In this document: positions 1 through 64,000 of the stretch, piece by piece
How positions within the stretch are numbered: the first letter of the stretch is position 1
Layout of the letters: each line of letters begins with the position of its first letter
Position numbers and translations under genes: made by a program
Notes under the pieces: generated by a model
Seen by the model: the letters and a program-made list of their open reading frames with translations, nothing else
Database searches by the model: none
What the model was told of the DNA's origin: nothing
Assembly (NCBI GenBank): GCA_018815245.1
Contig: JAHIXK010000008.1
Coordinates: forward strand, 62,001-126,000
Source: Gammaproteobacteria bacterium
Lineage (GTDB): Bacteria; Pseudomonadota; Gammaproteobacteria; Burkholderiales; Burkholderiaceae_B
Length of the DNA stretch: 64,000 nucleotides
Reading direction: 5' to 3'

Positions 1-1
1 G

Positions 2-2125
2 GCCACAGGCTCCAATTCATTCATTCTGCCTGTGCCAGGTTCAACCCTGCCTGGGGTAATTGGGTATCGCGACATTGCAGACACCGAAGCCATGCTGGAA
101 GCGGCCAGGCATTACAAAAAGGCAATCGTGATTGGCGGTGGTTTGCTAGGCCTTGAGGCCGCAAATGGCTTGGCCATTCAGGGCATGGATGTCAGCGTGG
201 TGCATTTGCCCACCTGGTTGATGGAACGCCAGCTTGACCCCACCGCGGCGGGATTGTTGCAGAAAAGCCTTGAAGCCAAGGGCTTGAAATTTTTGCTGGC
301 CAAGAACACCAAGGCGCTGCACGCCGGGCCTGATGACCGCGTGGCGCAAATTGAATTTGCTGATGGTGAAATTCACGATGCCGATTTGGTTGTGATGGCC
401 GTGGGCATTCGCCCCAACGACAAACTTGCCGCCAGCAGTGGCTTGTTGTGCAATCGGGGCGTGGTGGTCGACGACACCATGCAAACCATTACCGACCCCA
501 AAATTTATTCAGTGGGCGAGTGTGCCAGCCACCGGGGCGTGGCCTATGGTTTGGTGGCCCCCTTGTTTGAACAGGCCAAGGTGTGTGCCAACCACTTGGC
601 GCAGTTTGGCATTGGCCGATATGAAGGGTCTGTTACCTCCACCAAATTGAAAGTAACGGGTGTTGATTTGTTCTCCGCAGGCAATTTCATGGGCGGCGAG
701 GGTTGCGAAGAACTGCTGCTTTCCGACCCCATTGGTGGCGTGTACAAAAAGCTGGTCATCAAAGAAGACAAACTGGTGGGTGCCTGTTTGTACGGCGACA
801 CGGTTGATGGTTCGTGGTACTTCAAACTGATGCGCGAAGGCAAAGCCATCAAGGAAATTCGCGAGAAGCTGATGTTCGGCCAAAACAACATTGGCGACAC
901 AGGCCATGAGGGCCAAAGCCAGGCCAGCAAAATGGCCGACACAGACGAAGTGTGTGGCTGCAACGGTGTGTGCAAAGGCACCATTGTGCAGGCCATCAAA
1001 ACCAAAGGTTTGTTCACGATTGAAGAGGTACGCAAGCACACCAAGGCCAGTGCTTCATGTGGTTCATGCACCGGTTTGTGTGAACAGATTTTGATGAGCA
1101 CCGCAGGTGCTGATTATTCAGCCACGCCCAAAACCAAGCCCATGTGCGGTTGTACCGACCATGGTCACCAAGTGGTTCGTGATGCAATTTTCAAGCACCA
1201 CCTGACCACGAAAGAGGACGTGTTTGCCACCATGAACTGGCGTACGCCCAATGGCTGCGCAAGCTGCCGCCCGGCTGTGAATTATTACCTCATCAGCTCA
1301 TGGCCTGGCGAAGCGGTGGATGATCCGCAAAGCCGTTTTATCAACGAACGCGCGCACGCCAACATTCAGAAAGACAAAACCTATTCAGTGATACCCCGCA
1401 TGTGGGGCGGCGAAACCACTGCCGCTGAACTGCGCCGCATTGCAGATGTAGTCGACAAGTACAACATTCCCACCGTGAAAGTTACTGGCGGCCAGCGCAT
1501 CGACTTGCTGGGCGTGAAGAAGGAAGACTTGCAAGGCGTGTGGAAAGACCTGGACATGCCCAGTGGCCACGCCTATGCCAAAGGTTTGCGCACGGTAAAA
1601 ACTTGTGTGGGCAGTGAATGGTGCCGCTTCGGCACGCAAGACAGCACACAAATGGGCAAGGACCTTGAACATGCATTGTTCAAAATGTACGCGCCGCACA
1701 AGGTAAAACTTGCAGTGTCGGGTTGCCCGCGCAATTGTGCAGAAAGTGGCATTAAGGATGTTGGCGTGATCGGTGTTGATTCCGGTTGGGAAATTTACGT
1801 GGGTGGCAATGGCGGTATTAAAACCGAAGTAGCCCAATTCCTGTGCCGTGTGAAAACATCCGATGAAGTGCTGGCCATTAGCGGTGCATTCTTGCAGTTG
1901 TACCGCAAGGAAGGCTGGTATTTGGAGCGCACTGTGCATTACCTGGAACGTGTTGGGCTTGATCACGCAAAAGCCCGGGTGGTAGACGATGTCGCCAACC
2001 GCAACGCATTGTGGGCCGAGTTGCAAGCCGCCCTGGCCATTGAAGAGGACCCATGGCACAAGCCCAAAGAAGCGCAGGTTGATTTGCGTCAGTTCATTCC
2101 AATCAAACTGGCGGAGGTGGTCTAA
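2..2125 (+). CDS. nirB: Assimilatory nitrite reductase [NAD(P)H] large subunit, 5'-truncated by window edge
   Basis: Cytoplasmic siroheme enzyme that reduces nitrite to ammonium. The reading frame is open to the first base of the window, and codons before the GTG at 32 encode ATGSNSFILP, a typical NirB dinucleotide-binding segment. That GTG is therefore internal and the true start lies upstream. Visible in order: a second FAD/NAD Rossmann motif (AIVIGGGLLGLEAANGL); two BFD-type [2Fe-2S] modules (CGCNGVC...CGSCTGLC, then CGCTDHG...GCASCRP); the nitrite/sulfite reductase ferredoxin-like half; and siroheme/[4Fe-4S] ligands around TCVGSEWCRFG and SGCPRNCAESG. The stop codon overlaps the first possible nirD start by one base, so the genes are co-translated. 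It works with nirD and the downstream nitrate reductase. Confidence 0.96.
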   Translation, partial: ATGSNSFILPVPGSTLPGVIGYRDIADTEAMLEAARHYKKAIVIGGGLLGLEAANGLAIQGMDVSVVHLPTWLMERQLDPTAAGLLQKSLEAKGLKFLLAKNTKALHAGPDDRVAQIEFADGEIHDADLVVMAVGIRPNDKLAASSGLLCNRGVVVDDTMQTITDPKIYSVGECASHRGVAYGLVAPLFEQAKVCANHLAQFGIGRYEGSVTSTKLKVTGVDLFSAGNFMGGEGCEELLLSDPIGGVYKKLVIKEDKLVGACLYGDTVDGSWYFKLMREGKAIKEIREKLMFGQNNIGDTGHEGQSQASKMADTDEVCGCNGVCKGTIVQAIKTKGLFTIEEVRKHTKASASCGSCTGLCEQILMSTAGADYSATPKTKPMCGCTDHGHQVVRDAIFKHHLTTKEDVFATMNWRTPNGCASCRPAVNYYLISSWPGEAVDDPQSRFINERAHANIQKDKTYSVIPRMWGGETTAAELRRIADVVDKYNIPTVKVTGGQRIDLLGVKKEDLQGVWKDLDMPSGHAYAKGLRTVKTCVGSEWCRFGTQDSTQMGKDLEHALFKMYAPHKVKLAVSGCPRNCAESGIKDVGVIGVDSGWEIYVGGNGGIKTEVAQFLCRVKTSDEVLAISGAFLQLYRKEGWYLERTVHYLERVGLDHAKARVVDDVANRNALWAELQAALAIEEDPWHKPKEAQVDLRQFIPIKLAEVV

Positions 2126-2163
2126 TGTCGGCTTCACTACTTAAGGAACAGAAGGAAACTCAA

Positions 2164-2496
2164 ATGGAATGGATCGACATTTGCGCAGTGGAAGACATCC
2201 CCGTGCTGGGGTCACGCATTGTGCGCCGCCCCACCGGGCAAGACATTGCGGTTTTTCGCAACACTGAAGAACAGGTGTTTGCGCTGCTGGACGAATGCCC
2301 GCACAAAAAAGGCCCCTTAAGCCAGGGCATCGTACATGGCACCACCGTAACCTGCCCCTTGCACAACTGGCAAATTGGTCTGGCCGATGGCTGTGCCCGC
2401 GAACCCGATGAAGGTTGCACAGCAAAGTTCACCGTGCAAGTGGTGGATGGCCGCGTGCACTTGAAAGCCAGCGAAGTAAAAAACCACGGCATTTAA
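2164..2496 (+). CDS. nirD: Nitrite reductase small subunit, Rieske-type
   Basis: Small electron-transfer subunit of assimilatory nitrite reductase. I chose the ATG at 2164 because it has a good ribosome-binding site (GAAGGAAACTCAA just upstream) and starts at MEWIDICAVEDIP, the usual NirD N-terminus. An in-frame ATG at 2125 overlaps the nirB stop and would add 13 residues. The protein keeps a full Rieske ligand set: C-P-H in ECPHKKGPL and C-P-L-H in TCPLHNWQ. Many NirD proteins have the fold without the cluster ligands, so this one probably binds [2Fe-2S]. It lies between nirB and nasA on the same strand. Confidence 0.93.
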   Translation: MEWIDICAVEDIPVLGSRIVRRPTGQDIAVFRNTEEQVFALLDECPHKKGPLSQGIVHGTTVTCPLHNWQIGLADGCAREPDEGCTAKFTVQVVDGRVHLKASEVKNHGI

Positions 2497-2527
2497 TTAA
2501 GTCACCTGAGTTTCGGAAATCAAGCCC

Positions 2528-5392
2528 ATGACCGAATTGCTGCAAGCTGTTAGAAGCACCAAAACAACCTGCCCGTATTGCGGCGTGGGTTGCGGTGTGG
2601 TGGTGCGCACGCAGGCCGGAAAAATTATTGATGTGAAGGGTGATGAAACCCACCCGGCCAACCTGGGCAAGCTGTGCAGCAAAGGCAGCAAACTGGCAGA
2701 AACCGCCACAGCGAATGTGTATGGCCAAGTGCGTGCAAGCCAGCCGCTGTTGCGTATTCAGCGCGACCAGCACGTGCAGCCAACAGACTGGAACACCGCG
2801 CTTGATTTCACAGCGCGTGAATTTGCACGGCTGATTTCAACCTATGGCCCAGACAGCGTTGGCTTTTACATCAGCGGTCAATTGTTGACCGAAGACTATT
2901 ACGTGTTTAACAAACTCGCCAAGGGTTTGATTGGCACCAACAACATCGACACCAATTCACGCCTGTGCATGAGCAGCGCGGTAAGCGGTTACAAGCGCAC
3001 CTTGGGCGCCGATGCGCCGCCCTGTAATTACGACGATTTGGCCCTGGCCGATTGTGTGTTCATTGCCGGTTCCAACATGGCCTATGCGCACCCTGTTGCA
3101 TACCGCAGGCTTGAGGCCGCACGTGCCGCCAAGCCCGGCCACAAACTGATTGTGGTTGACCCGCGTGCCACCGACACCGCGCTGATGGCTGATTTGCATT
3201 TGAAAATTCAGCCCGGCACCGATGTAATGCTGTTCAACGCCATGCTGCACGTGATGATGCAACAAGGCTGGCTCGACATGGCCTACATCAACAAACACAC
3301 CGAAGGTTTCGACGCCGTGGCCAAAGGTTTGGCCGATTACACGCCCAAGCTTGCAGCCAGTGTGTGCGGAGTTCCGGAAGGCGATATTGTATTGGCCGCC
3401 ACCTGGTTCGCCCAAAGCAACAGGACACTCTCCCTGTATTGCCAAGGGTTGAACCAGGCCACCACCGGAACCGACAAAAATACATCGCTGATTGCTTTGC
3501 ATTTGGCCACCGGGCAAATCGGCAAAGAAGGCGCTGGCCCGTTTTCACTCACCGGTCAACCCAATGCCATGGGTGGTCGCGAAGTGGGTGGATTGTCTAC
3601 CTTGCTGCCGGCACACCGTGAATTAAACAACCCTGCACACGTGGCTGAAGTGGCCGCATTCTGGGGTGTGAAGCAAATCAGCGCCACACCCGGTGCCAGT
3701 GCGGTTGAAATGTTCGACCAACTGGAACAGGGCAAAATCAAAGCCGTGTGGGTGGCCTGCACCAACCCTGCCCATTCATTGCCCAATTCGCAGAAGGTGG
3801 CACGTGCCCTTCAAAATGCCGAGCTGGTGGTGGTGCAAGATGCCTATTTAACACCCGCCACCGTGCAATATGCCGATGTATTGTTGCCCGCAACCACCTG
3901 GGGCGAGAAAGAAGGCACAGTCACCAACAGCGAAAGGCGCATTAGCCGTGTGCGGCCCGCCATGCCCGCTTATGCCGATTCAAAAAATGATTGGCAAATT
4001 GTGGTGGAGTTTGCAAAGCGGCTGGAAGTGGAGTTGCGCAAGCTGGGCGTAGAAAGCCCCAGAATTGACGGGCAGGGAATTGACGGCAACTGCAACGCAT
4101 TCATGCCTTACAGCAGCACTGAAGAAATTTTTAATGAACATTGCGAAACCACGCGTGGCCGTGACCTGGATATCACTGGTTTAAGTTACGCAATACTTGA
4201 AACCGACGGCCCACAGCAGTGGCCCATGCCCGAAGGCGCAACACAAGGCAAAGCCCGCCTGTACGAAGATGGCGTGTACCCCACAGCCACGGGCAAAGCA
4301 AAATTTGTATTTGCACCTTATGAGCCGGTGGCTGAAGAGGCCGACGCACGCTTTCCCTGGCGCTTGAACACCGGTCGCCTGCGTGACCAATGGCATGGTG
4401 CAAGCCGCACCGGTACCCTGGCCGAATTTTTCTCGCATGAAGCGGAACCGGTTATTGCCTTGCACCCGGCCGACTTCAAACGATTGAACCTGAAGCCGCA
4501 AAGCTGGGTGTCGGTGAAATCGCGCCGCGCCACCATCACCCTGCGTGCGAAAGAAGATGAATCAGTTGCCCGCAACCAGGCCGTGTTGCCCATGCACTGG
4601 GGCCCCGAATTTTTTGGCGGCAAGGCCGGTGTGGGTGGCGTGAATGCACTCACCATTGAAGCGTTCGATCCCTATTCCAAACAACCTGAACTTAAACATT
4701 CAGCCGTGAATATTCAACGCGTGCACTTGCCCTGGCAAGTGGTGGTGTTTGTGCACAGTGAACACTGGTTAAGCCTTTGGCAAAAAGCCCGGACCCTGTA
4801 CGCAGAATTTGATGCCGCAGTGTGCGTGCCCGTGGGGCGTGAACAAACCGGCGTCTTGTTCCGCGCAGCCAGTGCGCAAGCACCGGCCAAAGAAATAATC
4901 GATCGCTTGCAAGCCTTGTTTGAATGCGAGGGTGGCGATGTCATGATGTACTCAGACCCGAAAACCGATGCTCGCCGCCGCATTGGCGTGAAGGTTCAAG
5001 CCAACGCACAAGGCCAAACCGCCACACTCAACAAAGTGTTTCTAGCGGGCAACATCGAATCCGAAGGCTGGCTGCGCAATTACTTTGACCAGCAACTCGA
5101 TGTAATGCCCTTGCGTAGTTTTCTGCTGGCACCGGCCAGCCAACCGCCCGGCGTGCAAACCGAAGCAGTGCGCATGGTGTGCAACTGCGTGGGTATATCT
5201 GAAAAGTCAATTGAACAGGCTGTTGAAGCAGGCCTTGCCATAGCCTGCGCAAAAAATATGCCTGTCAGTGAAAATGAATTGCTTGCCAGTTTGCAGGGCA
5301 CGCTGAAATGCGGCACGCAATGTGGTTCGTGTGTCCCTGAAATTCGCAAACTCATTCGCGCACAGGCCAGCCTTGCTACAATAGCGACTTAG
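2528..5392 (+). CDS. nasA: Assimilatory nitrate reductase catalytic subunit
   Basis: Cytoplasmic molybdopterin (bis-MGD) enzyme of 954 residues that reduces nitrate to nitrite for NirBD. The N-terminal [4Fe-4S] motif is C15-x2-C18-x3-C22 with the fourth cysteine at C50 (KLCSKGSK), followed by the molybdopterin oxidoreductase and molydopterin-dinucleotide-binding domains (for example GLNQATTGTDKNTS and MHWGPEFFGG). The C-terminus carries a BFD-like [2Fe-2S] module (MVCNCVGISEKSIEQ...CGTQCGSCVPEI), as in NasA/NarB-type enzymes that take electrons from a diaphorase or ferredoxin. There is no Tat signal, which fits an assimilatory role. It starts 31 bases after nirD and belongs to the same operon. 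No nitrate transporter or sensor is in view; these would lie upstream of the window. Confidence 0.95.
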   Translation: MTELLQAVRSTKTTCPYCGVGCGVVVRTQAGKIIDVKGDETHPANLGKLCSKGSKLAETATANVYGQVRASQPLLRIQRDQHVQPTDWNTALDFTAREFARLISTYGPDSVGFYISGQLLTEDYYVFNKLAKGLIGTNNIDTNSRLCMSSAVSGYKRTLGADAPPCNYDDLALADCVFIAGSNMAYAHPVAYRRLEAARAAKPGHKLIVVDPRATDTALMADLHLKIQPGTDVMLFNAMLHVMMQQGWLDMAYINKHTEGFDAVAKGLADYTPKLAASVCGVPEGDIVLAATWFAQSNRTLSLYCQGLNQATTGTDKNTSLIALHLATGQIGKEGAGPFSLTGQPNAMGGREVGGLSTLLPAHRELNNPAHVAEVAAFWGVKQISATPGASAVEMFDQLEQGKIKAVWVACTNPAHSLPNSQKVARALQNAELVVVQDAYLTPATVQYADVLLPATTWGEKEGTVTNSERRISRVRPAMPAYADSKNDWQIVVEFAKRLEVELRKLGVESPRIDGQGIDGNCNAFMPYSSTEEIFNEHCETTRGRDLDITGLSYAILETDGPQQWPMPEGATQGKARLYEDGVYPTATGKAKFVFAPYEPVAEEADARFPWRLNTGRLRDQWHGASRTGTLAEFFSHEAEPVIALHPADFKRLNLKPQSWVSVKSRRATITLRAKEDESVARNQAVLPMHWGPEFFGGKAGVGGVNALTIEAFDPYSKQPELKHSAVNIQRVHLPWQVVVFVHSEHWLSLWQKARTLYAEFDAAVCVPVGREQTGVLFRAASAQAPAKEIIDRLQALFECEGGDVMMYSDPKTDARRRIGVKVQANAQGQTATLNKVFLAGNIESEGWLRNYFDQQLDVMPLRSFLLAPASQPPGVQTEAVRMVCNCVGISEKSIEQAVEAGLAIACAKNMPVSENELLASLQGTLKCGTQCGSCVPEIRKLIRAQASLATIAT

Positions 5393-5419
5393 TTGTAACT
5401 TAGGCCCAACTTGAGCGCC

Positions 5420-6406
5420 ATGCCCAATACCGTCCACACTGAAAAATTTTCCTGCGCACCCTTCATCAAAGAAATTGGTCGCGGCAAAGACGGCGCGCGT
5501 GGCCTTCCCCGTGAGCAGGCCAAAGCCTTGTACGCCGCCATTCTACGTGGCGAAGTGTCGGACTTTGAACTGGGCGCCGTACTGATCGCCCTGCGGGTGA
5601 AAGGTGAAACCAATGATGAACTGATTGGTTTTTTGCAAGCCATTGGTGAACATTGGCCCGATGAAAGTCATTCCCCGCACTTTCACACCCTGCAAGCCCT
5701 GAACGCGCAATCCAGGGCAGACGGCAAGCCCGTGGTGGTTATTCCCAGTTACAACGGCGCCCGGCGCAAACCCAACTTCACGCCTTTGCTGGCGGGTTTG
5801 CTGGCCCAGCGTGGCTATCCGGTGTTGGTGCATGGCCTTGAACACGATTTCACAGGGCGCGTTACCAGCGCGCAGGTGTTTTCGCACCTGGACTGGAATG
5901 CGGTCGACATGCCGCACCCCGCACCCCTTTATTTGCCCATGGCGCAAATTTACCCGCGTATTGAAGCTTTGTTGCAAACCCGCAAAGTGCTGGGCGTGCG
6001 AAGTTGCACACACACCTTGGTGAAGTTGATGGTGCCCAGCGCATTCAACAACGCGCTGCTGGTGACAAGTTATACCCACCCGGAATTCTGGAACCTGCAG
6101 CGCGAAGTGTTGTGCGCAACCGGACACACCGCCCTTGTATTGCGTGGCCACGAAGGCGAGCCAGTGGCCGCCCCATACCGCAGCCCCCGCATGGATGGTG
6201 TGAAGGCTGGCAACACATGGCGCATTGCCGAACCTGAAAACCTGTTCACCGAGCAGCCCGACCCTCACCCCGATATTGATGCCGAATCTACAGCGCGCTT
6301 AATTGAAATGTGGTTGAACAACCCACAGGAAATGCCTCACGGCTTCGCACGCCAGCTTGACGCCATTGAATCGGTGCATCGCACAGCAAGCCATGCAGCA
6401 ATTTGA
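5420..6406 (+). CDS. ybiB: YbiB-like protein (anthranilate phosphoribosyltransferase fold)
   Basis: About 328 residues, matching the YbiB family, which has the glycosyltransferase-3/TrpD fold but is described as a nucleic-acid-binding protein rather than a biosynthetic enzyme. Seen: the helical N-domain typical of the fold (LPREQAKALYAAILRGEVSDFELGAVLIALRVKGET), then a glycine-poor central part without the usual TrpD phosphoribosyl-diphosphate motif. The open frame begins with TTG at 5411, but the ATG at 5420 is the more plausible start. It follows nasA closely on the same strand and its end overlaps the next gene by 14 bases. A link with nitrate assimilation is by position only. Confidence 0.82.
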   Translation: MPNTVHTEKFSCAPFIKEIGRGKDGARGLPREQAKALYAAILRGEVSDFELGAVLIALRVKGETNDELIGFLQAIGEHWPDESHSPHFHTLQALNAQSRADGKPVVVIPSYNGARRKPNFTPLLAGLLAQRGYPVLVHGLEHDFTGRVTSAQVFSHLDWNAVDMPHPAPLYLPMAQIYPRIEALLQTRKVLGVRSCTHTLVKLMVPSAFNNALLVTSYTHPEFWNLQREVLCATGHTALVLRGHEGEPVAAPYRSPRMDGVKAGNTWRIAEPENLFTEQPDPHPDIDAESTARLIEMWLNNPQEMPHGFARQLDAIESVHRTASHAAI

Positions 6407-7622
6407 TGTCATCGTAATTGGTGCTGGGGCGGCTGGTTTAATGTGCGCAGCCCAGGCCGGGCAGGGGGGCTTGCGAGTGGCTTTGCTGGACCACAGCGAA
6501 AAACTGGCCGAGAAAATTCGGATCAGCGGGGGTGGCCGCTGCAATTTCACCAATGTGAATGTATCAGAAGCCAATTTCATTTCTGAAAACCCGCGTTTTG
6601 CACGTTCGGCATTGGGCCGCTACACCCCGGCTGATTTCATTGCCTTGGTCAAGAAATACAACATTGCATTTCACGAAAAGCACAAAGGCCAACTGTTCTG
6701 TGACCGCAAAAGTGACGACATCATCGACATGCTGGCCGCCGAATGCAACGCAGGCAAGGTGAAATGGTTTCGCCCAAACACCGTGAATGCGGTGGAACAT
6801 GACGGTAGCCAATTCAAACTAAGTACCACGGCTGGCCCGTTGCAGGCGCGCCAAGTGGTGGTGGCCACCGGCGGTTTGCCCGTGCCCAAAATCGGCGCGA
6901 CCGATTTTGGCCTGAAGTTGGCCAAACAATTTGGCCATGCACTGGTTGATCAACGGCCCGCCCTGGTACCGCTTACGTTCGATCCCGGTATGTGGGAACC
7001 TTTTGTGGAACTGGCTGGTGTGGCTTTGCCTGTGTTAAGCCGCGGCAGTGAGCCCCAAGCCCCCTGGTTTGATGAAGACCTGCTCTTTACCCACCGGGGT
7101 TTGAGCGGGCCGGCTGTGTTGCAGGCCTCTACTTACTGGAACCCAGGCAAGCCGATTACCCTTAATCTGTCGGGTAAGGTAGCTGATACGGTTGCGTATC
7201 AAACCGATTTGCTTCAAGCCACGCTTGGCGCAAAGGCCAATGCAGAAAACTGGTTCGCGGCGCAAGTGCCGCACTGGCCCAAGCGTTTGGTGCAGGCGTG
7301 GTTGAACAAGTCCGAATTACAGGCCATTGCCGGGCGCAAGGTGGCTGAGTTGGGTAAGAAGCAGCTGGGCCCACTGGCGCAAGCTTTGGCTGCCTGGCAG
7401 CTGGTGCCCAGTGGTACCGAGGGCTATAAAAAAGCCGAAGTAATGCGGGGCGGCGTCAGTACTGCAGATTTACAGCCTAAAACCTTGGAATCTCGCAAAA
7501 TTCCCGGCCTGTATTTTATCGGGGAAGTGGTCGATGTAACCGGCTGGCTGGGGGGTTATAACTTCCAGTGGGCTTGGGCCAGTGGCTACACGTCAGCGCA
7601 TGCAATATTGAGTCAAAAATAG
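6393..7622 (+). CDS. NAD(P)/FAD-dependent oxidoreductase, YhiN/HI0933 family
   Basis: Flavoprotein of about 409 residues. The start at ATG 6393 puts the FAD-binding signature (FDVIVIGAGAAGLMCAAQAG) at the N-terminus; the frame is open upstream to a TTG at 6357, which would add 12 unneeded residues. The family signature RISGGGRCNFTN and a C-terminal FAD-site segment (PGLYFIGEVVDVTGWLGGYN) are present. The start lies inside the end of the ybiB-like gene, so translation is likely coupled. The physiological substrate of the family is not known to me. An AT-rich gap with the rpsU promoter follows. Confidence 0.88.
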   Translation: MQQFDVIVIGAGAAGLMCAAQAGQGGLRVALLDHSEKLAEKIRISGGGRCNFTNVNVSEANFISENPRFARSALGRYTPADFIALVKKYNIAFHEKHKGQLFCDRKSDDIIDMLAAECNAGKVKWFRPNTVNAVEHDGSQFKLSTTAGPLQARQVVVATGGLPVPKIGATDFGLKLAKQFGHALVDQRPALVPLTFDPGMWEPFVELAGVALPVLSRGSEPQAPWFDEDLLFTHRGLSGPAVLQASTYWNPGKPITLNLSGKVADTVAYQTDLLQATLGAKANAENWFAAQVPHWPKRLVQAWLNKSELQAIAGRKVAELGKKQLGPLAQALAAWQLVPSGTEGYKKAEVMRGGVSTADLQPKTLESRKIPGLYFIGEVVDVTGWLGGYNFQWAWASGYTSAHAILSQK

Positions 7623-7632
7623 TTGAAAATCC

Positions 7633-7662
7633 TTGAGAAAACTGACTTTTGCATGGTAATAT
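7633..7662 (+). promoter_or_regulatory. Putative sigma-70 promoter for rpsU
   Basis: TTGAGA at 7633-7638 and TAATAT at 7657-7662 are separated by 18 bases in an AT-rich 186-base intergenic stretch before rpsU. This is close to the sigma-70 consensus and would leave a leader of about 140 bases. Assignment is by motif only. Confidence 0.5.
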
Positions 7663-7808
7663 CTCGGTCTTTGCCAGATTCTTGGCGGTAACTCTTTGCT
7701 TTAATATATTTGGTTTTGTGGAAAATGTACGCAAAATCAATGATTTAGTTAAAAGGCATTGAGGTTACACCGAACCGAAACAACTTACGAACACCCGATT
7801 GGAGCCAT

Positions 7809-8021
7809 ATGCCAAACGTTCGCGTTAAAGAAAACGAGCCATTTGAAGTTGCACTGCGTCGCTTCAAGCGCACCATTGAGAAAACAGGTCTGTTGACTGA
7901 GCTGCGCTCACGCGAGTTCTATGAAAAGCCAACTGCTGAACGCAAGCGCCTGAGGGCTGCTGCTGTAAAGCGTCACTACAAGCGCCTGCGCAGCCAAATG
8001 TTGCCCAAGAAGATGTATTGA
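7809..8021 (+). CDS. rpsU: 30S ribosomal protein S21
   Basis: 70-residue, very basic protein matching S21 end to end ([20 protein letters not shown] ... [10 protein letters not shown]). S21 binds the platform of the small subunit and takes part in initiation. The start is preceded by a GGAG ribosome-binding site. It is the first gene of a macromolecular-synthesis block (rpsU, yqeY, dnaG, rpoD), with yqeY placed between rpsU and dnaG as is usual in many betaproteobacteria. Confidence 0.98.
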
Positions 8022-8031
8022 TCTGTTGGAT

Positions 8032-8478
8032 ATGTCACTGAAAGCGCAAATTCTTGAAGACATCAAGCTGGCCATGAAGGCCCGTGAGCAAGCAAAGCTC
8101 ACAACGCTTCGAATGCTCTCAGCGGCAATCAAACAAAAAGAGGTCGACGAACGCGTCGAACTCGACGATGCGGCGGTTCTCGCTATCATCGAAAAGCAAA
8201 TCAAACAGCGAAATGAAGCCGCCATCCAGTTCGAACAGGGTGGTAGGCCAGAATCTGCCGAGGCTGAGAAAGCCGAAGCAGGTGTTTTGGCTGCCTATCT
8301 TCCCGCCCAGTTGTCTGAAGCCGAGGTTGTGGTTGAAATTCAGGCAATTGTCCAAGCCGTGGGTGCCACCGGCCCGCAAGACATGGGCAAAGTGATGGGT
8401 GCTGTAAAAGCCAAGCTGGCTGGCAAAGCAGACATGAGCAAGGTTTCCGGTTTGGTCAAGGCCGCGCTGTCCAAATAA
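8032..8478 (+). CDS. yqeY: GatB/YqeY domain-containing protein
   Basis: 148-residue helical protein matching the YqeY family, related to the tail domain of the GatB amidotransferase subunit (KAQILEDIKLAMKAREQAKL at the start; KVSGLVKAALSK at the end). The family is thought to bind tRNA, but its role is not settled. ATG at 8032 is preferred over the in-frame TTG at 8026. The gene begins 10 bases after the rpsU stop, so they are probably co-transcribed. Confidence 0.92.
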   Translation: MSLKAQILEDIKLAMKAREQAKLTTLRMLSAAIKQKEVDERVELDDAAVLAIIEKQIKQRNEAAIQFEQGGRPESAEAEKAEAGVLAAYLPAQLSEAEVVVEIQAIVQAVGATGPQDMGKVMGAVKAKLAGKADMSKVSGLVKAALSK

Positions 8479-8570
8479 GCGCGCTTTGCGTTTTCTTCCC
8501 CCTTGGGTTTGTTATTCTAGAAGTCGAGCCAACGGCTAGACTTTCCTGCGCCTGAATTCACCCAAACTGC

Positions 8571-10451
8571 ATGATTCCTCAAAGCTTTATTGATGATTTG
8601 CTGTATCGCCTCGACATCGCCGATGTGGTGGGCCGGTATGTGCAATTGAAGGCTGCGGGGGCCAACTTACAGGGCTTGTGCCCGTTTCACAACGAAAAAT
8701 CCCCATCGTTCACGGTAAGCCCCTCCAAGCAGTTTTATCACTGCTTTGGCTGCGGGGCGCATGGCAATGCGGTTGGCTTTGTGATGGAACATTTGGGGAT
8801 GACCTTCCCGGAAGCGGTTGAAAGCCTGGCGGGCAATTTGGGAATTGATGTGCCGCATGAAAAAGGCATGGATGTACCCGCAGAGGTGCGCTCCGAGCGG
8901 GAGGAGCTGGTTGGGCTGCTGACCCGCGCCGCCAATTATTACAAAACACAATTGAAAAAAAGCCCACTGGCCGTTGATTATCTGAAAAACCGCGGGCTGA
9001 CCGGCCAAGTGGCTGCCCGCTATGGCATGGGCTACGCGCCTGACGGGTATCAAAACCTTGAGAGTGTCGTTGAAAATTACGCCAGCAACACCCAGCTTGA
9101 CTTGGCGGGTCTGACCAAGATCAGCGACAGCAACCGCCGCTACGATGCATTTCGTGGCCGCATCATGTTTCCCATTCGCAATGCCAAAGGGCAGGTGATC
9201 GGTTTTGGTGGGCGGGTATTGGGCGATGAAAAGCCGAAATATTTGAATAGTCCTGAAACGCCTGTGTTTTCCAAAGGGCATGAAGTGTATGGCTTGTTTG
9301 AAGCCCGTCAGGCCATTCACAAAATGGGCTATGCCCTTGTGACCGAGGGCTACATGGACGTGGTGGCGTTGGCCCAATGGGGGTTCGAGAACGCGGTGGC
9401 TACTTTGGGCACTGCGGTAACGCCGGACCATGTGCTGAAGCTGTTCAAGCAAACCGACCGGCTTGTGTTTGCCTTTGATGGCGACGGGGCTGGTCAAAAA
9501 GCCGCCTGGCGCGCCCTTCAGGCTTGTTTGCCGCACGTGAGCGAAAACAAGCGGGCCGATTTCATTTTTCTGCCTGCCGAGCACGACCCCGATTCGTTTA
9601 TTAGAACCGAAGGGCCTGATGGCTTTGAGGCCATGGTGGCGCAGGCCGCGCCTTTGTCGGAATTTCTTGCGCGCTACCTGGAGCGCAATTACCCCTTGCA
9701 GCAAATCGAGGGCAGCGCGGCAGCTATTTCATTTTTGAAGCCCCTTGTTGTGCAAATGCAGCCCACGGTGTACAGGTCTTCTTTGTTGCGGTCCTTGGCG
9801 AATTTGCTGGGTGCCACACCCATGGAGCTTAATCGACACTTGGGATTGAAAAGCCGCGAGGGCGGCGGCGATTACTTTTCACCGAAAAACAAAGGGCAGT
9901 TTCAGGGCGGTCAGCAAAATGGTCAGCAGGGCAAATTTTCCGGCAAGAAGTTCGGCAAGCGGTTTGGTAAGTTCGAGGACGAGCCCCTGCAAAACAATTG
10001 GGGCCCCAGGCCCACTGCAAAATCGCCTTTGTTAAGCCTGGCGGCGCGGGTTATTCGTGCACCCCAGCACGTTGATCTGTGCAATTCGTTGCTTGATTTG
10101 TATGAGCGAGAGAAAAATCCTGCCCCGGAAGTGCATAGTTTCGTTCATTTGCTTGAAAAAATCAGAAGCGACCCCAACTTGTTGGAAGCGCGTTTGCAGC
10201 ATGCCTTCAACGACGAAGTTCATCAAAATTGGGTTAACTCCGTGCTGAAGGAAGCGCGCAGTCTGGACGATTCGCTCGATTTTGAAACCGAGTTGCGATC
10301 TGGCGTGTATCAATGCAGTGAACTGTGGTTTAAGGCCGAACTGGAGCGGCTAACCACCGAGATGCCCACTCAAGGGGAGCAACTCCGTTGGTATCACGAA
10401 TGTATGCAACGCTTCCAAGAATTAAAACAAAAGCGAGTTAATCAGTTATAA
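8571..10451 (+). CDS. dnaG: DNA primase
   Basis: 626 residues; makes RNA primers at the replication fork. The N-terminal zinc-binding domain has C37, H40, C58 and C61 (LCPFHNEKSPSF, YHCFGCGAHG). The catalytic core and TOPRIM domain follow (VTEGYMDVVALAQ with the metal-binding Glu; FAFDGDGAGQKAA with the DxD). The C-terminal helicase-binding region is joined by a Gly/Gln/Lys-rich linker at about residues 425-485 (GGQQNGQQGKFSGKKFGKRF). Length is normal once that linker is counted. It lies between yqeY and rpoD, the classic arrangement. Confidence 0.98.
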   Translation: MIPQSFIDDLLYRLDIADVVGRYVQLKAAGANLQGLCPFHNEKSPSFTVSPSKQFYHCFGCGAHGNAVGFVMEHLGMTFPEAVESLAGNLGIDVPHEKGMDVPAEVRSEREELVGLLTRAANYYKTQLKKSPLAVDYLKNRGLTGQVAARYGMGYAPDGYQNLESVVENYASNTQLDLAGLTKISDSNRRYDAFRGRIMFPIRNAKGQVIGFGGRVLGDEKPKYLNSPETPVFSKGHEVYGLFEARQAIHKMGYALVTEGYMDVVALAQWGFENAVATLGTAVTPDHVLKLFKQTDRLVFAFDGDGAGQKAAWRALQACLPHVSENKRADFIFLPAEHDPDSFIRTEGPDGFEAMVAQAAPLSEFLARYLERNYPLQQIEGSAAAISFLKPLVVQMQPTVYRSSLLRSLANLLGATPMELNRHLGLKSREGGGDYFSPKNKGQFQGGQQNGQQGKFSGKKFGKRFGKFEDEPLQNNWGPRPTAKSPLLSLAARVIRAPQHVDLCNSLLDLYEREKNPAPEVHSFVHLLEKIRSDPNLLEARLQHAFNDEVHQNWVNSVLKEARSLDDSLDFETELRSGVYQCSELWFKAELERLTTEMPTQGEQLRWYHECMQRFQELKQKRVNQL

Positions 10452-10534
10452 TTAAGGGTTACGGTGCAAGATTTGCATCTTTGCAGTGCGTTATTGCGCA
10501 CAAAGTGGCCGTTATTGAGTTGTTCAGGGAATGA

Positions 10535-13105
10535 ATGTTCAAAATATTCAACATTTTTTCAAAAACACAGGAACAGAAAGCCAAATCTGGCCACAAAACC
10601 AAGTCTATGAGCGAGCAAGAAGACGCTGGCTTACAGCAAACCGATACACACACACAGATTCCTGGTGGCCAAAAGCCGGAGAAGGAATCCTCCACTAAGG
10701 CATCCAAACGCAAGGGAGCGTCGTCAATGGCAGGGAAGAAGGTTTCTCCTCAAAAGGCAACAGTAAAAGAAGCGAACGTAAAAACCGTGGTTAAGAAGAC
10801 AGAATCCAATAAAAAAGCACCTGTTGCTGAAACGCCTGCGAGCAAGAAAGTCGCCGCACCTGCACCTGTTTTGGCCGAAGAAAAGCCCAAACGCGGCCCA
10901 AAGCCAAAAATTGCTGAATCCGTTGTGGAGCCCGTGGCAGCTGCTACCGAGGAATCACAACCGAAGAAGCGCGGCCGCAAGCCAAAGGTTGTAGAGCAGG
11001 CAGTAGAGGCCCCCAAGGGTCGTGGTCGCCCACCGAAGGCTGGAAAACCCAAGTCTGAGGACGACGACGACGAAGACATCGATTCCGGTGCTGATGCATC
11101 CATCGATTCCGACGACGTGCCCGAGGACGACGACTCAGACGCGAAAAAAGCGGATCTGGTCATCATGCCCAAGCGTGGCCGGGGTTCCAAGGCCAAAGAC
11201 AAAGCGTTGATCAACTCCGCTTACCTTAGCTCGGCCAACGCCACGGTTGAAGAACTGGAATTGCGCCGTAACCAGCTGAAAACCCTGATCAAAATGGGTA
11301 AGGAACGCGGTTACCTGACCTTCGCTGAAATCAACGATCATTTGCCTGACGATGTAACAGACGGCGAAGTGATTGAGGCAATGGTCAGCACCTTCCACGA
11401 CATGGGCATCACTGTTTACGAACAGGCCCCTGACGCGGAAGCCTTGTTGATGAACGACAATGCACCGGTTGGAACTTCTGCAGAAGACGCTGAAGAAGAA
11501 GCCGAGGCTGCGTTGAGCAACGTTGATTCTGAATTTGGCCGCACGACCGATCCCGTTCGTATGTACATGCGTGAAATGGGTACGGTGGAATTGCTGACCC
11601 GCGAAGGCGAAATTGAAATTGCCAAGCGAATTGAAGCAGGCCTTAAAGACATGGTGCAAGCCATTTCCGCTTGCCCGGCCATTGTGGAAGACGTGGTTGG
11701 TTTGGGTCAACGCATTGCCGAGGGTTTGTCCACTGTTGATGAAGTGGTTGACGGCATTGTTGACGATTCCATTACAGACGACATGGTGGAAGCCGCAGCA
11801 CCTGAAGAAGTGAGCGACGACGAAGAAAGCGATGACGAGGAAGAAGGCAACGACGGTGGTACCACCTCCGGCATGTCGGCCCGTCAGCTTGAAGAGTTGA
11901 AGAAAAATTCGCTGGCTGTGTTCTCTGAAATTGAAAAGCAGTTCGCCAAACTGAAAAAGGCGCGTGGCGATGGCGGTTACAATTCCGCAGCCTACAAAAA
12001 GGCCAAGGAAGCGATTGCCGAGCAGTTCATGAAGGTTCGTTTCACTGCGAAACAGGTTGAGCGTTTGTGCAGTATTTTGCGTGAACAGGTAGACAGTGTT
12101 CGCAAAATTGAACGTGAGATTTACGACATCGCTGTGAACCGCGTGGGCGTGCCTCGCGAACGGTTCCTCGACAAGTTCCGTGGTCACGAGGTTGAAGCAG
12201 CCTGGGTTGACACCTTCAGTGGATCAAACGCTGCATGGGCGGAAACCTGGCTGCGCAATGTGCCTGCCATCAATGAATTGCAGCAGAAGCTTGTTGCCAT
12301 TCAAGATGCCGTGTCATTGCCGCTGAGCGACCTGCGAGCCATCAATCGCCAAATGGTATCCGGCGAAAACCGTGCCCGCCTCGCCAAACGTGAAATGATT
12401 GAAGCCAACTTGCGTTTGGTGATTTCCATTGCCAAGAAGTACACCAACCGTGGCTTGCAGTTCCTTGACTTGATTCAGGAAGGCAACGTGGGCTTGATGA
12501 AAGCGGTGGACAAGTTTGAATACCGCCGTGGCTACAAGTTTTCAACGTACGCCACATGGTGGATTCGCCAGGCCATTACCCGTTCTATTGCTGACCAGGC
12601 GCGCACCATTCGTATTCCGGTGCACATGATCGAAACCATCAACAAGATGAATCGTATCAGCCGCCAAATTTTGCAGGAAACAGGTATTGAGCCCGACCCG
12701 GCCACACTGGCCGAGCGCATGGAAATGCCTGAGGAAAAAATTCGCAAGATTCTGAAAATCGCGAAAGAACCCATTTCGATGGAAACACCGATTGGCGATG
12801 ACGACGATTCACACCTGGGCGATTTCATCGAAGACAACCACACTTTGGCTCCGCAAGACGCAGCGCAATACAGCAGCCTGCGCTTTGTAACCAAAGACGT
12901 GCTGGATTCACTGACCCCACGCGAAGCCAAAGTGCTGCGCATGCGTTTCGGTATTGAAATGAGCACCGACCACACGCTGGAAGAAGTGGGCAAACAGTTT
13001 GACGTAACCCGCGAGCGGATTCGTCAAATTGAAGCCAAGGCACTTCGCAAGCTGCGTCACCCCAGCCGTTCAGACAAGCTGAAAAGCTTCCTGGAAGGCG
13101 AATAA
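10535..13105 (+). CDS. rpoD: RNA polymerase sigma factor sigma-70 (RpoD) with long N-terminal tail
   Basis: 856 residues, primary sigma factor. The ATG at 10535 has AGGGA just upstream; later in-frame ATGs (about 10607 and 10727) cannot be excluded. Region 1.1 is at about 232-300, region 1.2 at about 345-375 ([19 protein letters not shown]), the nonconserved region follows, then region 2 ([38 protein letters not shown]), region 3, and the region 4 helix-turn-helix ([20 protein letters not shown]). It is longer than the roughly 610-residue E. coli protein, mainly because of a basic Lys/Ala/Pro head of about 230 residues. That head holds four AT-hook-like motifs (KRGPKPK 119-125, KRGRKPK 145-151, GRGRPPK 162-168, KRGRGSK 213-219) and an acidic run at 174-203. 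A tRNA and terminator follow. Confidence 0.97.
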
Positions 13106-13128
13106 GTTGGTTTGAAAGGTAAAAGGAG

Positions 13129-13207
<79 letters not shown>

Positions 13208-13214
13208 AAAAACG

Positions 13215-13254
13215 AAGGACTTGGATGCAGCACACGCATCCAGGTCCTTTTTTT
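13215..13254 (+). terminator. Rho-independent terminator after the tRNA
   Basis: The inverted repeat GGACTTGGATGC / GCATCCAGGTCC with loop AGCACAC is followed by seven T. One mismatched pair interrupts the 12-bp stem. It closes the rpoD-tRNA transcript. Confidence 0.9.
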
Positions 13255-13274
13255 ATCACCACACCATTGCGCAA

Positions 13275-13688
13275 TTAGTCACACACGGTATTGGTGGTCC
13301 ATTGCCCAACGTTGTTTAAGGTGATCACACCACATCGGGCGGCTCGCGCGTCGATTGGGGCTGCAGTGATCGTAAAATTCCTTAAATTGGCTGCAGGGTT
13401 ATAGGTGATTGTGTATACGCCGTTATCATCTCTCGGGCTGGTCGTGAAAGGCAGCACGACGGTCGAGGTGGGGTAATTGTTTGTTCGAAGGTACTCTCTT
13501 TCCAGGAAATTGGTCAGCTCGAGCAGGTCGTTCCTGGCGGTGCGATACCAGGTTTTTTCCAACGCGTCGTTGTTGTTGAATATGCTGAGTGTGGCCAAAA
13601 CGCCGATGATGGCGACAACAATCATTATTTCTATCAACGTGAAACCGTGTGCTTGTCCAGCTTTTTTAAGCTTAATATTCTTGTTCAT
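13275..13688 (-). CDS. pilE: Type IV pilin-like protein (PilE family)
   Basis: 137 residues with a class III signal: a short basic leader, cleavage after G in QAHG/FTLIEIMIVV, Glu at +5, then the hydrophobic N-terminal helix. The C-terminus has two cysteines (ARCGVITLNNVG...TVCD) that probably form the D-region disulfide. The start at 13688 overlaps the pilY1 stop by four bases (ATGA), so translation is coupled; the frame is open further upstream but that would lengthen the leader needlessly. It is the last gene of the minor-pilin operon, as pilE is in Pseudomonas. It could be a minor pilin rather than the main subunit. Confidence 0.85.
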   Translation of the reverse strand: MNKNIKLKKAGQAHGFTLIEIMIVVAIIGVLATLSIFNNNDALEKTWYRTARNDLLELTNFLEREYLRTNNYPTSTVVLPFTTSPRDDNGVYTITYNPAANLRNFTITAAPIDARAARCGVITLNNVGQWTTNTVCD

Positions 13689-15586
13689 CTGCGGAAGTCC
13701 TCGCGCCATACTTCTTCAACTTTTCGGGGCCGAAAAGCGGTGTGATTAAGCAAAACAATGTTGGGTTGTACAAGCAAACGTTGCTCATAAAGCTCTGATA
13801 CGAAATGTTGGTCCACATCACATTGTTTGAAGGTGCCGTTGCCTTCGGCCGCATAAATTATGTTGCCGCAGGCTGACCAGGTGGGGTCCATGATGCCAAT
13901 CCGGTTCAGGTGATAGGCACCGTTGCTCTTTCTGCTGGAGAAATAAAGGCGGCCATTGAACTGAAAAGCATCCTGGTGCCGTATTTCTTCCCCGGGTTCA
14001 AGGAAAATTCTCCAGATGTTCTGGTTGTTCCAGTTCACCCGTATTGTATTGGGGTTGCCCTCCAAGGCTCGACCACCATCCCCATCCGATTTGAAATAGG
14101 CGCCTATCGTAGTGAAGTCCTTATACACAGGTTCTTCAACAGCGTCCTCCAGGCCCTTGCTCCACAAGCCCACCACTTCCGGGACAGATCCGTTGTTTTG
14201 GCGAGAAGTCACGAAACTAATCACGCTGCCGCCTTTGGGGTGCCTCATGACGGCTGGTTTTGATGAAACGAACACTTGTTGGTTTGGGTTCTTTGTTTTG
14301 TAAATCACTTGTATGCGATTGGATTTTCCCACGGGTTCTTCCAGCTTGAATCGGACGATTTTGCCGCTTGAATCTGCGGCGTAGGCGATATCCACCGTTC
14401 CTCTCAGATCATGGTCCGTAAGCGATGGGGCATAAAGACCCCGAAATAGTGATTCCTCGCCACCGGCCGGAACATCGAACGACAGTTCTACGTCGCCATT
14501 GAAAAGATCGATGCCCAGTAAAGTGCTGCTGTTGCTGATTGAACCCAAGCCATTTCCGATAAACACCATGTGCCTGGCACCACCCCTAACCTTGGCTCTG
14601 GTAATTTCCACCATGCCTTCGATGTGACCAATTTTAGTGCCTGAAAAATGTTCCCAAAGCACACTGGGGCTTGCGCTGCCCCCGGTTATGTCAAGTGCAT
14701 ACAAGCCTTTTAAACCTTTGCCCAAGGTGCCGACCAAAATCGTTCGCTTCGTGCCGGAATTGTCTTTGGCTGTGTAAATGGCAATTTTTCCGTCGACCGT
14801 GTGCAATGGCCGCTTTGATGTGTCGTAACCTGGTTCAGTCACCAACATGTTCAAATTTGGAAGCACAGCGCTGGGCATGTATGCGAATTCTTCCTCGCCG
14901 GTGTTGGCGTTGATTGCGTGCAGCATGCCGTCGTCTGCGCCAAAGTAAACCACCTGTCTGCTTCTGCCGTGGTCGTAGTACATCATGTTGGAATTAATCA
15001 CCTGCCCCAGTTTGCTGGTTCGAACAGTGAAATTACCCGGCGGGGTCTTTCCATGCATGTAGTTGATTATTTGATTGGCTCTGATTGGTGTTGGATCAAT
15101 TTTGCCTCGAAGTGTCGGAGGAATTTTGGTTTCCGAAAAAATATAGGATCCCCTTCCAGCAACACCAAGTGGTTGCAAAATACCATCTCCGGTGATGATC
15201 AGCCTGGGTTTTGTTCTACTCTGCAACTTGTTTTTGGCTTGCCAAGCTACATCCGTTGGGCTGTCATTGACCGTTTCAAAAGTGCTGTTTTTGAACTGTC
15301 GAGAAATAAAATCGCCGTCAAATCGTTTGATTGTGGGAACTGGTGGATTTTGTTGATAGTACGATGGCGCATACCAAAAAAAATTCTCTCCGCCCCTTTT
15401 AAATGTGTCGGGAGGTAGGTCGATCAAATTGCCAATTTGCAGCGCATTAACAGCCCCCGATCCAACAAAAGAACCTTGTGATCGCTTGTCACCTTTGAAC
15501 TTCACGTCCGCGATTGCGTTCGAGAAAACGGCATTCAATGTTAATGTACCGATTAAAAGGCAACGAAGAATCTTGTTCGGCTTCAT
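13685..15586 (-). CDS. pilY1: PilY1-like pilus protein, short form (C-terminal propeller only)
   Basis: 633 residues from the ATG at 15586, which has AAGGATCACTGATA upstream and gives a clean signal peptide (MKPNKILRCLLIGTLTLNAV..SNAIA). The body matches the PilY1 C-terminal beta-propeller (VVYFGADDGMLHAINANTGEE; TILVGTLGKGLKGLYALDI). A calcium-loop-like D-x-D-x5-D segment (DHDLRGTVD, residues 391-399) is kept. The N-terminal von Willebrand A domain of PilY1/PilC adhesins is missing, making this far shorter than the usual 1000+ residues. In Pseudomonas and Neisseria, PilY1/PilC controls pilus extension and adhesion. No frameshift or remnant is seen upstream, so it looks like a natural short form. 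Base composition is AT-richer than the housekeeping neighbours. Confidence 0.83.
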   Translation of the reverse strand: MKPNKILRCLLIGTLTLNAVFSNAIADVKFKGDKRSQGSFVGSGAVNALQIGNLIDLPPDTFKRGGENFFWYAPSYYQQNPPVPTIKRFDGDFISRQFKNSTFETVNDSPTDVAWQAKNKLQSRTKPRLIITGDGILQPLGVAGRGSYIFSETKIPPTLRGKIDPTPIRANQIINYMHGKTPPGNFTVRTSKLGQVINSNMMYYDHGRSRQVVYFGADDGMLHAINANTGEEEFAYMPSAVLPNLNMLVTEPGYDTSKRPLHTVDGKIAIYTAKDNSGTKRTILVGTLGKGLKGLYALDITGGSASPSVLWEHFSGTKIGHIEGMVEITRAKVRGGARHMVFIGNGLGSISNSSTLLGIDLFNGDVELSFDVPAGGEESLFRGLYAPSLTDHDLRGTVDIAYAADSSGKIVRFKLEEPVGKSNRIQVIYKTKNPNQQVFVSSKPAVMRHPKGGSVISFVTSRQNNGSVPEVVGLWSKGLEDAVEEPVYKDFTTIGAYFKSDGDGGRALEGNPNTIRVNWNNQNIWRIFLEPGEEIRHQDAFQFNGRLYFSSRKSNGAYHLNRIGIMDPTWSACGNIIYAAEGNGTFKQCDVDQHFVSELYEQRLLVQPNIVLLNHTAFRPRKVEEVWREDFRR

Positions 15587-15625
15587 TATCAGTGATCCTT
15601 TCTTGATGAATTTCATTTGCACGCT

Positions 15626-16207
15626 TTAATAATAAACAGAGAAGTCGCATTGAACCTTCAGTAACAGCTTCTTGGTAATCTGTGCAGTGGTGTTTGGGTC
15701 TATTCCTGTTCCCCGTGCAACGATTCTGACCAGTGCCTGTTCGAAAGGCGGTATGCAGGAATAATTAACCAAAGTGACAATAAAAACGGGTTCACGAGCT
15801 GCAAATGGAATTTGCGTTATCAAGGGAAAGTTGGCTTGCCCGCCGTTGGATTCCACGAAAGCTTTGGAAACACGAAATGCCCGGTTCTGGCTAATTGCGT
15901 CGTTGAGGCTAACCTTGTTTTCACCTGGATGAATGCCAATCTTTCTGTATCTGGGATAATCGATGTTCGGATTAAATGGTTTAAACGGAGAAAATTCAGA
16001 GGTCAGCCATTGCTCGGCATAATCCACACCCAGCCCAGCAGCGGTGTAAGCAATATCGTAGTCGTTCGATCCTGAGGTTGCACGAACATTCAAGGTGTTG
16101 CTTTTAATCCATGATGCGCTGGCTATTGTCCCCAAAAAAAGCGCCAATAAAACCATAATCAAGGCATAGCCTTTGTTCTGGTTTGATTTGTCAATAATAT
16201 GGCGCAT
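15626..16207 (-). CDS. pilX: PilX-like minor pilin
   Basis: 193 residues. The N-terminus has the leader and hydrophobic helix of a PilX-type minor pilin (NKGYALIMVLLALFLGTIAS), with Gly at -1 but no Glu at +5, as in the PilX/GspK-like group. The rest is a soluble domain with few recognisable motifs. It starts four bases after pilW and lies 39 bases before pilY1. PilX, PilV, PilW and PilY1 are known to form a pilus-tip priming complex in other species. Identification leans on position and the helix. Confidence 0.75.
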   Translation of the reverse strand: MRHIIDKSNQNKGYALIMVLLALFLGTIASASWIKSNTLNVRATSGSNDYDIAYTAAGLGVDYAEQWLTSEFSPFKPFNPNIDYPRYRKIGIHPGENKVSLNDAISQNRAFRVSKAFVESNGGQANFPLITQIPFAAREPVFIVTLVNYSCIPPFEQALVRIVARGTGIDPNTTAQITKKLLLKVQCDFSVYY

Positions 16208-16211
16208 CTTT

Positions 16212-17003
16212 CTAGTTCCTAAGATAAATTATTCTGTCAAACGGCGTGCGCACCATTTTCTGGCTATAGTCCATGTTTTCAGGATCTGTGTTGGTGCTCG
16301 GCGCAACCTGATCACTCGCCACCACGTCGTACCGGTACCTTAAGCTAACCACATCGCCTTTTTCATCTGGATTTCTCCTCAGGAAATTCTCCCCTTTGAC
16401 GTATACATCTGCGAAGCCGTCATCATCCTTGTCTATACCCGCCCAAAAAGTAAGGTTTTCTATTCCGCTGGCAAGCACCACCGTATCAGCTATCGGATCA
16501 AGTCCGTTCAGTACGTCCATGTTCTTCTTGATGCCATCTCTTGTAAAACGTCGGCAAGTCACTTTGTCATCACCGCGTCGAATTCGGACATAGTAAAGTT
16601 TGCGCGTTGCCGAAAGGTCTCTGCCCGTGCAGTCAAAAGATGAAATGAAATCATCGTTTTGTTCAGCATAAAATCGGTAAAAAAGTATGTAGTTGTTTCT
16701 CAGGATGATAGACTCACCCTTTTGAAAACCATATTCTTCGGGAAAGTCAATCAAGTCATTGGTGGTGGGGGAATATTTGTATCCTGCTTTTTTCACTTCG
16801 TGATTAATTGATTCTTGTAGTAAACGCGCATTTTCAAGAATTGAAAACATTGCATTGTGAGAGAAGTTGTTGTTGTAGAAATTGGATATGCCAGTGAATG
16901 CGGCAGACAGCACAATGGCGCTTAGCGCGACATAGATCATCAACTCGATCAGTGTATAGGCTTCGATTTTTTTATTTTTATTGATTGTCCGAATTGTATT
17001 CAT
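16212..17003 (-). CDS. pilW: PilW-like minor pilin
   Basis: 263 residues with an N-terminal pilin helix (AYTLIELMIYVALSAIVLSA) containing Glu at +5. The residue before the expected cleavage site is Ala, not the usual Gly. Length and order fit PilW. Its start overlaps the pilV stop (ATGA), so the two are translationally coupled. Codon use is clearly AT-rich (many AAT, TTT, AAA codons) compared with the genes on either side of the pilin cluster. Confidence 0.8.
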   Translation of the reverse strand: MNTIRTINKNKKIEAYTLIELMIYVALSAIVLSAAFTGISNFYNNNFSHNAMFSILENARLLQESINHEVKKAGYKYSPTTNDLIDFPEEYGFQKGESIILRNNYILFYRFYAEQNDDFISSFDCTGRDLSATRKLYYVRIRRGDDKVTCRRFTRDGIKKNMDVLNGLDPIADTVVLASGIENLTFWAGIDKDDDGFADVYVKGENFLRRNPDEKGDVVSLRYRYDVVASDQVAPSTNTDPENMDYSQKMVRTPFDRIIYLRN

Positions 17004-17512
17004 AATTTGCCCATTAACCTGTAATAGTTTTCGGCTTGGTCTGGTTCTGTTTCGCAGTTATATCCTGTCTCAATGGTTTCATTTCCATCACGCCACATTA
17101 TTTCTATAGCAATCGCCTTTCTTTGTTTTAAAAAAGTAACGCAACCACGGCCATTTGGAAGCAAGCTTCTCATTTGATTGTGCCAAGCTCGCAGGTTTTT
17201 TAAAGCCAATTTATCGTAAATTTTGTCATTCTTCATTTTGTTATTAAGCAGCTTAATTACTTTGTCAACGTCGACTCTTCTTTCGCCAAGCTCGAAATCG
17301 TCCACAAATGGTTTGCTCGAACGAACTCTTTCAATCATGTCCAGCGCCAGCATGGAGGCGTGTGCACGGTACTCTGCCGTGGTGGACGACTTGAAAGACT
17401 GGATTTGCAAGTTACTTAAGCTGAGAAATCCAATAGCAAAAAGAAAACTGGCAATCACCACCTCTATCAAAGCGGCACCCCGGTTTTTTTTGTTTGGCAG
17501 ATAAGTTTTCAT
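17000..17512 (-). CDS. pilV: PilV-like minor pilin
   Basis: 170 residues with a basic leader, cleavage after G in NRG/AALIEVVIASFLFAIGF and Glu at +5. A region resembling PilV follows (YRAHASMLALDMIERVRSS). It lies second in the operon after the fimT-like gene with a 37-base gap. Function is inferred from the PilV family: a tip or priming pilin. Confidence 0.8.
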   Translation of the reverse strand: MKTYLPNKKNRGAALIEVVIASFLFAIGFLSLSNLQIQSFKSSTTAEYRAHASMLALDMIERVRSSKPFVDDFELGERRVDVDKVIKLLNNKMKNDKIYDKLALKNLRAWHNQMRSLLPNGRGCVTFLKQRKAIAIEIMWRDGNETIETGYNCETEPDQAENYYRLMGKL

Positions 17513-17549
17513 GTGGTCTCGCGTGGTCGGTTTAGTCTTGGAAGGGTGG

Positions 17550-18170
17550 TTAGCCGTCTTCAGGCGGGTCTACCGGAGTATTCGCTTGCACACAGGTATT
17601 GTTTGGCATCACTTCAGTTGTTGTGTGAATTCGGCGGCTCACTGTCACACGCCTTGTGTACTGGCTTTCGCAGACTGTGAAAATCGCCTCCCTGGGTCTC
17701 CATTGGCCGTCTGCTCTTTTGGCCTCCAGATAGCCGGAATTTGAAACCCTGAACACCGCCCCAACAGATTCGTTGGTGGTGAGCAATATTGATTGCGCTG
17801 CCTCATTTATTTCGTAAACAAGAACGTCTGCTCCGGTGCCGTCGAAAACCTCGTTGCCGTTGTCTACCCAAACACGCCAGCCCTGTTCCCACCTGCTGTT
17901 GATCGCGCCAATGTAGACAAGCTGATTTCTGGCCCTGGCCTCAGCCCGGGCCAATCGAGCGGACGCGGCCAGTTCACGGGCTGTGGCATCGACTCGCGCG
18001 GTGTAGATTTGTTCGAATAGTGGAGGAACCATCAAGGTAATCAACACTGCGACGATCGCTATTGCGATCATAAGTTCCAGCAGAGAATAGCCCTTGAGCC
18101 GTGTGTTAAGCCGTGTACGAAGCATGGGTTCATCGCTCGATCGAAATATGATATTGATTCTATTAATCAT
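17550..18170 (-). CDS. fimT: GspH/FimT-family minor pilin
   Basis: About 206 residues from the ATG at 18170. A shorter start at 18125 (MLRTRLNTRLKG) would give a more ordinary class III leader, and the frame is open to a TTG at 18185. Cleavage is expected after G in LKG/YSLLELMIAIAIVAVLI. The rest matches the GspH/FimT domain (ARELAASARLARAEARARNQ; GQWRPREAIFTVC). First gene of the operon, where Pseudomonas has fimT/fimU. The divergent intergenic stretch up to the reductase gene probably holds its promoter. Confidence 0.82.
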   Translation of the reverse strand: MINRINIIFRSSDEPMLRTRLNTRLKGYSLLELMIAIAIVAVLITLMVPPLFEQIYTARVDATARELAASARLARAEARARNQLVYIGAINSRWEQGWRVWVDNGNEVFDGTGADVLVYEINEAAQSILLTTNESVGAVFRVSNSGYLEAKRADGQWRPREAIFTVCESQYTRRVTVSRRIHTTTEVMPNNTCVQANTPVDPPEDG

Positions 18171-18324
18171 TTTCCGGGTGGCCAATCACCCGTCGAGGTT
18201 GATCGTAAGGGGGTAGGGTTAGGTGCCGTGGGGTGACCAAGATATTAAAAAGTGTTCACTAAACTCCAGGTTTTCAATTAATTTAAAAAATCTCAATAAA
18301 ATCAACAATATAAAAAATAAAATA

Positions 18325-18342
18325 AGTGTACATTTGTACTCT
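18325..18342. promoter_or_regulatory. Palindromic element 1 upstream of desaturase operon
   Basis: AG-T-GTACA-TT-TGTAC-T-CT is a two-fold symmetric site with one mismatched pair, lying in the AT-rich divergent region between the fimT-like gene and the ferredoxin-reductase gene. It shares TGTACATT with a second palindrome 74 bases downstream. Such pairs are typical regulator operators; the regulator is not in the window. Confidence 0.5.
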
Positions 18343-18399
18343 TCTGAGACTTTATTCTAGTTTTTTCGCCAAAATTACTTGCGAAAAACAGGCGTTTTT

Positions 18400-18417
18400 A
18401 TGTACATTGGTGCACAT
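18400..18417. promoter_or_regulatory. Palindromic element 2 upstream of desaturase operon
   Basis: ATGTACA-TTGG-TGCACAT has seven-base arms with one mismatch, and sits 24 bases before the chosen ATG of the reductase gene. It overlaps another in-frame ATG at 18400, which argues that 18400 is not the start. It resembles element 1 (shared TGTACATT). Confidence 0.5.
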
Positions 18418-18441
18418 CTGTTCACTAATGTGGAAAACGCA

Positions 18442-19554
18442 ATGAGAACCAACAGTCAACTAAGCAACAAAGTAGTCCGCGGACTCTCCAAAATTCTGGG
18501 TCAGGAGTTCGTTACTTTCTGGCTTGAGCAAGCGGGTAGCACGCAATCTGCTGACCGTTGCCTGGCCGAGGTGGTGCGCATTGACCGCGAAACAGCCGAT
18601 GCAGTCAGCCTGTGGTTGCGGCCCAATGCGCTGTTTACTGGTTTTGAGGCCGGCCAACACGTCAACTTAAGCATAACCATTGACGGTGTGGTGCACACTC
18701 GTTCTTATAGTTTCAGCAACGCACCCACAGAAAGTGGCCTTGTGCGCTTGACGATCAAGCAAACCCCAACCGGTTTGGTGTCGCGCTTCGTGGTGAACCA
18801 AATGGAAGTGGGTGCGGTGGTTGAACTCGGCGATGTATTCGGTGACATGACCCTTGCACACACTCAACCCATGCTGAACCAACAACGCCCCACCATGCTG
18901 TTGTTGGCAGCTGGTAGCGGCATTACCCCCATGATCAGTTTGATCGAAACACTGGAAGCCCAAGGCTGGCCTGCCGATGTCACGCTGATGAGTTGGGCAC
19001 GCAACCCTGATGATGTGTTGTTTGATTCAACACTGAAAGAGAAAACCAACAAACACTTCAAGTATGTGCGTTTGCTGGAAATCGGCGCCAACCTGGCCGA
19101 AGGTGATTTGGCTGGCCGCCCAAGCGCAGAACAGTTTGCAGCAGTTGCAGGTAGTTTGGACAACACCGATGTGTACGCCTGTGGCCCTGATGGTTTTATG
19201 GCTGCGCTGCGCGGCATTGTGGGCGACACGCCCAAGAGTTTCCATGCAGAGTCGTTTACCCCAATGGCTTTGACCGTGGATGAAAACGCAGAAGTAAAAA
19301 CATTCACTGTAACCCTGACCAAAAGCAATCGCATTCTGGAAGTGGCCAACAACAAGCCACTGTTGAAGGCGCTGCAAGAGCAGGGCATTAACCCCCCACA
19401 CGGCTGTGGCATGGGCATTTGCAACACCTGTTCTTGCGAAAAGCTGGCAGGCACCACGCAAAACATGCAGAACAAATCGGTGTGTGGCACCAACAACACG
19501 GCGCTGCGTTTGTGTATCAACGCTGCCCAAGGCCCGGTTTCACTGGACCTGTAA
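18442..19554 (+). CDS. Ferredoxin/flavodoxin reductase-type electron-transfer protein for the adjacent desaturase
   Basis: About 370 residues from the ATG at 18442 (weak GGAAAAC site upstream). The frame opens earlier at TTG 18379. Domains: a FAD-binding ferredoxin-reductase barrel (HTRSYSFSNAP, the R-x-Y-S FAD motif), an NAD(P)-binding domain (LLLAAGSGITPMISLIE; VYACGPDGFMAALRG), and a C-terminal plant-type [2Fe-2S] domain (C-x4-C-x2-C in CGMGICNTC plus a later Cys). This is the layout of reductases that feed membrane fatty-acid desaturases, such as Pseudomonas DesC. The desaturase gene follows by 30 bases, so the pair almost certainly forms one system. Confidence 0.88.
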   Translation: MRTNSQLSNKVVRGLSKILGQEFVTFWLEQAGSTQSADRCLAEVVRIDRETADAVSLWLRPNALFTGFEAGQHVNLSITIDGVVHTRSYSFSNAPTESGLVRLTIKQTPTGLVSRFVVNQMEVGAVVELGDVFGDMTLAHTQPMLNQQRPTMLLLAAGSGITPMISLIETLEAQGWPADVTLMSWARNPDDVLFDSTLKEKTNKHFKYVRLLEIGANLAEGDLAGRPSAEQFAAVAGSLDNTDVYACGPDGFMAALRGIVGDTPKSFHAESFTPMALTVDENAEVKTFTVTLTKSNRILEVANNKPLLKALQEQGINPPHGCGMGICNTCSCEKLAGTTQNMQNKSVCGTNNTALRLCINAAQGPVSLDL

Positions 19555-19584
19555 AAGCAAAACCTGAAAATACTGGAGCTGATC

Positions 19585-20676
19585 ATGAAAAAAGTTGACC
19601 GCAAATTGAGCCCCGCTGAACTGGAACAGTTTGGTGCCGAGATTGAAGCGATTCGCCAAAAGCATTTGGCGGACGTGGGCGAGCGCGATGCCAAGTACAT
19701 CACCAAGATTGAAAAAGCCGTGCGCTACACAGAAATTGCTGGCCGCGGAATGTTGATGGCTGGCATTTTTCCGCCCGCATTCATTCTGGGTACGCTAACT
19801 TTGGGTGTGTCAAAAATTCTGGAAAACATGGAGTTGGGCCACAACGTAATGCATGGTCAGTACGACTTCATGAACAACAAGCGTTTGACTGGCCAAACTT
19901 ACGAGTGGGACACTTGGTGTACCGCCGACAACTGGCGCTACAGCCACAACTACCGCCACCACACTTACACCAACGTGTTGGGTGAGGACCATGACATTGG
20001 TTATGGCGTGTTGCGTTTGTTTCCTGAACAAAAATGGGAACCCCGCTTTTTGGCCAACGTGCCTTTGATGGTGATTTTGGCCACTTTCTTTGAAAACCTG
20101 TTGGCGTTGCAAACCCTTGAACTTGAAAAAGTAATCAACGGCGAGAAAACCCTGAAGGAAACAAAAGACCGCGCCATTCCTACCTTCAAGAAGGCTGGGC
20201 GCCAAATTGTGAAGGACTACGTGTTCTTCCCGCTGTTGGCAGGTCCCTTCTTTCTGCCGGTGCTGGCGGGTAACTTCATTGCCAACATCATTCGCAATTA
20301 CTGGACCTTCGTGATTATTTTCTGTGGACACTTCACCGCAGATTCCGAAGTGTTCGACAAGTCCATCATCGAAGGTGAATCGCAGGCCCACTGGTATTTG
20401 CGTCAACTCAAGGGTTCATCGAACCTGACTGGTGGCAAGTTGTTCCACATCATGTCGGGCAACCTGAGCCATCAGATTGAACACCACCTGTTCCCCGAGG
20501 TGCCTGCGCACCGTTACGCCGAAATGTCGGTTGAAGTGCAGGAAATTTGCAAGCGTTATGGCCAGCATTACAACAAGGCTTCTTTGTTCAAGCAGTTCTC
20601 CACCGTGGTGGGCCGTGCGTTCAAGTACAGCTTGCCAAGCCTGAAGCGCAAGAACCAGGAGCCTGTGGCTGCTTGA
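19585..20676 (+). CDS. Membrane fatty-acid desaturase
   Basis: 363 residues, integral inner-membrane di-iron enzyme that introduces a double bond into acyl chains. All three histidine boxes are visible: HNVMH, HNYRHH (with HTYT) and HQIEHH (SHQIEHHLFPEVPAHRY). Hydrophobic segments lie near 55-75 and 215-245. The start ATG has GGAG upstream. Electrons probably come from the reductase encoded just before it. The substrate (acyl-CoA or phospholipid acyl chain) cannot be told from sequence alone. Regulation may go through the two palindromes upstream of the reductase gene. Confidence 0.92.
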   Translation: MKKVDRKLSPAELEQFGAEIEAIRQKHLADVGERDAKYITKIEKAVRYTEIAGRGMLMAGIFPPAFILGTLTLGVSKILENMELGHNVMHGQYDFMNNKRLTGQTYEWDTWCTADNWRYSHNYRHHTYTNVLGEDHDIGYGVLRLFPEQKWEPRFLANVPLMVILATFFENLLALQTLELEKVINGEKTLKETKDRAIPTFKKAGRQIVKDYVFFPLLAGPFFLPVLAGNFIANIIRNYWTFVIIFCGHFTADSEVFDKSIIEGESQAHWYLRQLKGSSNLTGGKLFHIMSGNLSHQIEHHLFPEVPAHRYAEMSVEVQEICKRYGQHYNKASLFKQFSTVVGRAFKYSLPSLKRKNQEPVAA

Positions 20677-20715
20677 TGTAATCCAATGGCTTTCCCGTTG
20701 CGTTATTGGATATTG

Positions 20716-20736
20716 TGCACCCTCCCAAGGGGTGCA
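20716..20736. other. Perfect 7-bp hairpin upstream of the outer-membrane protein gene
   Basis: TGCACCC - TCCCAAG - GGGTGCA, 31 bases before the next ATG, without a T-run. It could be a leader hairpin or processing site between the desaturase and barrel genes rather than a terminator. Confidence 0.4.
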
Positions 20737-20767
20737 TGGTATTGATAACAAACATAGGAAGTCAGCC

Positions 20768-21283
20768 ATGAAAAAACTAATCTCTGTTGCCGTATTGTCT
20801 GTAGCCGCGGCCACCCCCGCCTTTGCGCAAGGTCCTTATCTGGGTGCCGCATACAATAGCCTGGCCATCACCGACAGCCGCATCAATGGTGTTGAGCTTG
20901 ATGTGGATACCCTGGGCGTGGTGGGCGGCTATGAACTTAGCCCCAACCTGGCCATTGAGGGGCGTTTGTTGACCGGTGTGGACGAAGAGAACTCGGGCGC
21001 ATTCCGTGCCGAAGTCGATTCCTACATTGGCGCCAATCTTTTGGGCAAACTCCCATTGAATAATCAGTTCTCGTTGTACGGCACCTTGGGCTACGGCTTT
21101 CTTGATGCCAATATCAGTGGGCCCGGTTTCAATACAAACGACGATGATGGTGGCCTGAACTACGGTGGCGGTGTGATGTACACCGCAGGCAATGTGAACA
21201 TTCGTGCGGGTTACGAAATGCTTTACGACCGTGACAATGTGGAAGCCGAAGGTTTGAATTTGACTGCGACTTTTGCTTTCTGA
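20768..21283 (+). CDS. Small outer-membrane beta-barrel protein
   Basis: 171 residues from ATG 20768 (AGGAAGTCAGCC upstream). It has a signal peptide (MKKLISVAVLSVAAATPAFA) followed by a probable eight-stranded barrel of alternating residues ending in a terminal aromatic residue (NLTATFAF), as needed for outer-membrane assembly. The overall type is the OmpA-like/OmpW-like small porin fold (YLGAAYNSLAI; LYGTLGYGF). The specific role is unknown. The open frame before 20768 is not coding. Confidence 0.85.
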   Translation: MKKLISVAVLSVAAATPAFAQGPYLGAAYNSLAITDSRINGVELDVDTLGVVGGYELSPNLAIEGRLLTGVDEENSGAFRAEVDSYIGANLLGKLPLNNQFSLYGTLGYGFLDANISGPGFNTNDDDGGLNYGGGVMYTAGNVNIRAGYEMLYDRDNVEAEGLNLTATFAF

Positions 21284-21301
21284 TTGTGCAAGCCAACAGG
21301 G

Positions 21302-21320
21302 TGCAGCAAGGTGTGCTGCA
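21302..21320. terminator. Hairpin after the outer-membrane protein gene
   Basis: TGCAGCA - AGGTG - TGCTGCA, a perfect 7-bp stem 18 bases after the stop codon. It lacks a clear T-run, so it is only a possible terminator or transcript-stabilising hairpin. Confidence 0.4.
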
Positions 21321-21397
21321 TTCTGTGACTGCCGAACGACACTCGCTGAATGATCTGTCATTGTATGCATGGAAGTGATGGCTTTTAATGAGCCTTG

Positions 21398-21420
21398 TTG
21401 TTACTTTTCTTATGTAACAA
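21398..21420. promoter_or_regulatory. Inverted repeat upstream of the binding-protein/kinase operon
   Basis: TTGTTAC - nine bases - GTAACAA, perfect seven-base arms, 46 bases before the ATG of the periplasmic binding protein. A smaller C-run/G-run hairpin (about 21423-21441) follows. It may be a regulator site for the two-gene sensory operon. Confidence 0.45.
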
Positions 21421-21466
21421 TACCCCCCACACTTTTTGGGGCTTCTACCATTGGCAGAGAGTGTGA

Positions 21467-22423
21467 ATGATTCGCTTTGTTTTTCTTGTCGGAGTTTTTC
21501 TGTCGTCGGTTGCTTATGCTGCGCCGTTGCGCATCGGTGTGTCTGATTCGCTGATGTCGCTGCCCGTGTATGTGGCCGAGTCGGAGGGGTTTTTCGCGAA
21601 GCGAGGTGTCGGTGTTGAAATCGTGAATTGCCTGGGTGGCATGCGATGTTTTCAAAATATGCTCGATGGGAAGACTGAGCTTTCAACGGCAACGGAATTG
21701 CCGATGGTTTTTAACAGTTTTACGCGCAGTGATTTTGTCTTGCTAACCACCTTTGCCAGTGCGTCCAACCATGTGAAGGTGCTGGCTAGAAGCAGTGAGC
21801 GAATTGATGCTCCCCACAAGTTGTCGAACAAAACCTTGGGGTATGTGAAGGGTTCTTCCAGTCAGTACGTGCTGGATCTTGTGTTGGTATACAACGGAAT
21901 AGATCCTGGCAATGTAAAGCTCAAGGAACTCAAGCCTGAGAATGCGCTGACTGCCTTGGCCAACAAGGAGGTCGATGCGGTCAGCCTGTGGGAACCCTTT
22001 GTTTCCCGAATTCAGCAAGAATTGGGCAGTGATGTACAATTGGTTCCAATTCCAAAGTTGTATACTGAATCATTCAATTTGTTCGCGATGCAGTCGGTGG
22101 TCAAGAACAGGCCACAGGAGCTTGAACGGCTGATTCTGGCTTTGAAAGACAGTACGCAGTTTATTCAAACCCATCCGGACAAGGCAAAGGCTTTGGCTGG
22201 CAAGCGGCTTAAATTACCGATTGCAATGATTGACAGGGTTTTCGATGATTACCGTTTCCGGCTTGGCTTGAATCGCTCCTTGTATCGAACCATGGAAGGG
22301 CAAGCGCGTTGGGCTATTCGTGAGGGGCATGTCAGCAAGGCTTTGCTTCAACCCAACTACGGTAACTTGACGAACCCGTCTTTTCTTAAAAAAGTAGACC
22401 CAGGCGCAGTGTCGCTGCAATAA
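21467..22423 (+). CDS. Periplasmic substrate-binding protein, NMT1/THI5-like
   Basis: 318 residues with a signal peptide (MIRFVFLVGVFLSSVAYAA). The body matches the NMT1/SsuA-type binding-protein superfamily (LRIGVSDSLMSLPVYVAESEGFFAKRG is typical of strand-helix 1; ALTALANKEVDAVSLWEPFV of the hinge region). No ABC permease or ATPase is nearby. Instead the next gene, 12 bases later, is a hybrid histidine kinase. The likely role is to present a ligand to the kinase, not to import it. The ligand class (sulfonate, nitrate, pyrimidine-like) cannot be assigned. Confidence 0.87.
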   Translation: MIRFVFLVGVFLSSVAYAAPLRIGVSDSLMSLPVYVAESEGFFAKRGVGVEIVNCLGGMRCFQNMLDGKTELSTATELPMVFNSFTRSDFVLLTTFASASNHVKVLARSSERIDAPHKLSNKTLGYVKGSSSQYVLDLVLVYNGIDPGNVKLKELKPENALTALANKEVDAVSLWEPFVSRIQQELGSDVQLVPIPKLYTESFNLFAMQSVVKNRPQELERLILALKDSTQFIQTHPDKAKALAGKRLKLPIAMIDRVFDDYRFRLGLNRSLYRTMEGQARWAIREGHVSKALLQPNYGNLTNPSFLKKVDPGAVSLQ

Positions 22424-22435
22424 AAGGGAAGCACT

Positions 22436-24712
22436 GTGCGCGTTGAAACCAAAATCAATCTGGCTACGCTCAGCACGGTGGTTTGCGCGATTGTTTTGGT
22501 CTTGGGTAATTTGTTCGTTCTCAGCGAGCAGTTCAAAGGGCTGGATCGCACAGAAAAAGCGCAGACCATTACCCGCCTGTCTTCAAGCCTGTTGGTGTTG
22601 ACCCAGGAATATGTGTTGTTCAAATCTGCCTCGGTCGCGGAGGCTTGGTTCAGCACCCATCAAGAACTGGAGGGCCTGCTGGCGTCCACGTCTCTCTCAT
22701 TTCTTCGCCCTCAGGAACTAAACGACATTCACGAAAGCCTGGCAGAATTGAAGCCAATCTTCAATGAATTGAACCGCGGTGATCTATCCGGCAACATCAA
22801 TCCCGACTTTCTGGAGCGTCGACAAAGTTTGATTGTTGAGCGCCTGATTACGGAAACCTTGATGATCTCGGAGTTGGGTTATCGGTGGGCTGCGCAAGTG
22901 AACCAGAATCAGGCCAATAACCTGAAGGGGTTGACCTTGCTGGAATTTATTGGGCTGGGCAGTTTTGTGGTGGTGATTACCATGTTGGTTGTGCTGATGC
23001 GCCTGGGCGTGTTGAACCCTTTGGTCAAGCTCAAGCGCACGGCAGATGCAATTCGGCATGGTGATGAAAACGCGGTGTGTGATGTAAATACACACGATGA
23101 ACTGGGCGATGTGGCGCGGGCTGTGAACCAGATGGCGCACAATCTTGCGCATAAAAATAAACGGCTTCGTGAGGCCAATTCGCGGGTTGAAATGGCCAGT
23201 CAGGCGAAGACTGAGTTTCTGTCGAATATGAGCCATGAAATTCGCACACCGCTGAACGGGATTGTTGGTTTGACGTATTTGTTGAAAGACTCGTCAGTGT
23301 CAGGCAACCAGAGGTTGCTGTTGGATAGCCTGGAGAAAACGTCGCGTAACCTGATTGATTTGGTCAGTGACGTGCTGGATATTTCCAAGATCGAAGCCGG
23401 TAACATGGAGCTGGAGTCCAGGGTGTTTTCCACTTTGGAATTTTTCGACAAGGTGTCGGGCATCATGACCGGGGCCGCAGCCAACAAACCCATCGAATTG
23501 ATCATCGACCCGTCGGCAGGCATGCCCCTTGAGCTGGTGGGCGATGAGCTTCGTTTCAGGCAAATTGTGGTGAATCTGGTTGGCAATGCAATCAAGTTTA
23601 CGCAAATTGGCTATGTGCACCTGTCTATCCATGTGTTGTCCAACATAGATGGTGTGTGTCGTTTGCGTGTTCAGGTGCAAGACACCGGTGTGGGCATTTC
23701 CCCTCAGGGGCAAGCGAATCTGTTTCGCCAATTTCATCAGGCTGATGTTTCGGTGGCGCGTGAATTTGGTGGTTCTGGCCTGGGCTTGAGTTTGATCAAA
23801 AAGCTGGTAGAGATGATGAATGGAAGCTTGGGTTTTAGCAGCGAACTGGGGCAGGGCAGCACATTTTGGGCTGATATGGAATTTGAAACGGTCACCACGA
23901 CCGAGGTTCAGGTTCAGGAAGAATCAAAGAATACCCTGCTATTTGTTTCAGAAAATCCAATGTTGATACAGGCGATGAGCAATGCGGCCTCTTTGGTAGG
24001 GCGCAACTTCGAAGCCATGCCCAATTTGAAGCAAGCATTTCAGTGGGTGCAGGGTGGAGGCAAGTCGATTGGGGTTTTGCTGGACTTTCCCCGCGGGCCG
24101 ATCGAACGACTGGTCTGGCTGGAGTTCGTGAAATCAATGGGTGTACACGGGGTGCCGTGTGCGGTATTGCTACGCGGCGATGACCCCCCGCGTTTGCTGA
24201 GCCAGAAAATCAGTGAGGTGTTTACTGCCATCTATGTGAAACCCCTGACGCCGTTACAGCTTCAAAGCATGTTTATAGGTTCACATTCACATTTGATGGA
24301 TAGAACGGATTTTTCGAATGCCGAAATGGGCAAGCTGAATTTGCTGATCGTTGATGACAGCGAGTTGAACTTGAAGGTGCTGGAAGGCATATTGAGCCGT
24401 AAGCAGGCCAACATCACCAAAGCCTACAATGGCCTGGAGGCTTTGTCTTACCTGTTGCAGTTTGGCCATGGATTCAACGCAGTGGTGATGGATGTTCAGA
24501 TGCCATTGATGGACGGTCTGGAAGCAACGCGCGAATTGCGCAAGCATTCCTTCAATGCAGACTTGCCAGTGATTGGCTTGACGGGTGAAGTAAGCCCCGA
24601 AGACGAGAAACGTGCACTGCAGGCAGGCATGAGTGCAGTGTTGCACAAACCACTTCAGCCTGATGAATTGATGCTTTTGTTGAACAAGCTGATCAAGCCT
24701 GAGCAGGGCTAG
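22436..24712 (+). CDS. Hybrid sensor histidine kinase with two receiver-like domains
   Basis: 758 residues starting at GTG 22436. TM1 is at about 10-30, a helical periplasmic region at 31-167, TM2 at about 168-190 and HAMP at about 191-243. The HisKA domain has the phospho-accepting H267 (FLSNMSHEIRTPLNG), and the ATPase domain has N, G1 and G2 boxes (NLVGNAIKFTQ, DTGVGISPQG, GSGLGLSLIKK). A degenerate receiver-like segment at about 500-620 lacks a clear acidic pocket. A true receiver follows (LLIVDDSELN; VVMDVQMP with Asp near 686; K in LHKPLQP). No Hpt domain or DNA-binding regulator is adjacent, so phosphotransfer partners lie elsewhere. Paired with the binding protein upstream. Confidence 0.93.
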   Translation: MRVETKINLATLSTVVCAIVLVLGNLFVLSEQFKGLDRTEKAQTITRLSSSLLVLTQEYVLFKSASVAEAWFSTHQELEGLLASTSLSFLRPQELNDIHESLAELKPIFNELNRGDLSGNINPDFLERRQSLIVERLITETLMISELGYRWAAQVNQNQANNLKGLTLLEFIGLGSFVVVITMLVVLMRLGVLNPLVKLKRTADAIRHGDENAVCDVNTHDELGDVARAVNQMAHNLAHKNKRLREANSRVEMASQAKTEFLSNMSHEIRTPLNGIVGLTYLLKDSSVSGNQRLLLDSLEKTSRNLIDLVSDVLDISKIEAGNMELESRVFSTLEFFDKVSGIMTGAAANKPIELIIDPSAGMPLELVGDELRFRQIVVNLVGNAIKFTQIGYVHLSIHVLSNIDGVCRLRVQVQDTGVGISPQGQANLFRQFHQADVSVAREFGGSGLGLSLIKKLVEMMNGSLGFSSELGQGSTFWADMEFETVTTTEVQVQEESKNTLLFVSENPMLIQAMSNAASLVGRNFEAMPNLKQAFQWVQGGGKSIGVLLDFPRGPIERLVWLEFVKSMGVHGVPCAVLLRGDDPPRLLSQKISEVFTAIYVKPLTPLQLQSMFIGSHSHLMDRTDFSNAEMGKLNLLIVDDSELNLKVLEGILSRKQANITKAYNGLEALSYLLQFGHGFNAVVMDVQMPLMDGLEATRELRKHSFNADLPVIGLTGEVSPEDEKRALQAGMSAVLHKPLQPDELMLLLNKLIKPEQG

Positions 24713-24720
24713 AGTTCAGC

Positions 24721-25539
24721 TTATTTGGCGGCCACAATCCACATGTTGTCGCTGGTGGGTTGGCGGTCAGCCAGGCCAAACTGAACCACTTTCAAGCCAT
24801 GGCGGGTCACCAGTGCTTCCAGATTGCTCGGTGTGAAGTAGTTCACGTGATCGGGCAGGCGAAAACCGCACCATTTTTCAGCACGAATTTTTCGGTTCCA
24901 TGAGCCGTAGTTGGGCACTTTGATGATGACAACACCGCCTGGCTGCAATACCTTGGCCACACCTTTTAGCAAGCCGTCGGGTTCCACTTCATGTTCCAGA
25001 AATGCGCTCATCAACACGCCTGCAAAGTGATTGTCGGGTAGTTTTTGAATGCCGTTGAACGCGTTGTCGTGCATGATGCTGCCACCTCTTGGCTCCACAA
25101 CCTCGCTGGCAGCCTGCGCAAGGGCTTTGGACACTTCAATGCCGTGTGGCTGATATTTGGCAGGCAGGGTTGCCAGCAGGCCGCCTGCGGCACAACCAAT
25201 ATCGAGTACACGCCCGTCTGGAATGTATTTCTCGATCAATTCTGGCAGTTTGTTGCGTTTTAGGACTTTTTGGCGAAAATGTTTAAACGCGCGGCTCAGG
25301 CCTTGTTTAACCGGTTCGCGCTCTTCACGCACCTGGCGTTCCGTTTCCGATGTTTTTTCCCACGCAAATTCTTCGCTCAGCCTTTCATACACCGGTGCGC
25401 ACTTCAGGTACACAAACTGGCAGTTGTTGCATTCAATCATCGGCCATTCAGTGTTGCCATAACCCAGCGTTTTGGCATTTTCTGCGTCGGTCTGGCAAAA
25501 AGGGCAGCTGCGCGACACAAGGCGTGAACTAACATCCAT
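24721..25539 (-). CDS. Class I SAM-dependent methyltransferase with N-terminal zinc-ribbon-like motif
   Basis: 272 residues. The N-terminus has two CxxC pairs (CPFCQTD ... ECNNCQF), probably a small zinc knuckle. The methyltransferase fold follows (GRVLDIGCAAGGLLATLP is the SAM-binding motif I; LLKGVAKVLQPGGVVIIKVP the post-motif region). It is of the kind often found with polysaccharide or small-molecule pathways, but neither partner nor substrate is visible here. Convergent with the hybrid kinase gene; only eight bases separate their stops. Confidence 0.85.
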   Translation of the reverse strand: MDVSSRLVSRSCPFCQTDAENAKTLGYGNTEWPMIECNNCQFVYLKCAPVYERLSEEFAWEKTSETERQVREEREPVKQGLSRAFKHFRQKVLKRNKLPELIEKYIPDGRVLDIGCAAGGLLATLPAKYQPHGIEVSKALAQAASEVVEPRGGSIMHDNAFNGIQKLPDNHFAGVLMSAFLEHEVEPDGLLKGVAKVLQPGGVVIIKVPNYGSWNRKIRAEKWCGFRLPDHVNYFTPSNLEALVTRHGLKVVQFGLADRQPTSDNMWIVAAK

Positions 25540-25656
25540 TCTGAAATTCCCGTGGTTTGTTCATGTGGTTTGGTGAAATGTGTTAGTTTGGCAACGGTCG
25601 ACACACAGTCGAAAAAGATTGTACATCACCGGTTTTAGAACGTGGAGGAATTGGAT

Positions 25657-26022
25657 TTGAAACTCTTGTTAAGCTGGGTTCTACATGCTGTGGCCTTGAT
25701 GGCTGTGGCGTATTTGCTGCCAGGTGTTGTGGTTGAAGGGTTTTGGGCTGCTTTGTGGGCCGCTCTCATTTTGGGTTTGGTGAATACGGTGGTCAAGCCG
25801 ATCTTGCTGATTTTGACCCTGCCGCTGACCGTGCTGACACTGGGCTTGTTTTATTTCATCCTGAACGGCTTGATGTTTTACTGGGTGGGCTCAATTCTTG
25901 ATGGTTTCCAGGTCAGCGGTTTCTGGTGGGCTGTGCTTGCGGCACTGCTGTATTCGCCGTTTGCCACCTTCTTAAGCTCGATCCTGCTTCAGGAGAAGGT
26001 CAGGGTCGAGCGGATCGATTGA
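25657..26022 (+). CDS. Small four-helix membrane protein (PF04020/phage-holin-4-like family)
   Basis: About 121 residues, nearly all hydrophobic, with four predicted membrane helices (LLSWVLHAVALMAVAYLLPG; LWAALILGLVNTVVKPILLI; LTLGLFYFILNGLMFYWVG; FWWAVLAALLYSPFATFL). I favour the TTG at 25657 because a strong GGAGGA lies seven bases upstream; GTG 25642 would overlap that site. The family is widespread in chromosomes and has no proven holin activity. Ends directly against the convergent chemoreceptor gene. Confidence 0.82.
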   Translation: MKLLLSWVLHAVALMAVAYLLPGVVVEGFWAALWAALILGLVNTVVKPILLILTLPLTVLTLGLFYFILNGLMFYWVGSILDGFQVSGFWWAVLAALLYSPFATFLSSILLQEKVRVERID

Positions 26023-27978
26023 TCAGGCCTGCTGTTCGATCTTGAATTTTCCCATGACGGTGTCCATCTGGTTTGACAGGCTTTGCAGTGCTGCAATTAC
26101 CTGATTTACCTCTTGGGCAACGCCTTGGGTTTCTTCGGTCATCCGGGCTATTTTTTCCACTTGCTGGGCAATCAGGGTGGAAGCGGAGCTTTGTTCTTTC
26201 AGGGCTTCAGTGATTTCATTGACTGCCCGCTCTGCATCACCTGTCTGGCTGTTGATTGCCTCCATTTGCTGGTCTGCACCAAGCGAAGATTGTTGCCCGG
26301 AATTGATCATTCCCGTCCATCCATTGACCTGTGCAACTGCAGATCTCGTTTCCTCTTGAATGTTTGCAATCAGTGCAGAAATGCTTTTTGTGGATTCTGC
26401 GGTTTTTTCGGCCAGTTTGCGAACTTCGTCGGCCACCACGGCAAACCCTCGGCCTTGTTCACCAGCACGAGCAGCTTCAATTGCTGCATTCAAGGCCAGC
26501 AAGTTGGTTTGATCGGCAATTGAATGGATCACCTGAATGATGCTGGAAATGTTGTCCGACTGTAGCCCCAGGTTATTAATGCTTTGCGCCAGGTTGCCGG
26601 ATGCGGTCCCAATTTCGTCCATGGCCAGGCGCGCCTGCTTTACACTTTCCCGGCCTTGAATGGACGATTGGCCAGCCTGACTCGACAAGCCCAGGGCTTG
26701 GTTGGCATGGGTGTGTACTTGGCTGATCGATACGGTCAGCTCTTCCACCGATGCAGCCACGGCCGAGGCTGAGTCAGTTTGTTCCTGAGCGCTGGTTTTC
26801 ACTTGTGATGCTGCGGTGACCAATGAATGTATGGTTTCGGCCATGCGGCTTGACGCGTCTTTTACTTCGCCGACCAAACCTGTTTGTTTCTGACGAATGT
26901 GTTCAAGTGCAGCGCGTATTTTGCTGATTTCGTTGTTGCCTTTGCTGTGAACGGGTTTGGACAAATCGCCCAGGCCGATTATTTTTGCATGGGCCAGAAT
27001 TTGCGCAATTTCTACATTGGTGTCGCGAAACACCACAAAGCCCAAAGCAAACGCCACCAGCAACACAGCCAGTGAGCCCACGCCTGCCTTAACCAAGTCG
27101 GCATTCATGCTGGAAATGCGTGTAACAAGTTCGGTTTGAAGCGCCTTGTTTAATTCATTGCTTAGCTGAAAGCTGCTGCTGGTGGTTTCACTGAGCAAAC
27201 GCACTGTGTCGGCTGAACCATCCAGTTTTTCGGTGGTGTGGTCTTTGGCAGATTCGGTCTGTACCCACGCCTGGATTGATTTCAGACGACTGTCGATGAT
27301 GTCAACGTGTTTGCGTACATCGGCAGACATATTTCCCCCGGCCGCTGCCGATTTCTCCGTGGCCTCCCGAATTTCCTCCAGCGCTCTGTTCAAAGTGCCA
27401 ATTCGTGAGCGGGCAAAACTCAAAGTGCCTGCAACATCGCTGTCTTGAATGCGCAACTTTCCTTCAAGGTCTGCAAGGTATTCCATGACACCAGGCAGCT
27501 GAAAGGCCATTGGGCTCATCATGTAGTAAGTGGGCAGGTAGGGGTCCAGGGTCAGTTCACTTTCATCGGCAAGCTGGCGAACCAAAGTTACCATTTGATT
27601 GCCCAGCGCTTCGGACTGGGCTGGCGTTGCTTGTTTCGACAATGCCGCGGGAAGCAGTTCGACGATTTTGTCGATGTTGGTTTTGGTGTTGGACCAGCTT
27701 TCTGGCAGGTCTGCCTTCAGTTTTTTCAGGGTTTCACTGGCTTGACCAATCGATTCAGATTGTTTTTGAGCACGGTCAACAAGAATGCGCTGAAAAGCGG
27801 GATTGATTTTTTCCAGGGCAATGGCGCCTCGCAATTCGTTTTCTGAAGAGCCTATCAGCGTGTTGATTTGGGCATACATCTGTTGGAACAGAAAACCAAA
27901 TGCGACCAGCAATGGCAGTGCAATTAATGCGCACTTTTTGGGTAACGTGAGTGAATCAAGAATGGATTTGAACGGCAT
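26023..27978 (-). CDS. Methyl-accepting chemotaxis protein
   Basis: 651 residues from ATG 27978; the frame is open upstream but the extra residues are not membrane-like. TM1 lies near the N-terminus ([17 protein letters not shown]), followed by a long mostly helical periplasmic sensor of unknown ligand (about 290 residues), TM2 ([15 protein letters not shown]), HAMP and the cytoplasmic signalling domain with the conserved hairpin tip ([20 protein letters not shown]). No C-terminal CheR-binding pentapeptide is seen. It would signal through CheA/CheW, which are not in the window. Confidence 0.93.
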
Positions 27979-28081
27979 ACATTTCCCCTGCGCAAGCGGA
28001 TTTTGATAGACAAATCCAAGTGTGCCGTGCGTGGTGCGGTTTGACATCCCTGTTCAATGGGAACCCGAAATGGTTAGTAAA

Positions 28082-28804
28082 TCAGAAAACCAATGCGGAG
28101 AACCCTTGCCAGCTCAGCCGCAGTGCAAGTGCGGTCAGCAGCCAGTCGAGCAGCGTTTTGAACTGGTGCTCGGGTACACGGGTCAGCAGTTTCGCGCCAA
28201 ACAGGTTGCCCCCCAGTGTGGCAATGCCGATGCCCAGCAGCAGGGGCCAGTAGGCAATCAAGCTGACATCGAGGCTGGCAAAGGCAATGACCTTGATGCC
28301 GTGTTGAATGGTCATGGCCATGCCGTGTGTGCCCACCACCATGTGGCGTTCCCATTTGTTCTTTGGCATGACCGACATGACCAAAGGGCCTGTGGCACCC
28401 AACACCAGGCTTAAGCCAGTGGTAACGCCACCCGATGCGGCCGGGTGCCATTGGCTTAGGTTCAGCCATGCGGCTTTCCAGGTGGCCAGCAGGATGAAAA
28501 GGCCCAGCAAAAGCTGTCCCACCGGAACAGGAATGTACCGTGCCAGCGGTGTGATCAAGGCACCACCGGCAAGCGCACCAAGCAGAAATGGTCTGATGTA
28601 AGCCCAGTTAATGTGCTTGCGTTGCACCAGTACCCGGTTGGTGTTGGACATCAGCTGTGCTGCACCATGCAGTGGAATTAACAGCGCCGGGGGCACGAAT
28701 TGCGCCATCAAGGCCAGCAATACAACGCCTCCGCCCACACCCATGGCGGCAGTAATGCTGGATGTGACGAAGGCCGCCAGGCTGATCAATATCACCAATG
28801 TCAT
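28082..28804 (-). CDS. Sulfite exporter TauE/SafE (TSUP) family permease
   Basis: 240 residues with about seven to eight hydrophobic helices and the family's internally repeated pattern (SSITAAMGVGGGVVLLALMA; GIATLGGNLFGAKLLTRVPE). TSUP proteins move sulfite, sulfonates or other organic anions across the inner membrane; the substrate here is unknown. It lies nine bases downstream of the cupredoxin-like gene and is likely co-transcribed with it. Confidence 0.88.
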   Translation of the reverse strand: MTLVILISLAAFVTSSITAAMGVGGGVVLLALMAQFVPPALLIPLHGAAQLMSNTNRVLVQRKHINWAYIRPFLLGALAGGALITPLARYIPVPVGQLLLGLFILLATWKAAWLNLSQWHPAASGGVTTGLSLVLGATGPLVMSVMPKNKWERHMVVGTHGMAMTIQHGIKVIAFASLDVSLIAYWPLLLGIGIATLGGNLFGAKLLTRVPEHQFKTLLDWLLTALALRLSWQGFSALVF

Positions 28805-28813
28805 GGTGTAGCT

Positions 28814-29203
28814 TTAATTTGCAAGAACTTCGATCGCTCCGATGGTGGTGCCGGCCAGATCCAGTTCAATGGTGTGAGTGCCCGCGGTGTTGGCCTTGAG
28901 GGTAATGAGGGTTGTTTCATTGCCGGGCAGGGGGATGCGTGCGTCCAGCCCTTGCACAATCAGTGAGTCCGTTTCATTGGAGTAAACCAGAAACTGAATG
29001 CGCTGGCCTTTGGGGACTTGGATGTGAAACGAGCCCGTGGTCAACTTACCGTCAACAATAGACAAGGATTGCAAGGCCTGTGCTGCATCACCTTGCCCTG
29101 TGTCTGGCACAGAAGGTGTACTTTGTGTGGTTTGAATGTAAAGGTAAGCCCCAGCCAGCGTGGCACTGGCAAGGCCCAGGTAAACAAGGGCACGTTTGTT
29201 CAT
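28814..29203 (-). CDS. Membrane-anchored cupredoxin-like protein
   Basis: 129 residues: one N-terminal membrane anchor (RALVYLGLASATLAGAYLYI), a short linker, and a beta-rich domain of cupredoxin type (FHIQVPKGQRIQFLVYSNET; HTIELDLAGTTIGAIEVLAN). The classical copper ligands (His, Cys, His, Met at the end) are not all visible, since no cysteine or C-terminal Met is present. It may be a copper-free relative or bind metal differently. Paired with the TSUP gene. Confidence 0.6.
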   Translation of the reverse strand: MNKRALVYLGLASATLAGAYLYIQTTQSTPSVPDTGQGDAAQALQSLSIVDGKLTTGSFHIQVPKGQRIQFLVYSNETDSLIVQGLDARIPLPGNETTLITLKANTAGTHTIELDLAGTTIGAIEVLAN

Positions 29204-29330
29204 GGGTAAGTGGGTGCTCGCTTTAATTTGGTTGTTTCCAATCGGTGAATATACACCTCATTTTGAGGGGTAAAGTACTTCAGAATGCCTCCAGCTGTGC
29301 CGTTAACTCCCGTAGCTGGGTGAGGAAACC

Positions 29331-30371
29331 ATGGAAGCTGACAAAAGTGCCGAAGAACAACTGTTGCTGTTAGAGCAGGCGCGGGCTACAGCCCAGGCGC
29401 TTGCGGATCAATTGGCCACGCAGGTACATGATTTCCAGCTCGCCAACAGCAAGCTGGAAAAGACGGTGGATTCTCAGCAAAAGGAAATTTACCAAGTCCA
29501 ATTGATGCTTGACCAAGCCCACCGCGACATCAAGATGCAGTATCTCAGCGCGGTCAAATCCTTCTCCAATCTGATGGAATTGCGGTCCCCAATGTTGGTG
29601 GCCCATGGTTTGCGGGTTGCCGAGCTGGCCCGTTTAATGGCCAAGGAAATGCACTGTGGCGACGACGCCTTGCAAGACATTTATGTGGCAGGGTTGCTGC
29701 ATGACATTGGCAAGCTGGGGCTGAAAGACGATACCTTGTTCAAACCCCTTGTTTCGCTGGACGGCGAATGCCGGGTTGCCCTGATGAAGCATCCGATGAA
29801 GGGGCAGTGGGCGTTTCAGGGCTTGTCAGAAATGACGCGGGTTGCAGCGATTATACGGCACCACCATGAACGCTATGACGGGCAAGGTTTCCCGGATGGG
29901 TTGGCCGATGAAAGCATTCCTTTGGGGGCCAGAATTCTCGCGGTGTCAGAAGATTACGACGAGTTGCAGATGGGCTGGCTTGCTGCCAAGGAGTTTGATG
30001 ATCAGCAAGCACAGGCTTTTCTGGTGGGCGCTTCAGGAAAGCGCTATGACCCGGCTGTGATCGCTGTGCTGCCTGCAGCGCTTGAAAAGCTGAGGGTTGC
30101 TGAAAAAGCGCATGAAAAAATTATGCATGGCGAGGATTTGTACGAAGGCTTGGTTTTATCCCGCGATTTTGTGGGCCCAGACGGGTTCATGTGGCTGTCA
30201 AAAGACCATGTGGTGTCCCGGCACTTCATTGACCGGGTTCGGGAAGGTGAGTTGCAACACAGTGTGTCGTTGAAAATTTACACTGTTAAAACTGCGAATT
30301 CCCGAAATACCGCGGCTACTTCAAAAAGCGCATCCCAGCCTGCGAAGCAGACTGGTCATGTTGCGCTCTAG
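29331..30371 (+). CDS. HD-GYP domain phosphodiesterase (probable c-di-GMP hydrolase)
   Basis: 346 residues. An N-terminal coiled coil (about 1-75) is followed by an HD domain (AHGLRVAELARLMAK; LLHDIGKLGL) and the HHHERYDGQGFPDGL motif characteristic of HD-GYP proteins, here with G-x-GFP in place of the usual G-x-GYP. There is no receiver or membrane domain, so the coiled coil probably mediates partner binding. The C-terminal 60 residues (from about 285) are low in recognisable structure. Convergent with the quinone oxidoreductase gene. Confidence 0.85.
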   Translation: MEADKSAEEQLLLLEQARATAQALADQLATQVHDFQLANSKLEKTVDSQQKEIYQVQLMLDQAHRDIKMQYLSAVKSFSNLMELRSPMLVAHGLRVAELARLMAKEMHCGDDALQDIYVAGLLHDIGKLGLKDDTLFKPLVSLDGECRVALMKHPMKGQWAFQGLSEMTRVAAIIRHHHERYDGQGFPDGLADESIPLGARILAVSEDYDELQMGWLAAKEFDDQQAQAFLVGASGKRYDPAVIAVLPAALEKLRVAEKAHEKIMHGEDLYEGLVLSRDFVGPDGFMWLSKDHVVSRHFIDRVREGELQHSVSLKIYTVKTANSRNTAATSKSASQPAKQTGHVAL

Positions 30372-30381
30372 GTTGGCTTTG

Positions 30382-31368
30382 TCAAGGAATCAGTACCGTG
30401 CTGCCGGTGGTGCGGCGGTTTTCCAGTTCGGTGTGTGCTTTCACCACATCGGCCAGCGCAAAGCGCTGGTTGATCTGTATTTTGACTGCACCGCTGGCCA
30501 CTACGCCAAACATTTCTGCAGCGCTTTCCAGCATCTCAGATTTGTCCACCGTGAAGGAAGCCACGGTGGGGCGTGTAAGCACCAGCGAGCCGCGTTCTAC
30601 CAGCCATTGAAGGGGAACAGGGTCAACTTTGCCACTGGCATTGCCAAAGCTGACCATCATGCCGCGCGGTTTCAAACAGTCCAGTGATTCCACGAAGGTG
30701 GCTTTGCCCACGCTGTCGTAAACGACAGGCACGCCCTTGCCGTCGGTCAGTTCTTTCACGCGTTTAACCACATTTTCTTCGCTGGTCACAATTACTTCCG
30801 CACAGCCATTGGCCCTGGCCAGTTCCGCTTTTTCGTGTGTTGATACGGTGCCGATAACACGCACACCCAGCGACTTGGCCCACTGCGTGGCAATGGTGCC
30901 TACACCACCGGCGGCCGCGTGGAACAGAATGGTTTCGCCGGCCTGAACCTTGTAGACGCGGCGTAGCAGGTACTGGGCTGTGAAGCCTTTCAACATCATT
31001 GCTGCTGCGGTGTCGAAATCAATGGCGTCCGGAATTTTCACCAAAGGGTGCGCGGGCATGTTGCGCACAGTGCAATACGAGCCTACAGGCCCTGAGCCAT
31101 AAGCCACGCGATCACCCACTTTCAGGTCGGTAACGCCTTCGCCAACCGCGCGCACAATGCCTGCGCCTTCGGTGCCTGGGCAGCAGGGCAGGGGTTGTGG
31201 GTAAACACCGGTGCGCCAATACACTTCGATGAAATTCAGTCCAATCGCTTTGTGTTCAATTTGTACTTCGCCCGCTTTGGGAGGGTTCACCTCGATGTCT
31301 TCCATTTTCAGTACATCGGGTGCGCCTGGATTGTAAAAGCGAACAATTTTTCCTGTGCTTGTGCTCAT
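30382..31368 (-). CDS. Quinone oxidoreductase (zeta-crystallin family)
   Basis: 328 residues from ATG 31368. Zinc-free medium-chain dehydrogenase/reductase: GroES-like N-domain (HKAIGLNFIEVYWRTGVYP) and an NADPH-binding Rossmann domain (LFHAAAGGVGTIATQWAKSL). Closest in layout to Qor (E. coli) types that reduce quinones with NADPH. The zinc-ligand cysteines of alcohol dehydrogenases are absent. A terminator for the upstream 3-hydroxyisobutyrate-type gene sits in front of it, so this gene may have its own promoter. Confidence 0.9.
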   Translation of the reverse strand: MSTSTGKIVRFYNPGAPDVLKMEDIEVNPPKAGEVQIEHKAIGLNFIEVYWRTGVYPQPLPCCPGTEGAGIVRAVGEGVTDLKVGDRVAYGSGPVGSYCTVRNMPAHPLVKIPDAIDFDTAAAMMLKGFTAQYLLRRVYKVQAGETILFHAAAGGVGTIATQWAKSLGVRVIGTVSTHEKAELARANGCAEVIVTSEENVVKRVKELTDGKGVPVVYDSVGKATFVESLDCLKPRGMMVSFGNASGKVDPVPLQWLVERGSLVLTRPTVASFTVDKSEMLESAAEMFGVVASGAVKIQINQRFALADVVKAHTELENRRTTGSTVLIP

Positions 31369-31409
31369 GTTGTTACTCCTTTTTTTGCTTGTTTGTTTGC
31401 GCCCGCCAG

Positions 31410-31435
31410 AAAAAAAGACGGCGCCCAAGAGCGCC
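31410..31435 (-). terminator. Rho-independent terminator on the minus strand
   Basis: Read on the minus strand: GGCGC - TCTTGG - GCGCC, three bases, then a run of seven T. It ends transcripts from the dehydrogenase gene at 31477-32340. Confidence 0.75.
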
Positions 31436-31476
31436 AAACCCACGCCCCAAGTCGCGGGTGATCGTTACAGCAGCCG

Positions 31477-32340
31477 TTACAAACGTTTGATCAGGCTGGA
31501 GGTGTCCCAGCGGTTGCCACCCATGCCTTGTACTTCCGCATAGAATTGGTCAACCAGCGCGGTCACCGGTAGCTGGGAACCATTGCGGCGGGCTTCTTCA
31601 AGCACCAGGCTCAGGTCTTTGCGCATCCAGTCTACTGCAAATCCAAAATCGAATTTCCCCTCCACCATGGTTTTTCCACGGTTGTCCATTTGCCAGCTTT
31701 GGGCCGCTCCCTTACCAATCACGTCGAGGGCCTTGTTCACGTCCAGCCCCGCATTCATGCCGAACTTCAGTGCCTCTGCCAACCCTTGCAGCAAGCCAGC
31801 GATACAAACCTGATTCACCATTTTGGTCAATTGCCCCGCACCAGCGTCGCCCATCAGGGTCACAGCCTTGGCGAATGCTGCAATTACGTCTTTGGATTGC
31901 TCGAAGTCAGCATGTGTTCCCCCACACATCACGGTCAGTTGGCCATTTTCCGCGCCAGCCTGCCCACCTGATACCGGGGCGTCGATGAAACCGAAGCCCG
32001 CATCCTTGGCATGTTCAAACAATTCACGCGCAATTTTTGCGCTGGCGGTGGTGTGGTCAATGAATACCGCACCGGGCTTCATGCCATGGAACGCACCATG
32101 GATACCAGTGCAAATTTGTCGCAGATCATCGTCATTGCCCACGCAGGCGAAGACGAAATCCTGGTTGGCTGCCGCTTTTTCAGGCGTGGTGGCGATTTTG
32201 CCGCCGTGCTGTGCAACCCATTTTTCTGCCTTTGCCGAGCTGCGGTTGTACACGGTCACTTCGTGACCTGCCTTTGCCAAATGCCCTGCCATTGGATAAC
32301 CCATAACGCCCAAACCCAGAAACGCAACTTTGAAACCCAT
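31477..32340 (-). CDS. NAD(P)-dependent beta-hydroxyacid dehydrogenase (3-hydroxyisobutyrate/tartronate-semialdehyde type)
   Basis: 287 residues from ATG 32340 (AGGTGGGTAT upstream). N-terminal Rossmann motif (VAFLGLGVMGYPMAGHLAKA), the substrate-binding signature (FIDAPVSGGQAGAENGQLTV) and the catalytic Lys region (GAGQLTKMVNQVCIAG) are all present. The family includes 3-hydroxyisobutyrate, tartronate semialdehyde and glyoxylate/succinic-semialdehyde reductases; context does not choose between them. Divergent from the YaiI-like gene. Confidence 0.88.
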   Translation of the reverse strand: MGFKVAFLGLGVMGYPMAGHLAKAGHEVTVYNRSSAKAEKWVAQHGGKIATTPEKAAANQDFVFACVGNDDDLRQICTGIHGAFHGMKPGAVFIDHTTASAKIARELFEHAKDAGFGFIDAPVSGGQAGAENGQLTVMCGGTHADFEQSKDVIAAFAKAVTLMGDAGAGQLTKMVNQVCIAGLLQGLAEALKFGMNAGLDVNKALDVIGKGAAQSWQMDNRGKTMVEGKFDFGFAVDWMRKDLSLVLEEARRNGSQLPVTALVDQFYAEVQGMGGNRWDTSSLIKRL

Positions 32341-32544
32341 ATACCCACCTGAAGAAAGTTTTAATTCTTGAGGAAACTGTATCGGATTCGTTTTGTTAAT
32401 GCGCTTCGGATCATCCCTAGGTTTTGGGTCCATCGGCGTCAATTTTGGCCGTGGAGCTTCGAACCAAGGCTACTTTGGCGATTATGCGAAGGTACTAGTA
32501 TCATTCGTGTTTACGTTGATCTAGTAAGCAGGGGAAACAAAGGA

Positions 32545-33000
32545 ATGAAAATCTGGGTTGACGCCGACGCTTGCCCTGTCGCTGTGAAGGAAATCATTTT
32601 CCGTGCGGCTGACCGCACCGGGATAGAAACCACGCTGGTGGCGAACCAGTACATTCGCACGCCGCCTTCCAGGTTCATCAAAATGTTGCAAGTGCCGCGG
32701 GGGTTCGACGAAGCCGACGATGAAATTGTGCGCCGCGTGGAAGCCGGGCACTTGGTGATTACCAGCGACATTCCGCTGGCGGCCCAATTGGTGGACAAGG
32801 GTGCGCAGGTGTTAAGCCCGCGTGGTGAATTGTTCAGCATGGAAAATATCAAGGCTTTGCACACAATGCGCGATTTCATGGACACCATGCGTGCAAGCGG
32901 GATAGACACGGGTGGTCCGCCCGCCTACAGCCAGGCAGACCGCAAAACCTTTGCCAGTCAGTTTGACCGGATTATTGCGAAATTTCCGAAGCCTGCTTAG
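32545..33000 (+). CDS. YaiI/YqxD (DUF188, UPF0178) family protein
   Basis: 151 residues from ATG 32545. The long in-frame upstream extension to 32368 is rejected because it lacks family similarity and overlaps the divergent promoter region. Signature: [18 protein letters not shown] at the N-terminus and [19 protein letters not shown] in the middle, a PIN-like fold with acidic residues. Its activity is unknown. Its stop overlaps the convergent EthD gene by four bases. Confidence 0.9.
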
Positions 33001-33317
33001 GGTTTCCCAACCACCACATCGCTGATTTGCAGAACAGGTTGCAGATCCGTGTAGTTTGGAATGTCGGCCATGATGGTGCTGGCGTGTGGGCCAAAAGCGC
33101 TTTGAAAACTTTCGACTGAATCGCAGAACAGGTGGCACATGGCCAGGTAGGTGGGGCCTTCGCCGGGCGCGCCCCCTGCCAGCCCCTTGTCCACGGTGTA
33201 ATAAAGAAGGGCCGAGCCCATTTTGCTTTTCACAAGTGGCATGTGGCTGTCTCGGTAATACTCGTGGTTGAATTTCGCGCCCGCTTTGTTTGGGTACATC
33301 ACACTGACTTTAATCAT
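32997..33317 (-). CDS. EthD family protein
   Basis: 106 residues of the dimeric alpha-beta barrel type ([30 protein letters not shown]). EthD was named from an ether-degradation locus, but most members have no proven reaction. It begins 24 bases after the aldehyde dehydrogenase of the ectoine operon with GAGGAGAC upstream, so it may be that operon's last gene. That link is by position only. Confidence 0.85.
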
Positions 33318-33341
33318 TTTTATTTGTCTCCTCGATTGCCT

Positions 33342-34715
33342 TTATTTAATCCAGACCTGCTTGGCGTTGACAAATTCGCGTATGCCGTGTGGCCCAAGCT
33401 CCCGGCCGTAACCTGATTGCTTGATGCCACCACTGGGCAATCGGGGGTCGGTTTTTACAATGCCGTTTACTGCAACTTGCCCGGCCTGCAGTTCATTGAC
33501 TGCGCGCATGGCTTTGCTGGTGCTGGCAGTCCATATACTAGATCCCAAACCGTAGTTTGTGTTGTTGGCCACGGCCAGTGCTTCATCAATATTTTCTATC
33601 GACATCACGGCCATCACGGGCCCGAAGGTTTCTTCTTCAAATGCGCACATGCCCGGTTTTACATCGGCGAGCAATGTGGGCGGGTAGTGAAAGCCTGGCG
33701 CAGACGGTAATTCGCCGCCCAGCAGGCAGCTGGCACCTTCGGCAATCGTTTGTTGTACTTGTCGGTGAAGGTTCTCGCGCAAGTCTTTTCGCGCAATTGG
33801 GCCGATGTCGGTGGTGGCGTCTAGCGGGCTGCCCATCTTCAGTTTGCTCAAGCGCACTCTCAGCAATGTGGTGAATTCTTCATACACCTTGGCTTCAATC
33901 AGTATGCGTTTTGCGGCAATGCAGCTTTGGCCCGCGTTGATGGTGCGTGACAGCACCACAATGTCGGCCGCGCGTTCAAGGTCGGCGTCGGCCAGCACAA
34001 TGCAGGGGTCTGAACCGCCCAGTTCCAGCACGGCGGGTTTCAGTTCAGAAGCGGCAATTGCTGCCACTTTGCGGCCGGCCGCGCTGGAACCCGTAAAGCT
34101 GACAGCCATGATTCGTGGGTCGCGAATGGCCTGCTCTACATGTTCTGTGCGCGCGGGCAGGTTCACAACAATACCGGCTGGCGCACTGGCTTCTTTGAAA
34201 ATATCGGCGAGTGCCTGGGCGGTGGCTGGCACATTGGGGTCGTGTTTCATTACGCAGGTGTTGCCTGCCATCAGGGCTGGGGCAAGGTAGCGAAAAGCAA
34301 GCCAGGCGGGCGCATTCCAGGGCAGTATGCCCAGCAGTGTGCCCAGTGGCTGGTATTTCACATAGCTTTCAGATGCATCGGATGCCAGCCATTCGTCAGC
34401 CAAATGTCTGTTGGCATGTTCGGCATAGTATTCACAGCAGGTGGCAGCTTTCTCAACTTCGGGGCCACCTTCTTTCACGGGCTTGCCCATTTCAAGGGCC
34501 ATTAACTCGGCGAGCCAGCTTTTTTGTTTGCGCAATTGCGCAGCCACGGCATGCATTACCTTGCCGCGTTCGGCATGCGACTTTGCCGCCCAGGCAGGAA
34601 AAGCTGCGGCGGCCAGCCCGATTTGTGCGGTAATTTGTTCGCCCTGCAAGGCGGCGTGTTCGGCAATTTTTTCACCCGTGAACGGGTTGATTGAAACCAG
34701 CATGGCAGTGGTCAT
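33342..34715 (-). CDS. doeC: Aldehyde dehydrogenase, probable aspartate-semialdehyde dehydrogenase of ectoine catabolism
   Basis: 457 residues from ATG 34715, which overlaps the doeA stop (ATGA); the frame is open further upstream but overlaps doeA. NAD(P)-dependent ALDH: glutamate motif LELGGSDPC, catalytic cysteine in NAGQSCIAAKR, cofactor segment VSFTGSSAAGRKVA. By sequence alone it could be a succinate-semialdehyde dehydrogenase. The neighbours (diaminobutyrate aminotransferase, ectoine-hydrolase-like and deacetylase-like genes) favour DoeC, which oxidises aspartate semialdehyde to aspartate. Confidence 0.82.
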   Translation of the reverse strand: MTTAMLVSINPFTGEKIAEHAALQGEQITAQIGLAAAAFPAWAAKSHAERGKVMHAVAAQLRKQKSWLAELMALEMGKPVKEGGPEVEKAATCCEYYAEHANRHLADEWLASDASESYVKYQPLGTLLGILPWNAPAWLAFRYLAPALMAGNTCVMKHDPNVPATAQALADIFKEASAPAGIVVNLPARTEHVEQAIRDPRIMAVSFTGSSAAGRKVAAIAASELKPAVLELGGSDPCIVLADADLERAADIVVLSRTINAGQSCIAAKRILIEAKVYEEFTTLLRVRLSKLKMGSPLDATTDIGPIARKDLRENLHRQVQQTIAEGASCLLGGELPSAPGFHYPPTLLADVKPGMCAFEEETFGPVMAVMSIENIDEALAVANNTNYGLGSSIWTASTSKAMRAVNELQAGQVAVNGIVKTDPRLPSGGIKQSGYGRELGPHGIREFVNAKQVWIK

Positions 34716-35974
34716 ACGGCTTGGTCCTCCTGCGGATTGTGTTCTGTTGGGGCGGTGGCTTTCTTCCTGGACGCTGGCGTGTTCACCGCGCTGAGTGTGT
34801 GCACTTTTTGCTCGGGCTTCACAGTGAAATCCTTGTCGAGGGAGAAGAATGATTCGCAACCGTTATTCGTGATGATGATGGTGTCTGAAATGCCACAGGT
34901 TTTGTCGCCATCCACACCCCACATCCATGGAATAATGTGAAAGGTCATACCTTCTTCGAGTATGGAAGACTCACCCTGCTTCAGACTCATGATGTAGCCT
35001 TCATCCCAGCTGGGCGGAAAGGCGATGCCAATCGAATAGCCTGAGCGGGTAATCAGCCGCGCACCCACATCGTTGTAGGTGATGATGTTGCGAATCAGGT
35101 TATCGGCATCTGAAACGGTCATGCCTGGTTGAAAATACTCGTGCACTGCGTCCAGCGCATGCTTCATGGTTTCCTGCGCTTTGTACATGGAATCACTTAG
35201 CTCGCTCAGCACCGCAGTGCGCATCATGGCGGTGTGGTAGCGGCGGTAGCACCCACCCACTTCCAGAAACACATGTTCTCCAGGTTGCACCACGCGGCCT
35301 TCCCAGGTGGCGTGGCCGATCATGCTGCGCGGCCCGCTGGTGACATAAGGCATTACGGCGGGCGGTTCGCCCCCGGCTTTGAACATGGCCGATGAAATGG
35401 CTGCACCAATGTCGTTTTCGCTGACTCCCGCAGCACAGGCTTCAAGGCCGGCTTTCATGCCCGCCTCGGTTGCGTATGCAGCTTTGCGCATCAGCTCAAT
35501 TTCTACTTGTGATTTGCGCAAGCGGCCTTGCTCCACAATGCCGAAACAGTCTAGCAATTTGCCTTTGCTTAGCCGCGTGTGAACGAAGTCTTGTTGATAG
35601 GCCGGAAAGAAGTAGCTGTTGCGTTCGTAGCCAATCCGTTTGTCATCCAGTCGAAATTCGCGCAGTGCGTCCAGCAACATTTGAATGGCGTCGCCAGTGT
35701 CGGGGTAGGGGCGCGATTGCTCAACCCAGGTGCGCGCAAACACGTTTGACTCTTCCAGTGCCCGCGTAATCATGAATGGTTCGTCTTCCAGCGGTACCAC
35801 CAGTGCCTGAAAAAATGAGTACCCGGTGGTTTGGTAGTCCGTCAGGTACATGATGTTTTCGGGGTCGGTAATGACCACCGCATCCAGCCTGCGTTGCGCA
35901 ATTCGAGTGCGCAATTCGGAAATGCGGCGTTCGTATTCCTCGAAAGGAAAAGTCATGTCGTCGCGTTTTTTCAT
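34712..35974 (-). CDS. doeA: Ectoine hydrolase (creatinase/M24 fold)
   Basis: 420 residues. N-terminal creatinase domain (RISELRTRIAQRRLDAVVIT; MYLTDYQTTGYSFFQALVVP) and a pita-bread M24 domain. The segment where metallopeptidases have D-x-G...D-x-T reads FLEVGGCYRRYHTAMMRT, so metal-ligand aspartates are replaced, as in the non-peptidase creatinase-like members. DoeA/EutD opens the ectoine ring to N-acetyl-diaminobutyrate. Start overlaps the doeD stop (ATGA) and its own stop overlaps doeC, making a tightly coupled set. The alternative reading is an unspecified M24 hydrolase. Confidence 0.83.
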   Translation of the reverse strand: MKKRDDMTFPFEEYERRISELRTRIAQRRLDAVVITDPENIMYLTDYQTTGYSFFQALVVPLEDEPFMITRALEESNVFARTWVEQSRPYPDTGDAIQMLLDALREFRLDDKRIGYERNSYFFPAYQQDFVHTRLSKGKLLDCFGIVEQGRLRKSQVEIELMRKAAYATEAGMKAGLEACAAGVSENDIGAAISSAMFKAGGEPPAVMPYVTSGPRSMIGHATWEGRVVQPGEHVFLEVGGCYRRYHTAMMRTAVLSELSDSMYKAQETMKHALDAVHEYFQPGMTVSDADNLIRNIITYNDVGARLITRSGYSIGIAFPPSWDEGYIMSLKQGESSILEEGMTFHIIPWMWGVDGDKTCGISDTIIITNNGCESFFSLDKDFTVKPEQKVHTLSAVNTPASRKKATAPTEHNPQEDQAV

Positions 35975-37248
35975 GCTGCCTCCATGGCCATGTCCACGGC
36001 TTTAATCAGGGTGCTTAAGCCCTGTTCAAGGTCTGAATCAGGAATGGTCAGTGGCGGAATCAGTTTCACAACGCGGCCACCTGTGCCGCAACCCGCGATC
36101 ATCAGCCCGTTTTCGAAACACTGGTTTACGATGGCTTTGGACACTTCCGTGCTGCCCACATTCAAACCCAAAATCATGCCCTTGCCTGTCAATTCAAGTG
36201 CAGGGTGACGTTTCACCAAAGTTTGCATGGCCGCATGCATTACCTTGGCCTTGCGTTTTACTTCGTTCATCAATTCATCGTTTTCAAAGTAGGTCAAAGC
36301 CTCGCGCCCGGCCACGAACGACAAATTTTGCCCACGGAATGTGCCAGTGTGCTCACCCGGCGCCCAGTGCTTGTCAATTTCCGGTTTCACCAGATTCAGG
36401 GCCATGGGGGTGCCCCAGCCGCCCACGCCTTTGGCCAGGCACACAATGTCGGGGTCAAGGCCCAGTTCATCAAAACTGAAATAAGTGCCAGTGCGGCCAC
36501 AACCAACCTGAATGTCGTCGATGATCAGCAGTGCGCCCACGTCTTTGGCCAATGCCTGTAGTTGTTGCAGCCATTCTTTGGAAGCTACTTTTACGCCACC
36601 TTCGGCCTGAATGGTTTCAATCAGGAAGGCGGCGGGCGGTGCTACGCCGCTGGATGTGTCGGCATACAATGCGCGCATGCGCTGAATGCTTTCTTCGCCA
36701 CAACCCAATGTGCAGCCTTTGCACAAAGTTTCACAACCAAAAGCCTGGTGGGTTACATGCTGAAGGGGCACGCCCGCAGCACCACGGAAATAAGCATTGG
36801 CCGTGCAAGCCAGCGCGCCCAGCGTCATGCCGTGAAAACCATGCGAGAACGACACAATTTGCTGGCGGCCGGTTACCCGGCGTGCAATTTTCAAGGCGGC
36901 TTCAACCGAATTGGTACCCGTTGGGCCCATGAACTGCATTTTGTGCGGCATGTTGCGCGGCTTTAATACCACATCCTCGAACTTTTCAATGAAAGCGCGT
37001 TTGGCCACTGTGGCCATGTCCAGGCTGTGGGTAACGCCATTGGATTGAATGTATTCAACCACCGCTTTTTGCATGCGCTCGTTGTTGTGCCCAAAATTCA
37101 GCACGCCCGCGCCCGCAAAAAAGTCGATGTATTCCTTGCCGCTTTCATCGGTTTGGCGGGCGTTGTACGCTTTGTCGAACACCACTGGGTAAGTGCGGCT
37201 GTAGCCGCGAACATCGCTTTCTCGTCGCTCAAAAGTTTGCATATTCAT
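35971..37248 (-). CDS. doeD: Diaminobutyrate-2-oxoglutarate aminotransferase (DoeD/EctB type)
   Basis: 425 residues from ATG 37248 (AGGAG eight bases upstream). PLP-dependent class III aminotransferase. N-terminus FERRESDVRGYSR...FPVVF-like and DFFAGAGVLNFGHNN strongly resemble EctB. PLP Lys lies in VCLAKGVGG, with acidic DD in LLIIDDIQVGCGRTG. It would convert L-2,4-diaminobutyrate to aspartate semialdehyde. No ectA or ectC is nearby, so a catabolic role fits better than synthesis. Oddity: a cysteine cluster C-x3-C-x2-C-x3-C (CETLCKGCTLGC, residues 172-183) that I do not associate with this family. Confidence 0.85.
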   Translation of the reverse strand: MNMQTFERRESDVRGYSRTYPVVFDKAYNARQTDESGKEYIDFFAGAGVLNFGHNNERMQKAVVEYIQSNGVTHSLDMATVAKRAFIEKFEDVVLKPRNMPHKMQFMGPTGTNSVEAALKIARRVTGRQQIVSFSHGFHGMTLGALACTANAYFRGAAGVPLQHVTHQAFGCETLCKGCTLGCGEESIQRMRALYADTSSGVAPPAAFLIETIQAEGGVKVASKEWLQQLQALAKDVGALLIIDDIQVGCGRTGTYFSFDELGLDPDIVCLAKGVGGWGTPMALNLVKPEIDKHWAPGEHTGTFRGQNLSFVAGREALTYFENDELMNEVKRKAKVMHAAMQTLVKRHPALELTGKGMILGLNVGSTEVSKAIVNQCFENGLMIAGCGTGGRVVKLIPPLTIPDSDLEQGLSTLIKAVDMAMEAA

Positions 37249-37263
37249 TGACATCACTCCTTT

Positions 37264-38436
37264 TTATTGTGTTGGTCGGGGGGCGCCCACCAGCCGCGCG
37301 TAAAGGCGGGTGACTGGTTCGATCAACGCATCGTTGAAATCGTAAAATGGGCTGTGGCAGGGGTAGGCTTGCTCGCCGGCAATGCCAGCGCCTACCAAAG
37401 CAAATGCGCCCGGAATTTCTTCCAGGTAATAGCTGAAATCTTCAGAGGCCATGATTGGCACGCGAATTGGTGTATCCAAAGCGTCGACGCCAGCCAGGTC
37501 AAGCCATGCTGCGCGAACCCGGCTGGCTTGTTTGGCGTGGTTAGTGGTGGCGTTGTAGCGGGGTTGAATGTTCACTTGCGCTTTCACGCCGTAAGCGTGT
37601 GCCGTGTGTTCAACAACCTCCACGATCAGGGCGTTGATTGCATCGCGGGTTGCAACATCGGGCACGCGAATGCTGCCGCCCAACACGGCCTGTTGCGGAA
37701 TTACGGTAAGCCCGCTGGGCGCATTAAACGAAGTTACGCTGAGAACAGCCGCCTGTTGGGGCGCCAACCTGCGCGCCACCACTTGTTGCAGGGCCTGCAC
37801 CATGGCACTGCCTGCAAGCACAGGGTCGCGGCACAATTCGGGCTGGCTGGCGTGGCCGCCCTGGCCGGTCACTGTAATTTCAAAGGTGCCGTTGCCGCAC
37901 ATCACAATGCCATCGGGGCACACCAGTTTGCCTTGGGGTATTGCGGGCCAATTGTGCCAGCCGTAAATTTCGTCAATGCCTTGCAGTGCACCCGCTTCAA
38001 TCATGCGCAGGGCACCGTGGCCACCTTCTTCGGCTGGCTGAAATATCAGGGTAACGGGGCCAGGCAATTGGTATTCAACACTTTTCAGGTATCGGGCTGC
38101 GGCCAGCAACACTGCGGTGTGGCCGTCATGCCCGCAGGCATGCATGCAACCCATTTGGCGCGAAGCCCAGCTTTTTCCGGTTTGTTCTTGAATCGGCAGG
38201 GCATCAATGTCGCCGCGCAGGGCAATGTGGGGGGCGCTGGCTGATTTGGCTGCGGTGTTCAGGCGCGCAAGGGTGCCGGTGCCCGCGCATGGGGACCAGT
38301 CAATGTTCAAATCGCCAAGCGCCTTGCGAATTTTTTGCGCCGTGCGTGTTTCGTGCCAGCTCAGTTCAGGTTCGCAGTGTAGTTCACGTCTGAAACTTAT
38401 CGCCTGGCTGATCGTGTTTTGCCAGAACGCGGACAT
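37264..38436 (-). CDS. doeB2: M20-family amidohydrolase, probable N-acetyl-diaminobutyrate deacetylase (DoeB2-like)
   Basis: 390 residues. Dinuclear metal-site motifs of M20D amidohydrolases: HACGHDGHTAV, FQPAEEGGHG, H in GWHNWPAIPQG and IMASEDFSYYL. A dimerisation domain lies in the middle (about 185-300). Family members hydrolyse N-acyl amino acids. First gene of the operon, 15 bases ahead of doeD, so deacetylation of N-acetyl-diaminobutyrate is the most economical role. The classical Halomonas DoeB belongs to another fold; this would be the M20 alternative. Promoter expected in the 205-base gap to the GDPD gene, where I see no clear hexamers. Confidence 0.75.
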   Translation of the reverse strand: MSAFWQNTISQAISFRRELHCEPELSWHETRTAQKIRKALGDLNIDWSPCAGTGTLARLNTAAKSASAPHIALRGDIDALPIQEQTGKSWASRQMGCMHACGHDGHTAVLLAAARYLKSVEYQLPGPVTLIFQPAEEGGHGALRMIEAGALQGIDEIYGWHNWPAIPQGKLVCPDGIVMCGNGTFEITVTGQGGHASQPELCRDPVLAGSAMVQALQQVVARRLAPQQAAVLSVTSFNAPSGLTVIPQQAVLGGSIRVPDVATRDAINALIVEVVEHTAHAYGVKAQVNIQPRYNATTNHAKQASRVRAAWLDLAGVDALDTPIRVPIMASEDFSYYLEEIPGAFALVGAGIAGEQAYPCHSPFYDFNDALIEPVTRLYARLVGAPRPTQ

Positions 38437-38641
38437 TGTTCTCCCTGTGATTGGATTACGAATTCCCTTATTTACCCTAATGGACTACGCCGATCATTTC
38501 AAGGCGGGTCTTCCTTAAGGGCATAATCTATAGGTGACTCGGTTTTTTAATCAGAAGTTCCTGAAATTAAATACAATTCCGGATTAATTGCCTTTTGACC
38601 AAGCCAGGTCTAGGGCAAAACATGTAAATCACAGAGGCAAT

Positions 38642-39361
38642 ATGGCGATGCAATGGTGGGCCCACCGAGGTAGTGGCAAAGGCGAACTTGAGAACACTCT
38701 AAAAGGTTTCAAAATTGCAGTAGATGCAGGTTTTAAGGCAGTGGAGTTCGATGTCATGTTGACTGCGGACGGCGTGCCCATGATTCACCACGACTGGGTG
38801 ATGGGGCGGTGTGCTCGATCGATTGACCCTGCCATGGCCGCCACCGATTCGCTGACCCGGTTCGATAGCCTGCGCGCCCGCGACCTTCGGCACTATGCCG
38901 TGCAAGGTGAACCAATACCCAGCCTGTCACAAACCATCGAGTTTTGTTTGAAACACGGTATGCAGGCCAATGTGGAGTTGAAAGCAACAAACCCGCGCAA
39001 TGCTATTGCTCTGGGGCGGGCTGTGCGTGCTGCTGTTGAGGCATTTCCACTTGACCAGCAAGAACACATGCGCAGCAACTGGGTGTTTTCCAGCTTCTAC
39101 CATGCAAGCCTGTTGCCCTTGAAAGGGTACGACCTTGCTTTGCTTTATGAGCAACTGCCCGATAACTGGGTGTTGCGCGCCGATGCGCTGCAAGCCAGTG
39201 CCATTCATTTGCACTGGAGCGGAGCCGAGCCCACCGCATTGCGCCGCATCCACACCACAGGGCGGGTGGTTCGGGTTTACACGGTGAACGACGCCGAACA
39301 GGCGAAAACGCTGCAAGCCTTGGGTGTGAAAGGGATTTTTACCGATCGAATGACCTTATAA
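38642..39361 (+). CDS. Glycerophosphodiester phosphodiesterase (cytoplasmic, UgpQ type)
   Basis: 239 residues from ATG 38642 (CAGAGGCAAT upstream). The frame is open from 38588, but the family begins at WWAHRGSGKGELENT. The signature HRG...ENT, acidic residues in VEFDVMLTADGVPMIHHDW and the C-terminal KGIFTDRM are all present. There is no signal peptide, so it is the cytoplasmic type that splits glycerophosphodiesters into glycerol-3-phosphate and an alcohol. It lies 54 bases before alaS. Confidence 0.92.
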   Translation: MAMQWWAHRGSGKGELENTLKGFKIAVDAGFKAVEFDVMLTADGVPMIHHDWVMGRCARSIDPAMAATDSLTRFDSLRARDLRHYAVQGEPIPSLSQTIEFCLKHGMQANVELKATNPRNAIALGRAVRAAVEAFPLDQQEHMRSNWVFSSFYHASLLPLKGYDLALLYEQLPDNWVLRADALQASAIHLHWSGAEPTALRRIHTTGRVVRVYTVNDAEQAKTLQALGVKGIFTDRMTL

Positions 39362-39415
39362 TCGAGGGTTAAACCAAAAACCGCACCCCGCTTTATTCAG
39401 GAAGGTAGCCCCAAC

Positions 39416-42391
39416 ATGAAAGTCGCTGACATTCGCGAAAAGTTTCTTGATTTCTTTGCCAGCAAGGGCCACACCATTGTGCCTTCCAGCAGCCTGGTGC
39501 CGGGCAACGACCCCACCCTGCTGTTCACCAACAGCGGCATGGTGCAGTTCAAAGACGTGTTTACCGGAAAAGACAAGCGCCCCTACACCCGCGCCACTTC
39601 CAGCCAACGCTCGGTTCGCGCGGGCGGCAAGCACAATGACCTTGAGAACGTGGGTTACACAGCGCGCCACCATACTTTCTTTGAAATGTTGGGCAATTTC
39701 AGCTTTGGCGATTACTTCAAGGAAAACGCCATTCAGTACGCTTGGGAACTGTTGACCACGGTGTACAAACTGCCCGCCGAGCGTTTGTATGTGACTGTGT
39801 ACCAAGAAGACGACGAGGCCTACAACATCTGGAACAAACAGGTGGGCGTGCCCGCCGAGCGCATTATTCGCATTGGCGACAACAAAGGCGCGCGTTATGC
39901 GTCTGACAACTTCTGGCAAATGGCCGACACTGGCCCCTGTGGCCCCTGCACCGAAATTTTCTATGACCACGGCCCCGATGTATGGGGCGGCCCACCCGGA
40001 AGCCCAGAAGAAGACGGCGACCGCTACATTGAGGTGTGGAACCTGGTGTTCATGCAATTTGACCGCAGCGCCGATGGCGTGTTGCACCCATTGCCCAAGC
40101 CCTGCGTAGACACCGGCATGGGCCTGGAGCGCATTGCCGCAGTGCTGCAGCATGTGCACAGCAACTATGAAATCGACCTGTTCCAAACCTTGATTAAAGC
40201 GGCTGCGCGTGAAGTAACGGCGCAGGGCCATGCTGTTGAATTGACCAACAATTCCCTGCGCGTCATTGCTGACCACATCCGCGCCTGTTCATTTCTGGTG
40301 GTCGATGGTGTTATTCCCGGCAACGAAGGCCGAGGCTACGTGCTGCGCAGAATTATTCGCCGCGCCATTCGCCATGGCTACAAACTGGGTTGCCGCAAGC
40401 CATTCTTCAATGCCATGGTGGGCGATTTGGTGGCTGAAATGGGCGAGGCCTACCCTGAACTGGCCAAAGCTGCCGCACAGGTTCAAAGCATTTTGAAAGC
40501 CGAAGAAGAACGCTTCTTCGAGACCATTGAAAACGGCATGGCCATTCTGGAGCGCAGCTTAGAGCCAGAGTATCTTGTAGTCGATGATGTCAGTAAACGA
40601 CTGCAGTCGGAAAAACACTTTCTTCAAACTGAATTGATAGAGGATTATGTATTTTTTGCGCATTATTTCCTTGGGAACAATGATCAAGCCGTTTTACAAA
40701 TTACAAAGGTGTTTGATTCGTATTCAGAACATGAAGTTGAATCTAATTTAGACAACTTTATTTACCACTCGAATAAACTACACGTTGAGTTCAAGACCTT
40801 CGCAGTTTTGGCACCAAAAATAAATGTCGATCCGACATTAAGATCACGAATCAATCAGAAAGCGAAGATAAGTGGTGTGGAAGTCCTCTGGTATGACAAA
40901 TCATCACTAGCAAAATTAAAAATCCTAAATGGTAAGGTAGCTTTTCAACTACACGACACTTACGGCTTCCCGCTCGACCTGACAGCCGATGTGTGTCGCG
41001 AACGCGAAATGAGCGTAGACGAAGCCGCGTTCGATGAAGCCATGAACAAGCAAAAGCAACAGGCCCGCGCAGCAGGCAAGTTCAAGATGGACGCTGATTT
41101 GTCCTACAACGGCGTGTCGACTGAATTCAAGGGCTATGACGCGCTGGAAGTGGCCAACGCCAAAATCACGGCCATTTACGTGAACGGCACATCGGTCAAC
41201 AGTATTGCAGCCGGGCAACAAGGTGTTGTTGTGCTGGACCAAACCCCTTTCTATGCAGAAAGTGGCGGCCAGGTGGGCGACCAGGGCGAAATTTCAAGCG
41301 GCGCTGCCTGCCTGAATTTATTCCGTGTCGAAGACACGCAAAAAATTCAAGCCAATGTGTTTGGCCACCACGGCGAATTGGTCACTGGTGAACTAAAAGT
41401 GGGCGATGCCGTGGGTGCGCAAGTGGACCAGTACCAGCGCAACCGCACCATTCGCAACCACAGCGCCACGCATTTGATGCACAAGGCCTTGCGCGAAGTG
41501 CTTGGCGACCATGTTAGCCAGAAAGGCTCGCTGGTGGATGCCGAGAAAACCCGCTTCGACTTTGCCCACCACAGCGCCATGACGCCTGAGCAAATTGCGC
41601 AGGTGGAGCGCATTGTGAACGAAGAAATTTTGGCCAACGCCGAAACCCAAGCCCGCGTGATGGACATTGAAAGCGCGAAAAGTGCAGGCGCCATGATGTT
41701 GTTTGGCGAGAAGTATGGCGACACCGTGCGTGTTTTGGATATTGGTACTTCGCGCGAACTGTGCGGTGGTACCCACGTGCAGCGCACCGGCGACATTGGC
41801 CTGTTCAAGATCACCAGCGAAAGCGGTGTGGCTGCAGGCATTCGCCGCGTGGAAGCCACCACCGGCCTGGGCGCCATGGAATTCGCCCAGAAGGCGCAAG
41901 CCCAGGTCGATGCGATTGCGCAAAGCCTGCGTGTGCCCGCTTCTGAGGCCACCGCGAAAATTGACCAAATTATGGATCAGGTGAAAAACCTGGAAAAAGA
42001 ACTGGACCGCTTGAAAAGCAAGCTGGCTGCCAGCCAGGGCGACGATTTGGCCGGGCTGGCCGTGGATGTCAACGGCGTGAAAGTATTGGCTGCCAAACTG
42101 GAAGGCGCTGATGTAAAACAGCTTCGTGAAGCAGCCGACAAACTACGGGACAAACTGGGCAATGCCGCATTGGTGCTTGCCACCGTGCTGGAAGGCAAGG
42201 TCAGCCTGATTGCATCTGTCAGCAAAGACGCAACAGCCAAAGTAAAGGCCGGCGACTTGGTCAACTTTGTGGCCCAGCAGGTGGGTGGTAAAGGTGGTGG
42301 CCGCCCCGACATGGCACAAGCTGGCGGCACCCAGCCAGAAAACCTGGATGCTGCGCTGGCCAGCGTTGTAGACTGGGTTAAATTAAAATAG
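39416..42391 (+). CDS. alaS: Alanyl-tRNA synthetase with in-frame insertion
   Basis: 991 residues against about 875 usual. Class II catalytic core ([46 protein letters not shown]), tRNA-recognition domain, editing domain with zinc ligands ([16 protein letters not shown]) and the C-Ala domain ([15 protein letters not shown]). Residues 383-502 are an extra block between AILERSL and [19 protein letters not shown], where homologues have only a few residues. The rest aligns well, so the enzyme is probably active. The frame stays open through the insert. Ala charging is essential, so the insert must be tolerated, probably as a surface domain on the tRNA-recognition part. Confidence 0.97.
40562..40921 (+). 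other. AT-rich, in-frame 120-codon insertion inside alaS
   Basis: The DNA changes abruptly from GC-rich to clearly AT-rich style near 40560 and returns near 40952. The encoded 120 residues begin [14 protein letters not shown] and end SSLAKLK. The first part looks helical (residues 388-455); then a strand-helix-strand pattern follows ([22 protein letters not shown]). I see no intein motifs, no catalytic residues of homing endonucleases, no terminal inverted repeats and no target-site duplication. I do not recognise the domain. The right-hand neighbouring codons 503-512 ([10 protein letters not shown]) are conserved in AlaRS yet written in the AT-rich style. Confidence 0.85.
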
Positions 42392-42414
42392 AAGCAAAGG
42401 AGCAAAGAGACAAC

Positions 42415-42642
42415 ATGAATTTTGACCGTGAAGTAGACGCCAGCGGATTGAACTGCCCGCTGCCCATTTTGAGAACCAAAAAGGCCTTGGCTGAGATGCA
42501 GAGTGGGCAGGTGCTTAAGGTGACCTCCACCGACCCTGGTTCCGTGCGCGATTTCGCCATGTTTGCCAAGCAAACCGGTAATGAGCTGTTGGAACAGGGC
42601 GATCAGGCAGGCGCATTCATTTTCTACATGAAGCGCCGCTGA
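42415..42642 (+). CDS. tusA: TusA-like sulfurtransferase carrier
   Basis: 75 residues matching the TusA/SirA fold: the CPxP motif NCPLPILRTKKAL supplies the persulfide cysteine. These proteins relay sulfur for tRNA thiolation, molybdenum cofactor or sulfur oxidation. Start with AAGGAGCAAAGAG upstream, 23 bases after alaS, so it is likely co-transcribed. The context does not tell which sulfur pathway it serves. Confidence 0.93.
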   Translation: MNFDREVDASGLNCPLPILRTKKALAEMQSGQVLKVTSTDPGSVRDFAMFAKQTGNELLEQGDQAGAFIFYMKRR

Positions 42643-42658
42643 AGCACAAGGACACAGC

Positions 42659-43312
42659 ATGAGCGTTGTTTTCGGCAAGCCTGATGTGCCCCAACACTGG
42701 CTGCTTGATGCCAATGTTCTGTTCTCGGAATGGACGCGCTGGTTGGTTGTTACATTGGCCAAGCGGCATCAGGCCACCTTGTATTGGACCCCACAGATAG
42801 AAAATGAGTGCTACCGCAATTTGGTTCGCTTGGGGCGCTTGCACCCCGATGACGCAGTTGCGCAACGTGCAGCTTTGCCCCAGCTAATGGATGCTGTCGT
42901 ATTACCACAAGCCCATCAACCTTATCTGGTTGATGTGCGTTCGGTTGATGAGAAAGATCGACACGTGGCCGCATCGGCCTTGGCGTTAAAGCACCACGTT
43001 CAGGCGCCCGTGGCCATTTTGACCTGGAACTTGAAAGACTTTCCCAGAAAGCCTTTGCTGAAATTGGGTTTGGTGCGTTTTAGCCCTGACGAGCTGTGTC
43101 TGGAATCATTGAAGAAGCAGGGTGACGCTTTGAGTTGTCTTGTACAAACCGTCGCTGAAATGAATTCGGCCTTGTTGATACACAGACCAATTTACCCAAC
43201 GGTGTATCAAGTCAAAGCAGCGCCATTGCCCACCGATCTCGACGAGTGGCTTGCTTTTCTGGCCCGCAACAAGATGCATCGCACTGCCAAGGTGTTATAC
43301 AAAGAAAATTGA
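42659..43312 (+). CDS. PIN-domain protein
   Basis: 217 residues. PIN-fold acidic residues: D17 in HWLLDANVLFSEW, E in PQIENECYRNL, and D in VDEKDRHVAASAL, followed by AILTWNLKDFP. This is a probable Mg-dependent RNase domain of VapC-like or solitary type. No antitoxin-sized gene adjoins it. The start follows tusA by 16 bases with AAGGACACAGC upstream, so it rides in the alaS-tusA transcript. The C-terminal 70 residues are extra to the PIN core and unassigned. Confidence 0.82.
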   Translation: MSVVFGKPDVPQHWLLDANVLFSEWTRWLVVTLAKRHQATLYWTPQIENECYRNLVRLGRLHPDDAVAQRAALPQLMDAVVLPQAHQPYLVDVRSVDEKDRHVAASALALKHHVQAPVAILTWNLKDFPRKPLLKLGLVRFSPDELCLESLKKQGDALSCLVQTVAEMNSALLIHRPIYPTVYQVKAAPLPTDLDEWLAFLARNKMHRTAKVLYKEN

Positions 43313-43382
43313 CTACCCCGTCTTGGTTAGTTAGATTAGACAGAGGGAGACTTATCATTGTGTTACACATCATGGAAAAAGT

Positions 43383-43862
43383 ATGCTCCGGCTAATTTAC
43401 ACTTCTGTTCGATCTTCTGGCCTCGATAAGGTGGCCTTTGAACAATTGTGTGAGAATGCTTCCCGGAACAATATGGCCCTGGATGTGGGTGGTTTGCTGT
43501 TGTCAAACGACCTTGAGTTCATGCAATGCCTAGAGGGCCCCACCGAGGCGGTGGCCGCCATTTACAAAAAAATTGTTCGGGATTCGCGCCATTCTGACAT
43601 TCGCTTGCTGGTCTCGGAAACCACGGATAACTTACTTTTCGCAACATGGTCCATGTTGGGTTTGGCCATCAAGCCGCAGTCTGTCTTGAGCTCCGAGCCA
43701 ATTGCGTATACCCTGCTCGATCATCGGTTGTATCGTCCCTGGAAGTCTTTGGGGATTGGTGCTGCTGATTTAATTTACGAGTATGCCAAAGTCAAAGCCG
43801 AGCTTGAAAAAGCGGGTGAAATAGGTTTGTTGGATAAGGTATTTGACGTGTATCAACCTTGA
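43383..43862 (+). CDS. BLUF-domain blue-light photoreceptor
   Basis: 159 residues: a single BLUF domain (about 1-95) plus a helical tail. The key flavin-pocket residues keep AppA spacing: Y6 (LIYTS), N30 (NNMALDVGG) and Q48 (FMQCLEGP). BLUF proteins bind FAD and switch on blue light. There is no output domain, so it must act through a partner protein. The next gene, 18 bases on, is an exported metallo-beta-lactamase-fold protein. Confidence 0.93.
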   Translation: MLRLIYTSVRSSGLDKVAFEQLCENASRNNMALDVGGLLLSNDLEFMQCLEGPTEAVAAIYKKIVRDSRHSDIRLLVSETTDNLLFATWSMLGLAIKPQSVLSSEPIAYTLLDHRLYRPWKSLGIGAADLIYEYAKVKAELEKAGEIGLLDKVFDVYQP

Positions 43863-43879
43863 TGTAGGCCGGTCGCAGT

Positions 43880-44845
43880 ATGACAATTCGTTTTTTACTC
43901 CGCACAGTTCCCCTGGTTTTCATTTTTCCTCTCGCAACTTTGGCCCAGGGTTTGGTCAAAGTTACCCCCTTGGGGGGCCAAGAGGGTGAGTTTTGCCGGT
44001 TTGACCGTGCCATGATTTTCGAAGACCCCAATGGCACCCGCATTTTGTACGATGCAGGCCGGACCGTGGCTGGTGCTGAAGATCCCCGTTTGGGGAAAAT
44101 TGATGTGGTGCTGGTGAGCCACATGCACGGCGACCACCTGGGTGACAGACACAACCTCGCGCCCAATGCGGGCAGTTGCGACAAGCCTGATATCTCAACC
44201 AGCGCTTTGCCCAATTCAAACACTGTGAACATTGCTGTTAAAACCAGTGCAAAAATTGTAACCGGCAGTGAAATGCCATCCTTCCTGGCCAACAAGCTGA
44301 AGCAAGCGGGCGGCGACGAAAAAAATTCGGTGTTGGTGCGTTTTGGCGCCATGCAAACCATTGGCGGTGTGGGCATTACCACCGTGCCAGCAGCCCACAG
44401 CAATGGTATTTCCGGTGAATTTGTGGGTCAGCGTTTGGGCGATTTGCTGAAGGAAACTGGAATTACAGCCTACGCAGGCCCTGCCACTGGGTATGTGCTG
44501 AAGTTCAGCAATGGTTTGGTGACTTACTTAAGTGGCGACACTGGTATTACCGCAGAGCAGAAGGAAGTGGTGGGCGAGTACTACAAACCCCAGTTGGCTG
44601 TGATGAACATTGGCGACACATTCACCACCGGCCCGCGTGAAGCTGCTTATGTGGTGAACAAGCTGGTAGGGCCCAAAGCCGTGATTGCAAGCCATGCCAA
44701 TGAAGTGGCCACCTTGAACGGCAAGGTAATTGCAGGCACAAAAACCGAGCAATTCATGAAAGCCAGCAAGGTGCCGGTGTATGTGCCCTTGAGCGGAAAA
44801 ACCATGAACTTTGATGGCAAAGGAAAGTGCATGGCGGGCTGCTGA
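43880..44845 (+). CDS. Secreted or periplasmic MBL-fold metallohydrolase
   Basis: 321 residues. Signal peptide (MTIRFLLRTVPLVFIFPLATLAQ), then a metallo-beta-lactamase fold with the motif H81-x-H83-x-D85-H86 (SHMHGDHLGD) and a later AHSNGISG / YLSGDTGI pattern for the remaining ligands. Substrate unknown: the family covers lactonases, phosphodiesterases and sulfatases. Its stop is two bases from the convergent valS stop. Confidence 0.87.
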   Translation: MTIRFLLRTVPLVFIFPLATLAQGLVKVTPLGGQEGEFCRFDRAMIFEDPNGTRILYDAGRTVAGAEDPRLGKIDVVLVSHMHGDHLGDRHNLAPNAGSCDKPDISTSALPNSNTVNIAVKTSAKIVTGSEMPSFLANKLKQAGGDEKNSVLVRFGAMQTIGGVGITTVPAAHSNGISGEFVGQRLGDLLKETGITAYAGPATGYVLKFSNGLVTYLSGDTGITAEQKEVVGEYYKPQLAVMNIGDTFTTGPREAAYVVNKLVGPKAVIASHANEVATLNGKVIAGTKTEQFMKASKVPVYVPLSGKTMNFDGKGKCMAGC

Positions 44846-44847
44846 TT

Positions 44848-47709
44848 TCAGGTCAACTTGATAAGTTGGCTTTCCAGTTTTTCAAGCAAGGCGCTAAATT
44901 CAACCAAGCGCGCTTTTTCCTGATCCACCACCGCAGCCGGTGCACGGTCCACAAAGCTGGCATTGCCCAGCTTGCCATTGCATTTGGCAATTTCAATGCG
45001 AATTTTTTCGGCTTCCTTGTCAATGCGCGCACGCTCGGCTTCCACATCGATTTCAATGTGAAGCATCAGTTTCAGTTCATCCACAATTTGAACGGGTGCC
45101 ATTGACTCGGCAGGCAGTGTATCCACCACCTCGACATTGCTCAACTTGGCCAGTGCAGCCAACACGGGGCCTGTTTTTTCCAGAAATACACGCTGATCTG
45201 CATTGCCTTCACAGCTTGCGATGAGCGGCACTTTGTCGGCTGGTCCCAAGCCCATTTCACTGCGCAAAGCGCGAACCGCGTCGACTGTTGATTTAAGCTG
45301 CACCACGTAGGCCTCGGCTTTTTCATCGATGCGCGAAGGCACGCTGACCGGGTAGGTTTGTGTCATCAGGTTGGCTTGCTCGCCTTCTTCGCGGCGGCCT
45401 GCCACCACGCTGACGGTTTGCCACAGTTCTTCAGTGATGAACGGAATAATGGGGTGGGCCAAACGCAAAACTGTTTCCAGCACGCGCACCAGCGTGCGGC
45501 GTGTTGCGCGCTGTTGTGCCGCTGTGCCGTTGGCAATTTGCACCTTGGCAATTTCCAGGTACCAGTCGCAGTATTCATCCCACACAAACTGGTAAATGCT
45601 TTGGGCAATCAGGTCGAAACGGTAGGTCTCGAACCCCTGCGCAATGTCGGCTTCCACGCGTTGCAGGGTACTTGTAATCCAGCGGTCAGCCTGTGAGAAA
45701 TCAAGGTAACCGCCAGGTGTGCAGGCGTCTGCATCGTGGTCGCCGGTTTCGCAATTGAGGCCGCAGTCTTGCCCTTCGGTGTTCATCAACACGAAGCGTG
45801 TTGCATTCCACAGCTTGTTGCAGAAGTTGCGGTAACCGTCGCAACGCTTCTGGTCAAAGTTGATGTTGCGGCCCAGCGTGGCCAGGCTGGCGAAGGTGAA
45901 TCGCAACGCGTCAGCACCGTAAGCCGGAATACCGTCTGGAAATTCCTTGCGGGTTTTCTTCTCGATCTTCGGTGCGTCTTGCGGTTTGCTTAAGCCCGTG
46001 GTGCGTTTCACCAGCAGGGTGTCCAATTCGCAACCATCAATCAAATCGACCGGGTCAAGGGTGTTACCCACCGATTTGCTCATTTTCTTGCCTTCAGCGT
46101 CGCGCACCAAACCATGCACATACACAGTGTGGAAGGGCACCTGCCCTGTGAAGTGCGTGGTCATCATGATCATTCGGGCCACCCAGAAGAAAATGATGTC
46201 GAAGCCAGTTACCAACACAGAGGATGGCAGGAAGTGCTTCAGTTCAGGTGTTTCATCGGGCCAGCCGAGTGTGGAAAATGGCACGAGCGCCGATGAAAAC
46301 CAGGTGTCCAGCACATCGTCGTCACGCTTCAATTCTCCGGCATAACCGGCAGCGGCTGCCTTGCTGCGCGCATCAACTTCCGTGCGGGCCACGAACACTT
46401 CGCCGTTCTCACCATACCAGGCGGGAATTTGGTGACCCCACCACAGCTGGCGGGAAATGCACCAGTCTTGAATGTTGTTTAGCCACTGGTTGTAGGTGTT
46501 CACCCATTGCTCGGGTACAAACTTAACCTGGCCTTGTTCAACCGCGTCGATTGCTTTCTGGGTAATGCTTTTGCCGGTGGTGTCGCCTTCAGCGGTTTTG
46601 GTCATGGCCACAAACCACTGGTCGGTCAGCATGGGTTCAATCACCACACCCGTGCGGTCGCCCTTGGGCACCATCAGCTTGTGGGGCTTGATTTCACCCA
46701 GCAGGCCTTGTTCTTCCAGATCAGCCACAATTTGTTTGCGGGCCACAAAGCGGTCCATGCCCACGTACTTCGCAGGCGCGTGCTCGTTGATGGTTGCATC
46801 AAGGGTCAGAATATTGATCAGCTCCAGCTTGTGGCGCTGGCCCACGGCATAGTCGTTGAAATCGTGCGCCGGGGTTACTTTCACCACCCCGGTCCCGAAT
46901 GAACTGTCCACATAATCGTCGGCAATAATGGTCAGTTCACGGTCGCACAATGGCAGTTTTACCTTCTTGCCAATCAGGTGTTGGTAGCGTTCATCCTCGG
47001 GGTGCACCATCACGGCGGAATCGCCCAGCATGGTTTCCGGGCGGGTAGTGGCCACGGTCAGGTGGGTCAAGCCCTTCACTGGGTCAGCTTCAACCAGCGG
47101 GTACTTCAATTCCCACAGGTGGCCTTCGGTTTCAACGCTTTCCACTTCAAGGTCGGAAACCGCTGTTTTCAGTACCGGGTCCCAATTTACCAAGCGCTTG
47201 CCGCGGTAAATCAAGCCTTGTTCAAACAGACGAACAAACACTTCGGTGACTGACTTGGACAGGGCCGGGTCCATGGTGAAGTATTCCCGCTGCCAATCCA
47301 CACTGGCACCCATGCGGCGCATTTGTTCAGTAATTTTGCTGCCACTTTCATTTTTCCATTCCCAGATTTTTTCCACAAACTTTTCGCGACCCAAATCGTG
47401 GCGGGTAATGTTTTTGGCAGCCAACTGGCGCTCTACAACAATTTGCGTGGCAATGCCTGCGTGGTCGGTGCCGGGTTGCCACAAGGTGTTGTGGCCGCGC
47501 ATGCGGTAGTAGCGCGTTAGCCCGTCCATGATGGTTTGGTTAAACGCATGGCCCATGTGCAGCGTGCCGGTTACGTTGGGCGGCGGCAATTGAATGCAAA
47601 AGTCGGGTTTGCCATCCACGGTGGTGGCCTTGGCGTGGCCTTGGCGCTCCCATTCAGGGCCCCAGTGGGATTCAATGGCATTCGGGTCGAAACTTTTGGC
47701 AAGGGTCAT
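44848..47709 (-). CDS. valS: Valyl-tRNA synthetase
   Basis: 953 residues, normal length. Class I motifs HMGH ([15 protein letters not shown]) and KMSKS ([14 protein letters not shown]), CP1 editing domain, anticodon-binding domain, and a C-terminal coiled coil ([16 protein letters not shown]...[15 protein letters not shown]). The 261-base gap upstream to the chemoreceptor gene holds its promoter; I see no clear motif there and no T-box-like leader. Confidence 0.98.
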
Positions 47710-47970
47710 GGCGGTGGTATTTGAAAATGGACAACGTCAACAATGGCTTAGCCAAGCATTATAGCGTTTGCGGGTGTAGTCCCGGCTTTGAGTTGTTTGG
47801 TCTGGGGCAGGAAAGCCTCTTTATTCCCCAATTTCAGTAATTCCACCTTACCGCACAATAGGCGTACGTCCAACCGGGTGGCTGTCTTGACCAAGCCCTG
47901 TTTGAGTGAGGATTTTTTAGAAATATAACGATATGTTGTAAGTCATTGACAGTTTAAAGAGGGGTGCCGC

Positions 47971-49596
47971 ATGTTGAGTTCCATTAGTGCCAAATTCAGT
48001 GCCAGTTTGATAACCGTGATCCTTTTGGGCGTGGTTGTTGGTGGTTTGGGTGTATTCAACAGCAAACGGATCATGGATGCCAATGCCAAAAACGAGTTCA
48101 CGCATGAAGTGATCGAAAATGTGCTGGAAGTGCGCGAAAACCTTGTGAACATTGAAACCGGCGAGCGAGGTTTCTTGCTGCGCGGCGACAATTCATACTT
48201 GGCACCCTACAACGAAGGCAAGGAGCTGGTTCGCAAACACTTGGACAAAGCCATCGAGCTGACTTCGCACAATGTGCTGATTACCGAAGAATTGCGATTG
48301 TTCAATACGCATTACAACACCTGGTTGAATACTGTGGTGGATCCCTTGATTGATGCCAAGCGCTTGGTGATTGAGGGCAATATGGCCCCCGAGGATTTCA
48401 ACGCCATGGTCGATGCCACGCCGGGCAAACCCTTGATGGACAAAATGCGCCAGACCTTGACCAAAGTGGAGGTTGAAGAATATCGCTTGTTAAGGTTGCG
48501 CCAGGCCGTCAGTCAAGAGGTATACGACCAATCAATCTGGATGACAATTGGACTTACGCTGTTTGCGTTAGTAAGTGGCTTGACCCTGAACTTTTTCATC
48601 TCGCGCATGTTCAAGCGCAAGCTGGCCACCGCTTCCACGCACATCAATGCCTTGGCTGATGGTCGCTTGAACAGCCAGATCACAGTGTCAGGCAAAGACG
48701 AAGTGGATTTGTTGCTGAAGGATTTGTCGAAAGCGCAGACCAATTTGAGAAATCTGATTGACGGCATTCGCAATTCGACTTCTTCACTGACCGAAAGTGC
48801 GGGCTCTGTGCGTACATCGTCGGATGAAATGAACAATGCAGCTTCCGAGCAGGCCGATGCAACTGCATCCATGGCGGCAGCAGTTGAAGAACTGACCGTG
48901 TCGATTAGCCAGATCACCGAAAACTCCAACGAGGCTTCGCACACGGCCCATCAGGCGAAACAGTCGGCAGATCAAGGTAGCGTGACCCTGGGGCTTGTGG
49001 TGGAGGGAATCCGCAATATTGCATCATCGGTGCAGGGCAGTGCCGCAACAGTACGTTCACTGGAAAAACAATCGAACGAGATCTCCGAAATTATTTCAAC
49101 CATTACAGACATTGCGGACCGCACCAATTTGCTGGCTTTGAATGCCGCCATCGAGGCGGCAAGAGCTGGTGAAAGCGGACGAGGTTTTGCGGTGGTGGCC
49201 GACGAGGTTCGCAAGTTGGCTGAGCAGACGAAAGGTTCATCGGAGCGCATTTCGACCATGGTATTCCAGATTCAAAGCATTACCCAGCAGGCATCAAAGT
49301 CGATGGATGACTCCGTTGGCATGGTTCAGCAGGGCATTGAGCAGGCGGATTCAGTTTCTGAAACCATTGACGAAATCAAGGCCAATGCCGACCGGGTGAA
49401 TGAGGCAATTCAGGCCATTACCGTGTCGATGAAAGAGCAAAGCAATGTCAGTGTGGAAATCAGCCGCAACGTGGAACGTGTTGCCCAAATGACCGAAGAA
49501 AATACCGCAGCCATTGCACAAAACAAGCACGTGGCCCAGCAAATTTCTGATCTGGCCTTGAATTTGACACAGTCTGTTCAGGTGTTCAAAACCTGA
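47971..49596 (+). CDS. Methyl-accepting chemotaxis protein with CHASE3-like sensor
   Basis: 541 residues. TM1 ([19 protein letters not shown]), a helical periplasmic domain with a CHASE3-type signature ([21 protein letters not shown]), TM2 ([20 protein letters not shown]), HAMP and the signalling hairpin ([20 protein letters not shown]). Start ATG with AAAGAGGGG upstream. No CheR pentapeptide at the end. CHASE3 sensors are structural four-helix bundles whose ligands are mostly unknown. Confidence 0.93.
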
Positions 49597-49824
49597 TTAC
49601 TTTTTGAGTGTATCCAGCACAATTTTTTCAAATTCCTGCATCAGCTGGGGTTTGATTCGAAGCAGGGCGCGCTCAAACAGTTCGGGCAGTTGGGCGCGCA
49701 AAATTTCAATTTGTGGGTCCGACAGTCCACCTGCGCGTGCGCCGGTAGACTTTTCTATTTCCTGCAGGCCCGATTCAATGATTTCTGTCAGCAAGGGCGG
49801 CCCGCCGTCAAAGTGTTCGCTCAT
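49597..49824 (-). CDS. Small hypothetical protein next to holC
   Basis: 75 residues, acidic and helical (LTEIIESGLQEIEKSTG; LSDPQIEILRAQLPELFERA). No motif or signal peptide. It abuts the convergent chemoreceptor stop and lies 12 bases downstream of holC, so it is probably in the pepA-holC transcript. Function not recognised. Confidence 0.7.
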   Translation of the reverse strand: MSEHFDGGPPLLTEIIESGLQEIEKSTGARAGGLSDPQIEILRAQLPELFERALLRIKPQLMQEFEKIVLDTLKK

Positions 49825-49836
49825 GTTTGGTTTTCC

Positions 49837-50259
49837 TCAAGCTGTGGCACGGTCAAATGTGTTAAGCGGGTAACCGCGTTCTTTGTAAAACTTGTAACGC
49901 TGACGAGCCAGTGCTTTGTTGCTTTCATCGGTGCCCACAATTTCCACAAGCCTTTCAAACCGTGCAAAAAACGGTGGCCACTGTTCGTCCAGGTTAATCA
50001 GCAAATCGTAGTGGGAAATGTCATCGGCTTTGTCGGTCAGCACAATGGGCGTGTCGGCCACACCAGGGTGGCCACTTAGCACATGGGGCAGAAAATCTTC
50101 TTCAGAGAAAGTCCACAGCAGTTTGTCCAGGTTCTCCAGCACTTCAGGCCGTGTGCTGTAACACACGATTTTCAGCCCACTGCCGTACGCCTTGCGGATC
50201 AACCGGCAGGTGTACAGCAGGTGGTCTGAAACATTCAAGTGAAAGTCGATACGGGTCAA
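49837..50259 (-). CDS. holC: DNA polymerase III chi subunit
   Basis: 140 residues matching HolC (TRIDFHLNVSDHLLYTCRLI; EDFLPHVLSG), the subunit that links the clamp loader to SSB. It follows pepA by 10 bases on the same strand, the standard pepA-holC order in many proteobacteria. Confidence 0.93.
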   Translation of the reverse strand: MTRIDFHLNVSDHLLYTCRLIRKAYGSGLKIVCYSTRPEVLENLDKLLWTFSEEDFLPHVLSGHPGVADTPIVLTDKADDISHYDLLINLDEQWPPFFARFERLVEIVGTDESNKALARQRYKFYKERGYPLNTFDRATA

Positions 50260-50269
50260 TTCAACACCC

Positions 50270-51871
50270 TCAGGCTTTCGCGCGCTTCATCACAAACTCG
50301 GCCAGCATGGGCACAGGGCGACCACTGGCACCCTTGGCTTTGCCGGAATGCCAGGCTGTGCCCGCAATGTCCAGGTGGGCCCAGCTGTAGGCTTTGGTGT
50401 ACTTTTGCAGGAAGCAGGCTGCTGTTACGCTGCCCGCGGGCGGACCACCAATGTTGGCCATGTCGGCAAAGTTGCTTTTCAGTTGTTCGTGGTATTCCTC
50501 GTCCAGGGGCATGCGCCATGCGGTATCCAGCGCGTTTTGACCAGCCTTGAGCAGTTCATCGGCCAGGTTGTCATCGGGGCTGAACAAGCCACTGTTCACA
50601 TGGCCCAGCGCCACAATGCACGCACCGGTCAGGGTGGCCACGTCGACCACGGCGGCGGGGTTAAAGCGCTCTACATAAGTTAGGGCGTCGCACAGAATCA
50701 GGCGGCCTTCTGCGTCGGTGTTCAAAATTTCAATGGTTTGGCCGCTCATGGAAACTACCACGTCGCCAGGCTTGCTGGCATTGCCTGCCGGCATGTTTTC
50801 GGCGGTGGGTACCACCACAATCAGGTTCAGGGGCAGCTTCAATTCGGCAGCGGCTTTCATGGTGCCCAGAACGCTGGCTGCGCCGCACATGTCGTACTTC
50901 ATTTCGTCCATGCCGGAACCTGGCTTCAATGAAATGCCACCGGTGTCGAAGGTAATTCCCTTGCCAACCAGCACTACAGGTGCTTCCTTGGGGTTTTTTG
51001 CGCCGTTGTATTTTAGAACAATCAGTTTTGGCGGTTCGCTGGATGCCTTGCCCACTGACAACAGGCTGAACATGCCCAAGGCTTCCATTTTCTTGTGGTC
51101 CAGCACTTCAATGCCCAGCTTGTATTGTTTGGCCAGTGCCTTGGCTGTTTCAGCCAGGTAGTTGGGGGTGCAAATATTGCCCGGAAGGTTGCCAAGGTCT
51201 TTGGTCAATTGCATGCCATTGCCAATGGCATGGCCAATGGCTGCGCCTTTTTCAACAGCATCCTGTGTTGATTTGGTGCAGGCCAGCTCGAAAGCGGGCG
51301 GGGCAACCGCGTCTTCATCCTGCTTTTTACAGGCTGAAAAGCTGTAAAAACTTTCAGTGATGGTGCGTGCACACAGGGCAGCAATTTCTTTGTCACTGCT
51401 TTTTTTCGGCACTTCCTGATTCAATGCAAAAAATACTTTGCCTGGTTTCAAACCCTTCAGCGCGTCGCAGGCGCCGCTTGTGGCTTTGCGCACGGTTTTC
51501 ATGTCCAGTTTGTCGGCTTCATCCAGCCCCACCAGCACGTACACCGGTGCCCCGGCCTTGGCGGTATTGAACACCACTCGGCAGCTGCCGGAATTGCCCA
51601 GGTTTTTGTCGGTTTTGCAGGCGTTGGCCACCAGTCCATCTGTGTCAATGTCAGCGCGCTTGGCCGCTGCACTTAATTCGCCACCTTTGTACACTGCGAC
51701 CACGGCCACGTCACATCCCTTGGCTGGAACTGGTCCGCCGGCAGTTACTTTTGCAACGTCGCCCGAGCCTGCTTTAAACGAAAACATGGGTGGTGGCATG
51801 GGTGTGGCTTTTTTGGTTGCGCGGGGTGTGCTGGGCTTTTTGGATTTGGGCGTGGCAGGTGTGGCTGTCAT
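50270..51871 (-). CDS. pepA: Leucyl aminopeptidase
   Basis: 533 residues from ATG 51871 (AAGGAACACC upstream); the frame extends further but overlaps the divergent lptF region. M17 peptidase: metal and active-site motifs VGKGITFDTGGISLKPGSG and NTDAEGRLILCDAL. It cleaves N-terminal residues and in some bacteria also binds DNA. A Thr/Lys/Pro-rich tail (about residues 1-30, TPKSKKPSTPRATKKATP) precedes the usual N-terminus and is unusual for PepA. Confidence 0.95.
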   Translation of the reverse strand: MTATPATPKSKKPSTPRATKKATPMPPPMFSFKAGSGDVAKVTAGGPVPAKGCDVAVVAVYKGGELSAAAKRADIDTDGLVANACKTDKNLGNSGSCRVVFNTAKAGAPVYVLVGLDEADKLDMKTVRKATSGACDALKGLKPGKVFFALNQEVPKKSSDKEIAALCARTITESFYSFSACKKQDEDAVAPPAFELACTKSTQDAVEKGAAIGHAIGNGMQLTKDLGNLPGNICTPNYLAETAKALAKQYKLGIEVLDHKKMEALGMFSLLSVGKASSEPPKLIVLKYNGAKNPKEAPVVLVGKGITFDTGGISLKPGSGMDEMKYDMCGAASVLGTMKAAAELKLPLNLIVVVPTAENMPAGNASKPGDVVVSMSGQTIEILNTDAEGRLILCDALTYVERFNPAAVVDVATLTGACIVALGHVNSGLFSPDDNLADELLKAGQNALDTAWRMPLDEEYHEQLKSNFADMANIGGPPAGSVTAACFLQKYTKAYSWAHLDIAGTAWHSGKAKGASGRPVPMLAEFVMKRAKA

Positions 51872-51981
51872 GGTGTTCCTTCTTGCGATTGATGCTCGAC
51901 CATTCAAAACGAATGCATGCGACAATCTACCATTATTAACAAGCTGGGTTCGCGAGTCAAAGCGCAGCCCGCCTGCATTGC

Positions 51982-53121
51982 ATGCTGTTTCGATCCACAT
52001 TTCGAAAAGATTTCGCGCAAACGGCCGGTGCCACCTTTGTGGCCCTGTTCACCATCATTGTCACCACCGTACTGGTTCGCACTTTGGGGCAAGCGGCGGG
52101 TGGCAAGGTCGACAACGCCGAAGTGTTCACGCTCATTTTGTTGGGCGGGCTTCAATACCTGCCTGCCGCCTTGGTCATCACGGTGTTTATTGCCGTGTTG
52201 GGCGTTGTGTCGCGTGCCTTCAAGGAACAGGAAATGACCGCTTGGTTTGCATCGGGTGTTTCATTGCTTTCCCTGATGCGGCCCGTGTTGCGTTTTGCCG
52301 TTCCGCTGACCGTCTTGGCCATGGCGTGTTCAGTGTGGCTAACCCCTTGGGCCAAGGCCGAACTGGATGCTGCCAAAGACCGTTTTGCCAAGCGCAGTGA
52401 TATCAGCAAAGTGAGCGCAGGGCAATTTCGGGAATCGGGCGAGGGCAATCGCGTATTTTTCGTTGAGCGCCAATCGGAAGTAACCAAGCAGGTTGAAAAT
52501 GTATTCGTGGTGGATGCCAAAGGCGACACTCGCACTGTGGTGTCGGCCAGGCGCGGCAGTGTGGAAGTCAATGCCAACGGCCAACCTTATTTGGTGCTTA
52601 GTGGTGGGCGACGCGCCACGCTGGATGGCAATGGCGAGCGCTTTAGCACCACCGAATTCGAAACTTACGGGCTGGCCATTGACAACACGCTGGGCGCAGT
52701 ACCCAGCTTTCAGTTGCAGCACCGCCGCGTTGATTTGTTGGTGGCCGATTTCTCGCCCGCTGCGCAGGGTGAGTTGCTGTGGCGGATCAGCCTGCCCTTG
52801 TCGGCATTGGCGCTGGGCTTGCTGGCCATTCCGCTGGCCTTTGTGAACCCGCGCGGGGGCAATTCACTAAACCAGTTGTTTGCCCTGCTCATCTACCTTA
52901 CTTACAGCAATATTGTGTCGGTGACCCAAAGCATGGTGACCAAGGAAACCCTGAACTTCTGGGTGGCACTTGTGTTGCCGCATGCTTGCGTGTTGCTGCT
53001 GTTTTATTTGTTGATCCTGAAACGCAACAGGCCCGCAGGTGCCTCTTTGTTCGCCTGGCGAAGGCCTGTTCGTGCTCTTGACCTGCAAGATGTGGTGTCA
53101 ACTCAGGAGATCGGGAAATGA
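51982..53121 (+). CDS. lptF: LPS export permease LptF
   Basis: 379 residues. Inner-membrane component of the LptB2FG complex that extracts lipopolysaccharide. N-terminal helices (FVALFTIIVTTVLVRTLG; YLPAALVITVFIAVLGVV), a periplasmic beta-jellyroll in the middle and C-terminal helices (LWRISLPLSALALGLLAI). Divergent from pepA and overlapping lptG by four bases (ATGA), the typical lptF-lptG coupling. Confidence 0.95.
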   Translation: MLFRSTFRKDFAQTAGATFVALFTIIVTTVLVRTLGQAAGGKVDNAEVFTLILLGGLQYLPAALVITVFIAVLGVVSRAFKEQEMTAWFASGVSLLSLMRPVLRFAVPLTVLAMACSVWLTPWAKAELDAAKDRFAKRSDISKVSAGQFRESGEGNRVFFVERQSEVTKQVENVFVVDAKGDTRTVVSARRGSVEVNANGQPYLVLSGGRRATLDGNGERFSTTEFETYGLAIDNTLGAVPSFQLQHRRVDLLVADFSPAAQGELLWRISLPLSALALGLLAIPLAFVNPRGGNSLNQLFALLIYLTYSNIVSVTQSMVTKETLNFWVALVLPHACVLLLFYLLILKRNRPAGASLFAWRRPVRALDLQDVVSTQEIGK

Positions 53122-54341
53122 AAGTGTCTTCCTCGGTTTCCAAGCCCTTCACTGTGCCCCATTCGTTGTTGGTTTATTTTCGAAGTGAATTGTACAAAGC
53201 CATCAGTTTTGTGATGGTGGCATTTGTGGGTTTGTTCGCCTTTTTCGACCTGATTGCCGAAGTGGATCGCTTGAGTTTGCCCGGCACCAGTTGGCTTTAC
53301 TATTTTGTGTCCGTGTTGTTGGGTTTGCCCGCCCGCGTGTATGAAATTGCACCGATTGCAGCCTTGATAGGTTCTATCTATGCATTGGTTCAGCTTGCAG
53401 CCAGTAGTGAATTAACAGCCATGCGCGCCGCTGGCCTTAGCACCACCAGCATGTTGAAAATGCTGGTGCGCATTGCAACCGGTGTGGTGGTAATTACCGT
53501 GTTGTTTGGTGAAGGCGTGGCACCGTTGGCCGAGCGTGCCGCGGTGCCCATGCGCGCCAAGGCGCTGGGCTACGAAGTAGATCGCGACTTTCGCAGTGGT
53601 TACTGGATGCGAGACACTTACAGCGCCCCTGAAGTCGAACCGCGAGTGCGGTTTGTGAATTTCGATTCATTCAACCGAGAGGGTGAGTTGCTGAAACTGG
53701 AATACTACGAACTGGATCCGGAGTCACGGATTCGGGCTTGGGTTCGAGCGGAAAGCGCACGGTTTGATTCTGAAACAGGTGACTGGATTTTGAACAAGGT
53801 GCGTCAGCAGCGCTACTTTGATCAGGCTGTTTCCAATCCGAATGCAGCCAAAGCGGGTTTGACCATCGAGGCCGGTGTATTTGAGGAATTGGATGAAATG
53901 CGCTGGACCTCGAATTTGTCGCCCGAGTTGTTGACCGGCTTGTTCGTGCGCCCCGACCGCATGAGTGCTTGGCAGTTGTACAACTACTCCCGGTTCTTGA
54001 GCAGCAACCTGCAGGCAACCGACAACATTGATTTGGCTTTTGCCAAGAAGATCATGTATCCGTTTGCCATTCTCATCATGATGATGATTTCCCTGCCATT
54101 TGCTTACTTGCACTTCAGGTCGGGCAGCGTTAGCGTGAAGGTGTTCGCGGGTATTATGATTGGCGTAGGCTTTCACCTTGTGAACAATTTGTTTTCACAC
54201 CTCAGCATGGTGGCCAGTTTTTCGCCGTTTGTAAGTGCAGCATTGCCCAGTTTGTTGGGCTTTGTGGTGGGCATGGCGGCCCTGTGGTGGGTTTCCCAGC
54301 CAGCGCCTTGGCGCAGTTTGAATGTATTGAGGAATCGATGA
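53118..54341 (+). CDS. lptG: LPS export permease LptG
   Basis: 407 residues, partner of LptF. N-terminal membrane helices (AISFVMVAFVGLFAFFDLIA), the E-L-T-A-M-R-A-A-G segment that contacts LptB (SSELTAMRAAGLS), a periplasmic jellyroll and C-terminal helices (LLGFVVGMAALWWV). Start overlaps lptF and its stop overlaps the cbiX-like start (ATGA), so all three genes are coupled. Confidence 0.95.
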   Translation: MKVSSSVSKPFTVPHSLLVYFRSELYKAISFVMVAFVGLFAFFDLIAEVDRLSLPGTSWLYYFVSVLLGLPARVYEIAPIAALIGSIYALVQLAASSELTAMRAAGLSTTSMLKMLVRIATGVVVITVLFGEGVAPLAERAAVPMRAKALGYEVDRDFRSGYWMRDTYSAPEVEPRVRFVNFDSFNREGELLKLEYYELDPESRIRAWVRAESARFDSETGDWILNKVRQQRYFDQAVSNPNAAKAGLTIEAGVFEELDEMRWTSNLSPELLTGLFVRPDRMSAWQLYNYSRFLSSNLQATDNIDLAFAKKIMYPFAILIMMMISLPFAYLHFRSGSVSVKVFAGIMIGVGFHLVNNLFSHLSMVASFSPFVSAALPSLLGFVVGMAALWWVSQPAPWRSLNVLRNR

Positions 54342-54718
54342 GCAGTACCGCGAAAAAAGCAGTTGTTTTGTTCGGCCACGGCGCACGCGACCCACAATGG
54401 GCCGAGCCCATGAAACGCTTGCAAAGCATTTTGCTTGGGCAGTTGCCCAACGTTCAGGTTGAACTTGCCTTTCTTGAATTGATGGAACCCAGCCTGCCTG
54501 ATACCGTGGATTGTATGGCGCAGGGCGGTGTGAAACACATTCAGGTTGTACCAATTTTCTTTGGCAAAGGCGGTCATTTGAAAAACGATTTTCCGGTGAT
54601 CATGGCGGAAATGAAAGCCAAACACCCGGATTTGAACATTGAGGCCACAAGCGCTGTGGGTCAGTGGGATGCGGTGTGGCAAGCCATTGCTGCGGAAATT
54701 GTTCAGCAGGTTCACTAA
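54338..54718 (+). CDS. cbiX: CbiX/SirB-type sirohydrochlorin chelatase
   Basis: 126 residues from ATG 54338, overlapping the lptG stop. Small single-domain CbiX: AVVLFGHGARDPQWAEPMKR at the start supplies the catalytic His, and IQVVPIFFGKGGHLKND the second His. The family inserts cobalt or ferrous iron into sirohydrochlorin. With cobA, which lies in the operon at 58.5 kb, it would supply siroheme to NirB and CysI. The coupling with LPS transport genes is probably incidental. Confidence 0.9.
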   Translation: MSSTAKKAVVLFGHGARDPQWAEPMKRLQSILLGQLPNVQVELAFLELMEPSLPDTVDCMAQGGVKHIQVVPIFFGKGGHLKNDFPVIMAEMKAKHPDLNIEATSAVGQWDAVWQAIAAEIVQQVH

Positions 54719-54725
54719 TTTCAAT

Positions 54726-54745
54726 GCCCTTGCCGGTTCAAGGGC
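54726..54745. terminator. Bidirectional hairpin between cbiX and the large orphan gene
   Basis: GCCCTTG - CCGGTT - CAAGGGC, a perfect 7-bp stem, followed by TTGTTGATCTT. The T-run is imperfect. Lies in the 37-base gap between the two convergent stops and could end both transcripts. Confidence 0.6.
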
Positions 54746-54755
54746 TTGTTGATCT

Positions 54756-57700
54756 TCAGCGTCGCGAGAAAACAGTTGATTTGTTTTTAAACGAGCCCAG
54801 ATTTCGAACCTGGAGGTGAGCCAGCAGGTCGTTTTGCCAGTCAAGGCGACCATCTGAAATCAATTTAACCCAATCCTTGAGTGTGAAAGTCGGGTTGTTG
54901 GTTGATTGTGCGTTTGCGGCCAACCAGTCAGCGCTTGCGCTGTTCGTCGCCTTGAGATCTCTGATTGTCCCGTTGTGTTCAAAGTCCGCTGTAAAAGAAA
55001 GCCCGCCAAAAATTATTTTCCCGCTCCCACGTGGACGATAAAAGTTATCCTGTTTTTCGATTTTTCCGGAATACTCCACGCCCGAAGGGAATTGAATATT
55101 CACCATGCGGTACTCCCTGTTCACTACAAGCCAGCTTGCGCTGGTGCCCAGGGAATCCCTGTACAGCTCTTGGTAATTGCTTTGCTTGTCGAAGTCCAGA
55201 GGGCGTACCACCAAGAAATCATTGCCACCATCCCCGGGGTTAAACACGATGTCCAGGTGTTTTGGTTTTTGATCAAGTGCGTAGTCCAGGCCCACGAGGT
55301 AACGCGTTTGGTTCGGGCTGTCGTAGGTAAGTTCGGGGCTTTGTGTAATTTGCCGGAAAGACAGGCCTTCTCCACAAAAATAGACCCGGTCTACTCTTGC
55401 GCAGGGTTTTTGACTTTCCTTTGTCAACAAATACTCGCGAACAATCCCGTGTGGGGTTAACACCTCATTGGCGGACAGCGGAACGCATGCCAAATGTTCT
55501 TCCTGCTGGTCTATCCCCACAGGCCTGTAATCCAGCAAGCTTCTGGGGCGCACATAAAATGCACCTGCCCATGCCGAAGAATGGTCTCTCCCCGGCTCGG
55601 TTGTTTCGCTAAGAATGCCGATTGCACGGCCCGTGGAGGTCAAGTAGCCTGAAAAAACAAGGTTACGGTACGTATATTGGTTAACAAACCCTTCAAAGCC
55701 CGGTATTGGCCAACGGTCGGGGTCGTGCCAGACGACGGGTGAGAACGGATAACTGCCGTTTAAACGATGACCCAGAAGGTCTGCCATGACGGGCAAAAGG
55801 GAAACAGGAATGTTGGATGAACGTTTCTCGTCATTGAAAACAATGGCCGGGGTTTTTTGTTTTTCCAGGTACAAACTACCGTCGGGAAACAATCCTTTTG
55901 GTGTGAGGTGTCCTGCCCATTTGAATTTGATGAGCCCAGATCCCCTGATTTCTCCCATTCCCTGAAGGGTTTGCGTTTCCTCATTCCATGGCAGTGTTGT
56001 TGAAAAGTCGATGATTCCAAATGGAGGGCAGTTGATTTGCTGGAGTGATTCGACTTTACTCATGACCGGTGCGACCCCCCATGGATTGTTTAATCCAGTT
56101 TGCAGTTTCGCCGGATCGCTTACCTGAAAATAGGGGAACTTCATCTCGGTGTGGCGATGCTGTTCCACAACGCTCACTGTGCATGAAACGGGTTTGCCAT
56201 CCTTTATTTCGTGCTCAATCCGCAATTCGTGATTCAACGCTTGGTCGACAATTACGCCTTGTTTCATTGCCAAAAGTGCGTCAATCAAACCGTTGGCTTT
56301 TAGCACTTGCTTGCCACTGAAAATACCTTTTGCTGTCCAGGATTGTTCTTCAAGAGCCAGCCCGGTAAATTTGCTAAGACACAGGGAGCGCCCCGTGTTC
56401 AGAAAATTTGTAAACCCAGCGGGCAAGGGTTCCCTGCTGATGCGGGTCAACGCACCATCAAGGCTGAAGTTTCCGGGAGTGCTCGACTGACCGGTGAAAA
56501 ACGAGCCGTCATGCCAATGCACCTGAAAAACGTTCGGACCATGTCGGGGCTGTTGCGTTACTGCGCCGCGACCATGCTCTGTGATCCAGTATTTGCTTGT
56601 CCCGATGTTCGCAGTGACTGAACCTTGTTCCCGTGAAACGGCCAACACCATGCCTGACAGGGCAATGTCAATTCCGTCGGATTTCACGGTAAGAATATTG
56701 CGCAGTATTGGGGGCGTTTTTTGACCATCAAGTGCAGTGAGATAGCGCATGAGGTGTTGATGGAACTCCTGATAAAGCCGTTGGGTTTGCATCGGTTTGC
56801 CGCTTGCCAGGGCTGTGCTTATGCCTTTGGGTGCCATGGCCGAAATTGCTGCTGACTGGCGGGTCAAGATGTGCATAAATTCCACGGTGAGATTTTCCGA
56901 TGGATTTGCAGCAGTTTGCGGTGCCCTGTTTGCCGGCGCGTTACCCAGCGCATGAGCAAGTGTGTGCCAGTTCGCCAGGCTGATACGCAATTTACCCAAC
57001 CCCGGAAATGCGGGTTTCAACCCATCGGCACCCTGGGTTTTAATGATTTGCAGAATGGCTTGCATCACGGGCTTCATCAGTTTTTCGGGCGGGGCGTTGT
57101 GATGTGTTTCGGGTATTCTCTCGATCCAGAATTTCAAGCTGGCCAGGTCATCGCCGTTTAACCAGCCCAGCATGTTGTTTGCACGGCTGCTTACAATCGG
57201 GTCGGCGCTTTGCACAAGCGATTTTAAGCAATCGGAAAATACGGTTTGTAGTTCATGCTCGGGCACATCTTGAATCTGATCCCAATGGTCAAGCATGTTA
57301 AACAGCAATTCGCCCTGCACCAGCGATGCGCCCAAGGCTTTGCTGATCAATGGCCTTAATGGTTCGATGAGTTCTTCGTTGGACATCAAAAGTTCTTTGA
57401 CGGCGGTTTTGAAGTTCAGGCCGACCTGACAGGCATTTGTTAGTTGATCCAGAACAATCGCTTGCGTGTCGGGCTGGTGAAGGGCGGTGCGCAATTGTTT
57501 CAGCGTATTGAATTTGCACCAGGCCAACACGTCGTTTCGCAGAACTTCCTGGTTGCCTTCTCCCGCAGCGCTGATGATGGGTTCCCAAAGTATTGTTTTT
57601 TCCTCTCCGTTTAGCGTGCTTCGCGGATATTCGTTCATCAGCACGCGCATGTAGATGTTGCAGATGTTTGTGTGGGTGGCCTGTTCAAAGAAGTGATCAA

Positions 57701-58406
57701 CGAGAGCGGGTTGTAGCAGGGTGGCGTTGGGTGATTTGCTCAATCGATAGCTCAGGCGACCCAGTCCTTCATCGATGTCTGGGTTGAACCACAGCAGATG
57801 GTTTTTTTGAAGGCATTCGACCAGATGGGGGTGCCATGAACCAACGTTGAATGCTTTGCGTTGAGTCCAATCAAATTGAATCGCCGGGGATGCATGTATG
57901 GCATCGTGTGCGATGCCCCGGTAGTTGGTGAAGTTGAGGTCAAGGGTGCTGGCATGTTGTCGAGGGTATCCCACGTTGAAGATCAGCCTGACCCATGCGT
58001 CGCTCAAATGATGTTTAACCTTGGAAAACCATACTTTTTCCTTGATGTCCTGGCTGTTTCTGATCGCGCGATTGCTACGTGAGTTCAGAAATTCAAGGAG
58101 GCTGCGGGCAAGGTCGCTTTTATCAATCGAATTGCTGCAAGAAAGCTGCAGATCAATGTCGGCTGGTGGTTTGTCGCTTCTCCAGTGTTTTACCGTGGAT
58201 CCTTTCAATATGGCCTTGTTCAAATCAATGTGTTTGAGTATTTCCACCAGGGAAAATTGGGCATATTGATTGGGATTTCGGCTGTAAACGGTCAATGGTC
58301 GATTGAGGAAAGCCGAGAAGTTTTTGAACGAAGTTTCGGAGCGGTAGGATGACTCAAAGGATTCGGTTTGTTGCCCTTTTTGGGCAATCCGGGATGAAAC
58401 GGGCAT
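54756..58406 (-). CDS. Large orphan protein: nucleotidyltransferase-like head and MORN-like C-terminal repeats
   Basis: 1216 residues, no signal peptide or membrane segment. The head has a pol-beta/CCA-type nucleotidyltransferase pattern: G69-S70, then D83-x-D85 (PADIDLQL), and a later acidic strand around D156 (STLDLNF). LGRLSYRLSKSPN resembles the helical part after such domains. The middle (about 230-560) is helical and unassigned. The C-terminal half has many short glycine/aromatic repeats of MORN style (GMGEIRGSGLIKFKWAG; GVEYSGKIEK...GSGKIIFGG). The gene stands alone on its strand between convergent cbiX and cobA, with a composition somewhat AT-richer than the cys genes. I do not recognise a family. 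An effector-like role is only a guess. Confidence 0.8.
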   Translation of the reverse strand: MPVSSRIAQKGQQTESFESSYRSETSFKNFSAFLNRPLTVYSRNPNQYAQFSLVEILKHIDLNKAILKGSTVKHWRSDKPPADIDLQLSCSNSIDKSDLARSLLEFLNSRSNRAIRNSQDIKEKVWFSKVKHHLSDAWVRLIFNVGYPRQHASTLDLNFTNYRGIAHDAIHASPAIQFDWTQRKAFNVGSWHPHLVECLQKNHLLWFNPDIDEGLGRLSYRLSKSPNATLLQPALVDHFFEQATHTNICNIYMRVLMNEYPRSTLNGEEKTILWEPIISAAGEGNQEVLRNDVLAWCKFNTLKQLRTALHQPDTQAIVLDQLTNACQVGLNFKTAVKELLMSNEELIEPLRPLISKALGASLVQGELLFNMLDHWDQIQDVPEHELQTVFSDCLKSLVQSADPIVSSRANNMLGWLNGDDLASLKFWIERIPETHHNAPPEKLMKPVMQAILQIIKTQGADGLKPAFPGLGKLRISLANWHTLAHALGNAPANRAPQTAANPSENLTVEFMHILTRQSAAISAMAPKGISTALASGKPMQTQRLYQEFHQHLMRYLTALDGQKTPPILRNILTVKSDGIDIALSGMVLAVSREQGSVTANIGTSKYWITEHGRGAVTQQPRHGPNVFQVHWHDGSFFTGQSSTPGNFSLDGALTRISREPLPAGFTNFLNTGRSLCLSKFTGLALEEQSWTAKGIFSGKQVLKANGLIDALLAMKQGVIVDQALNHELRIEHEIKDGKPVSCTVSVVEQHRHTEMKFPYFQVSDPAKLQTGLNNPWGVAPVMSKVESLQQINCPPFGIIDFSTTLPWNEETQTLQGMGEIRGSGLIKFKWAGHLTPKGLFPDGSLYLEKQKTPAIVFNDEKRSSNIPVSLLPVMADLLGHRLNGSYPFSPVVWHDPDRWPIPGFEGFVNQYTYRNLVFSGYLTSTGRAIGILSETTEPGRDHSSAWAGAFYVRPRSLLDYRPVGIDQQEEHLACVPLSANEVLTPHGIVREYLLTKESQKPCARVDRVYFCGEGLSFRQITQSPELTYDSPNQTRYLVGLDYALDQKPKHLDIVFNPGDGGNDFLVVRPLDFDKQSNYQELYRDSLGTSASWLVVNREYRMVNIQFPSGVEYSGKIEKQDNFYRPRGSGKIIFGGLSFTADFEHNGTIRDLKATNSASADWLAANAQSTNNPTFTLKDWVKLISDGRLDWQNDLLAHLQVRNLGSFKNKSTVFSRR

Positions 58407-58496
58407 TGTGAACTCGGTGAAACTGGGTGGATGTCAAGGTGGGGCTGTGCGCTTGGGCACGGTTTCCACATTGAGTAGTTTCCCGGGTATTTAAGT

Positions 58497-59273
58497 TCAG
58501 GCCGCGTGGACCGATTGGTGCAAATGAATTTGATTTGCTGCTTGGTGCTGCAGTTCCGCACAGGCTTTGCTTAGCGCTTTGCCAATCAGGATAAGGCAGG
58601 GGCCATCGGTCAGTTGTTCTGCAGAAAACGAAGGCAGTTTGCCCAGGTTCAACGGCGTGAATTTTTCGCTGGGCAAGGAAACGCTTTCACACAAAATAAC
58701 GGGTGTGCCGGGGTTGCGGCCTTTTTCAAGCAAGGCAGCGGCCCAAGGGCCGGCTTGGCGCAGGCCCATGTACACGGCCACGGTGTCGTTCTCCGTGCCG
58801 GTGAACAGTTCTGTGCTGGGTACTTCATCGGCACCCACGGAAGGGGTGGTCAGTGTCAGGCTGCGGGCAACGCCACGCAAGGTGAGCGAGGCTTGCAGGC
58901 TGCTTGCCGCTGCCAGTGCAGCGGTAACGCCGGGCACCACTTCAACACTGTGGCCGGCAGTTTTCAGGGCAGTAATTTCTTCATCGGCACGGCCAAACAC
59001 CATGGGGTCGCCGCCCTTTAGGCGTACTACCAATTTGAATTGTTCTGCAGCCTCAACAAGCTGTTTGTTGATGAAGTGTTGGGCAGTGGACTTCTTGCCG
59101 CAGCGTTTTCCAACAGCAACAAGTTTTGCATTGGGGTGGGCTTCTGAAAGAAGAGAGGGACTGACCAGCGCATCGTAAAACACGCAGTCTGCCTGCATCA
59201 ACAGCTTCAGGCCACGAACGGTGATTAAATCCTCCGCTCCAGGTCCTGCTCCAATCAATACAACGCGTCCCAT
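58497..59273 (-). CDS. cobA: Uroporphyrinogen-III C-methyltransferase
   Basis: 258 residues. Transfers two methyl groups from SAM to uroporphyrinogen III, giving precorrin-2 for siroheme. Family motifs: VVLIGAGPGAEDLITVRGL at the N-terminus, LVVRLKGGDPMVFGRADEE and VVPGVTAALAAAS. Single-domain form, not the CysG fusion, so precorrin-2 dehydrogenase must be encoded elsewhere; the chelatase may be CbiX in this window. Last gene of the cys operon, 55 bases after cysN. Confidence 0.95.
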   Translation of the reverse strand: MGRVVLIGAGPGAEDLITVRGLKLLMQADCVFYDALVSPSLLSEAHPNAKLVAVGKRCGKKSTAQHFINKQLVEAAEQFKLVVRLKGGDPMVFGRADEEITALKTAGHSVEVVPGVTAALAAASSLQASLTLRGVARSLTLTTPSVGADEVPSTELFTGTENDTVAVYMGLRQAGPWAAALLEKGRNPGTPVILCESVSLPSEKFTPLNLGKLPSFSAEQLTDGPCLILIGKALSKACAELQHQAANQIHLHQSVHAA

Positions 59274-59328
59274 CTCAAAAGTCCCTATTTAAGAACAAGC
59301 AACCAACAACCGGGTGAAGGGTCGTAGC

Positions 59329-60705
59329 TTAGTTCTTTGCAACGATCATGCCAGCTGCCACGGTTTGGTTGGTGGCGCTGTCAATCAGGATAAAACTGCC
59401 TGTTGCACGGCATTCTGTGTACAAATCCGCCACGATGGGCTGGGCCAGCACCAATTCGATCTGCGCGATGTCGTTCATTTGCACCGTTTTGGTGCTTTCG
59501 CCATGCAGCAGGGTGTGAATGTCGAGTACCAAATTCACCGCTTTGATCTTCGCTTGTGTTTGGCGGGTGGTTTGCTTGATCCAGTACTTGCGTGCAGGGT
59601 TCAATGGTTCATTGTCCAGCCAGCAAATGTCTGCCGTCAATGCTTTCACGGGGGTGTGGTTCACCGTGTCGCCAACGCTTACAATTTGGTCGCCACGGGA
59701 GACGTCTACATCGCGGTCCAGCACCAGTGTGACGCACTGGCCCAGGTGGGCCTCGGGCAAATCGTCGTTCAAAAACACAATACGCTGCACTACCGCGCTT
59801 TGGCCAGAAGGATGCACAACAACTGTGTCACCAACCTTCACGCTGCCACCCTCCACACGGCCCATGTAGCCGCGGAAGTCGTCGGCTTTGTGACCATCGT
59901 GGCGCGCCACCAATTGCACCGGGAAGCGGAAACCCACTTTGTGAGCAGCTTCTGCGCGGTCGGCGCGGCTGGGAATGTTTTCAAGAATGGGCAGCAATGG
60001 CTGGCCGGTGTACCAGGGTGTTTTCGGGCTGGCGGTCACCACGTTGTCGCCGGTAAGGGCTGAAATTGGAAGCACCAAGGCTTCTTGAACGCCCACGGTG
60101 ACAGCCAGTTCACGCACGGCTTTTTCAGTGGCAATGAATTTGGCCTGGTCGAAATCAACCAGGTCCATTTTGTTCACTGCAAACAAAATGGCTGGAATGC
60201 CCAGCTTGCCGGCAATGGCGCTGTGGCGTTTGGTTTGGGCCAGCAGGCTGGCTTTCAGGCCGTATGCACCTTGCTCAAATGTAACGCGGGTCACGTCGAC
60301 CAGCACAATGGCTACGTCGGCTGTGGACGCACCAGTCACCATGTTGCGGGTGTACTGTTCATGGCCCGGCGTGTCGGCCACAATGAATTTGCGCGCTGGC
60401 GTGGCGAAGTAGCGGTAGGCCACGTCGATGGTAATGCCTTGCTCGCGTTCGGCTTCAAGGCCGTCGGTCAACAGTGAAAAGTCGATGGCATCGCCTGCGG
60501 TGCGCTTGTTTTTTGCCTTGGAAATGGCGGCCAACTGGTCGGCAAAAATACCTTTGCTGTCGAATAGCAGGCGACCGATCAGTGTGGACTTTCCGTCGTC
60601 AACAGAACCAGCGGTGATGAAGCGCAGCACGCCGTGGTCTTGGGTACTCAGTTTCAGGGCTTCGTTAATTGCGTTCATGGTGTTCGTCTCGGTGTTGGTG
60701 TGCAT
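59329..60705 (-). CDS. cysN: Sulfate adenylyltransferase subunit 1 (GTPase)
   Basis: 458 residues. EF-Tu-like GTPase that drives APS formation with CysD: P-loop GSVDDGKSTLIGRLL, DTPGHEQYTRNM and NKMD (FAVNKMDLVD). No fused CysC kinase domain. The start at 60705 is three bases from the cysD stop; ATG 60678 (MNAINEALKL) is an alternative. Acts in the cytoplasm in the APS-reductase route. Confidence 0.96.
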   Translation of the reverse strand: MHTNTETNTMNAINEALKLSTQDHGVLRFITAGSVDDGKSTLIGRLLFDSKGIFADQLAAISKAKNKRTAGDAIDFSLLTDGLEAEREQGITIDVAYRYFATPARKFIVADTPGHEQYTRNMVTGASTADVAIVLVDVTRVTFEQGAYGLKASLLAQTKRHSAIAGKLGIPAILFAVNKMDLVDFDQAKFIATEKAVRELAVTVGVQEALVLPISALTGDNVVTASPKTPWYTGQPLLPILENIPSRADRAEAAHKVGFRFPVQLVARHDGHKADDFRGYMGRVEGGSVKVGDTVVVHPSGQSAVVQRIVFLNDDLPEAHLGQCVTLVLDRDVDVSRGDQIVSVGDTVNHTPVKALTADICWLDNEPLNPARKYWIKQTTRQTQAKIKAVNLVLDIHTLLHGESTKTVQMNDIAQIELVLAQPIVADLYTECRATGSFILIDSATNQTVAAGMIVAKN

Positions 60706-60708
60706 GGA

Positions 60709-61632
60709 TCAGAAATAACCTTCTTTCTTGCGGCGCTCCATGGAGGCCTCGGAAGTTTGATCGTCCATGCGGGTTGCGCCGCGTTCGGTAATATCAGTTA
60801 CCGCGGTTTCAGCAATAATTTCAATCGGGTTCGCTGCCGTGCTGGCCACAGGGCAGGTGCAGGTAATGTCGCCCACCGTGCGAAAACGCACAGTGCGGGT
60901 GGTTACGGTTTCACCGGCTTTGGGTTGGGTCATTTCTGTAACTGGTACCAACAGGCCATTGCGTTCAATAATTTCGCGTTCATGGGCGTAGTAAATGTTG
61001 GGCAGTTCCAGCTTCTCACGCTCAATGTATTGCCACACATCCAGTTCAGTCCAGTTGGAAATGGGGAACACGCGCATGTGTTCGCCGGGGTGTACGCGGG
61101 TGTTGTACAGGTCCCAAAGTTCGGGGCGCTGGCTTTTTGGGTCCCATTGGCCAAAGCCGTCGCGGAAACTGAAAATGCGTTCTTTCGCGCGCGCTTTTTC
61201 TTCATCGCGGCGGGCGCCGCCCATCAGCGCATCAAAGCCGAATTCTTCTTGTGTTTCCAGCAAGGTCACGCTCTGGAACGCGTTGCGTGAGGCTTCGGGG
61301 TGGGGCAGGCGAATGGTGCCTTTTTTGATTGAGCCTTCCAGTGAACGCACAATCAATTCCTCGCCCAGTTGCTTGGCTTTCCAGTCACGAAACTCGATCA
61401 CTTCCGGGAAGTTGTGCTCGGTGTCGATGTGCACCAAAGGAAATGGAAACTTGCCAGGGCGAAATGCTTTTTCAGCCAGGCGCAGCATGACGATGGAATC
61501 TTTGCCGCCCGAGAACAGCATGGCGGGGCGTGCGCATTCGGCCGCCACTTCGCGCATGATGTAGATGGCTTCTGCTTCCAGCCAATCCAGGTGGGACATG
61601 GTGTGTATTGGTGTGCTCACTTGCGTGCTCAT
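60709..61632 (-). CDS. cysD: Sulfate adenylyltransferase subunit 2
   Basis: 307 residues. PP-loop ATP sulfurylase: AMLFSGGKDSIVMLRLAEKA, and the C-terminal signature RRKKEGYF. Makes adenosine-5'-phosphosulfate from ATP and sulfate together with CysN. Lies 39 bases after cysH in the same operon. Confidence 0.97.
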   Translation of the reverse strand: MSTQVSTPIHTMSHLDWLEAEAIYIMREVAAECARPAMLFSGGKDSIVMLRLAEKAFRPGKFPFPLVHIDTEHNFPEVIEFRDWKAKQLGEELIVRSLEGSIKKGTIRLPHPEASRNAFQSVTLLETQEEFGFDALMGGARRDEEKARAKERIFSFRDGFGQWDPKSQRPELWDLYNTRVHPGEHMRVFPISNWTELDVWQYIEREKLELPNIYYAHEREIIERNGLLVPVTEMTQPKAGETVTTRTVRFRTVGDITCTCPVASTAANPIEIIAETAVTDITERGATRMDDQTSEASMERRKKEGYF

Positions 61633-61671
61633 GATTTCTCTCGTTGTATTGGTTCAGCTTGTTTCTTTAAT

Positions 61672-62478
61672 TTATTTTTTCAAATTGGCGTTGTGCAAAC
61701 CGCATTCCTTGCTGGTGGGGTCTTCCCACCACCAGCGGCCTGCGCGAATGTCTTCACCAATGGTGATTGCGCGGGTGCAGGGCTCACAGCCAATCGAAGG
61801 AAAACCTTCGAAGTGCAGCTTGTTCACGGGTACATCAAACTGGCGAACATAGGTCCACACATCGGCCTCGCTCCAGTTGGCCAGCGGGTTGAATTTTTCA
61901 ATGCCGCGGTCAACGTCGAATTCCCGCACGGGTAGTTCTGCGCGCGTTGCAGCTTGCGCCTGGCGTTGCCCGGTTACCCATGCTTTTGCACCTTTCAGTG
62001 CACGGGCCAAGGGTTCCACCTTGCGAATACCGCAGCATTCTTTGCGCAGGGCCGTGCTTTCATAAAAAGCATCGCGGCCCTTGGTGTTCACATAAGTTTC
62101 AACAGCCTCAGCCTGTGGTTCAAACCACTGTACGGTTTGACCATATTTGGTTTGCAAGGCAGGGGCTACATCCAGGGTTTGCTGGTGCAGGCGGCCTGTG
62201 TTCAGGCTGAACACGCGAATGTTCAGTTTCAGGCGCGCAATGACATCAAACAGCACATTGTCTTCGGCCGCCAAACTGCTGGCCAGTGCGATTGAATCGA
62301 ATTCAGCAGCAGCTCCAGTCAGCAAGGTTTCCAGTGCCTGCACTTTGGCCGCAATGTCGGTGGCAGGCTGGTGCGGGCCACGAAACACGGCGATGGCTTG
62401 TTCTTGTACTGCACTGTTTTCCGGTGCTGTTTCTACGCTGTGGAAGCGGGACTGTGCTGAAGTATTCACTGCGCTCAT
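61672..62478 (-). CDS. cysH: APS/PAPS reductase, iron-sulfur (APS-reductase) type
   Basis: 268 residues. PP-loop reductase fold with the catalytic C-terminal Cys motif ECGLHNANLKK. The paired cysteines ECCGIRKVEPL and GCEPCTRAI form the CC...CxxC [4Fe-4S] signature of APS reductases, so APS rather than PAPS is the likely substrate; no cysC is seen here. Start overlaps the DUF934 stop (ATGA). Confidence 0.93.
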   Translation of the reverse strand: MSAVNTSAQSRFHSVETAPENSAVQEQAIAVFRGPHQPATDIAAKVQALETLLTGAAAEFDSIALASSLAAEDNVLFDVIARLKLNIRVFSLNTGRLHQQTLDVAPALQTKYGQTVQWFEPQAEAVETYVNTKGRDAFYESTALRKECCGIRKVEPLARALKGAKAWVTGQRQAQAATRAELPVREFDVDRGIEKFNPLANWSEADVWTYVRQFDVPVNKLHFEGFPSIGCEPCTRAITIGEDIRAGRWWWEDPTSKECGLHNANLKK

Positions 62479-63011
62479 GTTCCTGCTGCGGTCCTGCGGT
62501 TGAACACTGGCAGGGAACCATCGGCACTGGTTTGGTAAGGAATGGTGAAGTCAGAAAATGCATTCAATGCGTCATCCAGTGACTTGCCTTCCTTGATGTC
62601 AAACTGCGTGAAACCGCAGCGGGCCAACAGGAAAAACTGGTCGCGCCACACATCGCCAAAGGCCCGAATTTCGCCGGTGAAGCCATAGCGTGTGCGCAGC
62701 AATACCGCGCCTGAATACCCCTGGCCATACTTGAACACGGGGAAGTTGAATGCAATCAGCTTCAGCACATTCACATCGCCCTGCAGTTGCTCGGGGTTGT
62801 CTTCCGGGTTCAGGTAAACACCCAAATCGCCAGTTTGCGCACGTGCTGAAAGTTCAGCTTTGTTGGCTTCCCAAACAGACAGGTGCACCAGCACTTTGCC
62901 TTCAATGGGCACTGCCACGGGTGCCTCTGCTGAGCCCACTTCCACAATGAAGAATTCATCCGCAACAATGACCGCGTCGCCGTTCAATGGCTTGGAAATG
63001 ATTTGGTTCAT
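62475..63011 (-). CDS. DUF934 protein of the sulfate-assimilation operon
   Basis: 178 residues of DUF934, a family found next to cysI in betaproteobacteria and thought to assist sulfite reduction. Visible pieces: GDLGVYLNPEDNPEQL, YGFTGEIRAFGDVWRDQFFL and FDIKEGKSLDDALNAF. No cofactor motif. Starts directly after the cysI stop and overlaps cysH, which suggests tight co-expression. Its activity is unproven as far as I know. Confidence 0.87.
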   Translation of the reverse strand: MNQIISKPLNGDAVIVADEFFIVEVGSAEAPVAVPIEGKVLVHLSVWEANKAELSARAQTGDLGVYLNPEDNPEQLQGDVNVLKLIAFNFPVFKYGQGYSGAVLLRTRYGFTGEIRAFGDVWRDQFFLLARCGFTQFDIKEGKSLDDALNAFSDFTIPYQTSADGSLPVFNRRTAAGT

Positions 63012-64000
63012 TTATGCAGCCTCCTTGTTGGCGTAAACATGGTCTTTGAATGGGTCAGCGCCAATGCGGTCGAGTGTGTCGATGAACAATTCATCTTCAT
63101 GGCGCTCGCGCACATACACTTCCAGCAACTTCACAACCACACCGGGTACGTCTTCGGCGTAGAACGATTTACCAATCACCTTGCCGATGGAGGCATCGTT
63201 GCCTTGGCGGCCGCCCAAGGTAACCTGGTACCACTCTTCGCCGTTTTTATCGACACCCAAAATGCCAATGTTGCCAATGTGGTGGTGTCCGCAAGAATTG
63301 ATACAACCTGAAATGTTCAGGCTAAGGTCGCCCAGGTCAAACTGGTAATCCAGATTGTCCACAGCTTCCTGAATGCCCAAGGCAATTGGAATGGATTTGG
63401 CATTGGCCAGTGAACAGAAATCGCCGCCGGGGCAGGCAATCATGTCGCTTACCAAGCCAATATTGGGCATGGCCAGGTTGTGTTCTTTCAGGGTGCTCCA
63501 CAGCTCGAACAAATCCTGTTCGGCCACATCGGACAACACAAAGTTTTGCTCGTGCGTCACACGCAGTTCACCGAATGAATACTGCTCAGCCAAATCCGCG
63601 ATCAGGTGCATTTCAGCGGTGTTTGCATCGCCGGGGGCAATGCCTGGACGCTTCAGTGAAATGCTGATGGCCACGTAACCGGGTTGGCGGTGTTCGCGTG
63701 CGTTGCGTGTCAACCAGCGATCGAAGCCCACATGCTTGGCGCGCAGACCACGGTTTTGCTCGGCAATGGTGGCCACTTGTTCAGCACTGAATTGATCGTA
63801 AGCCGGGGCTGTGAAAAAGGATGAAACCCGGTCAAATTCTTTCTGGGGAATCACCGACACACCACCCTTGATGTGCTGCCACTCTTCTTCAACCTGCTTG
63901 GCAAATTCTTCAGGGCCAATCGCGCGCACCAGAATTTTGATGCGGGCTTTGTACAGGTTGTCGCGGCGGCCATAGCGGTTGTACACGCGCATTACCGCTT
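63012..64000 (-). CDS. cysI: Sulfite (or nitrite/sulfite) reductase hemoprotein, 5' part beyond window
   Basis: Coding runs off the right edge; only the C-terminal 329 or so residues are present, and the ATG at 63992 is internal (codons continue upstream to the edge). Siroheme/[4Fe-4S] ligands: CPGGDFC (MIACPGGDFCSLANAK) and the C-x3-C of SGCINSCGHHHIGN. Reduces sulfite to sulfide with six electrons. First visible gene of the cysI-DUF934-cysH-cysD-cysN-cobA operon, so it matches the assimilatory sulfite reductase. Electron partner not visible. Confidence 0.94.
   Translation of the reverse strand, partial: AVMRVYNRYGRRDNLYKARIKILVRAIGPEEFAKQVEEEWQHIKGGVSVIPQKEFDRVSSFFTAPAYDQFSAEQVATIAEQNRGLRAKHVGFDRWLTRNAREHRQPGYVAISISLKRPGIAPGDANTAEMHLIADLAEQYSFGELRVTHEQNFVLSDVAEQDLFELWSTLKEHNLAMPNIGLVSDMIACPGGDFCSLANAKSIPIALGIQEAVDNLDYQFDLGDLSLNISGCINSCGHHHIGNIGILGVDKNGEEWYQVTLGGRQGNDASIGKVIGKSFYAEDVPGVVVKLLEVYVRERHEDELFIDTLDRIGADPFKDHVYANKEAA

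What the first reader, a model, noticed from the sequence alone, without database searches (positions are those of the whole stretch)
40562..40921. In-frame 120-residue AT-rich domain inserted in essential alaS
Alanyl-tRNA synthetase here is 991 residues against about 875 expected. The extra residues are one block at 383-502, between the conserved AILERSL and [19 protein letters not shown] segments, where homologues have a handful of residues. The DNA style switches sharply to AT-rich within the block, while the frame remains open for 360 bases. That is strong evidence for acquired, translated sequence in an essential gene. I recognise no intein, homing-endonuclease or known insertion domain. 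It could be a mobile in-frame element, a regulatory or moonlighting domain, or a trait imported from an AT-rich donor.
Basis: partly seen in the sequence, partly recalled or inferred. Interest (0 to 1): 0.85.

Follow-up and report, generated by a model that had tools for sequence, protein, structure and literature searches.

The report
Foreign block inside alanyl-tRNA synthetase
One bacterium's only detected copy of an essential enzyme, alanyl-tRNA synthetase, carries about 115 extra amino acids of unknown, apparently recently imported, AT-rich origin in a loop where its close relatives have about ten.

Summary
The gene (39416-42391 +, 991 aa) is the only alanyl-tRNA synthetase detected in its genome. 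Residues 383-502 form an in-frame, coding-like block of 36% GC in a 56% GC gene; same-genus homologues have about ten residues there. It is not a clean insertion: 12 of 19 residues unique to this genome lie in the 20 aligned codons around it, so about codons 379-511 were replaced. No convincing relative was found in one-genome-per-species contigs (a search that sees only close relatives), plasmids, phages, viral contigs or four sets of 200-399 whole genomes. Family and fold searches gave only weak, conflicting leads (nuclease-like, TPR-like), so the fold is open. An unrelated 86-aa, lower-GC insert sits at the same loop in another family of the order (G932); two further genomes have roughly 20-30 extra residues there. 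Best explanation: foreign coding DNA, probably part of a divergent alaS already carrying the domain, entered by short-tract recombination and is tolerated as a passenger in a permissive loop. Donor, translation and function are unproven. Mobility is unsupported and an intein unlikely; an assembly error is unlikely but not excluded.

The parts
39416..42391 (+). alaS, alanyl-tRNA synthetase, 991 aa, the only copy detected in the genome
   Evidence: single match in own genome
40562..40900 (+). net inserted block (codons 383-495), AT-rich, in frame
   Evidence: aligned columns empty in all nine same-genus AlaRS proteins used; GC
40550..40561 (+). left edge of the replaced tract (codons 379-382, ERSL against DSAL)
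40901..40948 (+). right edge of the replaced tract (codons 496-511); ends in AlaRS-like but divergent residues LNGKVAFQL
   Evidence: the 20 edge codons together differ at 55-62% of bases from nine relatives, against 12-18% in codons 512-560
38588..39361 (+). neighbour: GDPD-family phosphodiesterase gene
   Evidence: Pfam PF03009; the region aligns in order with relative G007
42659..43312 (+). neighbour: PIN-domain-like gene (below the Pfam cut-off)
   Evidence: PF13470 25.3 bits, cut-off 27

Best explanation
The native alaS of this bacterium had a short stretch (about 400 bases as it now stands) replaced by foreign coding DNA from an AT-rich source. The most likely source is a divergent alaS that already carried an extra domain at this loop, brought in by short-tract recombination, for example after natural transformation. 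The import survived because both ends kept the frame and because the loop, late in the N-terminal (aminoacylation and tRNA-recognition) half, tolerates extra sequence. The extra domain is most likely a passenger without a role in charging tRNA. Shown here: the replaced tract and its sharp edges, its composition, its absence from the relatives read, and an unrelated same-site insert elsewhere. Inferred: donor gene, route of entry, recency, translation, folding and neutrality.
For: Window-unique residues: 12 of 19 (of 878 aligned) lie in 20 tract-edge codons; hypergeometric p about 1e-17, with edges chosen after seeing the data. Tract edges differ at 55-62% of bases from nine relatives, against 5-15% in codons 340-378 and 12-18% in codons 512-560. 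The right edge keeps L.G..AF: 13-17 of 27 bases match the 12 same-genus homologues tested, whereas 111 in-frame 27-mers of the block match the L004 segment at a mean of 7.3 and a maximum of 14. Codon-phase GC looks coding. Other long insert at the same loop: G932, 86 aa, GC 0.51 against 0.64 and GC3 0.52 against 0.90 in the upstream part of the gene, with no BLASTP similarity to this block. Roughly 20-30 extra residues in G979 and G983. Outside the tract the gene differs from relatives mostly at silent sites: 22-48 residue differences in 847-850 codons at 12-15% base difference. A ComEC/Rec2-family gene is present and minor-pilin-like genes lie in the window.
Against: No donor alaS was found: a pattern for [11 protein letters not shown] had 0 matches in genome contigs (it demanded H, so donors with Y would be missed). 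Low GC3 in the 10 codons before DTYGFP is not special: L005 3/10, L015 3/10 and L022 1/10 have no insert, so composition of the edge proves nothing. Against L004 the right-edge base match (14) only equals the best 27-mer of the block. The left edge shows little alaS-like trace. Competence genes do not show uptake: 10 of 14 control genomes, E. coli among them, have a ComEC match too. No reads were seen.
Confidence: 0.6

Rival explanations
1. A fragment of an unrelated AT-rich gene was joined into alaS by illegitimate or homology-facilitated recombination, and the edge codons were altered at the junctions.
For: No insert-bearing donor alaS was found; the left edge shows little alaS-like trace; such recombination is described in print (abstract of PMC3240628).
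Against: The right edge keeps L.G..AF over nine codons with different codons, which a random junction would rarely give; no convincing free-standing relative of the block was found.
Confidence: 0.22
2. The block is a working domain gained for a benefit, such as regulating AlaRS, binding a partner, or changing a surface attacked by a toxin or phage factor.
For: It stays open and in frame with coding-like phases; a second lineage has an unrelated insert at the same loop.
Against: No family or fold assigned; absent in the 14 same-genus relatives read; low GC suggests youth (inference); no test of selection on the block was possible with one sequence.
Confidence: 0.1
3. Assembly or binning chimera.
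For: No reads available; the sequence is seen in one genome only.
Against: Frame kept at both ends and no stop in 121 AT-rich codons (0.05% by shuffle), position in the interior of a 298-kb contig, neighbourhood as in G007, contamination estimate 0.02.
Confidence: 0.05
4. A mobile in-frame element (intein, homing-endonuclease remnant, palindromic element).
For: In-frame insertion at one conserved spot; a weak PADLOC match to CARF_PDDEXK (E 0.002, 15.3 bits).
Against: No intein or endonuclease family for the block, no second copy in the genome at E <= 10, only short imperfect repeats, no Rfam match, nothing in phages or plasmids; hhalign to two CARF_PDDEXK-family proteins found nothing.
Confidence: 0.03

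Closest known systems
Mosaic housekeeping genes made by short-tract recombination
   Same: Sharp-edged replaced stretch in an otherwise conserved, syntenic gene; short donor patches are reported for natural transformation (abstract of PMC13344027).
   Different: The patch carries a new 113-codon block, not just diverged codons.
Lineage-specific indels in AlaRS
   Same: In-frame extra residues in alaS.
   Different: Those reported for Spirochaetes are 2 aa (region 277-306) and 4 aa (165-211) at other places (passages of PMC3726837); this one is 113 aa.
AlaRS of genome G932 (same order, other family)
   Same: Long, lower-GC insert at the same loop.
   Different: 86 aa, no sequence similarity to this block.
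Rickettsia palindromic elements (recalled; one search gave listings only)
   Same: In-frame extra sequence tolerated inside proteins.
   Different: Those are short palindromic repeats present in many copies; this one is single-copy and longer, with no palindrome of its length found.

Membership tests
Bacterial alanyl-tRNA synthetase (TIGR00344) | Whole-protein score above the curated cut-off | tested here: met
   1032.7 bits against 457.05
Bacterial alanyl-tRNA synthetase (TIGR00344) | Catalytic, editing and C-terminal domains all present | tested here: met
   PF01411, PF07973, PF02272; H682, H686, C783, H787 invariant in 11 aligned proteins (their metal-site role is recalled)
Bacterial alanyl-tRNA synthetase (TIGR00344) | Charges tRNA-Ala with the block in place | not testable with these tools
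   Inferred from its being the only copy detected in a genome rated 96.11% complete
Intein | Cys/Ser/Thr at the first residue and His-Asn before Cys/Ser/Thr at the end (recalled) | tested here: not met
   By inspection the block starts EPEY and ends KLKI/LNGK; no intein family
Group I/II intron or other known RNA element | Match to an Rfam model | tested here: not met
   0 matches at E <= 1 over 39300-42500
PD-(D/E)XK nuclease (CARF_PDDEXK type) | Convincing profile match | tested here: inconclusive
   PADLOC E 0.002, 15.3 bits; hhalign to the domains of L067 and L068 gave probability 0.1, 10 columns
PD-(D/E)XK nuclease (CARF_PDDEXK type) | Core fold with D and (D/E)xK (recalled) | tested here: inconclusive
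   Model order strand-strand-helix-strand-helix-strand but mean pLDDT 53.9; motif not evident by eye; best PDB Foldseek hits are of another kind (eIF3/Rpn8/Rpn11/CSN5 complexes, E 0.011 or worse, TM under 0.4)
Tetratricopeptide repeat (TPR) | Pfam TPR match in the block | tested here: not met
   0 Pfam families at E <= 10, with HMMER's filters on
Tetratricopeptide repeat (TPR) | Sequence similarity to a TPR unit | tested here: inconclusive
   Block residues 26-72 resemble one repeat of a TPR protein of about 580 aa (Pfam): 30% over 47 aa, pairwise E 2e-5; the same repeat in several look-alike proteins; per-genome E 0.0015-0.05

The most novel reading that the evidence does not exclude
This loop of bacterial AlaRS is a recurrent landing site where different lineages repeatedly acquire unrelated foreign domains, moved between species inside short alaS tracts, and the acquired domain changes the enzyme's surface to advantage (for example evading a competitor or phage factor that binds AlaRS).
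Probability: 0.1. Interest if true: 0.75.

Novelty: new variant of a known kind. Interest (0 to 1): 0.5.

Why it matters
Essential translation enzymes are usually thought to be hard to invade with foreign sequence. Here one appears to have taken up a block of about 115 residues with no convincing relative in the collections searched, and a second lineage has a different block at the same loop. If expressed and folded, the pair marks a permissive site for adding domains to AlaRS and offers a natural test of how new domains enter essential proteins. If neutral, it is still a clean example of in-frame acquisition by one member of a genus.

Tried and rejected
Intein, RNA intron, palindromic or repeat element: see membership tests. 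PD-(D/E)XK nuclease: suggested by one weak PADLOC hit and by eye; hhalign and Foldseek did not support it; left open. JAMM/RadC-like fold: among top Foldseek rows, but TM under 0.4 and on a pLDDT 53.9 model; not accepted. Several are the same repeat of look-alike proteins of about 580 aa (L034, L036, L037, L039, L041, L044; L043), and L037 is TPR by Pfam. These are orthologue-like, so they are one weak lead, not seven; it disagrees with the strand-rich single-sequence model, and the fold stays open. Other weak hits: G166 (5 stops), G671 (per-genome E 8.6e-5 but 5 stops), G768 (2 stops), G1122 (L058, 31-38% identity over a 93-aa frame), G590, G612, G836 and G1073 (L042, L040, L038, L059: no convincing match on rereading); none accepted. 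Full-length model with 11 sequences: poor (mean pLDDT 60.5, block mostly under 50); not used. Low GC3 of the right edge as proof of import: dropped after the control. My first DNA alignment mixed strands for several loci; conclusions rest. One search used nine relatives (L004-L012); L003 (partial gene) and L015 (fragmentary) were not entered, and L013 and L014 were tried but missed by my start-motif filter. L003, L014 and L015 are; L003, L013, L014 and L015 are.

Full report
What was checked. The window's alaS (39416-42391 +) codes 991 residues and is a full AlaRS by Pfam and NCBIfam, split into two stretches by the block. It is the only AlaRS match in its genome at E <= 0.001; the genome is rated 96.11% complete. 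The neighbourhood 35001-46000 aligns in order with same-genus genome G007 at 76-87% identity, and the alignment breaks at window 40551 and resumes at 40940, with 49 bases there in G007. So the gene is at its native place.

The block. 40562-40924 is 36% GC in a gene that is 56% GC elsewhere; GC by codon phase (0.496, 0.240, 0.347) differs strongly between phases, as in coding DNA, and only the alaS frame is open. In the whole 298-kb contig, of 6 stretches with GC <= 0.39 over 300 bases, only this one lies inside a stop-to-stop ORF of 300 aa or more.

It is a replacement. In an alignment with nine same-genus AlaRS proteins, 113 columns (383-495) are window-only. Of 878 aligned residues 19 are window-unique, and 12 of these lie in codons 379-382 and 496-511 (the exact placing of the gap is MAFFT's). 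The edge codons differ at 55-62% of bases, the codons just outside at 5-18%. The right edge (LNGKVAFQ against LDGETAFK) keeps the AlaRS pattern with different codons. This suggests a piece of a divergent alaS, though against L004 the base match (14 of 27) only equals the best of the block's own in-frame 27-mers.

How rare it is; 39 of 40 genomes had a match. Apart from the window's own, no genome with both halves on one contig has more than 54 bases between them (G038). G015 had no match, G028 only a weak editing-domain match, and in G033 the gene is broken over two contigs near the site; no insert is seen in the piece that holds the site (L089); 385 of 398 phylum genomes had a match and three had two matches, the own genome, G932 and G814; in G814 the halves are about 22 bases apart. 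The row list was cut, so a genome whose short left piece failed the threshold could be missed. (query centred on the site): 145 of 150 order genomes had a match. Two matches were seen in the own genome (its two halves), G033 (contig break), G979, G983, G1010 and G1036. In G979 the halves are 66 bases apart and in G983 93. G1036's second match is on another contig; G1010's second was not among the listed rows. The samples overlap.

The same loop elsewhere. G932 has 86 extra residues at the same place, GC 0.51 against 0.64 and GC3 0.52 against 0.90 in the upstream part of its gene, unrelated to this block by BLASTP, with no Pfam match and no plasmid match. It is the only genome of its genus held, so its age is unknown. 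Lower GC3 continues into its right flank (20/30, p 0.0014), but of 29 genes without a long insert L027 and L028 show similar dips (p 0.005 and 0.002), so this is weak. In G979 the 40 codons up to the site have GC 0.46 in a 0.60 gene; G983 is an AT-rich gene throughout.

What it might be. No Pfam, NCBIfam or PHROG family for the block, and the best PDB sequence E-value was 0.42. PADLOC gave CARF_PDDEXK at E 0.002. No relative was confirmed in genome contigs (35 pattern matches, none confirmed; only close relatives would be seen), viral contigs, plasmids, phages or E. coli genomes by DNA (92). In 200 family, 369 class, 398 phylum and 399 order genomes, 1, 0, 12 and 3 genomes other than the own one had weak matches. 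Several carry stops; several others are one repeat of a TPR protein resembling block residues 26-72. The single-sequence model (mean pLDDT 53.9) has two strands then helix-strand-helix-strand, which does not suit a TPR. Foldseek hits are weak. The full-length model, poor itself, shows helices in the first half of the block and helix-strand-helix-strand in the second. I do not assign a fold.

How it most likely arose and works. AlaRS must work, so only an in-frame import at a permissive loop would survive. The alignment to the AlaRS chain 3hxu (E. coli, as recalled) places the site in the segment LDEELAKLSGDTLDGETAF of that 441-residue N-terminal fragment. A ComEC-family gene is in the genome, and three genes at 16212-18185 look like type IV minor pilins (two by Pfam, of which the PilW match is below cut-off while its N-methylation motif is above; the third by position and its start, recalled). 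These allow, but do not prove, entry by natural transformation. Short donor patches are common in that process in B. subtilis according to the abstract of PMC13344027. Passenger status is my inference from low GC and absence in relatives.

Literature. The listings showed no paper on a large insert at this AlaRS loop; I read only listings there, passages of PMC3726837 and the abstracts and outlines of PMC3240628 and PMC13344027. A search on illegitimate recombination with five terms found nothing. A paper outside that library could exist.

Noticed in passing
window 16212-18185 (-): Three adjacent AT-rich genes that look like type IV pilus minor pilins (Pfam support for two); two of the three low-GC stretches of the window overlap them.
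   Followed up: partly
window 43383-43862 (+): BLUF blue-light sensor gene (PF04940, 83.7 bits) two genes downstream of alaS.
   Followed up: no
L062 2635-2892 (genome G932): Unrelated 86-aa lower-GC insert in AlaRS at the same loop in another family of the order.
   Followed up: partly
L086 and L087 (genomes G979, G983): Roughly 20-30 extra residues at the same AlaRS loop; in G979 the 40 codons up to the site are lower in GC than the gene (0.46 against 0.60).
   Followed up: partly
G000:C16 255881-256430: Another low-GC stretch (minimum 0.327) in the contig, not inside a long ORF.
   Followed up: no
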